Source: Faecalimicrobium dakarense (GTDB taxonomy: Bacteria > Bacillota > Clostridia > Peptostreptococcales > Peptostreptococcaceae). From it: DNA of 47,024 nucleotides. Under the pieces are notes generated by a model that ran no database searches, was not told the DNA's origin, and worked only from the letters and a program-made list of their open reading frames with translations. The position numbers were made by a program, and so were the translations under genes. Location of the stretch: the NCBI RefSeq assembly GCF_000499525.1, contig NZ_HG529318.1, positions 1-47,024 on the forward strand, read 5' to 3'. This document shows, in pieces, positions 1 through 47,024 of this stretch. Numbering within the stretch: position 1 is the first letter of the stretch; every line of letters begins with the position of its first letter.

Positions 1-401
1 TTTATTAAAATATAATTGTTTTTATTTTTTTCAATCTCTTTAATGCAAGTTAATACATGTTTTTTTAATTCCTCTAATTCTATAGGTTTTAACAAATATC
101 TATAAGCTCTTACCTCATATCCTTCTTGTACATAATCTATTAAAGAAGTTATAAATATTATCTCCATTGTATTATCTACTTCTCTAATCTTTCTTGCAGT
201 ATCCATTCCATTTATTTGCCCCATTTGTATATCAAGAAGTAATATATCTATGTCTTTTAAGTTACATTCAAGTAACTCTTCTCCTAGGCTGTATTTTTTT
301 ATTTCATATTCTATATTTATATTTTTTAATATAGAATCAAGATAATCTTCTATTGATCGTTGTGTTTCTTTTTCATCTTCACAAATTGCTATCCTAATCA
401 T
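1..401 (-). CDS. Response regulator, receiver domain (AgrA/VirR-like), partial
   Basis: The reading frame starts at an ATG (399-401) behind a GGGGGAA ribosome site and runs off the window edge, so about 133 N-terminal residues are visible. It opens with MIRIAICEDE, the acidic pocket of a CheY-like receiver. LLLDIQMGQINGMD carries the phospho-acceptor Asp, ITS the conserved Thr/Ser position, and LLKPIELEEL the conserved Lys-Pro. This is the usual N-terminus of LytTR-type response regulators, whose DNA-binding domain would lie outside the window. Family assignment is firm for the receiver and inferred for the output domain. The partner kinase is not in view. Confidence 0.85.
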   Translation of the reverse strand, partial: MIRIAICEDEKETQRSIEDYLDSILKNINIEYEIKKYSLGEELLECNLKDIDILLLDIQMGQINGMDTARKIREVDNTMEIIFITSLIDYVQEGYEVRAYRYLLKPIELEELKKHVLTCIKEIEKNKNNYILI

Positions 402-632
402 AAATTCCCCCATTTTCAATTATTCTCAATTTAGAACAATTACGAACTTAATTATATTATATACTACATTCAAATATTCTCCAACTTTCACCATCCCCAT
501 TAAATATAACCATCATATTATCTTATAAATTAGTTTTATTTAATTAATCACAAAGAAAATGACTTTGATATGCCTAAGTGATAAAATATAAGCAAGTCGA
601 TAAATTGGAATTTGAAAGGAAAATGATATTAT

Positions 633-1218
633 ATGTATAATATAACGATACGCACTGCAATAGAAAGTGATAGAAAAGAAATTGCAAAAACATTTGCGGA
701 ATCCTTTTACAATGATTGGAAGTCTTTCTCAGATGATGTTGATAAAATAAGTCGTGCCTTAGAAAATGGAATAAATATAAAGCATTATCTAGTGGCAATA
801 TTAGATAACGAAATTGTTGCTTTTCTGGCGTTTGTTACAGGAAACAATAGAGCTTTTGGCATTCCCATAAAAGAGTTCCAAAAAGAGTTCGGCTATTTTA
901 AAGGATTTATGGGTGGTATGACAATAAAAAATGATTTTGAGAAGTCTTTAGAACTCCCTGATACAACTTGCTATATCGATATAGTTGGTGTAAAAAAAGC
1001 AATATATGAGAAATGGTATTGCCAGTAAGCTAATTCAGTATTTATTAAATATAAACAATTATACGGAATACACATTGTCTGTTACAAATATAAATCAACC
1101 AGCAATTTCATGTTATAAGAAAATTGGTTTCAAAGAGTATCGAAAAGAAAAAGTAAAGTACGCTAAACAAAGAGGATTTTCAGAATATATATTTTTAAAA
1201 CTTAAAAAGTCAAAATGA
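633..1218 (+). pseudogene. GNAT N-acetyltransferase, frameshifted in an A-run
   Basis: Two overlapping frames (633-1028 and 1006-1218) together give one GNAT protein of about 195 residues. The first ends with YIDIVGVKK followed by nonsense; the second opens with MRNGIASKLIQYL, which is motif A (acetyl-CoA pyrophosphate loop), and goes on to NQPAISCYKKIGF, the usual motif B. Removing one A from the seven-A run at 992-998 joins them as GVKKQYMRNGIASKL. The start has a GAAAGGA ribosome site. Either the gene is inactivated, or the run is a slippage site or sequencing error; the same lesion recurs in two other genes of the window. Substrate unknown. Confidence 0.85.
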
Positions 1219-1287
1219 TTTAATTAGAGTATTAGCTCAAATGGCAGTAGTAACTATTATGCTTATAGTAAGCTTAGTATATATTGT

Positions 1288-1316
1288 AAAAGACCTCTTG
1301 TATTGAGGTCTTTTAT
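1288..1316 (+). terminator. Rho-independent terminator after GNAT gene
   Basis: A perfect 10-bp stem (AAAAGACCTC / GAGGTCTTTT) with a 7-base loop runs into T residues, 70 bases after the GNAT stop. Confidence 0.8.
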
Positions 1317-1472
1317 AGTGCAATTTTATAATTTATATAAATATTAAATAATAAATTATACCAAATACAGGAAAAAGATGTTAGAATTCAAAGTAAAGTA
1401 TTAAAATATAAAATAATAATTCATAGTCCTAATTAGGTTTATAAGTTGTTATTTTCATTTAAGGAGTTTGTT

Positions 1473-1949
1473 ATGCAAAAAGCTATAGATTTTATAAATG
1501 GTTTGAGTACGAAGAGGTTTATATTGATATCGGTATTAGTTGCATGTTTGTTCACTATACCAATTACTTTTATCGAGATGTATCTTGGTATAAATCATTG
1601 AGGACCAAATATCGATGAGAATATTTTAGTATTTTATGCTATTACAATGGGGCCTATAATAGAATCTATCTTAATAATCTTTATCACTAAGTTAGTAGGA
1701 AAATTTACAAAAAATAAATTTAAGATTACTATAATAACAGCTATATTATTTGCTTGTGGTCATACATATAGCTATGAGTATAAATTTCTAATCTTTGTCC
1801 CATCGTTGATATTGGTATGTTCATATGTTTTATATGATAATAAAAGCAGCAAGATAAGTTCATTTTCAATAATGACTATTATTCATAGTTTATATAATTT
1901 GATGCAAATTTTATCGACTGAATTGATCTATTATTATTTGGTAAATTGA
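1473..1949 (+). pseudogene. CPBP-family intramembrane protease-like protein, in-frame TGA
   Basis: An ATG with an AAGGAG ribosome site starts a frame of 158 codons that is continuous except for one TGA at 1599-1601, in the context INH-stop-GPNIDEN; TGG would restore it. The rest shows several membrane segments and degenerate CPBP (Abi/CAAX protease) motifs: GPIIES for the EE motif, FACGH for the FxxxH motif, HSLYN for the final HxxxN motif. CPBP proteins often serve in bacteriocin self-immunity. The first motif has only one Glu, so even a restored protein may be atypical. A GTG/ATG reinitiation at 1647 would give a 100-residue C-terminal fragment. Confidence 0.65.
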
Positions 1950-2010
1950 TTAAAATCATTTGATTAGAAAGTGAAAAATATTTAAATCAGTAGTGGTATG
2001 ATTTCTGTTT

Positions 2011-2096
2011 TATTAAAGTTAATCCCCTTAGAATCAATTGATTTTAAGGGGATTTTTACTAGATATCTTTAAAATAAGTTTGTAAAAACTAGTTAG
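2011..2096 (+). repeat. Array repeat R1 (hairpin plus right box)
   Basis: Hairpin AATCCCCTTAGAATC / GATTTTAAGGGGATT at 2021-2055, then ACTAGATATCTTTAAA and the right box ending AAAACTAGTT. The left box is not recognisable. The loop differs from the other copies. Confidence 0.8.
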
Positions 2097-2605
2097 TCAT
2101 TATCAACTTTTTTTAATTTTGATTTTGCAATAATATAACAACTCGTTCCGAAGAAAAGAGTAGCACAAATCCATACAATAATTTGAAACAATCCTATATT
2201 AATTCTTTCTCCCAAAAGTGTCGGGAATATGTATTCCATCATAACAAGCATAGAAAATCCCCATTGTATTGCTGCTATTATAGTTTGTTTTTTTGATTTT
2301 TTTAACTGTGTAGAATACGTAGCATTATCATCGAATTCCGTTTTATCAACACCACTTTTTCTTAATTTGATAAGAATATAATAAGCATTAAATTGCTGAA
2401 TAAAAAACATAGCAAATGTACCAAATGTTAATTTATGATTAATAGAATCAAAAATAAGACTAACTAGCATACAGATTGTAAGTAGATAAAATGTATATAA
2501 ATTTGCAGTTGTAAGTGTTTCATTAATTATACCTTGTTGATACTCATCTCTTTCTTCTACATATCCTATGTAATGTTTTAAAAGTTTGTTTTCTAGTTTA
2601 TTCAT
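2093..2605 (-). CDS. Multipass membrane protein of an XRE-membrane module
   Basis: 170 residues. About 40 soluble N-terminal residues (YIGYVEERDEYQQG) precede two membrane segments near residues 38-75, a charged stretch and two more near 110-165, ending with a Lys-rich tail. The layout resembles the DUF3278/DUF6773-like proteins found beside small XRE regulators in Clostridia; the exact Pfam family is inferred. It lies 4 bases after the XRE gene and shares its promoter, with a GGAGGGG ribosome site. The stop overlaps the right edge of repeat R1. Function unknown. Confidence 0.75.
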   Translation of the reverse strand: MNKLENKLLKHYIGYVEERDEYQQGIINETLTTANLYTFYLLTICMLVSLIFDSINHKLTFGTFAMFFIQQFNAYYILIKLRKSGVDKTEFDDNATYSTQLKKSKKQTIIAAIQWGFSMLVMMEYIFPTLLGERINIGLFQIIVWICATLFFGTSCYIIAKSKLKKVDND

Positions 2606-2609
2606 ACTT

Positions 2610-2801
2610 TTATTCCCCTCCCCAAAATAGTGTATTTAAATCAGTCCCTAGAGCTTTTGCAATCCTAATGCATAAATCTAAAGATGGATTATATTTTTGA
2701 TTTTCAATTAAATTTATAGTTTGCCTTGCAACACCTACTTGTTTTGCCAATTCTAATTGAGACATCTTAGATAAAGTTCGATACTCTTTTATTTTGTTCA
2801 T
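2610..2801 (-). CDS. XRE-family transcriptional regulator (63 aa)
   Basis: A single helix-turn-helix domain: [20 protein letters not shown] is the HTH and [20 protein letters not shown] the following helices, as in Cro/C1 and YgzD-like mini-regulators. A frame open further upstream would give 93 residues, but the AGGTGAT ribosome site lies right before the ATG at 2799-2801, so that start is chosen. First gene of a two-gene operon with the downstream membrane protein. A perfect palindrome in its 5' leader suggests autoregulation. Confidence 0.85.
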
Positions 2802-2820
2802 AACATCACCTCTACAATAA

Positions 2821-2878
2821 AAGTCATATATATATGACTTATTAGTATAATAATACTCTTTTGGATTTTTAGTGTCAA
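2821..2878 (-). promoter_or_regulatory. Promoter and palindromic operator of the XRE operon
   Basis: Reading minus: -35 TTGACA (2873-2878), 17-base spacer, -10 TATTAT (2850-2855), then a perfect 20-bp palindrome at 2821-2840 (half AAGTCATATA) just after the expected +1. The position fits repression by the encoded XRE protein. Confidence 0.75.
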
Positions 2879-2926
2879 GTATATGTGACATAAATAAAAT
2901 TAATTGTAATTATTATTTTGGATTTT

Positions 2927-2976
2927 AAGAGCACTTTTACTAGTTATATTTAGATGCGTTTTTAGGGCGTAGTTAT
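2927..2976 (+). repeat. Array repeat fragment R1b (right half only)
   Basis: Begins inside the right hairpin arm (GGATTTTAAGAGCAC) and continues with TTTTACTAGTTATATTTAGATGCG-type right box sequence. Left arm and left box are absent. Same orientation as all others. Confidence 0.65.
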
Positions 2977-3027
2977 TATAAATATTAAAATATATATTTT
3001 TTAAATTTCAGTCATAATATAAAAATC

Positions 3028-3070
3028 AATGTGATATATATGTAATATAGAGATATAAATATATCACATT
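3028..3070 (+). promoter_or_regulatory. Inverted-repeat operator ahead of DUF3796-XRE operon
   Basis: 12-bp perfect arms AATGTGATATAT (3028-3039) and ATATATCACATT (3059-3070), 19 bases apart, immediately before the ribosome site of the membrane-protein gene. Probable binding site of the XRE protein encoded second in this operon. A similar arrangement precedes the paralogous operon at 34.3 kb. Confidence 0.65.
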
Positions 3071-3089
3071 AACGGAGGGGGATTTATTT

Positions 3090-3452
3090 ATGAAAGAGTT
3101 AAACAAGTATTCAATTCTATTTGCACTTTTTGGATTTTTAGGTTTTAAAGAATTAAACGGTGATCCACTAGGACTTCTATATTTTGCGTTCTTTGGTCAA
3201 CTTTCTCACATTTGGTGGAACAAGTTAGGTGATTATGAAGATGAGCGATTAATTTATAATAAACATCGAGCAGCTTCTATATCATTTAAGATAGGTTTTG
3301 TTCTAGCAGTTGTATCAAGTGTATTAATTAATATATATATAGTAGATGTTCTAACACTTTATAGGATGCAAGTATTAATACTAGCACTTACTTTTGCACT
3401 ATCAGTGAATTTATGGGCATTTTTAACTTACAAATTTGATACAGGGAACTAA
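3090..3452 (+). CDS. DUF3796-like membrane protein
   Basis: 120 residues. It begins with a hydrophobic stretch containing FALFGFLGFKELNGDP, the FLGF signature of DUF3796 proteins, followed by LYFAFFGQLSHIWW, a charged linker (GDYEDERLIYNKHRA) and two more membrane segments. Start chosen at the ATG 8 bases after GGAGGGGG. The XRE regulator gene follows after 5 bases. Clostridial DUF3796-XRE pairs are common, but their function is unknown. A diverged paralogue lies at 34342-34689. Confidence 0.8.
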   Translation: MKELNKYSILFALFGFLGFKELNGDPLGLLYFAFFGQLSHIWWNKLGDYEDERLIYNKHRAASISFKIGFVLAVVSSVLINIYIVDVLTLYRMQVLILALTFALSVNLWAFLTYKFDTGN

Positions 3453-3457
3453 AAATT

Positions 3458-3661
3458 ATGACAAAATTTATTAGTAATTTAAAGAAGTACCGTCAATTTA
3501 ATGAGTTAACTCAAGAAGAATTGGCTAATAAAGTTAATGTTAGAAGAGAAACTATAGCTCGTTTAGAAAATGCAAAATACAATCCTTCACTTGAATTAGC
3601 TGTTAGAATATCAAAAGAATTGCATACTGCGATTGAAGAATTATTTATTTTTGAATTTTAG
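3458..3661 (+). CDS. XRE-family transcriptional regulator (67 aa)
   Basis: Compact helix-turn-helix protein: ELTQEELANKVNVRRETIAR followed by LENAKYNPSLELAVRISKEL, ending IEELFIFEF. This matches the short YgzD/PbsX-like regulators with the ETIxxLEnxxYNPSL signature. Co-transcribed with the preceding membrane gene (5-base gap). Likely represses its own operon through the inverted repeat at 3028-3070. Repeat R2 starts at its stop codon. Confidence 0.85.
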   Translation: MTKFISNLKKYRQFNELTQEELANKVNVRRETIARLENAKYNPSLELAVRISKELHTAIEELFIFEF

Positions 3662-3793
3662 CTAGTTACTAAATTTCACTTTAGAAATTTGTTATATTTG
3701 AAATAAAATAACGCCATTAGAATTCATTCATTTGGATTCTAATGGCGTTTTCAATGGTTATCTTTAAATAACTTTTTAAGAAGTAGTATTTCT
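3661..3793 (+). repeat. Array repeat R2 (full, flipped apex)
   Basis: Left box CTAGTTACTAAATTTCACTT, hairpin AACGCCATTAGAATTC / GGATTCTAATGGCGTT (3710-3749), right box. The apex reads TCATTTGG, the opposite strand of the commoner AAATAAATGG. The compensated base pairs (GCCATTAG / CTAATGGC) show the stem is maintained. Confidence 0.85.
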
Positions 3794-3800
3794 TATGAAT

Positions 3801-3827
3801 GTACACAAAACATCTGCTTTAGTGGAA
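3801..3827 (+). repeat. Hairpin module H, copy 1
   Basis: Core AAAACATCTGCTTT within a short inverted repeat, just right of R2 and ahead of the SdpR promoter. Related copies lie near 4775, 17418, 27047, 27545, 39301 and 39882. Confidence 0.55.
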
Positions 3828-3858
3828 ATTTAATAAAAATTAAAAATATGAGAAATAG

Positions 3859-3930
3859 TTGAAATTTTTTTCTTGATTAGTATATAATATAGATATAAAT
3901 ATTTAACTAATTAGTTAAATATTTATATCT
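3859..3930 (+). promoter_or_regulatory. SdpR-type promoter with a 40-bp perfect palindrome
   Basis: -35 TTGAAA (3859-3864), 18-base spacer, -10 TATAAT (3883-3888), then a perfect inverted repeat of 20-base arms at 3891-3930 (centre ACTAATTAGT) filling the 5' leader up to the ribosome site. SdpR represses its own sdpRI operon in Bacillus, so this is the expected operator position. As RNA the palindrome would also form a strong hairpin. Confidence 0.8.
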
Positions 3931-3947
3931 ATATTTAGGAGGAAATC

Positions 3948-4208
3948 ATGATTAAAGTATTTAAAGCATTAAGTGATGAAACAAGAAGAGAAATTTTAAA
4001 ATTACTTAATGAACGAGATATGAATGCAGGAGAAATAGCTAACTGCTTTAAAATGTCTAAACCAGCAATATCTAAGCACTTAGATATTTTAAGAGATGCA
4101 GAGCTTGTCACTTCAGAGAAAAAAGGGCAATTTTTAATCTATTCTATAAATACATCAGTTATTCAAGAAGTTCTTGGTGGTTTTTTAGATACTTTTACTA
4201 AAAAATAG
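3948..4208 (+). CDS. ArsR-family autorepressor (SdpR-like)
   Basis: 86 residues. FKALSDETRREILKLL is the classic ArsR/SdpR N-terminus; AGEIANCF-KMSKPAISKHL is the winged-helix recognition region, followed by LVTSEKKGQFLIYSIN (wing). There is no metal-binding ELCV-type Cys motif, which fits SdpR rather than a metal sensor. AGGAGG ribosome site. The SdpI-like gene follows after 9 bases. By analogy with Bacillus, SdpI at the membrane would sequester SdpR on contact with toxin; this is family inference. Confidence 0.88.
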   Translation: MIKVFKALSDETRREILKLLNERDMNAGEIANCFKMSKPAISKHLDILRDAELVTSEKKGQFLIYSINTSVIQEVLGGFLDTFTKK

Positions 4209-4217
4209 GAGGAATGT

Positions 4218-4697
4218 ATGGAAATAGTAGGTTTAATATTAATTACGATAACAATATTAGGAGTATATATAAATGCTCCCAATATGTTAGGTCTTTCAAA
4301 GGATAATCCTAAAGTTAAAACAGTTAGAGCTATACAGATACTATGTTTAATAGTCATTATAAGTCGTACTTTATTGCCACTTTTGGGAATGGATAAGCTA
4401 TTTTCACCTGAAATTAATGACAAGATATCGGTGGGTATAAATGCCATTATAATTATGTACTTTGGAAATTTACTGCCTAAAATACCAATTTATAAAAATA
4501 TAGAGATAAAGAATTCGTGGGCAACAGGCGATGAAAGAGTTTGGAGAAAAGCGACTAAAGTTTTTTCTTATTTATCATTTTTTATAGCTATATCAATGTT
4601 TATATTAAGTTTTCATTTTGATTCAAGTAAAGTTACTACAGTATGTCAATTTATATGGTTTTTTAATACCGTTATTATATTTACTAAGTTACTATAA
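4218..4697 (+). CDS. SdpI-family immunity membrane protein (short form)
   Basis: 159 residues with about five to six hydrophobic segments. The SdpI domain signature is visible: MYFGNLLPKIPIYKNI, then NSWATGDERVWRKATKV, corresponding to GNxMPK and GIRTPWTLSDExVWxKTH. It lacks the N-terminal DUF1648 part present in the second SdpI (6322-6972). Second gene of the SdpR-SdpI operon, 9 bases after the repressor. Probable role: protection against an SdpC-like toxin and signal relay to the repressor. No toxin gene is nearby. Confidence 0.8.
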   Translation: MEIVGLILITITILGVYINAPNMLGLSKDNPKVKTVRAIQILCLIVIISRTLLPLLGMDKLFSPEINDKISVGINAIIIMYFGNLLPKIPIYKNIEIKNSWATGDERVWRKATKVFSYLSFFIAISMFILSFHFDSSKVTTVCQFIWFFNTVIIFTKLL

Positions 4698-4743
4698 CAA
4701 GAAATTTAAATATATTAAAATAAAATAACTAATATATAAATTT

Positions 4744-4772
4744 ATAGAGCGATAAGAGATTGCTCTATTTTT
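4744..4772 (+). terminator. Terminator after SdpI gene
   Basis: Stem ATAGAGC / GCTCTAT with an 11-base loop followed by TTTTTA, 47 bases after the SdpI stop. Confidence 0.7.
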
Positions 4773-4774
4773 AT

Positions 4775-4868
4775 GTTCATAAAAACATATGATTTTTAGA
4801 ATCCATTTATTTGGATTTTAAAGGCATTTTTACTAGTTATTTTTAAATATGTTTTTATGAACTAGTTA
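4775..4868 (+). repeat. Array repeat R3 with partial module H (flipped apex)
   Basis: Begins with module-H-like GTTCATAAAAACATATG, merges into a hairpin with AATCCATTTATTTGGATT apex (flipped form), then TTTTTACTAGTTATTTTTAAA and a right box ending GAACTAGTT. The left box is replaced by the H-like stretch. Confidence 0.75.
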
Positions 4869-4892
4869 AAAAGCACTCCTAGGAGTGCTTTT
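4869..4892 (-). terminator. Bidirectional terminator hairpin of the yidC operon
   Basis: Perfect 24-bp palindrome AAAAGCACTCCT / AGGAGTGCTTTT two bases past the YidC stop, abutting R3. T-runs on both sides allow termination in either direction. Confidence 0.8.
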
Positions 4893-4894
4893 CT

Positions 4895-5554
4895 TTATTC
4901 TAATGCCAATTTATTTTTTGATTTAAAATAAATTCTAAAGCATATATCTTCAATTAATGCGTAAACACTACTCGTTATAAAATATAAACCTAATGCAACT
5001 GGAGTTCTTGCAGTTAATATAAAACTCATAACTACTGTCATTATAGCCATATGTTTATTAAGTGCTACTTGAGAACTAGTCTTAAAATAAGGTATATAGC
5101 TTATTAAACTGGGTGCTAACATTGTTAACGTATATATACAAGGTATTATAAATAAATTATCAGACATGCTTAAGTTATTTACCCAAGGGACTATCAAACT
5201 AGAAAAATTCTGTGGCATACTTGAAAATACCCTATAAAGTGCAAATACTATTGGCATTTGAAGTAATAAAGTAGAACAGCCTAACATACTTTTCATGCTC
5301 TCAGTTGCGTGTAATTGCATCTGTTTTTCAAGCTCCTTAGAATTATTTTTATATTTCTCCTTTAATTGATTCATCTTCTCAGCCATGTCTTGTTGTTTTC
5401 TCATAGAGAATTTTTGTTTCATAGATAACGGCATAATTATTAATTTAACCATTAATGTTACAACAATTATTGCAACTCCTAAATCTCCTGTAAAACTAAA
5501 TAATATACTTAATAAATCTTGTAATATACTTGAAATGAAATTCATTTTATTCAC
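4895..5554 (-). CDS. yidC: YidC/Oxa1-family membrane insertase paralogue
   Basis: 219 residues. After a hydrophobic N-terminus comes a segment GVAIIVVTLMVKLIIMPLSM, with the cytoplasmic positive loop QKFSMRKQQDMAEKMNQLKE as in YidC/SpoIIIJ, then TLLLQMPIVFALYRVF and further membrane helices to residue 200. It inserts proteins into the cytoplasmic membrane. It lacks an obvious lipobox signal peptide and is shorter than housekeeping SpoIIIJ, so it is probably an accessory paralogue. The rnpA-jag-mnmE context of the core copy is absent. Gene order here is small membrane gene, then yidC. Confidence 0.88.
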   Translation of the reverse strand: MNKMNFISSILQDLLSILFSFTGDLGVAIIVVTLMVKLIIMPLSMKQKFSMRKQQDMAEKMNQLKEKYKNNSKELEKQMQLHATESMKSMLGCSTLLLQMPIVFALYRVFSSMPQNFSSLIVPWVNNLSMSDNLFIIPCIYTLTMLAPSLISYIPYFKTSSQVALNKHMAIMTVVMSFILTARTPVALGLYFITSSVYALIEDICFRIYFKSKNKLALE

Positions 5555-5604
5555 TCCTTATAATTATAATTTAATATTTCGGATTAAAAAAAATTCATTT
5601 CAAA

Positions 5605-5835
5605 TTAAAACAGACTACAATACCTCCAAATATCATATTTCTGAAATACAAAATACTCTTTTGGTATTAAGTTATAGAAATATCCTAGTCTATTATAAAA
5701 AACAGTCTTTATAAAAGTATAATTAATTTTAGAACATAAAAGTTCTTTACAGAAGTAAACTAGAGAGCCAATTATGGAAATTAAAAATGCCACATAGATT
5801 AATATATAAATTATATTATCTATATCAGGTCTCAT
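5605..5835 (-). CDS. Small membrane protein upstream of yidC paralogue
   Basis: 76 residues from ATG 5833-5835, behind a GAGGTG ribosome site (a GTG nine bases further up overlaps that site and is rejected). One hydrophobic segment near residues 8-30 ([20 protein letters not shown]), then a basic and aromatic tail (KYDIWRYC). It is 50 bases ahead of the YidC paralogue on the same strand, suggesting co-expression; it may be a substrate or partner of that insertase. No family recognised. It resembles membrane-active peptide genes in size only. Confidence 0.55.
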
Positions 5836-5946
5836 TATTTTCACCTCACAATTAATTTACTTACAATAAATAATACTATAATTATATGAAAATATCTATT
5901 CAAATATTTATATAAATATAGTATATCTTTAAATGTGTTAGTTAAA

Positions 5947-6042
5947 ACCTATTTAAATAATTTTCAAAATAGGTCTTGATTCTATATAACCTATCTGCTA
6001 CATTCTATTTAGAAATATTTTTAAATAGACTTCAAAGGAGGG
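5947..6042 (+). promoter_or_regulatory. Leader of second sdpRI operon, inverted repeats and ribosome site
   Basis: ACCTATTT (5947-5954) and AAATAGGT (5967-5974) form an 8-bp inverted repeat, and CTATTTA / TAAATAG (6005-6028) a second. The AAAGGAGGG ribosome site is at 6034-6042 and fixes translation start near 6051. Confidence 0.5.
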
Positions 6043-6050
6043 ATTTTTTT

Positions 6051-6329
6051 ATAGGATTTCAAGAGACCTTCAAGGCATTTTCTGACCCAATAAGAAGAGA
6101 TATATTAATACTACTAAAAGACGGGAAAAAGTCAGCTGGAGAGATTGGTTCTAAATTTGATATGACTGGAGCTAGCATATCCTATCACCTATCAATATTA
6201 AAAAAAGCTGACTTAATATCTGAGTCAAAATACAAAAATTTTATTTATTATCAACTTAATATATCTGTATTTGAAGAAGTTATGATATGGATATCTCAAT
6301 TTAAAGAAGGGGGAAAAGAAGATGTATAA
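6051..6329 (+). CDS. SdpR-like ArsR-family repressor, start codon ATA
   Basis: The conserved SdpR N-terminus (xGFQETFKAFSDPIRRDIL) begins at 6051, 8 bases after a perfect AGGAGG, but the codon there is ATA rather than ATG. The only canonical in-frame alternative is a TTG at 5976, upstream of the ribosome site and without one of its own. The winged helix follows (SAGEIGSKFDMTGASISYHL). Either AUA is used weakly, or the start codon has been lost. The gene overlaps the SdpI gene by 8 bases. Confidence 0.75.
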   Translation: MGFQETFKAFSDPIRRDILILLKDGKKSAGEIGSKFDMTGASISYHLSILKKADLISESKYKNFIYYQLNISVFEEVMIWISQFKEGGKEDV

Positions 6330-6972
6330 AAAATTAGGAAAACTATACTGGTTTTTATCTACTTTACCAACCATAATAACTTTAATAATTTTACCCTACT
6401 TGCCAAATCAAATACCTGTTCATTATAGTTTAGGAGGAGAAGTAAATCGTTATGGCAGTAAGTACGAATCACTTGTACTACCTCTGATATGCATTATAAT
6501 TGCATTTTTAATTCCTTATTTGAGCAATCGTTATGATAAATATGATATTAAATCAAAATCAAATATAAGGGTTAATAATCTAATGTTCATTGTAATGAAT
6601 ATATTAAACTTATTTTTCTTATACAATGCTTACACAATGTCAGATAATTTAAATGGAAATTTAAGTTCTAATATATTTAATGGAATACTTCCTATAACAT
6701 TTATAATAATGGGAAATTATATGCCGAAAACTACTCCAAATCCTGTGTTCGGTATAAGAATAAAAGCAACATTAAGTGATGAAGATGTTTGGTATAAAAC
6801 CCATAGAATGGCAGGTAAATTATGGGTTATTACTGGAGTAGTGACATTAATTATAGTTGCATGGAGTAGTTTTGATTTTGGAGTTACTGTTAGTATGATT
6901 GTTTTTGTAATTGATGTTTTTATACCAATTGTTTACGCAAATAAGATTTATAAACTAAAAAATAATGCTTAA
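6322..6972 (+). CDS. sdpI: SdpI-family immunity protein, full length
   Basis: 216 residues. An N-terminal DUF1648 part shows LPNQIPVHYSLGGEVNRYGS (the IPxHxxxxGxxxxy signature). Middle membrane helices are followed by the SdpI domain: IIMGNYMPKTTPNP, then GIRIKATLSDEDVWYKTHRM. About six membrane segments. In Bacillus, SdpI confers immunity to the SdpC toxin and traps SdpR. It overlaps the SdpR-like gene by 8 bases, as translationally coupled pairs do. It differs in architecture from the shorter SdpI at 4218-4697, so the two modules are distinct acquisitions rather than a recent duplication. Confidence 0.9.
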   Translation: MYKKLGKLYWFLSTLPTIITLIILPYLPNQIPVHYSLGGEVNRYGSKYESLVLPLICIIIAFLIPYLSNRYDKYDIKSKSNIRVNNLMFIVMNILNLFFLYNAYTMSDNLNGNLSSNIFNGILPITFIIMGNYMPKTTPNPVFGIRIKATLSDEDVWYKTHRMAGKLWVITGVVTLIIVAWSSFDFGVTVSMIVFVIDVFIPIVYANKIYKLKNNA

Positions 6973-7010
6973 CTTAATAAATTTACTCGATTAAAGAAGG
7001 GGTGCTTTAT

Positions 7011-7325
7011 ATGATAGATACTTTAATAATTTTAATGGTTGGTGTTTTAGGAATTGTATTTGGAGCTTTAGTAAGAAAGTATAAAATGGTTTATGTTATC
7101 AGGGGCTTAGACATAGAAAAATATGATAAGGATAAACTTTGCAATATAGTAAGCTCAATGCTTATAATATATGGAATAACTATGGTTGCCGTAAGTTTTG
7201 TAAATCACTTATTAGGTGGAGGAGATAATACAGTTACTACAATAGCAATGATAGCATCAATACTAGGGTTATCTATAGGAATTCCTATGAGAGCAAAGAA
7301 TTATGCTAGTTTAAATAATCTATAG
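7011..7325 (+). CDS. DUF3784-like small membrane protein
   Basis: 104 residues from ATG 7011; a GTG at 7002 sits inside the AAGAAGGGG ribosome site and is rejected. Three hydrophobic segments near residues 3-25, 42-62 and 74-92. After the first comes VRKYKMVYVIRGLDIEKYDKDKLCN, which resembles the yxLIAGYNxxxxxxxdxxkL linker of DUF3784 proteins. Possibly the third gene of the SdpR-SdpI operon, 38 bases downstream. Function unknown. Confidence 0.7.
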   Translation: MIDTLIILMVGVLGIVFGALVRKYKMVYVIRGLDIEKYDKDKLCNIVSSMLIIYGITMVAVSFVNHLLGGGDNTVTTIAMIASILGLSIGIPMRAKNYASLNNL

Positions 7326-7382
7326 TAATTGTAGAGAGGTTCTTATGGCTACATTTAAAAGTTCAAGTACCATCATAAAATT

Positions 7383-7423
7383 AGAAATGTCAGACTTTAT
7401 TTTTACTAAGTCTGACATTTCTT
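7383..7423. terminator. Bidirectional terminator between convergent genes
   Basis: A 15-bp perfect stem (AGAAATGTCAGACTT / AAGTCTGACATTTCT) lies between the DUF3784-like gene and the convergent DeoR gene. Confidence 0.8.
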
Positions 7424-7435
7424 TAATTAATCATA

Positions 7436-8161
7436 TTAATTTTGATTTATTATTTTATCCTCAGTTATTATACCTGTTACTTCATCTAAATTAGCAAATT
7501 TATATAGTCCATCATAGTTAAACTTCTCTTTTTCCATTACTAAATATCTTTTATTAGAGCATTCAATTATAGTTTTTTTTGTATTTCCATCTTCTAAATT
7601 AAGTGTAGTTATATATCCTGTTTCTAAGTTAATTCCACATACTCCTATAAACGCTTTATCAAAAGTAAATTTTCTTATATATCTATCAGCAGCTGAACCT
7701 ACTATTGCACCTATCTCTTTATTAAATTCTCCTCCAATACAAATTACTTTTGTATTCTTATTACTTCTTAATTCTAATACAATTTCTATCATATTTGTTA
7801 CTACTGTAATTTCTTTATTTATTTTGTTTAATTCTTTTGCAATCTCTAGGCTATTAGTCGATATATCTAAAAATATTATATCTCCATTATCTATTAGTGT
7901 AATTGCTTTTAATGCTATCGCTTTTTTCTCTTCCATATTAATATCTTTTCTTTTATCAACGTTTTTTATCTCATTATAATCTCTTTGTGCAATAGCACCT
8001 CCATATACTCTTTTTAAGTGACCTCTAGACTCTAATTCTTTTAAGTCTTTTCTAATACAGTCTTGTGTAACTTCAAAGAATTCGGATAGATCTTTAACCT
8101 TTACTCTCCCACTTACTTTGATTGTTTCTATAATTTTTTCGTATCTCTCTTCTAAAAACAA
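7436..8161 (-). CDS. DeoR/GlpR-family transcriptional regulator
   Basis: 241 residues from a TTG at 8159-8161 behind GAGGTGG; the family usually begins MxxEERxxxI, matching FLEERYEKIIETI here. The HTH is VKVKDLSEFFEVTQDCIRKD followed by LESRGHLKRVYGGAI, the DeoR hallmark. The effector domain has DIIFLDISTNSLEIAKEL, VVTNMIEIVLEL and IGGEFNKEIGAIVG, the sugar-phosphate isomerase-like fold. These regulators usually sense phosphorylated sugars and sit beside their target operon, but no sugar genes are in the window, so the target is unknown. Confidence 0.88.
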   Translation of the reverse strand: MFLEERYEKIIETIKVSGRVKVKDLSEFFEVTQDCIRKDLKELESRGHLKRVYGGAIAQRDYNEIKNVDKRKDINMEEKKAIALKAITLIDNGDIIFLDISTNSLEIAKELNKINKEITVVTNMIEIVLELRSNKNTKVICIGGEFNKEIGAIVGSAADRYIRKFTFDKAFIGVCGINLETGYITTLNLEDGNTKKTIIECSNKRYLVMEKEKFNYDGLYKFANLDEVTGIITEDKIINQN

Positions 8162-8170
8162 ATTCTCCAC

Positions 8171-8605
8171 CTCTTATTTTCGTTCCAAATTTCTTATTTA
8201 TTATTATTATTTATTATTATTTTATATTATTTCTTATTGATTTATACGCATTACCATATTATACTATAAATATAATAATTAGTATATAAAGTAGCGTTAT
8301 AAGTTAATTCTTAGCGTGATACTTTATATACTAACAAAAGCACTGATCTTTTTAAAAAGATTAGTGCTTTTTATATTTTACATTCGATATCATAAGTATA
8401 GGTTATGTCAAATTAAATATTTATAGTATCATGATAATTTATAAGAGTATATGTATTTTAACTCCACTACTAAACTATTAAATATATTTTGACTTTACAA
8501 TAAATTACTTTAGGAGCTAATATTATTGTTACTTATGCTAATGATTATGATTTAGTTATAGAGTAAATTATCTAAAAGTATTATTAGAATAAAGTAAGAA
8601 AATAT
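8171..8605. other. Gene-poor interval with inverted repeat, hairpin and a short coding remnant
   Basis: The DeoR leader has TTATTATTA-type simple repeats (8195-8240). A 15-bp inverted repeat (TTAGTATATAAAGTA at 8279-8293; mate 8320-8334) is followed by a terminator-like hairpin at 8336-8372 (AAAAGCACTGATC / GATTAGTGCTTTTT). Bases 8510-8565 read in plus frame as ITLGANIIVTYANDYDLVIE-stop without a start, which looks like the C-terminal remnant of a lost gene. Nothing else recognised. Confidence 0.5.
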
Positions 8606-8636
8606 AAAAGCCTGGTGATCATCTCTCTAGGCTTTT
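8606..8636 (-). terminator. Terminator of the Nmad3-like operon
   Basis: AAAAGCCT / AGGCTTTT stem with a 15-base loop, two bases after the minus-strand stop codon. Confidence 0.75.
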
Positions 8637-8638
8637 CT

Positions 8639-9121
8639 CTACCCTCTGTTTTTACATTTTTCAAGTAATAAATTTTTATCTCCCTCATCTAAATGCACTA
8701 CACTTCTGGTAGAACTTGCTATAGTAGATAACTCTGACTTTCCTTCTTTAAATTCATTGTCTTTAAATTTATCTAAGCTAATAAATAACTCTTTGTTTAA
8801 AGGTAATGGATGTGTTAAAATTTTTGAGTTATATCTATTTCCAAGTATAATAACTTCATCTTCTCTTGCACTACATTTTAAATTGCTTATTTCTATATCA
8901 TCTTTTCCTATAGATAATATTTTATCTATATAAAAGTATGCTGTTATATACCTAATTCCATTTATTGTAGTATTAAAAAATGCATATGATCCTGGATTAG
9001 CATGATTTAATATAGATTTTCCTTTAAGTTTAGAATCTCCATACACTAGATGAGTAAAATCTGGATCTATATGTCCTTTTTCTGAACAGTCAAAGCTATA
9101 GTTTATTAATAAATGTTTCAT
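8639..9121 (-). CDS. Nmad3-like (nucleotide modification associated) protein
   Basis: 160 residues, soluble. The N-terminus has SFDCSEKGHIDPDFTHLVYGD, matching the HxDPxFexxTYGD pattern recalled for Nmad3 proteins. RYITAYFYIDKIL corresponds to the strand after the LkpGDxxxFY motif, which is replaced here by HANPGSYAFFNTTI. Nmad families were predicted to act with modified nucleotides in DNA, often in phage or defence settings. The assignment rests on remembered motifs and is moderate. Second gene after the zinc-ribbon protein (72-base gap). Confidence 0.5.
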   Translation of the reverse strand: MKHLLINYSFDCSEKGHIDPDFTHLVYGDSKLKGKSILNHANPGSYAFFNTTINGIRYITAYFYIDKILSIGKDDIEISNLKCSAREDEVIILGNRYNSKILTHPLPLNKELFISLDKFKDNEFKEGKSELSTIASSTRSVVHLDEGDKNLLLEKCKNRG

Positions 9122-9193
9122 TTTAAATTTATATCCCCCTCTTTATTTTTTATATAATAATTAAATTTCACATTCTAATATGTATATAAATTT

Positions 9194-10396
9194 TTAATCA
9201 CAAGGTCTACATACTTCACATTCTATAATTTCTATAGAAGGTATCTCATCAAATCCCTTACTACCTATTTTTAGAACTTTATTAAATAAAAACTCACTTA
9301 AACAACTTTGAGGTAAATCCTTTAACCTTGAGTACTTAGATATTTGCCACTGCTCTATAAATGCTCTTTCCCCAAATCCTTGACATCTTGTTATAACAGA
9401 ATTTGCAGCTTGCTTTTTAGTTATTTTATTTTCTTGATAATATCGTGTAGCATTTGTTATGCTTTTATATATTATTCCATATATTTGAGAAACCGAAAAA
9501 TTATCCAATAAATCATTAAATACTACATTGGTTTTTTCTCCCGGATTAAAGCTAAATCCAACTTTTTTCATTTGATAATCTAGATATTCAAGACATTCCT
9601 GTAAAGCTATCTGTTTCCACATATTATAAGCTAAATTTATCTGTATTTCCTCTTTAAGCATCTTAGAATTTAATATCTCATTTATCGTGCAAGATTTATC
9701 AACATCATATTTTATATTAAGGTGATAGTTTACTAAGTTTATATAAAATGTATTAGGAAAGTCTTCTCCTTCTTTAAAAGCTGATAAACTAGACATTGGA
9801 TGAACAGTAATAATATTTTTCGAATATAAGTATCTTATAATATCATACTTTATTTCACCTGGGGCTAAACTCCCCTCCATACTTTCTAATGGCAGTATAT
9901 TCGACATATCTTCACTTAGAGCAAACCTTAACAACGATCCTAAGTAAACCTTATCCTCAAATTCTAAACTGTCTATATTAATAGGTTTATGACTAACATT
10001 ACAATATACTAACTCTATTAATTTCCTTTTTTCTAAATCTTTTCTCTCTTTTTCTTCTTTTAATCTTTTTAACTTTAATTCTCTATCTGAGATGCATTTA
10101 TCACACTTACAACTATAATTCTCTTTATGGCCACATGTAGAACAAAACGGGGTATTATTATTTTTAGGATAATTAGTTTTTGATGGCCTATTAACTATCA
10201 TTTTAGAATCACAATGAGGGCATAATCTATCATCTAATTCTTCTGGTGGGAATAACGTATATAGTCTAGACGGTGATATATTTATATTAAATAATCCTAT
10301 TATTTCATTAGTAGCTTTATCTCCACTATAGTATAATCTCATTAAATCTTCTACAGATTCTAGACTTAAGTGTTGTAATTTTTCATGTAACTTCAT
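9194..10396 (-). CDS. Zinc-ribbon protein of unknown function (400 aa)
   Basis: The N-terminus is helical with an ISPSRLYTLFPPEEL segment. Paired Cys motifs follow near residues 80-120: CPHCDSKM, then CSTCGHKENYSCKCDKC, enough for one or two zinc ribbons. Then comes a Lys/Glu-rich helix (RELKLKRLKEEKERKDLEKR, coiled-coil-like), a long helical domain, and a C-terminal CEVCRPCD that could bind another metal. No catalytic signature was recognised. ATG with GGAGAAG ribosome site 11 bases ahead. Zinc ribbon plus helical domain suggests nucleic-acid binding. Its pairing with an Nmad3-like gene makes a two-gene system worth testing. Bases 10397-10625 hold only its leader. Confidence 0.55.
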   Translation of the reverse strand: MKLHEKLQHLSLESVEDLMRLYYSGDKATNEIIGLFNINISPSRLYTLFPPEELDDRLCPHCDSKMIVNRPSKTNYPKNNNTPFCSTCGHKENYSCKCDKCISDRELKLKRLKEEKERKDLEKRKLIELVYCNVSHKPINIDSLEFEDKVYLGSLLRFALSEDMSNILPLESMEGSLAPGEIKYDIIRYLYSKNIITVHPMSSLSAFKEGEDFPNTFYINLVNYHLNIKYDVDKSCTINEILNSKMLKEEIQINLAYNMWKQIALQECLEYLDYQMKKVGFSFNPGEKTNVVFNDLLDNFSVSQIYGIIYKSITNATRYYQENKITKKQAANSVITRCQGFGERAFIEQWQISKYSRLKDLPQSCLSEFLFNKVLKIGSKGFDEIPSIEIIECEVCRPCD

Positions 10397-10625
10397 ATCG
10401 ATATTCGCTTCTCCTTATTGTTTATAAATATTTCTAATTATACCATATTTATAAAAATATTTTATTATAAAATTATAATATATTAAAATATATATTTATT
10501 TTTACAACACTAAATCTATAATTTATTTCTCTTTTACCAACATTCTACTTTATGGAAAATATATAAATTTGAATCTGTTCAATTCCAACGTATAAATTTA
10601 ATAGAAAAATAGCTATAAAAATAAT

Positions 10626-10805
10626 TCACACTATTAACCTATATTTTTCTTTATTTTCTCTAAATATATTAAGTTCTTTCAATCCTAACCCTGGAATAAA
10701 TATATCCATAAAGAAATAAATTATTGAATTAACCAAAGTCACAATACCCCAAATAGTAGTTAATATTTTTGTAGGTCCTCCCCATCCACTAATTTCAAAT
10801 TTCAT
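10626..10805 (-). CDS. 59-aa single-pass membrane peptide downstream of ABC operon
   Basis: ATG at 10803-10805 with a GGGAGAA ribosome site. The peptide starts MKFEISGWGGPTKILTTIWG, has one hydrophobic segment (about residues 15-40, including IVTLVNSIIYFFMDIFIPGLG) and a charged tail ending RLIV. The gene lies 34 bases after the ABC ATPase stop on the same strand, so it is likely the last gene of that operon. It could be an immunity peptide, exported product or transporter accessory. It does not match AgrD or lantibiotic precursors as I know them. Confidence 0.55.
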   Translation of the reverse strand: MKFEISGWGGPTKILTTIWGIVTLVNSIIYFFMDIFIPGLGLKELNIFRENKEKYRLIV

Positions 10806-10839
10806 ATTATTCTCCCATTATTTTAATTAATAGTATAAG

Positions 10840-11511
10840 CTATCTTTTTCTATATCTATCAATAATTTCTGTCGTTGCAAGTTTTAATTTACCTTCTTCA
10901 ATTATATAAATTCTATCACAAAGTTGTTGTATATCCTCAAAATTATGGCTTGTTAATAGTATAGTTCGACCTTCATCTTTAAGGTACTTTATTATGTTTT
11001 TTATATCTTCATAAGTTTTATAATCTAATGCATTAAAAGGCTCATCTAAAACTAAAATATCCTGATCTTCCATTATAGCTTGAGCAATTCCAAGCTTTTG
11101 CTTCATACCAAGAGAATAATCTTGAACCTTCGCTTTATTATTTGGATTTAGACCAACTTTTTCCATAGTATGTTTTATTTTTTTATCATCTATTTTATTG
11201 TTTATATCAGCTAAAAACTTTAAATTTTGAAAACCATTAAATATACTTATATATCCTGGCTCATTAATAAAGACACCTACATCTTCAGGAAAATCTATTT
11301 TTTCACCTAGTTTTGAACCTCTAATAAATGTAGCTCCACTATCTGGTGATACAAATCCACATATTACTTTAAATAAAACTGATTTACCACTACCATTAGC
11401 CCCTATAATTCCTACAGTTTCCCCCTTATTTATTTCTATACTTATATTATTTAAAATGTTTGTACCATTGTATGACTTAGTTACATCTTCTAATTTTATT
11501 GCAACATTCAT
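10840..11511 (-). CDS. ABC transporter ATP-binding protein
   Basis: 223 residues, one ABC domain. Walker A GANGSGKS (about residue 37), Q-loop region DVGVFINEPGYIS, signature YSLGMKQKLGIAQA, Walker B ILVLDEPFNALD, switch His in LLTSHNFED. It resembles the bacitracin/lantibiotic-type exporters (BcrA/SpaF class). Last of four transporter genes on the minus strand (permeases at 13084-13848, 12329-13075, 11532-12227), with AAAGGAG before the start. It would power export of, or protection from, a membrane-active peptide. Confidence 0.93.
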   Translation of the reverse strand: MNVAIKLEDVTKSYNGTNILNNISIEINKGETVGIIGANGSGKSVLFKVICGFVSPDSGATFIRGSKLGEKIDFPEDVGVFINEPGYISIFNGFQNLKFLADINNKIDDKKIKHTMEKVGLNPNNKAKVQDYSLGMKQKLGIAQAIMEDQDILVLDEPFNALDYKTYEDIKNIIKYLKDEGRTILLTSHNFEDIQQLCDRIYIIEEGKLKLATTEIIDRYRKR

Positions 11512-11531
11512 GTTAGTTCACTCCTTTAAGT

Positions 11532-12227
11532 TTATTTAATTATCAACTTTTTGTGTTTTGAATTTAGATAAATAAGCGTTATTGTAATTAATATTAATAG
11601 CTCTAAAATAACCTCTTTTAAATCTAGACCATAATTCATTCCGTACTCACCTAATATAAATTTATATCTTACTAAGCTTGAAATACCAAAAGGTATATAA
11701 TAAATCAATTTAGATGGAATTACACTGATTAGATTAAACAGTACTAAACTAAAAAATGAAATAGTTATATTATTAGTAAGGCTATAAACTAAAAATAAAA
11801 TAAGAAATTCAAATACTATACTAAGCAATTTAGTAATAAATACTGTAAAAAATAGATTATAAAAACCAGCTTCAAAGTTTGTTCCAAGCAATATCCCTAT
11901 AAAAATAGGTATTAATATATTTAATATTGTGTATAGAAATATAAATTTTAACGAAACAGTAATTATAGATTTAAACCATGTTAAGCTACTTTTTAACCTT
12001 ATATTTAAAAATAGTGTTCTATCATTACATTCCCGTTCAATAAACACACTTAATAAATATATCGGTGTTAAATTAAATACAAGCATTTCTAATATAATAA
12101 ACGGATTAAATTCTCCTATAAAAGATCCTGAAAAAACATTCATTAAGTATTCATTTACTGATAGATTGTCCTCTAAAGATACTAATCTCCACATGCTCAT
12201 TATTATTAATACAAATATAATTGACAT
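11532..12227 (-). CDS. ABC-2-type permease subunit, start uncertain
   Basis: 231 residues from the first ATG, with about six membrane segments. The same frame stays open without a canonical start back to a stop just before 12338, adding a basic N-terminus (KKTSNNRGIYRYHSKSLFNK) typical of the cytoplasmic tail of such permeases. An ATT at 12336-12338 overlaps the preceding permease stop by 10 bases behind AATAAGG. The true protein is probably longer (up to 268 aa) and started by a non-canonical codon, or it was shifted by a small indel. Partner of the ATPase at 10840. Confidence 0.75.
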   Translation of the reverse strand: MSIIFVLIIMSMWRLVSLEDNLSVNEYLMNVFSGSFIGEFNPFIILEMLVFNLTPIYLLSVFIERECNDRTLFLNIRLKSSLTWFKSIITVSLKFIFLYTILNILIPIFIGILLGTNFEAGFYNLFFTVFITKLLSIVFEFLILFLVYSLTNNITISFFSLVLFNLISVIPSKLIYYIPFGISSLVRYKFILGEYGMNYGLDLKEVILELLILITITLIYLNSKHKKLIIK

Positions 12228-12328
12228 TATATTGGATTTATTAAATAAAGACTTACTATGATATCTATAAATACCTCTATTGTTTGAAGTCTTTTTTATA
12301 ATGTTCTTATCAAATACAAAGTTTCTAT

Positions 12329-13075
12329 CTAAGGCAATACCTTATTCCCGTAATCCTTGTTTATTTTACAAAGCATTAAAATAAATAAAATTTCTATTAT
12401 TAAATTCGGTATAATACCAAAACCAAAGATAAAACTATGATGAAAAATTATATAAGTGTTAATAAATAAAAAAGATACAAATTTTAAGCTAGTTGTTTTA
12501 ATGCTAATAGCAGAAAGTAAATAAACAAATATAATAATTTTTATAGATGTTTTTTTACTAAAATAATGACTTATAGTACATATAAGTAAGCTAGTCATAA
12601 AAAATCCTAAAACCATATAAATAGTCATATACAAAACAATCTCACTTGGATTTGTAAATTTACTAGAATAAAAATATAAAACTTCATACAGCATAGAGTT
12701 TATATTTTCAAAACTATTATCATTTCTTAATCCAATTGACATAATTACTATTATTAAACTTTGAGATAAAACAAATAGTATTGAAAATATCCCATAAGCA
12801 TATATTTTTGATTTGAAGTAGTTCCAATATGTTTTACTTCTAATTAGTGCATATTGATAGTCATCATCTAGACCAGAAATAATCATTAATAAAAACATAG
12901 GAATCATAAAGTATATTGTATAGTAGTGATTAGATAATGCTTCTACTATAAATTGTTGCGAAGATAAATTACCGTTTATCCTAGTGTCTAGATTAAAAAT
13001 AATTAAAACTAGCCATAGAAATATTAATTTTTTAGATAAAAGTTTATTAATTTCTAATTTAAATAAAGAATTCAT
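12329..13075 (-). CDS. ABC-2-type permease subunit
   Basis: 248 residues, about six membrane helices. The N-terminus MNSLFKLEINKLLSKKLIFL is the short basic cytoplasmic lead-in seen in peptide-exporter permeases. AGGTGAT ribosome site before ATG. It sits 8 bases after the preceding permease. Three different permease polypeptides with one ATPase resemble lantibiotic-immunity (EFG-type) or bacitracin-type exporters; specificity cannot be read from sequence. Confidence 0.82.
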   Translation of the reverse strand: MNSLFKLEINKLLSKKLIFLWLVLIIFNLDTRINGNLSSQQFIVEALSNHYYTIYFMIPMFLLMIISGLDDDYQYALIRSKTYWNYFKSKIYAYGIFSILFVLSQSLIIVIMSIGLRNDNSFENINSMLYEVLYFYSSKFTNPSEIVLYMTIYMVLGFFMTSLLICTISHYFSKKTSIKIIIFVYLLSAISIKTTSLKFVSFLFINTYIIFHHSFIFGFGIIPNLIIEILFILMLCKINKDYGNKVLP

Positions 13076-13083
13076 AATATCAC

Positions 13084-13848
13084 CTATAAGTTATATACTT
13101 TCGCTTTTTTCCATTTAAGAATTACCAAAAGTATGATTATAAATAAAATAGATATAGTTGGTCCTACTAATAAATTAAATATATTAGTATGGGTCATAGT
13201 GTTAACATAAAATGAAGCAATAAATCTTTGTTTATGAAAACCTAATGTAGCCATTATAAAATTATCTAAAATAGCATAGATAAATGGGCCTGTAAGAATT
13301 ACAAATATATTATCTAGATAAATAGAAAATACAAATCCCATAGTAGCCATAATCATTGCTAAAAATCCATCCCATAAACAATGAATAAATACATATAAAT
13401 AAGTATGATTTATTAAAAACTCCTCCATAAATAAATTTGTATAAAAAAGAGGCTCATAAGATGCTGGTGCATGTACATTGTTTAAAAATAATAATGATAC
13501 TAATCCACCTATAAACATAGGTATAAATACAATTAAAAAGGCGCTTAATACACAAACAATCCATTTTGAAAGTATATACTCTTTTTTAGATACTCTAGTA
13601 ACTGTATATAGTAAAAATTTGTTTTTCCTTTCATAATACATAACCCAACAAGTAGGACATACAACTAAAATAGGAAATATTAATGCTATATAATCAATTG
13701 ATACATTCCAAAACTCAAAACTGTGTTGTACGTAGTACTCATTTCCTGATTTCATAACAGTAGCTAAAAATAATAACGTTGTAATTATTAATGTTGTAAT
13801 GACTGGTTTAAATACTTTTTTTATTTCTAATTTAATTAAATTTATCAA
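13084..13848 (-). CDS. ABC-2-type permease subunit, first gene of operon
   Basis: Start set at TTG 13846-13848, which gives (M)INLIKLEIKKVFKPVITTLI; AAGGAG lies 10 bases upstream, whereas the longer frame (to 13926) has no ribosome site. 254 residues, about six membrane helices, with a large extracytoplasmic stretch around AFILNHT-like residues 95-135. A promoter-like TTGAAT ... TATACT lies at about 13880-13915, and a terminator separates this operon from the upstream kinase gene. Transcription is therefore probably independent of, but controlled by, the adjacent regulator pair. Confidence 0.8.
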   Translation of the reverse strand: MINLIKLEIKKVFKPVITTLIITTLLFLATVMKSGNEYYVQHSFEFWNVSIDYIALIFPILVVCPTCWVMYYERKNKFLLYTVTRVSKKEYILSKWIVCVLSAFLIVFIPMFIGGLVSLLFLNNVHAPASYEPLFYTNLFMEEFLINHTYLYVFIHCLWDGFLAMIMATMGFVFSIYLDNIFVILTGPFIYAILDNFIMATLGFHKQRFIASFYVNTMTHTNIFNLLVGPTISILFIIILLVILKWKKAKVYNL

Positions 13849-13929
13849 ATTAATCACACTCCTTAGGTCAATTAGTTTATAACTATAGTATAAGCATAAA
13901 AAATTCTTATTCAATGAAATAGCCATAAA

Positions 13930-13979
13930 AGAAGGTTTTAAAGATATGTAATTTTTTCATACCCTTAAAACCTCTTTTT
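13930..13979 (-). terminator. Terminator between kinase gene and ABC operon
   Basis: Stem AGGTTTTAAG-type arm (around 13965-13978) pairing with CTTTAAAACCTT (13933-13945), T-rich on both sides, 20 bases after the kinase stop. Confidence 0.65.
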
Positions 13980-13999
13980 GTTCTCAAATTATTTACTTT

Positions 14000-15340
14000 T
14001 CAATAATAGTATGGTAATGAAACACCTATTGTAATATAGTTATTATTATTTATATTGGAGTTATAAAATAATATATTTCCTTTATTATTTTGGACGATAT
14101 TTTTTACGTTATATAGTCCGTATCCTCTTGATTTGTTTGATTTAGTAGAATATCCTAATTCAAACATTTTACTAAATTCCAAATTAGAAGTATACTTATA
14201 AGGATTTCTTAATAATACTTCTAAACTATCATTATTTTTATTTATATCTAAATATATAACATCATTATAAACACTTGCTTCAATAGCATTATCTATTAGT
14301 ATTCCTAATATTTCAATCAACTCATATTCCTCAATAGGTATTTTATCTAATTTAGTGATTATATTTACATCTAATGTTATATTTCTTAATTTAGCTAGTT
14401 TAAGCTTAGAATAAATAAACCCAGCTATAACCTTATTATCAATAACCATAATCTTCTTAATTCCATAATCTATTTTTATACTATCACTATACGAACCAAG
14501 TTTTTTCTTAGCTTCATCTAAGTTTTGTGCTGTTTCAAGAATACTATAAATAGCTAGTATTTTATTATCAAATTCATGTTGCTTAGATCTTACTTCATCA
14601 ATTAAGTCATCTATTACTGGAACATAGTTTTCTATTACATCAAGTCTTCTTTTTTGAATCAGCTTCTCTCTTTGAATTATTAAGGTAATGAAATTAATAA
14701 ATAAAATAATAAGTAAAAATACTAAAACGAAAATAATATTTTTTAATAACATAGCTGTATTAAAATTATAAAATGATACTAATGATATCAAAAATATAAA
14801 AGAATTAATAACTACAATTTTAAATATATATTGACTACTTATTAAATACTCCCTAAATTTGTAGAGAGGTAATTTATGAAAAATTAATGTAAAGTATAAG
14901 ATAAAGAGCATCAAAATCCTATATCCATATTCATAAACACTTGTGTTAGTTAAACCAATATAGCTAAATATAGATATTATGATTAACCTAACAGAAATAA
15001 AAATCACAATAGAAAACAATGTAAGATAAAAGGTTTCACTATTGCTAGATTTAAATAAATAGCTGTTTAAAATCATAAATCCAAGCACTAAAAATAATAC
15101 ACCTGCAATAGAATTTACAGGGAATAAATCATAATTTGCATAATTAAAGAAAATTTTACTTTGACTTACACCATCAACAGGTGTACTGTCAATTCTAGCT
15201 ACTATATATATAACTGTGGTAAGTAAAATCCAAAGCAAATTTTTATTATTCTTATTTATATTTTTATTAATTAGATAATTATATATAAGAAATGTAGATA
15301 AACTATCAAGTAATGCTTGGACTATTAATCTATAAAACAT
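14000..15340 (-). CDS. GHKL sensor histidine kinase (AgrC-like)
   Basis: About 446 residues from ATG 15338-15340 (a TTG three codons up is possible). The N-terminal half has about six to seven membrane helices. LIDEVRSKQHEFDNKILAIY holds the phospho-acceptor His (H-E-F-D-N-K, as in AgrC/ComD type HPK10 kinases). The C-terminal ATPase has EILGILIDNAIEAS (N box) and SRGYGLYNVKNIV (G box). Such kinases sense peptides. It overlaps the response-regulator gene by about 11 bases and lies directly upstream of a peptide-type ABC operon, suggesting it senses the exporter's substrate. No agrB/agrD genes are present. Confidence 0.9.
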   Translation of the reverse strand: MFYRLIVQALLDSLSTFLIYNYLINKNINKNNKNLLWILLTTVIYIVARIDSTPVDGVSQSKIFFNYANYDLFPVNSIAGVLFLVLGFMILNSYLFKSSNSETFYLTLFSIVIFISVRLIIISIFSYIGLTNTSVYEYGYRILMLFILYFTLIFHKLPLYKFREYLISSQYIFKIVVINSFIFLISLVSFYNFNTAMLLKNIIFVLVFLLIILFINFITLIIQREKLIQKRRLDVIENYVPVIDDLIDEVRSKQHEFDNKILAIYSILETAQNLDEAKKKLGSYSDSIKIDYGIKKIMVIDNKVIAGFIYSKLKLAKLRNITLDVNIITKLDKIPIEEYELIEILGILIDNAIEASVYNDVIYLDINKNNDSLEVLLRNPYKYTSNLEFSKMFELGYSTKSNKSRGYGLYNVKNIVQNNKGNILFYNSNINNNNYITIGVSLPYYY

Positions 15341-16019
15341 TACACTCAAACTTCTTTCCTATAGGTATATTGCCATAAGTACTAAGATGAATTATTTTAT
15401 TTACCTTATCTATTTTTTCTATATAGCTTTTATTAACTATATAACTTTTATGACACTGAATAAAATCTGTATCATCTATGAGTTCAAGTATTGATTTTAA
15501 TGAATATCCAGATATTACTTCACTACCTTTATTTAAATGGATCTCTAGTTTTTTCCTAAAAGATTCTATATATATAATGTCTTTTAAATCATATTCAAAT
15601 ATAAATAGCTTCTGCGTAATTTTTAACTTCTTACGTTTAGGATTTAAGTGTGTTTTATATTCTATAACATCCTTAAGTGTTTTTAGTAGCTCATCTTTTG
15701 TAAAAGGTTTTGTTAAAAAACTATAACTTTTTATTTCTCTATACGCATAAAGCTCTTCATTTGCTAGAGCTGTTATAAATACTATAGGACTATATTTATA
15801 TGTATCTATTGACCTTATTTGTTTAGCTAATAAAGTTCCCTTATAATCATTTAATTGTATGTCTAATAAAAATATATCTATATGATTAACGTTTGCATAA
15901 TCAAGAGCATCTTTTGCATTATCAAATATAGTAGATTTTATATTAGGATAAATATCATTAATAGTTTGATAAATTAAATTACTTATATTGCTTTCATCCT
16001 CGACTATAACTATATTCAA
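15330..16019 (-). CDS. LytTR-family response regulator (AgrA-like)
   Basis: 229 residues from TTG 16017-16019 with AGGGGTGAT ribosome site. The receiver is VIVEDESNISNLI, then IDIFLLDIQLNDYKGT (phospho-Asp), ITALANEELYA and FLTKPFTKDEL. The LytTR domain from about residue 135 has FEYDLKDIIYIESFRKKLEI, KSILELIDDTDFIQCHKSYI and VNKSYIEKID. It works with the overlapping HPK10 kinase. The probable target is the downstream ABC operon, as in peptide-resistance systems; this is inference from context. Confidence 0.92.
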   Translation of the reverse strand: MNIVIVEDESNISNLIYQTINDIYPNIKSTIFDNAKDALDYANVNHIDIFLLDIQLNDYKGTLLAKQIRSIDTYKYSPIVFITALANEELYAYREIKSYSFLTKPFTKDELLKTLKDVIEYKTHLNPKRKKLKITQKLFIFEYDLKDIIYIESFRKKLEIHLNKGSEVISGYSLKSILELIDDTDFIQCHKSYIVNKSYIEKIDKVNKIIHLSTYGNIPIGKKFECNVL

Positions 16020-16063
16020 ATAATATCACCCCTTTAGATTTTAATTTTTTTGATTTTTTAATT

Positions 16064-16092
16064 ATAATATAACAAATAAAATGAATAATCAA
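16064..16092 (-). promoter_or_regulatory. Promoter of the two-component operon
   Basis: Minus strand: -35 TTGATT (16087-16092), 17-base spacer, -10 TATTAT (16064-16069), 45 bases before the response-regulator start. Confidence 0.65.
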
Positions 16093-16174
16093 ATTAATAT
16101 ATTCAATATAAAAATATTGATAATTAAACATAATAGTATAGTTAAAATATATATAATAAATAATTAATTATCTT

Positions 16175-16960
16175 TTAGATATTACGATTTTTAATCATAA
16201 GTGCAATATATCCTAAAAGAGAGCCTACTCCAATTGTAAGTGATACAGCAGATACTACATCTGATTTATTGTAAAATGGACGCTCTACAAAAATCATTGG
16301 ATTTACTATATTTCCATCAATATCTAAAAAATCTTTTGTATCATATGAAAAATAGTTTGCAAATTTATGTGTCGAATCTTCAGCAAAATCTATATCACTA
16401 TATACTGATTTTGCTTTTACCTTTGAAGAATCTAGACTAGTATTTCCTTTTTCCATATCTGCTACATATATGTCTCTTAGTTTTAATTTATTATTAAATT
16501 TGTCTTCTTTTAATAGTTTTTCAAGTTCTGATTTGTACATATCTAACTCAGTCATATCATATTTTTCTGCTATTTTTTTTAGCTCACTATTAAACTCTTG
16601 AGTTAGCTTATAACTGTTTTTTTGCAAGCTATCTTTATAGTACCACGTTGTTCCAAATACTAATAATCCAATTATGGCTACAATTCCAAATATTCTTTTA
16701 GTAGCTTTCAGTGTAGATTTATGTATATTTAATGATGTAGAGAGCTCCTTTATTATTATTTGTAACTCTTGTTGCATTTCTAAGCCCCCATCAAATCTTT
16801 CAATAGCTTTTTTACATGCTTCTTCTTCATCTAGTCCTTCTAACTTTAATTCATTTACAGATTCTATAAGATGTTGTCTCATTTCTTCTTTTAAATCAAG
16901 ATTTTTATTATTTATGCTGTTTTTATATAAATCATCTAGATACTTGTCTATTATCTTCAT
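16175..16960 (-). CDS. HAAS/permease-prefix domain membrane protein
   Basis: 261 residues. The N-terminal about 85 residues match the HAAS/DUF1700-like domain that partners with PadR regulators (DLKEEMRQHLIESVNELK, GLDEEEACKKAIERFDGG). A membrane helix follows near 88-106 (IFGIVAIIGLLVFGTTWYY), then an extracytoplasmic domain of about 120 residues and a C-terminal helix (VSLTIGVGSLLGYIALMI) with a basic end. Encoded 3 bases after the PadR gene. Such pairs form envelope-stress switches in which the HAAS domain modulates PadR; the mechanism here is inferred. Confidence 0.82.
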   Translation of the reverse strand: MKIIDKYLDDLYKNSINNKNLDLKEEMRQHLIESVNELKLEGLDEEEACKKAIERFDGGLEMQQELQIIIKELSTSLNIHKSTLKATKRIFGIVAIIGLLVFGTTWYYKDSLQKNSYKLTQEFNSELKKIAEKYDMTELDMYKSELEKLLKEDKFNNKLKLRDIYVADMEKGNTSLDSSKVKAKSVYSDIDFAEDSTHKFANYFSYDTKDFLDIDGNIVNPMIFVERPFYNKSDVVSAVSLTIGVGSLLGYIALMIKNRNI

Positions 16961-16963
16961 AAC

Positions 16964-17293
16964 TTAATTTTCCTCCCCTAAAAATTGATTCATAACCTTT
17001 TGAATAAATCTCCATTCTTGTTTCTTTACTTCTAAGAACTCTTTACCTTCATCAGTTAAATTATAATACTTTCTTCTTCCCCCAGAACTTTGCTCACTCC
17101 CCCAATATGCTTGAATTAAATTCTTAGATTCCATTCTTTTAAGAGCTAGGTACATAGTTCCCTCTTTTAGCTCAAATTCGCTTTTTTCTCTTACTTCTTT
17201 AGCTATTTCATATCCATAGCAATCTTTTTCTTTTAATATGGAAAGTATTAGAGTATCAATATGTCCTTTTAATACTTCTTTGTTTAACTCCAT
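16964..17293 (-). CDS. PadR-family transcriptional regulator
   Basis: 109 residues from ATG 17291-17293, eight bases after AGGTG; a GTG four codons earlier overlaps that site. PadR signature: LKGHIDTLILSILKEKDCYG, YEIAKEV, EGTMYLALKRMESKNLI and GGRRKYYNLTDEGKE. The C-terminus is short, so this is the PadR-s1 class. It heads the PadR-HAAS operon. The palindrome at 17321-17339 directly upstream is the likely autoregulatory site. Confidence 0.93.
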   Translation of the reverse strand: MELNKEVLKGHIDTLILSILKEKDCYGYEIAKEVREKSEFELKEGTMYLALKRMESKNLIQAYWGSEQSSGGRRKYYNLTDEGKEFLEVKKQEWRFIQKVMNQFLGEEN

Positions 17294-17320
17294 TATATAT
17301 ATCACCTACTTTATATTTAG

Positions 17321-17373
17321 TACTCTATTATATAGAGTAGTTATACTTAACATAGTAATTTATAATACTCTAT
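17321..17373 (-). promoter_or_regulatory. Putative PadR operator
   Basis: TACTCTAT and ATAGAGTA (17321-17339, 3-base centre) form an inverted repeat. A further TACTCTAT half-site lies at 17366-17373. Location is 28 bases upstream of the PadR start. Confidence 0.6.
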
Positions 17374-17417
17374 AATGCAAGGTTTAATTTTAAAACTGTA
17401 TTATTTCGAATAAAAGT

Positions 17418-17444
17418 GTCCATGAAAACATCTGTTTTGTAGAC
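17418..17444 (+). repeat. Hairpin module H, copy without adjoining array repeat
   Basis: GTCCATGAAAACATCTG with TTTTGTAGAC forms a short imperfect hairpin. It lies upstream of the tandem-domain gene, with a TATAAT-like box about 25 bases further on, the same order as at 27.05 and 39.3 kb. Confidence 0.55.
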
Positions 17445-17525
17445 CTTTTATTAAACTTTAAATTTAGATATAATTAAGTTAACGACTGTAATATAATATA
17501 AATAGGAATTTGAGGTGAAAATCTT

Positions 17526-17891
17526 ATGGACAAATATACAAAAGAAGAATTGTTAAAGGCACTACAAGTTGTATCTTCAACTATCAGTAACTGTGAAAAA
17601 ATACATCCCAAATTTGCAGAAGGTACCTCTCATCACACACTTCTTAAGAACAGGATAAAAGCAATGTATATTTCAAAATCATTGATAACAGATGAAGATA
17701 TTTCGGATGAATATACAAAAGAAGAATTGTTAGAGGCGCTACGACCTGTATCTTCAGTTATCAGCAAATGTGAAAAAGCACAGCTAAAATTTGTGGAGGG
17801 TACCTCTCATCACACCCGCTTCAAGAACATAATAGAAGCAATGTATATTTCAAAATCATTGATAACAAATGAAATTAGTAAAAGAGATTAA
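17526..17891 (+). CDS. Hypothetical protein made of two tandem 58-residue repeats
   Basis: 121 residues: repeat 1 at about 4-52 (YTKEELLKALQVVSSTISNC ... MYISKSLITDE) and repeat 2 at about 63-111 (YTKEELLEALRPVSSVISKC ... MYISKSLITNE). EGTSHHT and CEK occur in each. The DNA duplicates too (17535-17690 against 17715-17868). Single-repeat relatives are, as I recall, common uncharacterised clostridial proteins; function unknown. GAGGTG ribosome site. It lies just after module H and is followed by repeat R5. Confidence 0.75.
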   Translation: MDKYTKEELLKALQVVSSTISNCEKIHPKFAEGTSHHTLLKNRIKAMYISKSLITDEDISDEYTKEELLEALRPVSSVISKCEKAQLKFVEGTSHHTRFKNIIEAMYISKSLITNEISKRD

Positions 17892-17908
17892 TTTCTAGTT
17901 TTTCTATA

Positions 17909-18054
17909 TTAAAATAACAAGTCTTAAAATTTTACTTTAGGGACTAAGTTACATATTTAGAATAAAGTTAAAGCCCTTAGAAACAAAATGAATGGTTTCT
18001 AAGGGCTTTTTTACTAAATCTATTTCAATAAGTTTTTAAGGATTAGTTTAGCTA
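17909..18054 (+). repeat. Array repeat R5 (full)
   Basis: Leading TATATTAAAATAACAAGTCT, left box TTTTACTTTAGGGACTAAGTT, hairpin AAAGCCCTTAGAAAC / GGTTTCTAAGGGCTTT (17970-18009), right box. The apex is in the common orientation. Confidence 0.85.
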
Positions 18055-18161
18055 TTACCTAAATAATATGTAGGATTATTAGCAAAAAGTGCAACAAAAC
18101 ATAAATTTGTAGATAATTACTTTTTTAAATAGTATATTGAATTTAAGAAGGGAATGAGGCA

Positions 18162-18602
18162 ATGAAAATTAATATTTTAATAGATAAAGTTTTAAATAAA
18201 GACGAAATTGAAATTAAAGTAAGTCCTGAGAATATAAACCTTGGACAAGATTTAAAAAATTACATAAGACAAAATTCAAATTTAACAGTTATAAATGCGA
18301 CAAATGATAGAAAACTACAAGTAAATATCAATGATATCTTAGAATTTCAATCAGAAGGGCATATGTGTTGTGTAAAGATGAAATCTAAAGAACTTTACTT
18401 AATAAACAAACGATTAAAAGAAATAGAAAAGTTAGAGTATGCACACTTTATAAAAATCAATAATCAAACAATTATTAATTTAAATGAAATCAAGGAATTT
18501 TCATCTGCACCAAATGCAAGATTAGAAGTTATACTTAGTGATGGAGCATCTCACTTTGTAAACAGACACTATGTAAAAATAATAAAGGAGAGATTATTAT
18601 GA
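18162..18602 (+). CDS. LytTR-domain transcriptional regulator without receiver
   Basis: 146 residues. About 45 N-terminal residues are of unknown fold; the rest is a LytTR DNA-binding domain: NDILEFQSEGHMCCVKMKSK, KRLKEIEKLEYAHFIKINNQ, TIINLNEIKEF and FVNRHYVKIIKERL. There is no phospho-acceptor domain, so it belongs to the class cotranscribed with DUF3021 membrane proteins. GAAGGGAATGAGG ribosome region. It overlaps the DUF3021 gene by 4 bases (ATGA). Confidence 0.9.
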   Translation: MKINILIDKVLNKDEIEIKVSPENINLGQDLKNYIRQNSNLTVINATNDRKLQVNINDILEFQSEGHMCCVKMKSKELYLINKRLKEIEKLEYAHFIKINNQTIINLNEIKEFSSAPNARLEVILSDGASHFVNRHYVKIIKERLL

Positions 18603-19015
18603 ATAAACAATTAAAATCATCTTTTTTTCAAACTTTTTCAATGACATTTATATGGATTTTATTATTAATATCTATATTTTTAAGAGATATAACATTTTCA
18701 GTTAATTATACTTGGAATCTGGTAGGTATAAGTGCTATTTCTGCGAGTATATTCGGCATAATGTATCCAACCTTATGGAATTTTTCATCTATGAAAGCTT
18801 TTAACAAAATTGCTATATCATCTATTGTAAATACATTAGGTGGAATAGTATCAGTTTGGCTATTTTCAATCCATATGTTTAATTTTATAAAACCATGGAT
18901 AATATATATATTTATTCTTACAATAATAGGTCATGTTATTAGCTTTTATTTTTATTCAAAGTGGGATAATGATAAAAATTCTGATGAATTAAATAACTTA
19001 TTAAAAAATAACTAG
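18599..19015 (+). CDS. DUF3021 membrane protein
   Basis: 138 residues with four hydrophobic segments (SFFQTFSMTFIWILLLISIF; WNLVGISAISASIFGIMYPT; ISSIVNTLGGIVSVWLFSI; PWIIYIFILTIIGHVISFYF). Size, topology and coupling to a LytTR-only regulator identify the DUF3021 family, whose members are thought to inhibit the partner regulator at the membrane. ATGA overlap with that gene. Its stop codon lies within the left edge of repeat R6. Confidence 0.85.
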   Translation: MNKQLKSSFFQTFSMTFIWILLLISIFLRDITFSVNYTWNLVGISAISASIFGIMYPTLWNFSSMKAFNKIAISSIVNTLGGIVSVWLFSIHMFNFIKPWIIYIFILTIIGHVISFYFYSKWDNDKNSDELNNLLKNN

Positions 19016-19133
19016 TTGTTAAATTTCACTTTAGAGACTAGCTATATATTTAAAACAAATATAAAGCCCTTAAGATTCAAACAAATGGATTCTAAGGGCT
19101 TTTTTTACTAAACATCTTTAAATAAATTTTAGA
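19011..19133 (+). repeat. Array repeat R6 (full)
   Basis: Left box ACTAGTTGTTAAATTTCACT, hairpin AAAGCCCTTAAGATTC / GGATTCTAAGGGCTTT (about 19073-19112), right box. Apex in the common orientation. Confidence 0.85.
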
Positions 19134-19159
19134 ATTATAATTATACACCATAAACAGTT

Positions 19160-19520
19160 TTCACTGTACCTCACAATAATTTCATATATATTCAGTCACT
19201 AGGGAGATAAGTCTGAGCTGTTGGGAGCGACCCTAGGCTTCTTACCCCAGTACAAAGTACGATATTCCTACATGAGAATGGTTACTCATAAATTTCATCT
19301 AACTTTCAGAAATATAATCTATATTCTCTCTATCTTGTCCTAAGGCTACTTTAACATAGTTCTTGTGTTACACACAGATCTCTCTGCTTCAAGACAAATG
19401 GCTTTGTTTGGTATTTCCAATGTCATATAAGGTACCACGCTTATACCCCGTTGGATTATTCCTCACTGAGTCGTCTATTGCAGCCACCACAAGGCTATTA
19501 CCTTTATATGCAAGTATGTT
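19160..19520 (-). other. GC-richer structured remnant, possibly an IS605-type tnpB 3' end
   Basis: This 360-base stretch has visibly more G+C than its neighbours and no full gene. On the minus strand one frame runs from the AraC stop: GNSLVVAAIDDSVRNNPTGY, then KRGTLYDIGNTKQSHLS-stop. Further along, GGGGTAAGAAGCC precedes a stem CCTAGGG / CTCCCTAG (19196-19242), recalling the right-end hairpin of IS200/IS605 tnpB elements and their omega RNA. No RuvC motif or zinc finger is left. An unrelated structured RNA is the alternative. Confidence 0.35.
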
Positions 19521-20423
19521 TTAATCAGATATTGATTGTTTTTTCTTTCGATAAACAAAAGGTGAAACTCCAGTCTGTAACTTAAACTTTTCAATATAAT
19601 AGCTAGCACTTCCAAATCCACATTGGTAAGCTATATCAGTAATAGATTCATTTGTTGTAATTAATAAATTTTCACTAACGATTAATCTATAATTAGTAAT
19701 ATATTCAAAAATAGAACAATTCATATGTTTTTTAAATTCTCTACAACATGCACTTTTAGATAAATTAACTTGGCTAGATATATCTTTTAAGTTGATCTTT
19801 TCCATATAATGATTATGTATATAATTAATAATTTTTTTTAATCTAGAAGTATCATTAATATTTTTATCGTCATGGTATAATATAAGGCAATTTTTTATTA
19901 AACTATTCCATATATTCAAAATTGATATAAGTATTTGTAATTCAAACCCAGAATTTTTCTTTGTATACTCTTTATGAATCTCTAGCAAATCTTTTAAAAT
20001 ATCAGATTTCCACTTAGTATCACTTTTTAAGATACAATACTTAACCATTGAGTTGCCTACATATGGTCGTACATATTTTATATTTATTATACTTCCTGTA
20101 AAACCATAAATTAAATTTGGATGAAAATCAAAACAAATAAAAGAACTATCAATGTCTTTATAGTTCTTTGCACTATGTAGCTGTTGCGAGTTAATAAATA
20201 ACCCCTTTCCCTCAGGTAAAATTACTGTATCTCCTTCAATATTAAAGCTCACAGTTCCTTTTGTAACAATACAAAATTGAAGTTCCTCATGCCAATGCCA
20301 ATCAATAAAACCCAATACATTTTTGTTAATTTGAGTTGAATATATAGCAAGTGGAAACTCTAAAGATCCATGTTTAGTTATTTCTTTTTGGTTTTCATCA
20401 ATAATTATATTGTGAATTTGCAT
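19521..20423 (-). CDS. AraC-family regulator with N-terminal cupin
   Basis: 300 residues. N-terminal AraC-binding cupin: WHWHEELQFCIVTKGTVSFN and ILPEGKGLFINSQQLHS. The C-terminal pair of HTH motifs: INLKDISSQVNLSKSACCRE with FKKHMNCSIFEYI, then TNESITDIAYQCGFGSASYY with FKLQTGVSPFVYRKKK, the AraC signature. Divergent from the EamA transporter gene with about 150 bases between; it probably activates or represses that gene in response to a small ligand. ATG with AAAGGAG. Confidence 0.93.
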   Translation of the reverse strand: MQIHNIIIDENQKEITKHGSLEFPLAIYSTQINKNVLGFIDWHWHEELQFCIVTKGTVSFNIEGDTVILPEGKGLFINSQQLHSAKNYKDIDSSFICFDFHPNLIYGFTGSIINIKYVRPYVGNSMVKYCILKSDTKWKSDILKDLLEIHKEYTKKNSGFELQILISILNIWNSLIKNCLILYHDDKNINDTSRLKKIINYIHNHYMEKINLKDISSQVNLSKSACCREFKKHMNCSIFEYITNYRLIVSENLLITTNESITDIAYQCGFGSASYYIEKFKLQTGVSPFVYRKKKQSISD

Positions 20424-20571
20424 AATATTCTCCTTTATTAAAAGTTAGATTATAAACTATATATCAATATAGTTATATTTATAGCTTATATTTTTGTATA
20501 AATACATTTTTAATATCAATATAATTATACTATCGATTAAATAAATTTCATATAGAAAGGAAATAAATTTT

Positions 20572-21513
20572 ATGAAGGATTCTTTAAGGGCAAAAGGTCT
20601 ATTTCTAGTAATGTTTGGTACATTACTTTGGGGAATTTCTGGAGTTGTAGCTCAATATTTATTTCAAAGTAAGAACTTTACACCAGAGTGGCTTGTTGTT
20701 ATAAGAATGTTTTTTTCTGGAGCAATTATTTTAATTTTTTCTTTACTTAAAGGTGATAAAAATGTAATTGAAATATGGAAAGACAAAGAAAATATTATAA
20801 AGATTTTAATATTTTCTATACTTGGAATGCTTGGAGTCCAATATTCTTATTTTGCAGCTATACACCATGGAAATGCTGCTACTGCAACAATACTTCAATA
20901 TTTATCACCAATTATTATCACAATCTACTTAGCTCTTTATAATAAAAAACTCCCAACATTAAAACAAATATCTTGCGTACTTATGGCAATCTTAGGGACT
21001 TTTTTAATTATTACAAAAGGAAATTTAAACAGCTTAGCAATATCAAAACCGGCTATTTTCTGGGGAGTACTATCTGCTTTTGCATGTGCTATATACACAC
21101 TACAGCCTGCATCTTTATTAAAAAGATATGGATCATTATGTGTGGTCGGTTGGGGAATGCTTATTGGAGGAATTGCTTTTAGTTTTATACAGTCACCTTT
21201 TGATGTTGTAGGAAACTGGTCATTTGAGTCAGTTTTGGCTATTGTATTTGTAGTATTATTTGGAACTTTAACAGCTTTTTACTGCTATTTAGAAAGTCTA
21301 AAATATATTGAGCCCTATGAGGCTAGCGTATTTACTTGTGTAGAGCCATTGTCAGCATCTATTCTTTCAATAATATTTTTAAATGTAACTTTTAATTTAA
21401 TACAGTGGATAGGAACATTGTGTATAATTATTACAATTACTATGCTTTCACTTACTAAGAAAGAAAATAGTTCAATGAGTAAAGAAGAAGATGAAGGAAA
21501 CATTACTAGTTAA
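20572..21513 (+). CDS. EamA/DMT-family transporter
   Basis: 313 residues, ten membrane helices in two EamA repeats. Repeat 1 starts LFLVMFGTLLWGISGVVAQY and repeat 2 starts KPAIFWGVLSAFACAIYTLQ; each ends with a helix like ASVFTCVEPLSASILSI. Members export amino acids or drugs, or import metabolites; the substrate is unknown. Divergently paired with an AraC regulator. The intergenic stretch has a repeated ATATCAATATA motif (about 20463 and 20512) that could be AraC sites. The C-terminus is Glu/Lys-rich and cytoplasmic. Confidence 0.92.
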   Translation: MKDSLRAKGLFLVMFGTLLWGISGVVAQYLFQSKNFTPEWLVVIRMFFSGAIILIFSLLKGDKNVIEIWKDKENIIKILIFSILGMLGVQYSYFAAIHHGNAATATILQYLSPIIITIYLALYNKKLPTLKQISCVLMAILGTFLIITKGNLNSLAISKPAIFWGVLSAFACAIYTLQPASLLKRYGSLCVVGWGMLIGGIAFSFIQSPFDVVGNWSFESVLAIVFVVLFGTLTAFYCYLESLKYIEPYEASVFTCVEPLSASILSIIFLNVTFNLIQWIGTLCIIITITMLSLTKKENSSMSKEEDEGNITS

Positions 21514-21606
21514 ATTTTACTTTAGTAACTAGTTAGTATATTTGTATAAAATTAATGCCATTACAATTCATTTATTTGAATTATAATGGCATTAATTTTA
21601 CAAAGC
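21503..21606 (+). repeat. Array repeat R7 (flipped apex)
   Basis: Left box CTAGTTAAATTTTACTTTAG, hairpin ATTAATGCCATTACAATTC / GAATTATAATGGCATTAAT (21551-21595) with the flipped TTTATTT loop. It sits between the convergent EamA and CsaA-like genes and can terminate both. The usual right box is missing. Confidence 0.8.
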
Positions 21607-21607
21607 C

Positions 21608-21958
21608 TTATCCAACTCTTGTTCCATTAGGTACTGCTTTTTCAGGCTGTGCTAACACAGGAATAATACCATCAGCATATCCAATATCAAAAAGCATCCC
21701 TTCTGAAACTTCCCCTGCCATTTTCTTTGGAGCTAAATTAACTATAAATAATGCCTGTTGGCCTTCAATTTCTTTAGGATTATCTCTTTCACCTTTCATC
21801 CCTACTAATATAGTTCTTGTAAATTCCCCAAAATCAACAGATAGTTTAACTAACTTATCTGATTTTTCAACATCCTCAACTAATTTAATTGTTCCAACTC
21901 TAATATCAATCTTATCAATTAAGTCCATATTGATATTCGCTTTAACTGGAGCACCCAT
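21608..21958 (-). CDS. tRNA-binding OB-fold protein (CsaA / MetRS C-terminal-like)
   Basis: 116 residues. LIDKIDIRVGTIKLVEDVEK starts the EMAPII-like OB fold; DKLVKLSVDFGE, QQALFIVNLAPKKMAGEVSE and VPNGTRVG are the conserved strands, the last matching the CsaA ending. Family members bind tRNA or act as chaperone-like secretion factors (CsaA), or form the dimerisation domain of MetRS. Free-standing here. AAAGGAGG ribosome site. Unusually core-like for this region. Confidence 0.85.
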   Translation of the reverse strand: MGAPVKANINMDLIDKIDIRVGTIKLVEDVEKSDKLVKLSVDFGEFTRTILVGMKGERDNPKEIEGQQALFIVNLAPKKMAGEVSEGMLFDIGYADGIIPVLAQPEKAVPNGTRVG

Positions 21959-22063
21959 ACCAATTCCTCCTTTTCAACTTATTTTAATTAATTATAGCAT
22001 AGGAAGAAATATTAAATGTCCATTATTCAACAACTTTGCAATATTAATAGTTAGTATCCTATT

Positions 22064-22221
22064 AATGACACGTATAATACTCAATAAGTACTATGCATCT
22101 ACACGCCAAGATACTAATTGAAATAAATTTAATAGTATACTAAAATTATATTATCGAAGATGAATTTTGGAATCTATTTCCAAATACAAAATTGGTGTTA
22201 TTACTTGCCTCGGTATAATTA
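22064..22221 (+). repeat. Duplicated leader plus fragment of B3/4 gene, copy A
   Basis: 22064-22154 repeats 22823-22914 almost base for base (shared ACTAATTGAAATAAATTTAA). 22155-22221 matches the 5' coding part of the B3/4 gene (GAAGATGAATTTTGGAATCT against 23107 on) but skips the riboswitch and start codon. Together they are a decayed second copy of that operon's front, on the other side of the GNAT gene. Confidence 0.8.
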
Positions 22222-22247
22222 CTGATTAAATAAAAGGAGCCTAGATT

Positions 22248-22761
22248 ATGAAAAACTATATTAATACTAACATTCCTAATTTCAAAATTAGATTTGCAAC
22301 AAAAGAAGATAACAAATTAATACTTACATTTATTAAAGAATTAGCAGATTATGAAAATCTATTAAGTGAAGTAGTTGCAACAGAAGAAATATTATATGAA
22401 TCTTTATTTGTTAAAAAACAGGCTGAAGTAATAATAGGTGAATATAATAATGAACCAGTTGGATTTGCATTATTCTTCCATAACTTCTCTACTTTCTTAG
22501 GTAAAGCTAATTTATACTTAGAAGATTTATATGTAAGACCGAGCATGAGAGGTATTGGAGCTGGAAAGGCATTACTTTCAGCTTTAGGAAAAATAGCTAT
22601 AGATAGAGGCTGTGGTAGATTAGATTGGTGGTGTCTTGATTGGAATAAATCTTCTATAGAATTCTATAAAAAAAATGGGAGCAATTCCTATGGATGAATG
22701 GACTGTTTATAGAGTCGAGAACCAAGCTCTTATCGATTTAGCCAATGGTCTAAATGAGTAA
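22248..22761 (+). pseudogene. GNAT N-acetyltransferase, frameshifted near the C-terminus
   Basis: The first frame (22248-22697) encodes a diamine-type GNAT: FKIRFATKEDNKLILTFIKE, ADYENLLSEVVATEE, LYLEDLYVRPSMRGIGAGKA (motif A), LDWWCLDWNKSSIEFYKK. After an eight-A run (22668-22675) it ends abnormally. Dropping one A gives FYKKMGAIPMDEWTVYRVEN and a normal stop at 22759-22761, the typical spermine/spermidine acetyltransferase-like ending (MDEWTVYR). Only the last about 28 residues are lost, so partial function or slippage rescue is possible. Flanked by copies of the neighbouring operon's leader. Ribosome site AAAAGGAG. Confidence 0.88.
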
Positions 22762-22822
22762 CCATTTTATTTTCAATATAAACTATTAATTTAATATTTT
22801 GTTATTATAAGCTGAGCTGATA

Positions 22823-22914
22823 AATGACACTTATAATACTCTATAAGTACTATACATATACACACCAATGATACTAATTGAAATAAATTTAATAGTATGC
22901 TAAAGTTATATTAT
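22823..22914 (+). repeat. Leader direct repeat, copy B
   Basis: The counterpart of 22064-22154; it probably contains the promoter of the riboswitch operon (TTGAAA and TATATT/TATTAT-like boxes). It differs from copy A by scattered substitutions and small indels. Confidence 0.75.
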
Positions 22915-22943
22915 TAATATAAACTTGTAAATTATAATTAGTT

Positions 22944-23058
22944 TTCTAGGGTTCCGTAGTTTTTAACTAGCTGGTCCGAGAGAAAACACACAGTTAACTG
23001 TGGACACGGAAGGAAAAAAGCCTGGGAGATATTTTATAATACTTCCAAGGCTTTTTTG
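22944..23058 (+). promoter_or_regulatory. ykkC-family riboswitch (guanidine-I-like) with terminator
   Basis: Diagnostic ykkC stretches in order: CTAGGGTTCCG (22946-22956), CTGGTCCGAGAGAAAACACA (22971-22990), GGACACGGAAGG, AAAAGCCTGGGAGA. The expression platform is a terminator: AAAAAAGCC (from 23013) pairs with GGCTTTTTT (ending 23058). The start codon of the B3/4 gene is 30 bases on. ykkC class 1 senses guanidine; sequence subclasses sense ppGpp, PRPP or nucleotides. The downstream genes are not typical guanidine exporters or carboxylases, so the ligand is open. Confidence 0.88.
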
Positions 23059-23087
23059 TATTTAAATTATTTTAGGAGGGTGTTTAA

Positions 23088-23795
23088 ATGAAAAAATTTA
23101 TTACTGAAGATGAATTCTGGAATCTATTTCCAAATGCAAAAATTGGTGTTATTACTTGCCACGATATAGATAACTCTATAAAAGATAAAGACAAATATAA
23201 AAATATGATTTCTGAATCAGAAAAAGAAGTTTCAAAACACTTACGAAATGAGGAGTTTAGTAGTAATGAAGTAATAAAAGTATGGAGAGATGCTTTTAAA
23301 AAGTTTAAAACAAAAAAAGGTGCAAGGTCATCAATTGAGGCTTTATTAAAACGTGTTTCTACTGGAAAAAATTTAGGAACTATTAACCCTTTAGTAGACA
23401 TTTATAACTCTATTTCACTAAAATACGCTCTACCATGTGGTGGTGAGGATATAGATACATTTGTAGGAGATATAAGATTAACTAAGGCTATAGGGGATGA
23501 AAATTTTGTTACATTAGGAACTGATAAAAATGAACCACCATATGAAGGTGAAATAGTATATAAAGATGATGAAGGAGCAATCTGTAGATGCTTTAATTGG
23601 CGTGAATCAGTAAGAACTATGTTAACTGAAAACACAAAGAATGCTTTTTTATGTATTGAATTAGTAGATGAAAAAAGAGTGAAAGAATTTGAGAATGCTT
23701 TAAACGATTTATCTAAATTAGTTAAAGATAATTTAGGTGGAACATGTAGTATATCTATTCTTGATATTAATAATAAAGAGGCAGTTATAAATTAA
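23088..23795 (+). CDS. B3/4 domain protein (PheRS beta-like tRNA-binding domain)
   Basis: 235 residues. EFWNLFPNAKIGVITCHDID opens the B3/4 fold, with VWRDAFKKFKTKKGARSSIE, NLGTINPLVDIYNSISLKYA, LPCGGEDIDTFVGDIRLTKA and NEPPYEGEIVYKDDEGAICR following. In PheRS these domains edit mischarged tRNA; free-standing versions are proposed trans-editing or amino-acid-binding proteins. GGAGGGTG ribosome site. First gene of an operon behind a ykkC riboswitch, with the radical SAM gene 19 bases after. A fragment of its 5' end lies at 22155-22221. Confidence 0.88.
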   Translation: MKKFITEDEFWNLFPNAKIGVITCHDIDNSIKDKDKYKNMISESEKEVSKHLRNEEFSSNEVIKVWRDAFKKFKTKKGARSSIEALLKRVSTGKNLGTINPLVDIYNSISLKYALPCGGEDIDTFVGDIRLTKAIGDENFVTLGTDKNEPPYEGEIVYKDDEGAICRCFNWRESVRTMLTENTKNAFLCIELVDEKRVKEFENALNDLSKLVKDNLGGTCSISILDINNKEAVIN

Positions 23796-23814
23796 TTTTA
23801 AATGGGGGGAAATA

Positions 23815-24504
23815 ATGAGTAATTTTAGTTGTAAAAACATTTATATTGAAGATGGGAAAAAAATATTAGAAATTAATATACTTCCTGAAAAACACTGTAA
23901 CTTTGACTGTATTTTTTGCCCTATAGGAAGGTCAAAAAATAAAATAGATACACAAAAGTCATTTGATGAAATAGATGATTCATTAGTTGAATTAGAAAAA
24001 AAGATAGAAGATACAAAGCCAGAGTTAATCTTTATTAATTCAAAAGGAGAGGCTTTAGTACATGATAAAATTGAAGAGATCATAGATTTTATAAAATCTA
24101 AAGGGTTATCTGTAAGACTACTTTCTAATGGATACGTATTATCTAAAGATGATTACATAAAAATTGCTAATAAATGCGATGAAGTTATTGGCGAAATAAA
24201 AGTAATTACAGAGGAAGATTTCCAAAAAGTTCAACGACCAATTGAAGGTTATACTCTAAAAGAATATATTTCAAACATGGTTTACTTTAATAAACAATAT
24301 AAAGGTAAATTTATATTTGAAATAACTATTGTTAAAGGATATAACGATGATAATAAATCAGTTGAAAAGATAAAAGATGTTATTAAAGAAATATCTCCTG
24401 ATAAGGTAATTGTTGTAAGAATGGATGATGAAATCTTTAAGAAAAAGCTTGGAATAAGTGATGAAAGATTTGAAGAAATTTCAAAGGAATTACTAAATAT
24501 ATAA
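23815..24504 (+). CDS. Radical SAM protein
   Basis: 229 residues. CNFDCIFCP is the CxxxCxxC 4Fe-4S motif; INSKGEALVHDKIEEII is the GGE-like SAM-binding strand, and SVRLLSNGYVLSKDDY a later strand. The short barrel without extra Cys clusters resembles the MoaA/wyosine-like small class (COG0731). Second gene of the riboswitch operon. Substrate unknown; co-expression with a tRNA-editing-like domain suggests a tRNA or amino-acid-related role, which is inference. GGGGGGA ribosome site. Confidence 0.88.
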   Translation: MSNFSCKNIYIEDGKKILEINILPEKHCNFDCIFCPIGRSKNKIDTQKSFDEIDDSLVELEKKIEDTKPELIFINSKGEALVHDKIEEIIDFIKSKGLSVRLLSNGYVLSKDDYIKIANKCDEVIGEIKVITEEDFQKVQRPIEGYTLKEYISNMVYFNKQYKGKFIFEITIVKGYNDDNKSVEKIKDVIKEISPDKVIVVRMDDEIFKKKLGISDERFEEISKELLNI

Positions 24505-24588
24505 TACGTATTTACATAAAATTAATGCCCTTCCAATCCATTTATTTGGATTGTAAGGGCTTTTTACTTAATATATCTTAATCAATTC
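24505..24588 (+). repeat. Array repeat R8 (flipped apex)
   Basis: TTTACATAAAATTAATGCCC, hairpin with AATCCATTTATTTGGATT apex (24524-24565), then CTTTTTACTTAATATATCTT. Left box weak, right box diverged. Serves as terminator for the radical SAM operon. Confidence 0.8.
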
Positions 24589-24973
24589 TATATTTGCCTA
24601 TTTCAGTCTTTCCATCTTTTTCGTAAACTGGAATTATTCTAGGACCTTCTTTTTCTCTCTTTTCCATATAAGCAAGTGCTTCTTCAGGGTTATTAGGTTG
24701 GTTTGCTTCATCGTACAAATCAGCCTTTCTTACATACCCTTCTACATCATTTAAACCTACAACTTCCATTAAATCTGGCTCTTCCCATTCACCATTTCCC
24801 TTATCAATATAAGTTCCATAAGTTTCGCCATTATTATTAGTTTCAAAATACCCCCTAATTGTATCAATTGTCTTAGATATTTTGTTATTATCAGCTGAAC
24901 TGATAGTAAATATCCCGCACCCTACTATTAAAATAGATATGGATAGTCCTACTGCATATAATTTTAACTTCAT
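24578..24973 (-). CDS. Secreted or lipid-anchored hypothetical protein
   Basis: 131 residues. The N-terminus MKLKLYAVGLSISILIVGCG is a signal peptide with LIVGC as a possible lipobox. The mature part is acidic and soluble (GEWEEPDLMEVVGLNDVEGY, EEALAYMEKREKEGPRIIPV) and ends GKTEIGKYRID. No family recognised; IPVYEKDGKTEIGKY resembles peptidase-inhibitor or BlaR1-associated small lipoproteins only loosely. GAGGGG ribosome site. A 23-aa open frame lies just upstream. Confidence 0.65.
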   Translation of the reverse strand: MKLKLYAVGLSISILIVGCGIFTISSADNNKISKTIDTIRGYFETNNNGETYGTYIDKGNGEWEEPDLMEVVGLNDVEGYVRKADLYDEANQPNNPEEALAYMEKREKEGPRIIPVYEKDGKTEIGKYRID

Positions 24974-24991
24974 TTAATTCCCCTCTTTAAA

Positions 24992-25063
24992 CTATTTATT
25001 TTCATACAATTGCTGTCTTTCTTCTAACTCTTCTTTTGGAATACCCATGTTTCTTTTTGTCAT
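24992..25063 (-). CDS. 23-aa peptide upstream of the lipoprotein
   Basis: ATG at 25061-25063 with an excellent GGAGGGG ribosome site 6 bases before it; the peptide is MTKRNMGIPKEELEERQQLY plus ENK, highly charged, with no signal. The lipoprotein starts 18 bases after its stop, so it may be a leader peptide or small regulator. Confidence rests on the ribosome site only. Confidence 0.4.
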   Translation of the reverse strand: MTKRNMGIPKEELEERQQLYENK

Positions 25064-25124
25064 AAATCCCCTCCTAAGGGTATTTTTAAATGTTATAATT
25101 TAAATTTAGGATAGATTTTAACTA

Positions 25125-25367
25125 CTAAATAAAGTAACAAGAAATTATAATAAGTAAGCCACTTGTTTTAGAAATAATATCTAGTATGGTACTATTTATG
25201 TTTCTATTTATTATACTTGTCCCTAAAAATAATATCCCCAGAATACATCTAATTAAATATCCCATTTCAATATTAATATTCATTACAAATGAATATAACA
25301 AAGAACATGCTACTAAGGCTAAAACTATATATTCCATATTTATCTGTATTTTTTTTAATATATTCAA
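25125..25367 (-). CDS. Small membrane protein, probable TTG start
   Basis: 80 residues from TTG 25365-25367 behind a run of G (GGGGGGG); an ATG ten codons in is an alternative. Two to three hydrophobic segments: IVLALVACSLLYSFVMN, IRCILGILFLGTSII and SGLLIIISCYFI. No family recognised. It stands alone on the minus strand with no operon partner. Confidence 0.55.
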   Translation of the reverse strand: MNILKKIQINMEYIVLALVACSLLYSFVMNINIEMGYLIRCILGILFLGTSIINRNINSTILDIISKTSGLLIIISCYFI

Positions 25368-25514
25368 ATATGCCCCCCCTTTTTACAGCATTAAATATTG
25401 CAAAAAAAAGTATATCATATTATAAGCATTATTTAAGTTCCATTTTTTAACAATAATCTATTTATGACTTTAATAAAAAAGGAGTATTAAGAATTAATGC
25501 TCCCTTAACTTAAA

Positions 25515-25604
25515 TTAATTCTCTTGTTTTTTTAGTGCTGTATATAGATGAGCAGTTCCTCCAGATGCTAATATTTGCCCTTTTAATCTTTTGTTATACT
25601 TCAT
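25515..25604 (-). CDS. 29-aa peptide
   Basis: ATG at 25602-25604 following AGGGGTG. It encodes MKYNKRLKGQILASGGTAHL followed by YTALKKQEN: basic, with a small-residue core (ASGGTAHLYTA). It lacks a signal peptide. The intergenic interval has no other coding sign. A regulatory or quorum-type peptide is possible but unproven. Confidence 0.4.
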   Translation of the reverse strand: MKYNKRLKGQILASGGTAHLYTALKKQEN

Positions 25605-25701
25605 CGATACACCCCTTATTATATACTTTTTCTTAAATATATAACGAATGTAATTTATTATTTTGTGACAAATTTATATTTTTGAAATATGTATTTATGA
25701 A

Positions 25702-26001
25702 CTAATCAAAAAATAAAAAAATATAAGAACAAATTATGATTAGTATAATAAGTAAATCGAATATTAATGAAGTTTTACTATATCTTTGATTTGTACTTCT
25801 TAGTTGCTTAATATCTTTTGTTAAAGAAACTAACATATAACTGGCTAATGATAATATGGCTAAACCAATTATAGAGTTATAAGTGGCTCTACCTACTATA
25901 CTACTAATATAAACTTTAATTTTTAGAAGAACTATTAAAAGTATAGCTATTACCCAACGATATTTCTTTAAAAAACTTTCTATTTTTTTCATCTCTCCCA
26001 T
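25702..26001 (-). CDS. Three-helix membrane protein
   Basis: About 99 residues from MGEMKKIESFLKKYRWVIAI. Three hydrophobic segments (WVIAILLIVLLKIKVYISSI; SIIGLAILSLASYMLVSL; LLIILIIICSYIFLFF) are separated by a basic linker (KDIKQLRSTNQRYSK). The frame extends upstream into repeat R9, where a TTG at 26085 would lie in the hairpin arm and is unlikely. A TTG at 26013 behind GAGAGGT is another candidate start. Function unknown. Confidence 0.6.
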   Translation of the reverse strand: MGEMKKIESFLKKYRWVIAILLIVLLKIKVYISSIVGRATYNSIIGLAILSLASYMLVSLTKDIKQLRSTNQRYSKTSLIFDLLIILIIICSYIFLFFD

Positions 26002-26054
26002 CTCACTGTTCAACTCAATCTCACTACCTCTCTTAGACGAAAAGTTACTCAATA

Positions 26055-26152
26055 AAATTATACATATAAAGTCCTTAAAACTCAAATAAATGGATTTTAA
26101 GGACTTTTTTACTACATCCCTTTAAATAACTTTTAGAGACTAGTTTATTTAC
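26055..26152 (+). repeat. Array repeat R9
   Basis: Hairpin AAAGTCCTTAAAACTC / GGATTTTAAGGACTTT (26069-26108), ACTACATCCCTTTAAATAAC, right box TTTTAGAGACTAGTTT. Left box absent. Apex in the common orientation. Confidence 0.8.
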
Positions 26153-26193
26153 AACTGAAATTAAGCTATATTTTTTAATAAAGGAGGTCTAAT

Positions 26194-26439
26194 ATGAATA
26201 TCAAATATAATAAAACTTTAATAATTATGTTAAGTATATTACTTCCAAGTTTATATTTATTTCTTTTAAATTTTAATAGTTCTATTACATTAGCAATCAT
26301 ACTATTTTTTATATCTTATGTAGGATTTAAAATACGTAAATCAAAGAATATTAATTTAAGTTTGATTATATTAGCAGCTCTGTTCGCTTTAGGAAATTCC
26401 TGCTTAGGGTTATATGAATTAAATTTAATTAGTATATAA
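26194..26439 (+). CDS. Small three-helix membrane protein
   Basis: 81 residues with a perfect AAAGGAGGT ribosome site. Segments: TLIIMLSILLPSLYLFLL, ITLAIILFFISYVGFKI (followed by RKSKN, cytoplasmic by the positive-inside rule) and LSLIILAALFALGNSCLGLY. No family recognised. It is alone between repeats R9 and R10 on the plus strand, a single-gene slot. Confidence 0.65.
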   Translation: MNIKYNKTLIIMLSILLPSLYLFLLNFNSSITLAIILFFISYVGFKIRKSKNINLSLIILAALFALGNSCLGLYELNLISI

Positions 26440-26530
26440 ATGAGACTACATTTAAAATAAAAGCTATGCCCTTAGTATCCAAATAAATGGATTCTAAGGG
26501 CATTTTTTTACTAGATATCTTTAAATGTAC
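26440..26530 (+). repeat. Array repeat R10
   Basis: Hairpin AATGCCC-type (ATGCCCTTAGTATCC / GGATTCTAAGGGCAT, 26466-26507), TTTTTTTACTAGATATCTTT. It lies between convergent genes. Apex in the common orientation. Confidence 0.85.
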
Positions 26531-26545
26531 TGTTACGTCACAATC

Positions 26546-26857
26546 TTATTGAATAAATTTGTGCCTTTTTTTGTTAATTACAATTACCTCTACAAAAATA
26601 AATATAAGGAATATACTCGCTACTGATATTGCTATCTCGAATGGTAATTCAAAAACAAATTTATCTAATGTAATAATTAACCCAAAAATAATTGAAATTA
26701 TCCCAGTTAAAAAATATGCTTTAGAAAATAAATCTATATATCTATCCTTATCTTTTACTCTTTCAGGGTTATCAAATGCATACTTTTTTATATTTTTAGT
26801 TTTACTCAATCGATTTCCTCTATCTATAAACCCAAGACCAAATAATATATTTATCAT
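26546..26857 (-). CDS. Two-helix membrane protein
   Basis: 103 residues with a GGGAGG ribosome site. The N-terminus MINILFGLGFIDRGNRLSKT and a charged region (NPERVKDKDRYIDLFSKAYF) precede two hydrophobic segments (FLTGIISIIFGLIITL; IAISVASIFLIFIFVEVIVI) and a basic end. The layout recalls DUF3784/DUF3899-like clostridial small membrane proteins, but I cannot name a family with confidence. Single-gene slot between R10 and R11. Confidence 0.6.
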   Translation of the reverse strand: MINILFGLGFIDRGNRLSKTKNIKKYAFDNPERVKDKDRYIDLFSKAYFLTGIISIIFGLIITLDKFVFELPFEIAISVASIFLIFIFVEVIVINKKRHKFIQ

Positions 26858-26929
26858 TTATTTTCCTCCCTTTTTATAAATAGTATTAATACTATTATAC
26901 CAGATTGGTTAAATAAAGATTTTAACAAC

Positions 26930-27074
26930 CCCTAAAATTTCTGTTTAGAAACTAGTTTATATATTCAATTAAAAATAAATGGATTCTAAGGCTATTTAAA
27001 CTATAACTTTTTAAATAAGCTTTTTGAGAATAGTATTTTTAAGAATGGCCAAGAAAACATCTATTTTAGTGGAC
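26930..27074 (+). repeat. Degenerate array repeat R11 plus module H
   Basis: Left box AAAATTTCTGTTTAGAAACTAGTT is intact. The left hairpin arm is lost (only AAATAAATGGATTCTAAGGC remains). A right-box remnant follows, then module H at 27047-27074 (core AAAACATCTATTTT). A TATTAT-like box further on leads into the next gene. Confidence 0.7.
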
Positions 27075-27179
27075 ATATGGTAAACTATAACTTATATTAT
27101 GATTAAATAGACAATTGTTGTAAATTACGAGTAGTTTATTAACATGTGCATAAAGAGAATACTAGCGGGAGAATTTATA

Positions 27180-27482
27180 ATGAATAAATATCAGAAGGTA
27201 CTGAACTCAGCAACAAAAGAAGTAGAATCGTATTATAAAATGTCAATCAAACTAAAATACAAAGATAAATGGTTAAAAGGTGGTACACCTATAAATCATC
27301 CTATTCATATATCTTATGATGAAGAATTTAATAAATATAGCTACACTACTATTAGAAGTTATTTAAAATTATCATATAGAGATATAAATAAGCTTAAAAG
27401 TATTAGAGATATAATAGCTACTAATAATAAAGAAATATATTATATACTTTTTAATGAGGATATTAAATATAATAATAGATAA
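27180..27482 (+). CDS. Hypothetical basic soluble protein
   Basis: 100 residues from ATG 27180 behind CGGGAGA; a start 36 bases earlier has no ribosome site. Lys/Tyr-rich: MNKYQKVLNSATKEVESYYK, YKDKWLKGGTPINHPIHISY, LKLSYRDINKLKSIRDIIAT. No membrane segment, signal or known motif. Preceded by R11 and module H, which probably supplies the promoter region. The IS1595 transposon begins 190 bases downstream. Confidence 0.6.
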   Translation: MNKYQKVLNSATKEVESYYKMSIKLKYKDKWLKGGTPINHPIHISYDEEFNKYSYTTIRSYLKLSYRDINKLKSIRDIIATNNKEIYYILFNEDIKYNNR

Positions 27483-27544
27483 TATCATTCTTATTTTGTT
27501 TTATTTTGAACTAAGAGAACATTAATGTGAGATACTTTTTTTAG

Positions 27545-27573
27545 TGTTCAAAAAACATACTATTTAGTTAACA
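27545..27573 (+). repeat. Diverged module H
   Basis: GTTCAAAAAACATACTATTT with GTTAACATAT, a degenerate H hairpin, left of the transposon insertion point. Confidence 0.4.
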
Positions 27574-27813
27574 TATTTACTTGCTCTATAACATATCTAA
27601 AAATATTTAAATCAATATCCAAACTGTACAAAAAATAAAAAATACCGTTTTGTGTACAATTTTTTATATTAGGCTATGTTTTAATATAGTGTTGATATTA
27701 GGAACAATTTTAATAACAAAAAAGTAGGGGTATATCGATTGATTGATACACTCCTACTTTTTTGTTAGCATTATATTAATATTGTTCACTAAATCTACTC
27801 TACAAATTGGAAT

Positions 27814-28635
27814 TTAGACTTCTATTTTACTGCCAGTAGACAAGTAAATAAGTCGTTCAGAAAGAACTTGCTTCATTTTGTAAAATGCTTTTTCTCCTGT
27901 GCAATGACAAGTGTAGTAACACGTAGAATTGTCATTTAATCTTTCTGCAATTTCCTGTATCAAAGCATTACTTTCTGTCCTTTTTGATATTGGATTATAC
28001 AAATGAAAACCTCCAACAACACAAGTTATTTTATTATTCACTATATGCTCTGCTTTGTTTTTAATGTTTATTATTCCTGCATGTGAACACCCTGCTATAA
28101 GTATCAACTTTTCATTTTCTAAAATAATTAAACTTTGTTCATGAGAGAAATCATCTATTGAAATGCTTTTTCCTGTTTTCGCAAATAAAGTATTATTTGA
28201 TGTAGAGATACATTCCCTCGTATCAACATCGGAGAATAAAATCAATTCATCATCTATCACCATTCTTTTTTTAGTTAGAACTACTTGCGGATGATTTTTT
28301 AATGAACTATCGATACCAACATCAATTTTAAGTCCAAGAAGTTTTGTGTAATGTTTATCAAAAGCATTATCTCTAATATAGACCTTTGCAGAATGATTAT
28401 TTTCTAAAAATAGTTTTAAAGGTCCTCCATGGTCTATATGACCATGAGATATTATAACTGTATCAATATCTGAAATATCAATCCCCATTTTCTTCGCATT
28501 TTCAAGAAATAATCCATTTTTACCTAAATCAAATAGTATTTTATGATTATTTGTCTCTATATAAAAGCATAAACCATGTTTATTTTTAAAATCTGATGAA
28601 ACAGATGTATTTTCAACTAGTGTTTTTAATATCAT
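27814..28635 (-). CDS. MBL-fold metallo-hydrolase, transposon passenger
   Basis: 273 residues. VIISHGHIDHGGPL is the HxHxDH metal motif; LIAGCSHAGIINI holds the next His, and CVVGGFHLYNP and YYTCHCTGEKAFYKM the later ones. It resembles the MBL subgroup annotated as 7,8-dihydropterin-6-methyl-4-aminobenzene-phosphate synthase-like (COG1237). It lies between the left end and the transposase on the same strand, and so travels with the element. Substrate unknown; not a clear antibiotic beta-lactamase. GGGGAG ribosome site. Confidence 0.88.
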   Translation of the reverse strand: MILKTLVENTSVSSDFKNKHGLCFYIETNNHKILFDLGKNGLFLENAKKMGIDISDIDTVIISHGHIDHGGPLKLFLENNHSAKVYIRDNAFDKHYTKLLGLKIDVGIDSSLKNHPQVVLTKKRMVIDDELILFSDVDTRECISTSNNTLFAKTGKSISIDDFSHEQSLIILENEKLILIAGCSHAGIINIKNKAEHIVNNKITCVVGGFHLYNPISKRTESNALIQEIAERLNDNSTCYYTCHCTGEKAFYKMKQVLSERLIYLSTGSKIEV

Positions 28636-28761
28636 GTAATTTTAAACTCCCCTACAAATTTCTATTTATCTATATGTTATCAGATGTATACCTACTTCGC
28701 ATTATATAACGATTGCGTACTTGCTTTTATTATAGCATCCTTTTAAGGCATTTATTATTAG

Positions 28762-29787
28762 TTACATAAACTGTGGCGTTCTTAATTTGAAATCCTTTAT
28801 CCTAGTGTAGGAGTATGCCGCATTACTTTGTACAACAAAATTCTTAGTTTTAATAGAATCTCTATCAGTTTCAAATATTCTTAGCCACTTAAACCATTGC
28901 ATATAGTTCGAGATATACTTACTTGCAACACCATTAAATCTACCCATCCATTTCTTTAAATTGCTGTGTAAACTATTAATGTGCTGAATATGGTAAATAC
29001 CTTCTTTATGTTTACCTGCCTTTATGCGTTTGTGGTCTAAATTAAAGTCTGTGGCAAATTTAATATATGATTTATGGCTATCTGTACATAATATAGAACT
29101 TTCTCCTATATTCCCTTTGTAAAGCCTCTCAAGTTCTTTATGAGTCATTCTGCCTTTACATAAAGGCTCTATTATTAAATTACCTTGTCTATCTAACGCC
29201 GTAGCCACACAAATTTGCTCCTTAGATATACCTCTTTTTTTAATCTCTTTACCTCTTTTACGAGATTTTCTTGGCATATTATCAGTTCTTGTACCTTTAA
29301 AACTTTCAGCAAAAAACACTTCATCTGCTTCTATTACCCCATCAACATGACCAGTACCTAAAAAAGAACTTATACAATCTAATATTTTATGTCTCCAAAA
29401 GAAACTTGTTGCTATGTTAATTCCTACTATTTTAGCCGACTTTCTTATTGATAACCCCATAATCATACATTTAGCATATTTAAGCCACTTCTCTAACGAT
29501 TTCTTGCTTCTATATGTTGCAGAGTTTGTAAAATCAGTAAAAGTCTTTCTACAATCTTTACAGATATATCTTTGCTTACTATTGTATTTACCATTTCTTG
29601 AGATTGATTCAGAACTACAATGAGGACATACTTTCCCCTTAGCAAATCTAAATTCTTTAACTTCTTCACATACTTGTCCTACTTTAGAGCCTAATACAAG
29701 AAATTCTTCCAAATAAGACAGTAATTCTTCTACTTGATTTAATGGTAATTTTTGTATATCTGTTAATATAGACTTCATACTTGGCAT
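28762..29787 (-). CDS. IS1595-family transposase
   Basis: 341 residues. The N-terminal zinc ribbon has CPHCSSESISRNGKYNSKQR and YICKDCRKTFTD. The HTH region is SIRKSAKIVGINIATSFFWR. The DDE domain has GVIEADEVFFAESF (first Asp), ILCTDSHKSYIKFA (second Asp), and the distinctive HIQHINSLHSNLKKWMGRFN with the final Asn/His typical of ISXO2-like DDE[N/H] enzymes. Full length for the family; starts at ATG after GGAGGGTG about 90 bases inside the right end. No internal stop, so the element is potentially active. Confidence 0.95.
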   Translation of the reverse strand: MPSMKSILTDIQKLPLNQVEELLSYLEEFLVLGSKVGQVCEEVKEFRFAKGKVCPHCSSESISRNGKYNSKQRYICKDCRKTFTDFTNSATYRSKKSLEKWLKYAKCMIMGLSIRKSAKIVGINIATSFFWRHKILDCISSFLGTGHVDGVIEADEVFFAESFKGTRTDNMPRKSRKRGKEIKKRGISKEQICVATALDRQGNLIIEPLCKGRMTHKELERLYKGNIGESSILCTDSHKSYIKFATDFNLDHKRIKAGKHKEGIYHIQHINSLHSNLKKWMGRFNGVASKYISNYMQWFKWLRIFETDRDSIKTKNFVVQSNAAYSYTRIKDFKLRTPQFM

Positions 29788-29875
29788 ACTACACCCTCCG
29801 AAACATTGATATATCTATATCATAATCTATATATTTGAAAATATCCATTTTCAACATTGATTTAAAACATAGCCT

Positions 29876-30025
29876 TATATTAAAATAACAAGTCTCAAAA
29901 TTTCACTTTAGGAACTAGTTATGTGTTTCGAATAAAGTTAATGCCCTTAAAATCCAAATAAATGGACTTTAAGGACATTTTTACTAGATATCTTTAAACA
30001 AGTTTTTAAGAACTAGTTAAAATTA
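29876..30025 (+). repeat. Array repeat R12 (full)
   Basis: TATATTAAAATAACAAGTCT, left box ATTTCACTTTAGGAACTAGTT, hairpin AATGCCCTTAAAATCC / GGACTTTAAGGACATT (29939-29980), right box TTTTAAGAACTAGTT. The left end adjoins the transposon target duplication. Confidence 0.9.
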
Positions 30026-30045
30026 TCTAAATTTATTATAAAATT

Positions 30046-30546
30046 CTAATTTGATAGTATTGTTGAAACTACTTGATCTAGGTCTAAATTAGTATTATCT
30101 AAAAAGTATTGATTGGGAATATTAGAAGTTTTAAACTCACTTCTAAGAACTTTTACTCTTTCTCCCATTTGACAGTCCACTTCTCTTAATTTATCTCTTT
30201 TTAAATTTGTAACTTCATCTGACCATAAAACAGCATAATGAACTTCATAACCTAAATCTAATATTGGTTTTGATATTTTTTTTGCATCATCCCAAAATAT
30301 AACCCAGTCGCTAATAACATTGTATCCTTGACTTAAAAAGTTTTTACTTAAATCTATAATGTTTTCTAATACTAAATCCTTAGCTCTTTGAGATTCCCAT
30401 GGCTTTTCATATCCAGAAACAGGCATATGACTTATTATATCACCACTTATGTAAGCACTCTTATTAAAATTACTTGCTAGAATATCAGCAGTTGTTGATT
30501 TACCAACACCAGCAGGTCCAGAAAGTATTATTATTTTGCCTTTCAA
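30046..30546 (-). CDS. P-loop kinase-like NTPase (AAA_33/shikimate kinase-like)
   Basis: 166 residues from a TTG behind GGGGGATG. Walker A LSGPAGVGKSTTADIL, then GDIISHMPVSGYEKP (substrate region), NVISDWVIFWDDAKK, AVLWSDEVTNLKRDK (lid Arg) and a short C-terminus. This resembles small-molecule kinases such as aminoglycoside or chloramphenicol phosphotransferase-like proteins and nucleoside kinases; substrate unknown. Alone in its slot between R12 and R13 on the minus strand. Confidence 0.8.
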   Translation of the reverse strand: MKGKIIILSGPAGVGKSTTADILASNFNKSAYISGDIISHMPVSGYEKPWESQRAKDLVLENIIDLSKNFLSQGYNVISDWVIFWDDAKKISKPILDLGYEVHYAVLWSDEVTNLKRDKLREVDCQMGERVKVLRSEFKTSNIPNQYFLDNTNLDLDQVVSTILSN

Positions 30547-30635
30547 TTATTACATCCCCCTTTTGTAACTATTCTATAGTTAATATTAGAGCATTAAATT
30601 AAAAAATAATACAGTTTTAGATAAATATATTTATT

Positions 30636-30772
30636 AACTAGTTCTAAAATTTCAGTTTAGGAACTAGTTTGTATTTAGAATAAAGTTAATGCTCTTGCAA
30701 TCCATTTATTTGGATTATAAGGACATTTTTACTAGATATCTTTAAATGTGTTTTTGAAGAGTAATTGTAATT
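30636..30772 (+). repeat. Array repeat R13 (full, flipped apex)
   Basis: Left box AAAATTTCAGTTTAGGAACTAG, hairpin AATGCTCTTGCAATCC / GGATTATAAGGACATT (30687-30727) with flipped ATTTATT loop, ACTAGATATCTTTAAATGTG, diverged right box. Confidence 0.88.
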
Positions 30773-30862
30773 TAAATAATTTCTCTATATTAATTAAAAA
30801 AATCATTTATTATTAAATTAATTTGCTATAATAAAAATATTATTTTATACTTAAGAAAGGAT

Positions 30863-31174
30863 TTGATTAATATTTTTCAATTTATTGCAATAATTACGGG
30901 TTTTATAAGTCTATTAAATTATTCACTTTGGACAAACAATAATCTTAGTTCAGCATTTAAGTTGTTAAGTGTAGGTGGACAAGGCTTATTATTATTAATC
31001 ACATTAATAATAACTGTGACTTACTCTGGAAAAAAACTAAAGCTTAATTATGAAAATCGATTTTATAAAGTTTTTACATTTAGATACTCAATCTTATTAA
31101 TTTCATCATTAGGAAATTTATGTATTTTTATTGTATTATTTCTAAATTTAATCGGTAAAATAAACAGATTATAA
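30863..31174 (+). CDS. Three-helix membrane protein, TTG start
   Basis: 103 residues. Hydrophobic segments at IFQFIAIITGFISLLNYSLW, LLLLITLIITVTYSG and YSILLISSLGNLCIFIVLFL, with a basic loop (KKLKLNYENRFYK) between. The only canonical start is TTG 30863, only 2 bases after AAGAAAGG, so the true start (perhaps a nearby ATT) is uncertain. No family recognised. Single-gene slot between R13 and R14. Confidence 0.6.
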   Translation: MINIFQFIAIITGFISLLNYSLWTNNNLSSAFKLLSVGGQGLLLLITLIITVTYSGKKLKLNYENRFYKVFTFRYSILLISSLGNLCIFIVLFLNLIGKINRL

Positions 31175-31205
31175 TAAATTTATAATATCCATCTCAAATA
31201 TCTAA

Positions 31206-31337
31206 TTTTAGATAATTAGTTTTTAAATTTCAGTTTGATATTTAGAATAAAATTAATGCCCTTAAAGTTCAAAAAAATGGATTCTAAGGGCATTTTTACT
31301 AGATATTTTTAAATGTGTTTTTAAAGATTAGTTTGCT
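31206..31337 (+). repeat. Array repeat R14
   Basis: Left box TTTTTAAATTTCAGTTTGATA shortened by loss of GGAACTAGTT, hairpin AATGCCCTTAAAGTTC / GGATTCTAAGGGCATT (31254-31294), right box. Confidence 0.87.
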
Positions 31338-31374
31338 ATAATTAACATATTAAATATTTAGGAGGATTAGAAGT

Positions 31375-31887
31375 ATGATAGTTTTAATTGCAGGTAGCTC
31401 ACATTCTGGAAAGACATTATTATCTCAAAAACTACTTGATAAGTATAAGTTTCCGTATATATCTATAGATCATTTAAAAATGGGACTTATAAGAAGTGGA
31501 AATACTGATTTAACCCCTGAAGATGATGATAAATTAACGGATTATCTTTGGCCTATTGTTAGAGAAATAGTAAAAACAGCTATTGAAAATAAACAAAATC
31601 TTATTGTCGAAGGGTGCTATATTCCATTTAATTGGAAGGAGAGCTTTGATAAAGACTACGCTAAACAAATAAAATATATTTGCCTTATAATGACTAAGAA
31701 ATATATAGAAGATAATTTTTCAGATATAAAAAATTATGCAAATACTATAGAAAAACGTTTAGATGATTCGAGTTGTATAAAAGAAGAGCTTATAAAAGAT
31801 AATAAGTTAAATCTTAATATGTGTAAAAAATATAATTGTGATTATGTTCTAATAGATGATAATTATAAATTTGAAGTAGTTCTATAA
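31375..31887 (+). CDS. P-loop kinase (2-phosphoglycerate kinase/adenylate kinase-like)
   Basis: 170 residues. Walker A IAGSSHSGKTLLSQKL, then FPYISIDHLKMGLIRSGNTD, DYLWPIVREIVKTAIE, NLIVEGCYIPFNW (Walker B-like strand) and a C-terminal strand YVLIDD. This is the zeta-toxin/2-phosphoglycerate-kinase-like arrangement of small kinases. Substrate unknown. GGAGGATTAG ribosome site. Single-gene slot between R14 and R15; a different subfamily from the kinase at 30046. Confidence 0.82.
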   Translation: MIVLIAGSSHSGKTLLSQKLLDKYKFPYISIDHLKMGLIRSGNTDLTPEDDDKLTDYLWPIVREIVKTAIENKQNLIVEGCYIPFNWKESFDKDYAKQIKYICLIMTKKYIEDNFSDIKNYANTIEKRLDDSSCIKEELIKDNKLNLNMCKKYNCDYVLIDDNYKFEVVL

Positions 31888-31890
31888 AAT

Positions 31891-32050
31891 TTTGTAACTA
31901 GTTATTAAGTTTAGGTTTTAGGAAGTCTAGCAAAAAATAAGATAGATTCGATTTTAAGTTATGTATTTGCAATAAAGTTAATGCCCTTAGAATCCAAATA
32001 AATGGATTTTAAGGGCATTTTTACTAGATATCTTTAAAGGTGTTTTTGTG
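31891..32050 (+). repeat. Array repeat R15 (expanded left part)
   Basis: Left box AACTAGTTATTAAGTTTAGG followed by about 40 extra bases (AAGATAGATTCGATTTTAAG), hairpin AATGCCCTTAGAATCC / GGATTTTAAGGGCATT (31980-32020), right box diverged. Confidence 0.87.
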
Positions 32051-32136
32051 GAAGAGTTAATGTGTTCACAACGAAATACGTGTAAACTTCAGAAAGGATA
32101 CTTCCAATTTTTATAAATATTTCGTCGTCCATCCCT

Positions 32137-33552
32137 TTATTGAGTTTCTAACTGGTTATTTTTAACTTTATCAACGAAGAAAACCGAAATTACTAATAAA
32201 ATTACTGCTACTATAGACATGGCAAAGAAAGTTACATTTAAACCATGCATTGGAGCATTTTTTCCATAAGTTGGAATAGAATTAGTTGAAATCATTGACA
32301 TAACTCCAACAAACATTGCTGCACCAATTGCTCCTGCTATTGTTCTAAGTGATGTTAATAATGCAGTCGCATCTGTTACTAGTGATTTATCTACGCTATT
32401 TGTACCCCATGTAACTAATGGCATCATTAAGCAAGCAATAGCAATACTTCTAATTACATGGTATAAAGCTGGTATATAAATAGGTGTACTCATAGAAATA
32501 AAAACCATTCCTATATTACTAATAAACATAAAAAGTGCACCTATAATAAATAATTTTTTCATCCCAATTTTATCAAATAATTTTCCAGTAAATGGACTAA
32601 CTACAGTCATTGCAAGAGATCCAGGTAAAGTAACTAATCCTGAAATAGTTGCAGAGTACCCCATAATTGACTGAATATATAGAGGCATTATTACAGAAGT
32701 TCCCATCAATATAAGATAAAGTAACATACTACCAATGACACTTAATGTATATTTTCTAAATTTTAGTACTCTAAGATCTAAAAAAGGTTGTTCAATGCTA
32801 AATTGTCTATATACAAATAAAATTGAAGTTATAATACCTACAATTAAAGGAATTAGAACTGAAGTACTAATAAAACCAAAACCTGCTATATTTCCAATTC
32901 CTAAAGTAATACCACCAAATGCAAATATGCTTATAGCAAAAGAAATGGCATCAAACTTTTTATTTTGAGTTTCTAAGATATTATCAAATACTGAAATTGC
33001 AAATACAAGTGAAACTAACATGATTGCCATTGTAATAAAGAAAATTGATCTCCAACCAACAGTATCAATAAGAATACCAGCTAGTGTAGGAGCTATAACT
33101 GGAGCAGCTGCAGTAGCTAAACCATACCATCCCATAGCTGTTCCTTTTTTGTTATTTGGAAAAATTGTTAAAATCACAACTTGTGCCATAGATAGAAGAA
33201 GACCATTTCCACAAGCTTGTAATACTCTACCAATCATCATAATTGGGAAATTTGTAGCAAATGCACATATAAGTAAGCCAATAAGAAATATTCCTATACC
33301 AGCTAAATAAAGTCTTTTAGTTGGAAAACGTCTAATTAAAAAAGCTGTTAGTGGCATTATGATACCCAGAGCTAAAGAAAAACCACTAGTTAGCCATTGT
33401 CCCGTTGTAACATCAATTCCAATATCTTTTGTAATTGGTAAAAGTGCAGTAGCTAATGCTGTTGAAAGTAGTGAAGTTGCAATACATGAAATTAATATGT
33501 TAATAAAAATTAAATTTCTTTTTTTATCCGTCATTTCTAGTGAATTACTCAT
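32137..33552 (-). CDS. MFS multidrug efflux transporter (DHA2, EmrB/LmrB-like)
   Basis: 471 residues from ATG 33550-33552, nine bases after AGGAG; it overlaps the MarR gene by 8 bases. About 14 membrane helices. Motif A-like FLIRRFPTKRLYLAGIGIFL; motif C region GWYGLATAAAPVIAPTLAGI, typical of drug/H+ antiporters; GKLFDKIGMKKLFIIGALFM in the second half. It exports drugs using the proton gradient. Probably controlled by the frameshifted MarR gene directly upstream; if that repressor is inactive, the pump may be derepressed. Confidence 0.92.
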   Translation of the reverse strand: MSNSLEMTDKKRNLIFINILISCIATSLLSTALATALLPITKDIGIDVTTGQWLTSGFSLALGIIMPLTAFLIRRFPTKRLYLAGIGIFLIGLLICAFATNFPIMMIGRVLQACGNGLLLSMAQVVILTIFPNNKKGTAMGWYGLATAAAPVIAPTLAGILIDTVGWRSIFFITMAIMLVSLVFAISVFDNILETQNKKFDAISFAISIFAFGGITLGIGNIAGFGFISTSVLIPLIVGIITSILFVYRQFSIEQPFLDLRVLKFRKYTLSVIGSMLLYLILMGTSVIMPLYIQSIMGYSATISGLVTLPGSLAMTVVSPFTGKLFDKIGMKKLFIIGALFMFISNIGMVFISMSTPIYIPALYHVIRSIAIACLMMPLVTWGTNSVDKSLVTDATALLTSLRTIAGAIGAAMFVGVMSMISTNSIPTYGKNAPMHGLNVTFFAMSIVAVILLVISVFFVDKVKNNQLETQ

Positions 33553-33992
33553 TTTCGTCATCTCCTAATTCGGTGTAATAGTCTTTAATTTTTGATAAGA
33601 TATATGTAAACTGCTGTTTTTCATCATCAGATAGAGGGGTTACTATTTCGGTATGAGATTTAATTCTTGATTTTCTATGTTTTTTTACCTCATCAAGACC
33701 TTCCTTAGTTAGCGAAATAAGAAATGTTCTCTTATCTTCGGCGGAACGAGTACGTTCTACAAATCCTTTTTTTTCTAATTTAAACAATAACTCACTTAAT
33801 GAAGTCGATCGTATATCTAACAAGGTGGACAATTTTTTTTGGCTAATTGATCCCATATTATCGAGTATAGACATACAACGATATTGTCCGGTAAGGGGAT
33901 TTACATTTCCTTTTTTATTACGTGCATATCTATTACTTAAACGATAAACATCGAAAAAAAAGTTCTGCTATATCTTCATTTTTTAAATTCAT
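33545..33992 (-). pseudogene. MarR-family regulator, frameshifted in an A-run
   Basis: The start ATG 33990-33992 (ribosome site GAAAGGATA) reads MNLKNEDIAELFF and then breaks. Dropping one base from the eight-A run at 33954-33961 (T-run on the coding strand) gives AELFFDVYRLSNRYARNKKG, NPLTGQYRCMSILDN and the intact remainder: SISQKKLSTLLDIRSTSLSE, LFKLEKKGFVERTRSAEDKR (MarR wing). The complete protein would be about 148 residues. Without repair only an N-truncated product could be made. It overlaps the MFS gene and has a clear double operator upstream. Confidence 0.88.
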
Positions 33993-34021
33993 TAATTTTA
34001 TCCTTTCTATGCTTCGATTTT

Positions 34022-34064
34022 AAGAGGTACCTCTTATTATATAGGAGGTACCTCTTGAAATCAA
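34022..34064 (-). promoter_or_regulatory. MarR-MFS promoter with two palindromic operators
   Basis: Minus strand -35 TTGATT (34059-34064), 17-base spacer, -10 TATAAT (34036-34041). Palindromes AAGAGGTACCTCTT (34022-34035, perfect) and AGGAGGTACCTCTT (34043-34056) flank the -10 box, the second covering the spacer, so a bound dimer pair would block polymerase. Confidence 0.85.
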
Positions 34065-34085
34065 TAGTTTTATATTTTATATAGC

Positions 34086-34218
34086 TAACTAGTTATTAAA
34101 TTTCAGTTTAGGAACTAGTTTTATATTTAGAATAAAATTAATGCCCTTACAATCTATTTTTTTGGATTATAAGGGCATTTTTACTAGATATCTTTAAATA
34201 TATTTTTAAGGATTAGCT
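34086..34218 (+). repeat. Array repeat R16 (full, flipped apex)
   Basis: Left box CTAGTTATTAAATTTCAGTT with TAGGAACTAGTT, hairpin AATGCCCTTACAATC / GGATTATAAGGGCATT (34140-34180) with TATTTTTTTGG apex, right box AAGGATTAGCT. Confidence 0.9.
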
Positions 34219-34278
34219 AAATTTCTTAAGTAAAATCATCATAAATTTATTTATTTTTGTTGAAAATATATCACATAA

Positions 34279-34317
34279 TGTTATATATTTTTAATATAAT
34301 GTTATTAATATATAACA
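34279..34317 (+). promoter_or_regulatory. Inverted-repeat operator and -10 box of second DUF3796-XRE operon
   Basis: Perfect 11-bp arms TGTTATATATT (34279-34289) and AATATATAACA (34307-34317), with TATAAT (34295-34300) between them. The geometry resembles the operator at 3028-3070 but the arm sequence differs, suggesting separate specificity for the two XRE proteins. Confidence 0.7.
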
Positions 34318-34341
34318 ATTTTAATTTAAAGGGGTGCTTCA

Positions 34342-34689
34342 ATGAAGAAAATAAACTATTTTGGTTTTTTGGGTTTTACGAGCATTTTAGGGTTATTAGG
34401 ATTTTACACAAATAATAAATCAATGTTTTTATATTTTTGCTTTTTACCTTACTTCATGTACTTTAAAGTAATTCCAGATGAATCATTTAAAGAAAATGTA
34501 AGGAAGTCTGCTACAATTGCTTATATTATATCTTTTGTTATTAGTTGTATTTCAATAGGATTATACGAAATATATAATAATCCTTCTATAGCAATAGCTG
34601 GACTTAATTTTAGTTTTTCAATATCAGGTATTTTATTTTTAATTAAGTTTTTGGCTATTGAGTCAAAGGAGAAGAAAGGACTAGAGTGA
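34342..34689 (+). CDS. DUF3796-like membrane protein (second copy)
   Basis: 115 residues. [20 protein letters not shown] carries the FLGF signature, then [20 protein letters not shown], a charged stretch and two further helices, the same plan as 3090-3452 with low identity. AAAGGGG ribosome site. Its TGA overlaps the XRE start by one base (TGATG). Role unknown; the regulatory partner suggests a membrane-stress or immunity switch. Confidence 0.78.
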
Positions 34690-34892
34690 TGCTTTTACGT
34701 GCAAAAACAAAAGAATTTAGAGCTAGATATAATATGAGCCAATCAGATTTAGCTAAAAAAGTTGGGGTTAGAAGAGAAACTATAGGTAATTTAGAGAATG
34801 GAAAATATAATCCATCATTAAAATTAGCATTTGATATAGCTATGTTATTTGAAGTGAGCATAGAAGAAATATTTGAATATATACCAGATTAA
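34689..34892 (+). CDS. XRE-family regulator (67 aa, second copy)
   Basis: Start at ATG 34689 in TGATG; a GTG three bases earlier is less likely. [23 protein letters not shown], then [20 protein letters not shown], ending [12 protein letters not shown]. The RRETI-LENxKYNPSL core is shared with the XRE protein at 3458, so the two modules are homologous. Likely binds the inverted repeat at 34279-34317. Confidence 0.85.
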
Positions 34893-34898
34893 ATAAAC

Positions 34899-35032
34899 TA
34901 TATCTTAAATTTTACTTTAATGACTAAGTTATGTATTTAGCATAAGGTTAATGCCCTTAGAATCTAAATAAATGAATTCTAAGGGCATTTTTACTAGATA
35001 TCTTTAAATGTGTGTTTTTAGAGATTAGTTAA
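34899..35032 (+). repeat. Array repeat R17 (full)
   Basis: Left box AAATTTTACTTTAATGACTAAG, hairpin AATGCCCTTAGAATC / GAATTCTAAGGGCATT (34950-34990), ACTAGATATCTTTAAATGTG, right box TTTTAGAGATTAGTT. Confidence 0.9.
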
Positions 35033-35038
35033 AGACTA

Positions 35039-35377
35039 TTACTTTTTAGGAAATCCATTCTCATCAAATTTAAATCTCAAATACATATTTGGTATTGCCA
35101 TTAATAACATTGCAGGCAAAATTATTAATGGATATATCATTGATGATGTGTTTAGGTTAATAGAGTTATTTAACAATGATAAAACCAGATAAAATGGTCC
35201 TAATAGCAACATCAAGTTAGATGCAATTCTATTACCTTCACTCCAAGTATCATTATTTTTTAAAGAAAATGGCGTTTTGTAAGCGTAAATAGATTTCTTA
35301 CTTGGTGGTTTAATCTTTATTAATACCCCACATATGGTAAATATCAATCCAAATAGTAGTATTACAAAGAATGCCAT
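35039..35377 (-). CDS. SdpI/YhfL-like small membrane protein
   Basis: 112 residues from ATG 35375-35377 behind a perfect GGAGGTG. It has an N-terminal helix (FFVILLFGLIFTICGVLI), then KIKPPSKKSIYAYKTPFSLK and NNDTWSEGNRIASNLMLLLG, corresponding to the YGYRTxxSxkNxxxWxxAN signature of the SdpI-type (PF13630) domain, and two more helices. Single-domain versions are often called SdpI family proteins. Third SdpI-related gene of the window, but without an SdpR partner. Single-gene slot between R17 and R18. Confidence 0.75.
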   Translation of the reverse strand: MAFFVILLFGLIFTICGVLIKIKPPSKKSIYAYKTPFSLKNNDTWSEGNRIASNLMLLLGPFYLVLSLLNNSINLNTSSMIYPLIILPAMLLMAIPNMYLRFKFDENGFPKK

Positions 35378-35461
35378 ACTTATCACCTCCTTATGCTAAT
35401 ATTTAGGATTATATCCTTAGTTAAAGTTTAGTATATAGAAGTTTGTAAATCTATATAATGT

Positions 35462-35598
35462 GCAACTAGTCATTAAATTTTACTTTAAGGACTTGGTTAT
35501 GTATTTGATATAAAGTTAATGCCCTTAGAATCCATTTATTTGGATTATAAGGGCTTTTTTACTAGCTATCTTTAAATAAGTTTTTAAAGATTAGTTGA
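35462..35598 (+). repeat. Array repeat R18 (full, flipped apex)
   Basis: Left box AACTAGTCATTAAATTTTAC, hairpin AATGCCCTTAGAATCC / GGATTATAAGGGCTTT (35518-35558) with ATTTATT loop, ACTAGCTATCTTTAAATAAG, right box AAAGATTAGTT. Confidence 0.9.
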
Positions 35599-36184
35599 TT
35601 AACTCACATTTCATAAATACTACTAAATCTTTTTCGTTTAAGCTCGGTTTATAACCTTCATCAATATCTACACTTGATATAGCTCCATCATTATTTGAAC
35701 TAAACACAGCTATTGGAACTTCATCACCTAACGTTAATTCTTTTTCTTTTTCTAATGTTGAAAGTAGTATATCTTTTGTTGAATTATTAAAGAAATCAAG
35801 CGTTACATCTTTAGAAATCGAGGCAACAGAATTAGGATCAATAAAAAATCTTACAATTTTACTTTCTTGGTAGATGCCTATTGGTAATTCCTTATCATCT
35901 GTATCTAATGTTGAGCTATATATTTTATGCTCCTCTACAAACTTCCCGTTTTCATACTCTTTAGAATAAAAACTTATTTCATATTTGCCACTTTTTAAAC
36001 CTTTAATTATGTAATCTATTCCTTCTCCACTGATTCCGAATGGACTAGTTTCGGAAGAATCATCTTTGACTATCTTAAATTCTTTTTCTACTTTAAGTTC
36101 TTTTTCGTTTGTCTCGGTACTACACCCTGTTAAAATTATTAAAAATATTATTAGATAACCACATATTGATAAATATTTTTTCAT
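35591..36184 (-). CDS. Lipoprotein of unknown function
   Basis: 197 residues. The signal peptide MKKYLSICGYLIIFLIILTGC ends in a good lipobox (ILTGC; Cys about residue 21). The mature part is Glu/Lys-rich with beta-strand-like stretches (YIIKGLKSGKYEISFYSKEY, IVRFFIDPNSVASISKDVTL). No family recognised. ATG with GGAGGGG. The last residues overlap the right edge of repeat R18. The plus-strand PfpI gene lies divergently upstream. Confidence 0.78.
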   Translation of the reverse strand: MKKYLSICGYLIIFLIILTGCSTETNEKELKVEKEFKIVKDDSSETSPFGISGEGIDYIIKGLKSGKYEISFYSKEYENGKFVEEHKIYSSTLDTDDKELPIGIYQESKIVRFFIDPNSVASISKDVTLDFFNNSTKDILLSTLEKEKELTLGDEVPIAVFSSNNDGAISSVDIDEGYKPSLNEKDLVVFMKCELIN

Positions 36185-36273
36185 AACACCCCTCCATCTT
36201 TATTCTAGATAATAATATATTATAAAATCAAATAATTAAATAGTAAAACGGTGAATAAAGAGATTAGTATAAA

Positions 36274-36300
36274 CTAGTAGTTAAATTTCCGTTTATGCCA
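36274..36300 (+). repeat. Array repeat fragment (left box only)
   Basis: AACTAGTAGTTAAATTTCCG followed by TTTATGCC. No hairpin or right box follows; a GC-richer CCAACCTGCG ... CTGCAAAATCGCACC stretch replaces them. Confidence 0.65.
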
Positions 36301-36422
36301 ACCTGCGTTTTTTCTGCAAAATCGCACCAAAATTTGATATATATATTGATAACTAAATATTATTTATATACTATTAAAATAAATAGGTATTTGAAATGTA
36401 GATTAAAATATTGGGGGATATA

Positions 36423-37007
36423 ATGAATAATAGTAAAAATGAAGTACTAGTTATATTGACAGAACAATGGAATGATTGGGAAGCAAGTTATGCTATTGCA
36501 GTTTTAAATTCATTTTCAGACTATAAAGTTAAAGCCATTGCCGTTGATGAAATTCCTAAGGTATCAATGGGAGGTATTAACGCGTCTATTGACTGCACTA
36601 TAAATAATTATAAAAATTTTAATAACCTTGCAATGGTCATTCTACCAGGAGGGCTTTCTTGGGAATCAAATGATTATGGAGAAATTGCAGAATTTATAAA
36701 TCGTGTAATAGAATTAAATATTCCTATAGCCGCTATTTGCGGTGCAACTACTTTCCTATGTAAGCATGGATTTCTTGATAGTGTAAAGCATACAGGAGAT
36801 AGTCTCGAATTATTCCAACAACAAAAAGAATATAGGGGAGAATCATTTTATATTCACGAACAAGTAGTTGTCGATAATCTAATTATTACTGCAAATGAAA
36901 CTGCGGCTGTTCAATTTGCTTATGAACTTTTTAAAATTTTAGAAATTGATAGTACTGAAGAAATTGAGCAATGGTATGATAATTTTAAAAATGGTGCAAT
37001 ACGATAG
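36423..37007 (+). CDS. DJ-1/PfpI-family protein
   Basis: 194 residues from ATG 36423 behind GGGGGAT; a TTG twelve bases up lies in the ribosome site. The class I glutamine amidotransferase-like fold shows VLVILTEQWNDWEASYAIAV (conserved Glu region), NLAMVILPGGLSWES, IPIAAICGATTFLCKHGFLD with the nucleophile-elbow Cys in AICGAT, and HTGDSLE. Members include deglycases, chaperones and amidase-like enzymes; the specific role is unknown. Plus strand, divergent from the lipoprotein gene. Confidence 0.9.
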   Translation: MNNSKNEVLVILTEQWNDWEASYAIAVLNSFSDYKVKAIAVDEIPKVSMGGINASIDCTINNYKNFNNLAMVILPGGLSWESNDYGEIAEFINRVIELNIPIAAICGATTFLCKHGFLDSVKHTGDSLELFQQQKEYRGESFYIHEQVVVDNLIITANETAAVQFAYELFKILEIDSTEEIEQWYDNFKNGAIR

Positions 37008-37095
37008 AATGAAATTAAAATCACCACTATAAAAGTCTAATATACAATTTATCTAGCTATAAAAACTTTCAATATTTACATAAAAATTTATTAAA

Positions 37096-37234
37096 AACAA
37101 CAAGTCTTAAAATTTCACTTAGGTAATATAGTCATGTATTTGCAATAAAATTAATGCCCCTAGAATCCAAATAAATGGATTCTAAGGGTATTTTTACTAG
37201 ATATTTTTAAATGTGTTTTTAGAGAATAGTTTAA
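37096..37234 (+). repeat. Array repeat R19 (full)
   Basis: AACAAGTCTTAAAATTTCAC, left box diverged, hairpin TTAATGCCCCTAGAATCC / GGATTCTAAGGGTATT (37152-37194), right box TTTTAGAGAATAGTT. Confidence 0.88.
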
Positions 37235-37280
37235 ATCAATTTAATAAATACGCATATTAATAAATAAGGGGGGTGAAAGT

Positions 37281-37622
37281 TTGTTTTCATTTTATCAGTT
37301 TATATTTGTTGTAGTAATGTGGATATTATATTATCTTATTCTTAAAATATTTATTTTAAATAAAAAACTAGATAACTATATAGAAAAAGTTAAACTAAAT
37401 GGAGATCACAACGAAATTTACATTACCCAATATAAAAAATATCTCAATGCTAAAAATATCTCAAGTACATTAACGCTTATGGTACTAACATTTGTTGTTT
37501 TTATGCTTAGACCTATGCAAATAAATAGTTTATTGGAATTAGCAGTCGTTTTAGGTACAGGTGCTCTAATTCAAATTTTAGGAGATAGATTTATAGATAA
37601 AAAATATACGTATAAAAAATAA
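37281..37622 (+). CDS. Membrane protein, TTG start
   Basis: 113 residues from TTG 37281, 6 bases after AGGGGGGTG. N-terminal helix (FIFVVVMWILYYLILKIFIL), a cytoplasmic charged loop (NKKLDNYIEKVKLNGDHNEI) and two C-terminal helices (TLTLMVLTFVVFMLRP; LLELAVVLGTGALIQIL) with a basic end. No family recognised. Single-gene slot between R19 and R20. Confidence 0.65.
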   Translation: MFSFYQFIFVVVMWILYYLILKIFILNKKLDNYIEKVKLNGDHNEIYITQYKKYLNAKNISSTLTLMVLTFVVFMLRPMQINSLLELAVVLGTGALIQILGDRFIDKKYTYKK

Positions 37623-37689
37623 GATTAAAATCCTGCACTTAAATTTATTTAGGGTATAGTATTCTAACATCTTATTAAACCTAACTTAT

Positions 37690-37816
37690 GATTAACAAGT
37701 CCTAAAATTTAACTTTAGGGACTAATTATAGTTAATGCCCTTAAAATCCAAATAAATGGATTTTAAGGGCATTTTTACTAGATATCTTTAAACAAGTTTT
37801 TTAGAACTAGTTTAAC
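37690..37816 (+). repeat. Array repeat R20 (full)
   Basis: GATTAACAAGTCCTAAAATTT, left box ACTTTAGGGACTAATTATA, hairpin AATGCCCTTAAAATCC / GGATTTTAAGGGCATT (37732-37774), ACTAGATATCTTTAAACAAG, right box TTTAGAACTAGTTT. The 20 bases before it (ATTAAACCTAACTTATG) also precede R22. Confidence 0.9.
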
Positions 37817-38010
37817 TACTTAAATTCACCTGGGTTCTCTGCTAAAAACTCTATATGACCACATGTAGCACATACATAACATAAAATATCACTTATCTTT
37901 TCACCTTTAAAGGTACCTTTTTTCTTGGCACTTATGTATGGTTTTACTCCAATTGGTACAGCTTTAAAATCCACCATCTTCATTTCAATTTTACATTTCT
38001 GACATTCCAT
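37816..38010 (-). CDS. Small zinc-ribbon protein (64 aa)
   Basis: CQKCKIEM at the N-terminus and CYVCATCGHIEFLAENPGEF at the C-terminus supply two CxxC knuckles of a single zinc ribbon. The middle (VDFKAVPIGVKPYISAKKKG) is basic. Similar stand-alone ribbons with a GHIEFLAENP-like ending are common uncharacterised proteins in Firmicutes. AAAGGGGGG ribosome site. The 272-bp inverted-repeat element lies 45 bases upstream. Confidence 0.78.
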   Translation of the reverse strand: MECQKCKIEMKMVDFKAVPIGVKPYISAKKKGTFKGEKISDILCYVCATCGHIEFLAENPGEFK

Positions 38011-38054
38011 AAATTTTATCCCCCCTTTTAATATTTATGATATATGTATAACTA

Positions 38055-38326
38055 CGGGGGAGGACGACATACGTGTAAAAATCGGCCACTTAAATTTGGA
38101 CACATTGATATAACTGGAATACAGCGATTTTTTTATTTTTATAAAATCTATGGATTTTACAGTTAAATTGGAGTTATCTCAATCATAACTTCTAAGATTT
38201 GACTATGTGATTGCAGGTTAGTAATTTCAATGCTTTAAGCATAGTCATAACTAGCAATCATAAGTACTCATGTAATTTATGATTTTATCAAGTGGCTGAA
38301 AATAACATGTATGTCGTCCTCCCCCG
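38055..38326. mobile_element. 272-bp MITE-like element with about 40-bp terminal inverted repeats
   Basis: The ends CGGGGGAGGACGACATAC (38055-38072) and its exact complement (38309-38326) are perfect for 18 bp. Imperfect matching continues through TGT and GCCACTT to about 40 bp. No open frame inside. GC-rich tips contrast with AT-rich surroundings. GGCCACTT and TTGGACAC inside the left end recall IS21-type ends, but family assignment is weak. No target duplication could be seen. Confidence 0.75.
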
Positions 38327-38383
38327 ATGATACACTCTTTTTTAATTTCATTTTTTATTCCCCCACCTATTCTTATTTATTTT

Positions 38384-38635
38384 TTATTTTTTCATATTCT
38401 TTTTTACAGGTTTATATAAAAGTAATAAAAAAATTAAGCTTATAATAGTTATTGTAAGTACTAAACCATATCCATAATTGATATATGTATGAGTGAAATT
38501 AGGATTGTCCACAGATTGAATAATTCCCTTAACTGTATTCCATTGATGAGGTTTAAGTATAAAAAATGATATAGTACCTATTATGCAAGAAATTATAGTT
38601 GATAAAATTATATGATATTTATAACTGTAATCTAT
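38384..38635 (-). CDS. Small two-helix membrane protein, ATA at the expected start
   Basis: Frame from 38635 to the stop at 38384-38386 gives 83 residues: (x)DYSYKYHIILSTIISC, IIGTISFFILKP, a loop with HQWNTVKGIIQSVDNPNFTH, then YGYGLVLTITIISLIFLLLL and a basic tail KPVKKNMKK. There is a perfect AAAGGAGG just upstream but no ATG/GTG/TTG; the codon at the right spacing is ATA (38633-38635). Clear hydrophobic patterning and the basic tail argue it is a real gene whose start has mutated or uses AUA. No family recognised. Confidence 0.55.
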   Translation of the reverse strand: MDYSYKYHIILSTIISCIIGTISFFILKPHQWNTVKGIIQSVDNPNFTHTYINYGYGLVLTITIISLIFLLLLYKPVKKNMKK

Positions 38636-38767
38636 AACTCCCCCCGCCTCCTTTCTAAAAAATAAAATCTATAAATTTTGATTCTCACATTAAAAAACGA
38701 ATTTAGATAATAATTTTGTGACAAAATTATTATTTTTTTATAAATTTTTTGTAAATTTATAAATTTT

Positions 38768-38832
38768 TATATAAATAAGGATCACATTTTTACTAGATAT
38801 CTTTAAGCAAGTTCTTAAGTATTAATTGCATA
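38768..38832 (+). repeat. Array repeat fragment R21 (right half)
   Basis: CACATTTTTACTAGATATCT, TTAAGCAAGTTCTTAAG, TATTAATTG: right box without hairpin or left box. Same orientation. Confidence 0.7.
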
Positions 38833-38922
38833 TACTTAATTGTCTTTTCATATACATATTACTAGTCATTTGATAAAAATTTGGACAAGCCTTTCTAACC
38901 ATGTATATATGGAGGTGTATAA

Positions 38923-39185
38923 ATGCATAAATCTTTTTTTAAATAAATATAATTGGATTTACATAAATATTTTTAATTGTATCTATCTCATTAGCAAATA
39001 GATCCTGCTCTGACCGTTCAAATATTGAAGATAATCAAGCAACTGTTAAATATAACAAAACATCTAAATTTGAAACTTTACCTTATGCTGAAGATCCAGA
39101 GTCTCAAAAAGTTTCATTTGAAGTTCAGCCATATAATCTATCAAATAAAATCGTAATAGAACCATTAAATCTAGCTTACGATTAA
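38923..39185 (+). pseudogene. Decayed small secreted/lipoprotein gene
   Basis: An ATG at 38923 with GGAGGTG starts MHKSFFK and hits stops at once. In another frame from about 38975 the sequence reads FLIVSISLANRSCSDRSNIE, then acidic secreted-type sequence to NKIVIEPLNLAYD and a stop at 39183. At least two indels or stops disrupt what looks like a signal peptide plus about 60-residue mature part. Its end runs into repeat R22. Confidence 0.5.
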
Positions 39186-39328
39186 CAAGTTCTAAAATTA
39201 GGACTAACTACAACCCTTAGAATCCAAATAAATGGATTTTAAGAGCTTTTTTACTATGCATCTTTAAATATGTTTTTAGGGACTAGTATTTCTTAGTAAC
39301 GACCACTAAAACATCTGTTTTAGTGAAC
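39183..39328 (+). repeat. Array repeat R22 plus module H
   Basis: TAACAAGTTCTAAAATTAGG, hairpin ACCCTTAGAATCC / GGATTTTAAGAGCTT (39211-39250), right box TTTTTAGGGACTAGT, then module H (CCACTAAAACATCTG / TTTTAGTG, 39301-39328). A TATAAT box (about 39351) then leads to the GNAT gene. Confidence 0.85.
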
Positions 39329-39386
39329 ATATATTAAACTATGAGTTCTGCTATAATTAAATTAAAATTTAATAAGGGGGAGAATT

Positions 39387-39851
39387 ATGTTTAAGATTAT
39401 AGAAATACATGATATTGAGGTTAAGTCTAACGTTACTGATCGTATATTAAGAAAACTTCCTGAGTGGTTTGATATTGAAGAGGCTATAGTTGAATATGTA
39501 GAAGGTGTAAAAGATACTAAATTTTATGTAGCTTATGACTTAGAGAAACCTATTGGGTTTATAAGTATAAAACATAATACTGAGTATACATCAGAAATAT
39601 ATGTTATAGGGGTATTAAAAGAATATCAAGGTAAGCATGTAGGAAAATCATTAGTTGAGGTTGCCAATAATACTTTGGCTAATATGAGTATTAAATTTCT
39701 TCAGGTTAAAACACTAGGACCATCAAATTCAAATAAGTACTATGCAGATACAAGGAAATTCTATCAAAGTGTCGGTTTTTATCCATTGGAAGAAATAAAA
39801 GAAATTTGGGATGAGATAAATATATGTTTAATAATGATAAAAAACATTTAA
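39387..39851 (+). CDS. GNAT N-acetyltransferase (intact)
   Basis: 154 residues. YVAYDLEKPIGFISIKHNTE forms the central strands; SEIYVIGVLKEYQGKHVGKS is motif A (Q/RxxGxG/A-type QGKHVG); RKFYQSVGFYPLEEIKEIW is motif B. This resembles small clostridial GNATs of unknown substrate. AAGGGGG ribosome site, with promoter beside module H. Unlike the GNAT genes at 633 and 22248 it has no frameshift. Last slot of the array before the phage module. Confidence 0.9.
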   Translation: MFKIIEIHDIEVKSNVTDRILRKLPEWFDIEEAIVEYVEGVKDTKFYVAYDLEKPIGFISIKHNTEYTSEIYVIGVLKEYQGKHVGKSLVEVANNTLANMSIKFLQVKTLGPSNSNKYYADTRKFYQSVGFYPLEEIKEIWDEINICLIMIKNI

Positions 39852-39881
39852 TTAAAAAGCAGTCATAAAATTTAATAAACT

Positions 39882-39962
39882 GTTCAATAAAACATATGAT
39901 TTTATGTGCAGTTTTTTATATTAAAAGAACTAGTCTTAAAATTTACGTTTAGGATATAGTTT
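39882..39962 (+). repeat. Module H and left-box fragment at the array end
   Basis: GTTCAATAAAACATATGATT with TTATGTGCAG (39882-39910), then TTTTTATATTAAAAGAACTAG and a left box (AAATTTACGTTTAGGATATAG) with no hairpin after it. It matches the sequence flanking the IS1595 insertion at R12 when that is rejoined. Confidence 0.65.
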
Positions 39963-40062
39963 AAATTAATCTAGTATTTTCACCACTTTAAATATATCTA
40001 TAAATAAAGAAAGGATAAACTTAATTTTATTAAGTTCTCCTTTTCTTTATTTTATTAGCTAA

Positions 40063-40326
40063 TTATTGATTTTTCACAATATTTCTAACCTGCATCTCAC
40101 TAATCTCAAATCTATTAGCCAATTCCCTAAAATTACCTCCATTAAACTCACTTTTAATAACTCTATTTCTAGCATTTCTAATAACTGATCTTTTACTTGG
40201 AAAGTAAATCATACCTCCACCACAATAATCAACAATCTCCATACAAACATCCACCCCAACAACATCGACAAAATCAGCTATCCCATCTGGAAAATCATCT
40301 CTTTTAACCTCACTATAAAAATCCAT
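40063..40326 (-). CDS. Mor-family transcription activator-like protein (phage)
   Basis: 87 residues from ATG 40324-40326 after AAGGGGGATAAGG; the longer frame has no site. FPDGIADFVDVVGVDVCMEI and GGGMIYFPSKRSVIRNARNR form the Mor N-terminal domain. NFRELANRFEISEMQVRNIV is the C-terminal helix-turn-helix. In Mu, Mor activates middle transcription. Clostridial phages carry homologues near the end of replication or late-control modules. Hairpin-like AAAGGAT ... TCTCCTTTTCTTTATT follows at 40010-40050. Confidence 0.82.
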   Translation of the reverse strand: MDFYSEVKRDDFPDGIADFVDVVGVDVCMEIVDYCGGGMIYFPSKRSVIRNARNRVIKSEFNGGNFRELANRFEISEMQVRNIVKNQ

Positions 40327-40412
40327 TACCTTATCCCCCTTTATACTTATATTAATTATTTTTATATTATTTATATATAATTTTAACTTTTTATACTCTA
40401 TATAGAATCTAA

Positions 40413-40709
40413 TGGACACAATAGACACAGTTAAACATAAACCTTTGCTATAACTAAATTCAAGCCGTGTCCATAGGCGTGTCCTTACTCTAGTTTATAT
40501 GGACACATGGACACACTTTTTAAGTAAAAACTTCAAATTAGACCTAAACTTATTAAAAGTATTAAACTATTATTAATTTTTAGTAAGGACACATTTAAGC
40601 ATTATATAGACACGCTTTTTCATAGTAAGGATACGTTTTTAGCCTTTATAGACACACTTTTAATATACTAAGGACATATTTTAACATCCTATAGACACGT
40701 CCTAGATAT
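40413..40709 (-). repeat. GGACAC-rich repeat block with three 42-43-bp tandem units
   Basis: Units start at 40582, 40624 and 40667, each AGTAAGGAcAC ... TATAGACACgC. Further GGACACA/GTGTCC words lie at 40413, 40424, 40466, 40477, 40501 and 40508. The block directly follows the 3' end of the primase-helicase gene in the gap before the Mor-like gene, and has no coding potential. Tandem iteron-like words beside a replication initiator suggest a phage origin or a protein-binding array. Confidence 0.7.
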
Positions 40710-40717
40710 TAATTACA

Positions 40718-43102
40718 TTAACAAACACTATCTTCATCTAAAATAAATGCTCTTTGATTTCCATAAACCTTTCCAAATCTAAGCTTACCTGTACCTTTGT
40801 CATAAGACTTCCAACCTTCAATATTCCTAAGTATATCGTTAATCTCACGAGCAGCATAAGGATTCAACATCTTAGGATCTCCGTTAAAAAGTTCAACCCA
40901 TATCTCCATAGCACATACCTTTTCTCTTTTTAAGCTCCCTTTCTCTGTATGATTAAAATCTCCGCCTTGAATATACATTCTCTTACCATCTATGTCCATC
41001 TTGTCCCAATTAGTAGGAAGTAAAGTATCTAAATACTCTCTTACCATACCTTCCTTTGGATTTGCCTCTAAGTGCTTACTTTGACACTTTAAGGCTATTA
41101 TATTTTCTTCTTTACTAAGTAATAATTTTTCGCCACTTTTAAAAAGCTCTACTGTCTCTGCCCAAATATTATCTATTTCGCTTTCATTTAATTTTTCAAA
41201 CATTGACTTCTTTATTTTATTAACTCCAACCTTAATAGGCCAAAATCTTCTATTACCAGTTCTATCTTTTAGAAATTCATCATCATTGGTAGTTCCAAAG
41301 AATACACATTGTCTTTTAAACTTTTCTACTCTCCTTCCATAAGCAACTCTATAAATATCTTCTCTTTTAGATATAAAGTGTTTAACGCTTTCTGTCTCTG
41401 CTTTTTTAGTTGCTGAAAGTTCTGCCATTTCAACTATCCAAGCTTCTTGCAATTGTTCATATGCTTCTTTTCCTATTACTGTGTTTATAGAGTCTGAATA
41501 CCAACTTTTACCGAGTAAGTTTATAAAGTGACTTTTACCTATACCTTGCCTTCCTACAAATACAGCCATATAGTCAAACTTAACTCCTGGATTAAATATA
41601 CGACTAACTGCAGCTACTAGCATTTTTCTAGCTACTGCTTTTGTGTAATCATTACTATCTGCACCTAAGTAGTCTATAAATAGATTTTCAACTCTTTTTT
41701 TACCATCCCATTTTATAGAATTTAGATAATCTTTTATTGGATGATATGAATTTTTACTTGCTACTACACTTATTCCATCGTATATTACTTGTTGAGATTT
41801 TATTTTATATACTCTTTCTATATAATGTCTAAGATTAGAATCATCACTATCACACCAAGTACTTTGACTTTCTTTGTCTTTAATTTTTCTCCAAGGTAGA
41901 TTCTTCTTTATTGTTATTTGATGTGAAAATTCATTTAATGCAATTTTTCCTTTTAAATTTATATCATTTTCAAGTATTAAAACTATATTGTCTATTGTAG
42001 ATGTGTACATTCCTTTTTTATTTATTTCAAGTTTAGTTATCCATAAACTATTTTCATTTTCTTCAATATTATCATCAATTATTTCAAATTCTTCCTTAGC
42101 TATTTTTAAGCTTTCTTCACCTAATTTTTTTATAACATCTTTATCATTTAATACTAATTCAACCATACTATCAAATGAACTTTTTTCATTTAAATCTTTA
42201 AATTTATGATTTTTTACTAAATCAAAAGAATTGCATAATTTATCTCTACAAGGATCAGTACTATGATGAGAGTATGCAAATAGTGAGTCTTCATATACTA
42301 TAAGCCCACCATAAGAACTTCCGTCTTTATATGTATATCTATTTTTATCAGCTGTTGGTGTGTATACATCGCTTAAATACTTCTCTATTACTTCATAAAT
42401 ATTATAAGTTCTACAAAATGCACCTACTACCCCCTCTTTCTCTAGTGGGTTTTGTTGTTTATTACTGTCTAAAGTTGTAACTTTACTAACTCTTGAGGAT
42501 TTTGGCCAATTATTTTTATCTTTATAATCACTATACATATTTAGGTATCTTTTAACATCTAAGTATTCTTCATCAACATGTATAAATTTAAACTCTCCAT
42601 CTTTACTTGTTGATGGAAAGTACATAAGCCTACATGGATCATATGTTGTATCGTCAAAATAGTCTATTCCAAATTGATTCGCTATAATTCTTCCTAATGC
42701 CTCATATTCTATACTATCTACATTCTGATTTAGTGGTATTACTATCCTAAATCTTTCATTTTCGCTATTATGTTTATGAGTAGTATACATTAGACAGGAA
42801 AATTCTGTTACCATTTCTATGTACTCCATCATCCCTTTATATCCATAATCAACATCAAGGGTAAGAAGGCTTCTATACTCTACTGATTTCTTATTTCTTT
42901 TTCCATCTTTAAGGTAACCTCCTACAAACCCACCAACGTCTTTTATATTATCTTGTATTTCTTTTTCTAAATTTAAATAAGTACTATATGTTTCATTTGT
43001 GTATTTAGTTTTACTTAATTTTTCTATAAGCTTTTCAAATGGTATTTTATAATTTGTATATGTTTTATCTGTTCTATTATTACAAACTGCTATATCTATC
43101 AT
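40718..43102 (-). CDS. Phage primase-helicase (VirE/VapE-like)
   Basis: 794 residues. The N-terminal primase-polymerase-like region has SLLTLDVDYGYKGM (metal-binding DxD) and NERFRIVIPLNQNVD. A middle CHC2/DUF-like region has SYGGLIVYEDSLFAYSHHST. The C-terminal VirE ATPase has AVFVGRQGIGKSHFINLL (Walker A), WIVEMAELSATKKAE (Walker B) and CVFFGTTNDDEFLKDRTGNR (sensor/Arg finger). It would start and unwind phage DNA replication. GGAGGAT ribosome site. Tandem repeats lie just beyond its 3' end. Confidence 0.92.
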   Translation of the reverse strand: MIDIAVCNNRTDKTYTNYKIPFEKLIEKLSKTKYTNETYSTYLNLEKEIQDNIKDVGGFVGGYLKDGKRNKKSVEYRSLLTLDVDYGYKGMMEYIEMVTEFSCLMYTTHKHNSENERFRIVIPLNQNVDSIEYEALGRIIANQFGIDYFDDTTYDPCRLMYFPSTSKDGEFKFIHVDEEYLDVKRYLNMYSDYKDKNNWPKSSRVSKVTTLDSNKQQNPLEKEGVVGAFCRTYNIYEVIEKYLSDVYTPTADKNRYTYKDGSSYGGLIVYEDSLFAYSHHSTDPCRDKLCNSFDLVKNHKFKDLNEKSSFDSMVELVLNDKDVIKKLGEESLKIAKEEFEIIDDNIEENENSLWITKLEINKKGMYTSTIDNIVLILENDINLKGKIALNEFSHQITIKKNLPWRKIKDKESQSTWCDSDDSNLRHYIERVYKIKSQQVIYDGISVVASKNSYHPIKDYLNSIKWDGKKRVENLFIDYLGADSNDYTKAVARKMLVAAVSRIFNPGVKFDYMAVFVGRQGIGKSHFINLLGKSWYSDSINTVIGKEAYEQLQEAWIVEMAELSATKKAETESVKHFISKREDIYRVAYGRRVEKFKRQCVFFGTTNDDEFLKDRTGNRRFWPIKVGVNKIKKSMFEKLNESEIDNIWAETVELFKSGEKLLLSKEENIIALKCQSKHLEANPKEGMVREYLDTLLPTNWDKMDIDGKRMYIQGGDFNHTEKGSLKREKVCAMEIWVELFNGDPKMLNPYAAREINDILRNIEGWKSYDKGTGKLRFGKVYGNQRAFILDEDSVC

Positions 43103-43162
43103 ATTTATCCTCCGTCAATATTATTTATGTTGTTATTTCCTAGGAAATCTCTTTATTTCAAT

Positions 43163-43212
43163 CAAAGCGAATTATTTTGAGCAACGGACCTGGTTTTTAG
43201 GTCGTTGGCGAC
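43163..43212 (-). promoter_or_regulatory. Intergenic hairpin between polymerase and primase genes
   Basis: AACGGACCT / AGGTCGTT stem (43182-43206) with loop GGTTTTT, flanked by repeated AAGCGAA words (43163, 43215-43225). There is no T-run on the minus strand, so it may be an attenuator or processing site rather than a terminator. Confidence 0.4.
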
Positions 43213-43229
43213 ATGAAGCGAAGCGAATT

Positions 43230-45143
43230 TTATTTTTTATAATAGTAACTTTCCTGTGTATCTGCTTTTAGTTTTAGTCCATTTAGATAATCTATATCTT
43301 TTTCCATAATCAAATTTATTTTATCTATATTTACATCTTCATCAACTTCAAGTACAACTTCATCGTGTACATGCATTACTATTTTATAACCATTATTTTC
43401 TAAATCTAGCATCTTAAGTGCTAATATGTCACGAGATATTGCTTGTACAATATTTTCGGTTAATTTGCCTCCGTATGTATAAGTTTTTTCAAATTTTTTT
43501 GTGGTTTGATTAATGCTTTTGTAGGTTAACACCTCTTTATTAAAGTTTTTATCTATTTCTATTTGTGGATTAAAATATGCAAGACGCCTATTAGATGGTA
43601 GCACTATAAACATATAATCATCTTCATATATAAACTCTAGATTATTGACTTTAACATTTGTCTTATACTTTACACAACTTATACTTGCTCTTTCTACACT
43701 TTTCCAAAAGTTGACTACGTTTATATTCGCTCTTCTATAACTTTTAACTATGCTTTCCATTTGAAAATTACTAAGGCCCATCTTATCTGCTCCCATTTTT
43801 ATAAGTGCATTTATACCACCTTGATAGCCTAGGGCAAGTTCTGCTACTTTCCCACTTTGCCTTAACTTACTATCTTTACTTATTGTATTTATATCTGCAT
43901 TAAACATTTTAGCTGCACTAGCTTCATATATTTTTCCATGGGTATTAAAAACTTCAATTCTCCACTTTTCCCGTGAAATATATGCTAGTACTCTTGCTTC
44001 TATTGCACTAAAATCTGAAATTATTAATTTTAAATTATTAGCTGGAATAAATGCTGTTCTTATAAGATTTGAAAGTACCTCTTGAGTATTTTCATATAGT
44101 ATTTCTAATAATTCATAAGAGTTACTTGTACTATTTTCCTTTAATATATTTCTTGGTAAGTCCATATTTTTTAAATTAGTTTGTGGTAAATTTTGAACTT
44201 GAACTAACCTTCCAGACCATCTTCCTGTTTTATTAGCTTTATAATACTTAAAAAGTCCCTTTATTGTATTATCATTACTAATTGTTCTTTTCATAGCTTC
44301 ATATTTTTTTATTGAAGTTTTACTTATCATTTGTCTTAAAATTAGTATTTCTTTTAAATCATCATCTTTCGTTTCTTTTATAAGCTTTTCTATATTTTCT
44401 TTTGATATGCTATCTATTTTTATGTTGTGTTTCTCTACTAGGTAATTCTTAACCTGTGAAGGGCTTTTTATATTTTCTATATTTGTTAAAGTTTTTAGTT
44501 TTTCTTTTAATATTTTTTCGCTATGTAGATTTAATTCTATTGCCTTATCTATTAATTTTTTATCTATGTTTACTCCCCTATCATTAATCTTTTGATCTAT
44601 TATATATATTTCTTCTTCAAATAAAGTTGTTTTATATTTTTCTAACTTTTTTCTTATATCTCTTTCAACTATGCAATCTATTTTGCAGTAGTTTTTGAAT
44701 TGTTCCCATTTTACTAAATCATCACTTGGGTTATGGTTATTGAAGTATTTTATTAATGATTTCCCTTCTTTATCTTTTTTAATATCTAATTTTAGAACCT
44801 CAGATACATTTTCTAAACTATGAGGTAATCCTAGTCTAAGTGCCATGGCTTGAGTACACTTAAAGCTTTTAGGTTCTATATATGTATTTAGATATTTACT
44901 TAAACATACTCTCTCAAAATTTGCATTAAATGCATATTTTATTATTTCAGGATTTAAAATAGCTTCTCTTACTCTACTTGGTAATTGTTCTCCATTTTCT
45001 AAGTCAATTACACTTACTTTTTCATCATCAAAGGCATAGGCAATAAGTAATATCTTAAAATTTTTATCCTCACTATAAGGATAGACCCCACATTTTGTAA
45101 GGTCTACACTGCTTTTAGTTTCTATATCAATTGATAAAATCAT
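43230..45143 (-). CDS. Phage DNA polymerase, family A with 3'-5' exonuclease
   Basis: 637 residues. Exonuclease domain: MILSIDIETKSSVDLTKCGV (DxE), KYAFNANFERVCLSKYL, and KNYCKIDCIVERDI (final Asp). Polymerase: NKTGRWSGRLVQVQNLPQTN (motif A lead-in), LIISDFSAIEARVLAYIS (motif A), RQSGKVAELALGYQGGINAL (finger K/Y helix), IVMHVHDEVVLEVDED (motif C HDE). Complete and typical of clostridial siphophage replication modules. ATGA overlap with the DUF2815 gene. Confidence 0.95.
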   Translation of the reverse strand: MILSIDIETKSSVDLTKCGVYPYSEDKNFKILLIAYAFDDEKVSVIDLENGEQLPSRVREAILNPEIIKYAFNANFERVCLSKYLNTYIEPKSFKCTQAMALRLGLPHSLENVSEVLKLDIKKDKEGKSLIKYFNNHNPSDDLVKWEQFKNYCKIDCIVERDIRKKLEKYKTTLFEEEIYIIDQKINDRGVNIDKKLIDKAIELNLHSEKILKEKLKTLTNIENIKSPSQVKNYLVEKHNIKIDSISKENIEKLIKETKDDDLKEILILRQMISKTSIKKYEAMKRTISNDNTIKGLFKYYKANKTGRWSGRLVQVQNLPQTNLKNMDLPRNILKENSTSNSYELLEILYENTQEVLSNLIRTAFIPANNLKLIISDFSAIEARVLAYISREKWRIEVFNTHGKIYEASAAKMFNADINTISKDSKLRQSGKVAELALGYQGGINALIKMGADKMGLSNFQMESIVKSYRRANINVVNFWKSVERASISCVKYKTNVKVNNLEFIYEDDYMFIVLPSNRRLAYFNPQIEIDKNFNKEVLTYKSINQTTKKFEKTYTYGGKLTENIVQAISRDILALKMLDLENNGYKIVMHVHDEVVLEVDEDVNIDKINLIMEKDIDYLNGLKLKADTQESYYYKK

Positions 45144-45661
45144 GATAATATGTCATCATCTTCTATTATTGTAAAATCATCTTCTGCCCTTGATTGACTT
45201 ATTACTTGTCCATCACATATTTTTTGTACATTATTTACTGAACATCCTATACCACATATATTTTCTTTGTAATAAGGGTAAAAATTTAAGCTAACTCTAC
45301 CATAACAACCAGGATAAATTTTATCAGGATCTTTTATTTCATTTAAGCTCTTATCAACTATCCCTGGTTTATATTTACTAGTTGCATTTAGGAAATAGTG
45401 ATTTTTGTAAGCTTCATTATCTGATTTTTCTATATCGCCATCTCTTAAAGGTGTTTTTATTTCATCATCTATTTCACTCCATATATTTAATCCTTTTTCC
45501 TTTGCACTAAATATTGCCTCATTTATTTTTGATATTGTGTCTATATCACTTTTGGGTATTAGTATTGATAAAGAGTATCTTTTATCTTCACTTTCTTCTA
45601 ACTTTTTTGGTATAAATATATTTGGATAGTTCATTCTAATTTTCCCTGTTATAACCTTCAT
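45140..45661 (-). CDS. DUF2815 (phage ssDNA-binding-like) protein
   Basis: 173 residues. MKVITGKIRMNYPNIFIPKK, YSLSILIPKSDIDTISKINE, PLRDGDIEKSDNEAYKNHYF, LNATSKYKPGIVD, YPGCYGRVSLNFYPYYKENI and GIGCSVNNVQKICDG are hallmark stretches of DUF2815, predicted to be a single-strand DNA-binding protein acting with the adjacent polymerase. Acidic C-terminal tail (AEDDFTIIEDDDILS) as in SSBs. ATGA overlap with the polymerase gene. Confidence 0.92.
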   Translation of the reverse strand: MKVITGKIRMNYPNIFIPKKLEESEDKRYSLSILIPKSDIDTISKINEAIFSAKEKGLNIWSEIDDEIKTPLRDGDIEKSDNEAYKNHYFLNATSKYKPGIVDKSLNEIKDPDKIYPGCYGRVSLNFYPYYKENICGIGCSVNNVQKICDGQVISQSRAEDDFTIIEDDDILS

Positions 45662-45670
45662 AATTTCCCC

Positions 45671-46003
45671 CTAATTACTTAGTTCATAGTTTAGTTCTTT
45701 GTTTATACTTTCATAGTCATTAATATTAAGTTGTGATACTTTGCTTGCATTGTATTTTGATAGTATTTCCTTTGCTTTTGATACTTTTCCCATTTGAGAT
45801 AGTTTTGATATTTTCTCTCTTATATCTTCTATTGTTATACATTCATTTTTGATAATCTCAGTTCGATTTAGTTCGATTTCATTAGTATGTATATTAGTAT
45901 CTTTAATTTCTAAATTATTATTTTTATTTATTAGGTATGATAGCTTTTCTATTACTTGATTTATGTTTTGTAAATTTAGGTTTATATCTATTTTTATCTC
46001 CAT
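45671..46003 (-). CDS. Hypothetical phage protein (110 aa)
   Basis: Soluble, Asn/Ile/Lys-rich: MEIKIDINLNLQNINQVIEK, ITIEDIREKISKLSQMGKVS with KAKEILSKYNASKVSQLNIN. The C-terminal half resembles the helical rRNA-like biogenesis or DNA-binding Atc1-type domain of small phage proteins (EKLxxLxxxGKxxxAKELLxxF), found near phage SSB genes. Gap of 9 bases to DUF2815. Function unknown. Confidence 0.65.
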   Translation of the reverse strand: MEIKIDINLNLQNINQVIEKLSYLINKNNNLEIKDTNIHTNEIELNRTEIIKNECITIEDIREKISKLSQMGKVSKAKEILSKYNASKVSQLNINDYESINKELNYELSN

Positions 46004-46018
46004 TTTTCCCCCTTAAGT

Positions 46019-46216
46019 TTATATATTTTTTTCAAAGAATATATCATCATCATAATAGCTTAATATTTCTTTAATTTTGCTTGCTAGTAGTAGTGATGGG
46101 TTACCTCTTCCTTGTTCTAAGTTTGTATAGTAGGCTCTAGTTATCCCTATTTTTTTAGCTAATTCTTCTTGAGTTAGGTTCTTTTTTATTCTTAGCTTTT
46201 TTAATTTTACCCTCAT
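46019..46216 (-). CDS. XRE-family regulator of phage module
   Basis: 65 residues: KKLRIKKNLTQEELAKKIGI, TRAYYTNLEQGRGNPSLLLA, then IKEILSYYDDDIFFEKNI. A typical Cro/C1 helix-turn-helix with the YYxNLEqGRgNPSL signature of small phage repressors. First gene of the minus-strand replication operon and preceded by a strong promoter, so it probably autoregulates the module. Confidence 0.88.
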   Translation of the reverse strand: MRVKLKKLRIKKNLTQEELAKKIGITRAYYTNLEQGRGNPSLLLASKIKEILSYYDDDIFFEKNI

Positions 46217-46276
46217 ATTTTCCCCTTTGTATTTTTTAAAATTATTTTAAGTTTTTTTTAAACTCTGTTTAATATA

Positions 46277-46305
46277 ATCATATTATCTACAAGTATATAA
46301 GTCAA
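46277..46305 (-). promoter_or_regulatory. Promoter of the phage replication operon
   Basis: Minus strand -35 TTGACT (46300-46305), 17-base spacer, -10 TATGAT (46277-46282), 60 bases before the XRE start. The rest of 46306-46600 has no gene I can recognise; it holds short AT-rich direct repeats and the leader of the next gene. Confidence 0.75.
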
Positions 46306-46615
46306 TGTTTTTATCGAACACATATTTCCATTTTTTTACATATTCAACAAACCTACGTTTGTAAATTTAATTACAAACCTAGCAGTACTGGTATTGTGTC
46401 TTAAATGACTAAAATAAAGGATTTCAAATTAAGAAAACTACAGTTTATGTGAATGGTAATAAATTAGTTTAAAGAATGCTACAATGAAAATATGTACACA
46501 ATTGTTATATAATGCGCAATAACTATATATATATCTAATAACATATAGATAAATTCTTATAATTCTTGCTAAACTTTAAGTAAGAAATAAATCTGTTTGG
46601 AAGGAGGTAAAACTT

Positions 46616-46885
46616 GTGCAATTTTCAATAGGGGATATTGTAATGTTTTTGATATTATCAGTATTTTCTTTATTTTTCATAAAGAAATATTACAAATCAA
46701 AGCATAAAAAGTATCTATTATTTTTATTAGTTTGTATATGTGGAATATTTAATAAAAATAATATGATTTATATTAATGGGATAGAAATTAATAATACAAT
46801 ATATGTAGAGATATTTAGGTATATAATTTTAGCTACAATAGTGATATTTGGATATAAGCTATATAAGAAAAAAGAATTATTTTAA
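46616..46885 (+). CDS. Small membrane protein, GTG start, beside IS1595-type end
   Basis: 89 residues from GTG 46616 behind AAGGAGGT. Three hydrophobic segments: IVMFLILSVFSLFFIKKYY, YLLFLLVCICGIFN and IFRYIILATIVIFGYKLY, with basic loops (KSKHKKY) and a Lys tail. No family recognised. It is followed by a terminator and then a left-type IS1595 end, the same order as the passenger gene in the 27.7-kb transposon, so it may be a passenger of a decayed element. Confidence 0.65.
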   Translation: MQFSIGDIVMFLILSVFSLFFIKKYYKSKHKKYLLFLLVCICGIFNKNNMIYINGIEINNTIYVEIFRYIILATIVIFGYKLYKKKELF

Positions 46886-46928
46886 GTCTATATATTGATT
46901 ACCATTAATTAATATATTACGAACTTAG

Positions 46929-46950
46929 AAGTATATGCCTATACTTTTTT
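46929..46950 (+). terminator. Terminator after the GTG-start membrane gene
   Basis: AAGTATA / TATACTT stem with TGCC loop followed by TTTT. Confidence 0.75.
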
Positions 46951-46966
46951 AGCGTTTAAATAGTTT

Positions 46967-46996
46967 CTAAAATCAACATTGTATTAAAACATAGCC
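46967..46996 (-). mobile_element. Orphan IS1595-type terminal inverted repeat
   Basis: Read on the minus strand from 46996: GGCTATGTTTTAATACAATG, then TTGATTTTAG, followed inside by AAAAAAGTATAGG. This matches the left (passenger-side) end at 27672 better than the right end. No transposase lies on its inner side and no mate was found nearby. Confidence 0.75.
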
Positions 46997-47024
46997 ATAT
47001 AAAAAATCCAATAGTTTATCTATT

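What the first reader, a model, noticed from the sequence alone, without database searches (positions are those of the whole stretch)
22944..24504. ykkC riboswitch controlling a B3/4-domain protein and a radical SAM enzyme
The aptamer has the ykkC core and a clear terminator, yet the genes are not guanidine exporters, carboxylases or SugE types. Either the two proteins act in guanidine or guanidino-compound biology, or this is a ykkC subclass with another ligand (nucleotide type). Linking a PheRS-like editing domain and a radical SAM enzyme to this signal would be new functional information.
Basis: partly seen in the sequence, partly recalled or inferred. Interest (0 to 1): 0.62.

Follow-up and report, generated by a model that had tools for sequence, protein, structure and literature searches.

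The report
Guanidine switch on canavanine-defence gene pair
A guanidine-sensing RNA switch in an anaerobic bacterium controls a known repair enzyme against the plant toxin canavanine together with an uncharacterised radical enzyme, and relatives of that radical enzyme are mostly tied to guanidine switches too, which points to an unknown step in how anaerobes handle canavanine or guanidine.

Summary
Window 22935-23030 (+) is a guanidine-I (ykkC subtype 1) riboswitch: Rfam RF00442, 86.2 bits against a cut-off of 63. A terminator hairpin overlaps the aptamer's 3' end. Two genes follow, then an operon terminator. Another ligand is not supported: the aptamer has the guanidine-type adenosine.

Half of the proposed novelty is in print. 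The B3/4 protein belongs to CtdA, canavanyl-tRNA(Arg) deacylase (PDB 9f7e, E 3.4e-28), whose control by guanidine riboswitches was published in 2023 (PMC10018355).

The radical SAM partner is the real lead. Of 80 loci encoding it (best 80 of 124), 59 lie behind guanidine-I and 8 behind an RNA that matches guanidine-IV in structure and gene set; 13 have neither. CtdA is missing from 35 of 80 loci, and 16 of 25 such genomes searched have no CtdA match at E<=1e-5. Other neighbours are guanidine exporters and, in three loci each, a canavanine-gamma-lyase homologue or a PaiA-like acetyltransferase. I infer an oxygen-sensitive step in canavanine or guanidino-compound detoxification, possibly cleavage of canavanine to guanidine. 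That reaction is untested.

The parts
22935..23030 (+). guanidine-I riboswitch aptamer (RF00442, ykkC subtype 1)
   Evidence: cmscan 86.2 bits, full length; core reads CUAGGGUUCCG / CUGGUCCGAGAG / ACACGGA / GCCUGGGAG
23014..23057 (+). intrinsic terminator whose 5' arm begins with the 3' end of the aptamer; expression platform of an ON switch (inferred)
   Evidence: fold -19.1 kcal/mol, z -5.6, then six T; 58 of 60 aptamers examined (window plus 59 loci) have such an overlapping hairpin by my script, L093 and L117 not
23088..23795 (+). CtdA-family canavanyl-tRNA(Arg) deacylase (B3/4 domain), 235 aa; AGGAGG ribosome site just upstream (by eye)
   Evidence: Pfam B3_4 104.4 bits; PDB 9f7e CtdA E 3.4e-28; 38% over 146 aa to the B3/4 protein of a Rhizobium operon
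23815..24504 (+). compact radical SAM protein, 229 aa, one CX3CX2C cluster motif (C28, C32, C35), no auxiliary domain; starts 19 bases after CtdA ends
   Evidence: Pfam Radical_SAM 46.6 bits; cysteines invariant in 82 rows; AlphaFold2 model pLDDT 92.8, nearest folds PFL activase Z 18.4 and TYW1 Z 17.9
24527..24560 (.). operon terminator between the radical SAM gene and a convergent gene
   Evidence: fold -20.7 kcal/mol, z -6.8, T run

Best explanation
A guanidine-I ON switch controls a two-gene canavanine-defence operon. When guanidine (or hydroxyguanidine) builds up, the aptamer closes, its 3' end is withheld from the terminator, and both genes are transcribed (class and platform shown by sequence; switching inferred from the class). 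CtdA hydrolyses canavanyl-tRNA(Arg), so the arginine mimic canavanine stays out of proteins (membership shown by sequence; activity known for homologues). The radical SAM enzyme is a dedicated part of the same response in anaerobes (shown by association). Its reaction is inferred: it most likely acts on canavanine or a guanidino compound derived from it. My likelihoods: guanidine-I class 0.98; CtdA function 0.93; radical SAM in the guanidine/canavanine response 0.9; acting directly on canavanine or an N-oxygenated guanidino product 0.4.
For: Riboswitch. CtdA; PMC10018355 reports that a guanidine-I-associated Clostridium homologue keeps canavanyl-tRNA(Arg) from building up, and that a Pseudomonas guanidine-I riboswitch responds to guanidine and hydroxyguanidine. 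Radical SAM: 67 of 80 loci behind a guanidine-I (59) or guanidine-IV-like (8) RNA; in 10 of 80 it is the only gene of the labelled set behind guanidine-I. The guanidine-IV-like label needs 6 changes on the tree, at least 3 forced by well-supported branches, so control by guanidine was kept while the riboswitch class changed. Not a mere CtdA accessory: 35 of 80 loci lack CtdA, and 16 of 25 such genomes searched have no CtdA match at E<=1e-5, among them Pelosinus fermentans JBW45, which has two copies, L047 and L065. Partners: Gdx/SMR (cluster in 25 of 80 loci), MATE (8), a half-size EamA transporter (in front of CtdA in 5); in 3 loci (L087 partial, L096, L104) a PLP enzyme 50-54% identical to the one in a Rhizobium operon of B3/4, ABC transporter, PLP enzyme and SMR; in 3 loci a GNAT, whose L080 copy matches PDB 8osp at E 3e-37, though PaiA 1tiq scores higher. 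My glycyl-radical pattern gave one match in 854 neighbouring ORFs, and that ORF is not such an enzyme by its look.
Against: No biochemistry for this radical SAM family is known to me. Thirteen of 80 loci have neither riboswitch, and more distant relatives (L128 46%, L039 41%, L043 38% identical) showed none either. The 80 loci are the best of 124 found through two short peptide patterns, biased to close relatives and not independent (two genomes give two loci each). The PLP enzyme lies on the opposite strand in all three loci, with a LysR gene between in L096 and L104, so it is a neighbour, not an operon partner; at L052 and L099 the similar gene is only 35-37% identical. Enterococcus, the organism reported to cleave canavanine to guanidine (cited in PMC10018355), is not among the 80 loci. 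The fold (PFL activase, TYW1, NifB and viperin all near) does not point to a substrate.
Confidence: 0.8

Rival explanations
1. The radical SAM enzyme modifies tRNA(Arg) or another translation component and helps CtdA or the ribosome to reject canavanine.
For: CtdA precedes it, usually by a short gap, in the 45 loci that hold both; weak similarity to tRNA-modifying TYW1 (NCBIfam 36.6 bits, cut-off 317.95; fold Z 17.9).
Against: CtdA is absent from 35 of 80 loci, and from 16 of 25 such genomes searched at E<=1e-5. The protein is a bare 229-residue barrel with no added RNA-binding domain.
Confidence: 0.2
2. It is an activase of a glycyl radical enzyme, or a maturase of another protein, encoded elsewhere in the genome.
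For: Nearest fold is pyruvate formate-lyase activase, Z 18.4, rmsd 3.0 over 213 residues; similar size.
Against: One glycyl-radical pattern match in 854 ORFs of the 80 loci, in a 264-aa ORF that does not look like such an enzyme, though such activases usually sit beside their target (recalled); score 29.2 against the PFLA cut-off 231.75.
Confidence: 0.15
3. It acts on free guanidine or another guanidino compound (methylguanidine, agmatine, homoarginine) unrelated to canavanine.
For: The commonest companions after CtdA are guanidine exporters (Gdx cluster in 25 of 80 loci); it is the only labelled gene behind guanidine-I in 10 loci.
Against: CtdA and, in three loci, the gamma-lyase homologue point to canavanine; guanidine itself has no C-H bond for a radical enzyme to attack (own chemistry).
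Confidence: 0.2
4. The RNA is a ykkC subtype 2 aptamer for ppGpp, PRPP or a nucleotide.
For: Shared ykkC fold; variants differ by few bases (PMC6031431, passages).
Against: The base that separates the subtypes (A in guanidine-I, pyrimidine in subtypes 2a/2b, PMC6031431) reads A here and in the other 59 aptamers examined (56 of 60 by pattern, 4 by eye; that this is the right base is my own mapping); the first genes recognised behind such aptamers are mostly guanidine exporters, CtdA or the radical SAM.
Confidence: 0.02

Closest known systems
Guanidine-I riboswitch with CtdA (canavanyl-tRNA(Arg) deacylase)
   Same: Same riboswitch class, same first gene, same anaerobic setting as the published Clostridium case (PMC10018355, PMC11477304)
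   Different: A radical SAM gene follows in the same operon here; my text searches found no open-access paper that links it with guanidine riboswitches or canavanine
Rhizobium/Pseudomonas canavanine utilisation operon (CtdA, ABC transporter, canavanine-gamma-lyase, SMR)
   Same: CtdA plus guanidine exporter plus a canavanine-handling gene; homologues of its PLP enzyme (50-54%) neighbour the radical SAM gene in three anaerobe loci
   Different: Uses a PLP gamma-lyase; here a radical SAM protein stands in that place. The Rhizobium record does not name the lyase; I take it as such from PMC10018355
Guanidine-IV riboswitch (GGAM-1/mepA)
   Same: Two hairpins, loop-loop pairing GCC/GGC or ACC/GGT, second hairpin a terminator, upstream of MATE, SMR and PnuC-like genes
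   Different: Only in relatives, not in the window; identified from published descriptions, as Rfam 15 reported no such family in these loci
PFL activase, TYW1, NifB, viperin (compact radical SAM folds)
   Same: Same CX3CX2C barrel, Z about 16-18
   Different: 14-20% identity and below the curated cut-off of each of the 25 NCBIfam families shown

Membership tests
Guanidine-I riboswitch (RF00442) | covariance-model score above the curated cut-off over the full aptamer | tested here: met
   86.2 against 63 bits, positions 1-107
Guanidine-I riboswitch (RF00442) | adenosine at the position that separates subtype 1 from subtype 2 | tested here: met
   CCGAG[A]G in the window and A in the 60 aptamers examined (4 of them by eye); criterion from PMC6031431, mapping to this base is mine
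Guanidine-I riboswitch (RF00442) | binds guanidine and turns the genes on | not testable with these tools
   needs in-line probing or a reporter; overlapping terminator is consistent
ykkC subtype 2 (ppGpp, PRPP) | pyrimidine at the discriminating position; purine or amino-acid gene context | tested here: not met
   A at that base; gene context is CtdA and radical SAM
CtdA canavanyl-tRNA(Arg) deacylase | B3/4 stand-alone protein homologous to the solved CtdA | tested here: met
   PDB 9f7e E 3.4e-28; profile E 3.4e-29
CtdA canavanyl-tRNA(Arg) deacylase | control by guanidine riboswitch or place in a canavanine operon | tested here: met
   guanidine-I upstream here and in 37 of 45 loci with the pair; 38% identical to the B3/4 protein of a Rhizobium operon
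CtdA canavanyl-tRNA(Arg) deacylase | specific deacylation of canavanyl-tRNA(Arg) | not testable with these tools
   shown only for homologues (PMC10018355)
Radical SAM superfamily | CX3CX2C motif and the radical SAM barrel | tested here: met
   C28, C32, C35 invariant in 82 rows; model pLDDT 92.8, Z 18.4 to PFL activase
viperin, TYW1, PFL activase, NrdG2 (named radical SAM families) | score above the NCBIfam equivalog cut-off | tested here: not met
   50.4 of 180, 36.6 of 317.95, 29.2 of 231.75, 32.6 of 131.15 bits
Glycyl radical enzyme activase | glycyl radical enzyme encoded nearby | tested here: not met
   own pattern over 854 ORFs (own gene caller) of the 80 loci: one match, L092 1058-1852, not a GRE by its look; the window itself was not scanned this way
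Guanidine-IV riboswitch (relatives only) | two hairpins joined by a pseudoknot, 3' hairpin a terminator, upstream of SugE, MATE or PnuC genes | tested here: met
   at 22 of 25 fetched sites the first gene is MATE (7), SMR (1) or PnuC-like (14, two checked by Pfam, twelve by look); description from PMC7736828 and PMC9788692

The most novel reading that the evidence does not exclude
The radical SAM protein is an anaerobic canavanine-cleaving enzyme. A 5'-deoxyadenosyl radical takes a hydrogen from the carbon next to the side-chain oxygen, the weak N-O bond breaks, and guanidine plus aspartate semialdehyde (reducible to homoserine) result; the atoms balance exactly. Guanidine made this way is the signal the riboswitch reads and the product that Gdx exports. 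It would supply a gene for the old observation of canavanine cleavage to homoserine and guanidine, for which PMC10018355 knew no molecular basis, and would be a radical SAM reaction new to me.
Probability: 0.22. Interest if true: 0.85.

Novelty: new variant of a known kind. Interest (0 to 1): 0.58.

Why it matters
Guanidine riboswitches are common, but where natural guanidine comes from is an open question (PMC12186494, concluding remarks). A radical SAM family tied to two unrelated guanidine riboswitch types, in Clostridia, Pelosinus and Propionispira, Dethiosulfovibrio (Synergistota) and Melainabacteria, and able to stand without CtdA, is a concrete candidate for an unknown anaerobic step that makes or removes guanidino compounds. 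It turns a vague link between canavanine and guanidine into a single gene that can be assayed.

Tried and rejected
Rejected: a nucleotide-binding ykkC variant (discriminating base is A; gene contexts are mostly guanidine or canavanine genes). Rejected: filing the radical SAM protein under viperin, TYW1, PFL activase or NrdG2 (scores far below cut-offs). Rejected: a two-protein machine in which the radical SAM needs CtdA. Within the family one gene can decay while the other stays: L021 keeps the radical SAM with a remnant of CtdA, L019 keeps CtdA with a remnant of the radical SAM, L016 has both cut down into one short fused frame.

Led nowhere: fold comparison did not narrow the substrate. Distant relatives of 310-329 aa (L040-L042) belong to a radical SAM group I could not name and gave no clue. 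The Thermovirga relative (46%) sits beside a TtuA-like thiolation protein; I saw no riboswitch core there by pattern. My first guanidine-IV alignment used shifted coordinates and was replaced. The upstream GNAT (22248-22697) resembles thialysine/diamine acetyltransferases; I did not test whether relatives keep it. L090 and L113 match the guanidine-IV-like model only weakly (19 bits) and were counted as having none. I did not test Enterococcus genomes for the radical SAM gene. On rechecking, two of the PLP genes first taken as gamma-lyase homologues (L052, L099) proved only 35-37% identical and were dropped; L095 is a 57-aa scrap without a match.

Counts: the 80 loci are the best 80 of 124 relatives. 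Of the 59 guanidine-I loci, 58 come and L101; L099 has a guanidine-I site but downstream of the radical SAM gene and is counted as none. The 45 loci with CtdA include 4 with a short copy (L068, L070, L072, L091); L050 has only a scrap of CtdA and counts as without. One search was given 25 of the 35 loci without CtdA; of the nine genomes with a match, five have a close one (E below 1e-100) and four weaker ones (1e-32 to 1e-9). Some of the 25 are draft or metagenome assemblies, so absence there is weak. Seven of the 8 guanidine-IV-like loci helped to build the model; L087 did not.

Full report
What is there. The window holds a full-length guanidine-I aptamer at 22935-23030 (+), 86.2 bits against a gathering score of 63. 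Its last 17 bases begin the 5' arm of a hairpin at 23014-23057, -19.1 kcal/mol, better than all 200 shuffles, followed by six T. This is the usual layout of an ON switch by antitermination: ligand holds the 3' end in the aptamer and the terminator cannot form (inferred from the class). CtdA starts at 23088 behind an AGGAGG site and ends at 23795; the radical SAM gene runs 23815-24504; a strong hairpin with T run ends the operon at 24527-24560.

Ligand. Literature separates guanidine aptamers from the ppGpp and PRPP subtypes by one base, A against pyrimidine (PMC6031431, passages). I map it to the A in CCGAGAG; the 60 aptamers examined (window and 59 relatives) carry A there, 56 by pattern and 4 by eye. 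Rfam at E<=10 showed no other riboswitch family at the site; whether Rfam 15 holds PRPP and ppGpp families I did not check.

B3/4 gene. It matches PDB 9f7e, deposited as CtdA canavanyl tRNA deacylase, at E 3.4e-28 and is 38% identical over 146 residues to the B3/4 protein near the head of a Rhizobium leguminosarum gene row of ABC transporter, PLP enzyme and SMR transporter. Hauth et al. 2023 (PMC10018355, parts 1-4 of 6 read) showed that a Pseudomonas protein of this kind deacylates canavanyl-tRNA(Arg), that a Clostridium perfringens one under a guanidine riboswitch prevents its build-up, and that hydroxyguanidine also triggers a guanidine-I riboswitch. The C. difficile review PMC11477304 (section 21) repeats the link. 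This half of the finding is known.

Radical SAM gene: association. A scan of one genome per species found 124 relatives; the best 80 were fetched. Rfam was run on all 80. Guanidine-I stands upstream on the same strand in 59; in L099 it lies downstream, in front of Gdx, and is not counted. Reading the remaining loci showed a different RNA: a hairpin with loop GCC(G/A)CCGGGT, then a terminator hairpin with loop TAGG(C/T)C, where the G/A and C/T change together as a loop-loop pair in the eight copies aligned. A model of those eight finds it in 56 of 245 genomes of the class; at 25 fetched sites the first gene is MATE in 7, SMR in 1 and PnuC-like in 14 (2 of the 14 checked by Pfam), with 3 others. 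That is the structure and gene set described for guanidine-IV (PMC7736828, passages; PMC9788692, part of one section). It precedes 8 of the 80 loci. So 67 of 80 are behind a guanidine riboswitch; 13 are not. On the tree the guanidine-IV-like label needs 6 changes, at least 3 forced by well-supported branches; many forks are weak, and distant lineages mix, which suggests transfer.

Radical SAM gene: partners. Arrangements behind guanidine-I: CtdA-radical SAM 20, radical SAM as only labelled gene 10, Gdx-radical SAM 9, Gdx-CtdA-radical SAM 9, EamA-CtdA-radical SAM 5, and six single cases. Behind the guanidine-IV-like RNA: with MATE in 6 of 8. CtdA is in 45 of 80 loci. Of 25 genomes searched among the 35 loci without it, 16 have no CtdA match at E<=1e-5, five have a close one elsewhere, four only weaker ones. 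In three loci (L087 partial, L096, L104) a PLP enzyme 50-54% identical to that of the Rhizobium gene row lies nearby on the opposite strand; I take it as canavanine-gamma-lyase on the description of that operon in PMC10018355, as the record does not name it. Similar genes at L052 and L099 are only 35-37% identical. A NimA-like flavoprotein adjoins the radical SAM gene in four loci (L061, L091, L096 and a 56-aa piece in L087; two checked by family search). A GNAT follows in three (L080, L084, L124); the L080 copy matches PDB 8osp, with PaiA 1tiq scoring higher. That 8osp is the Lactobacillus curiae canavanine-selective enzyme of PMC10416765 is my recollection; the paper was seen in the search listing only.

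Own family. Of 41 guanidine-I matches other than the window's, 30 were fetched. They control Gdx (16), MATE (2), a Sap-family membrane protein (1, the window genome's second site), or CtdA and/or the radical SAM, remnants included (11).

Radical SAM protein. 229 residues, one cluster motif invariant in 82 rows, no extra domain, high-confidence model. Nearest folds are PFL activase, TYW1, NifB and viperin with similar Z, and none of the 25 NCBIfam families shown is reached. A glycyl-radical pattern gave one match in 854 neighbouring ORFs, not a convincing one. Size and company favour a small-molecule substrate. Canavanine fits: a radical next to the side-chain oxygen would break the weak N-O bond and give guanidine plus aspartate semialdehyde, with atoms in balance (own chemistry). 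[quoted passage not shown] faecalis, without a known enzyme. This step is a proposal, not a result.

In print? Searches for guanidine riboswitch or canavanine together with radical SAM found no relevant open-access text; the hits were judged by title and abstract, and PMC10853860 by passages, where radical SAM is only mentioned in general. A search for named canavanine-degrading enzymes added nothing. Supplements could not be read, and the 2017 guanidine-I, 2020 guanidine-IV (Salvail) and 2022 gamma-lyase papers are not held, so an earlier listing in a table is possible.

Organism. The nearest named relative of the radical SAM protein is in Romboutsia sedimentorum (91%), so the family is taken as Peptostreptococcaceae (inference).

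Noticed in passing
window 19135-19563 (-): ROOL RNA, 241.3 bits over the full model, overlapping the last 43 bases of an AraC-type regulator ORF (19521-20423, -).
   Followed up: no
window 22248-22760 (+): GNAT acetyltransferase gene just upstream of the riboswitch; its frame stops at 22697 after a run of A, and the next bases in another frame read like a continuing C-terminus, so it may be frameshifted. Closest solved relatives are a probable N-acetyltransferase and thialysine and diamine acetyltransferases.
   Followed up: partly
G000:C93:14185-14286; L132 2339-3064: Second guanidine-I riboswitch of the same genome, in front of a 241-aa Sap-family (PF11139) membrane protein: a candidate guanidine exporter of a new type.
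   Followed up: partly
L056, L080, L081, L082, L095: A half-size EamA transporter (about 145-152 aa) takes the place of Gdx between guanidine-I and CtdA in five loci (L056 and L082 checked by Pfam).
   Followed up: partly
L130 6737-6817 and 7652-7746 (-): Guanidine-I in front of CtdA and, between CtdA and MATE, a guanidine-IV-like RNA: two guanidine switch types in one gene row.
   Followed up: partly
L016 1653-2012; L019 488-673; L021 1345-1473: Decayed copies: CtdA start fused in frame to the radical SAM end (L016), radical SAM remnant behind intact CtdA (L019), CtdA remnant before intact radical SAM (L021).
   Followed up: yes
L090 1708-1825; L113 3824-3896: Weak (19 bits) matches to the guanidine-IV-like model with a different second hairpin, before MATE-CtdA-radical SAM and radical SAM genes; possibly a variant class.
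   Followed up: no
L127 3352-4193: Guanidine-I directly before the radical SAM gene, without CtdA and followed by a VOC-family gene, on a 106-kb plasmid of Paraclostridium sordellii typed as mobilizable.
   Followed up: no
L061 2592-3065; L091 4727-5200; L087 3706-3876; L096 3321-3941: NimA-like PNPOx flavoprotein (a fragment in L087) beside the radical SAM gene; it might reduce hydroxyguanidine to guanidine (speculation).
   Followed up: no
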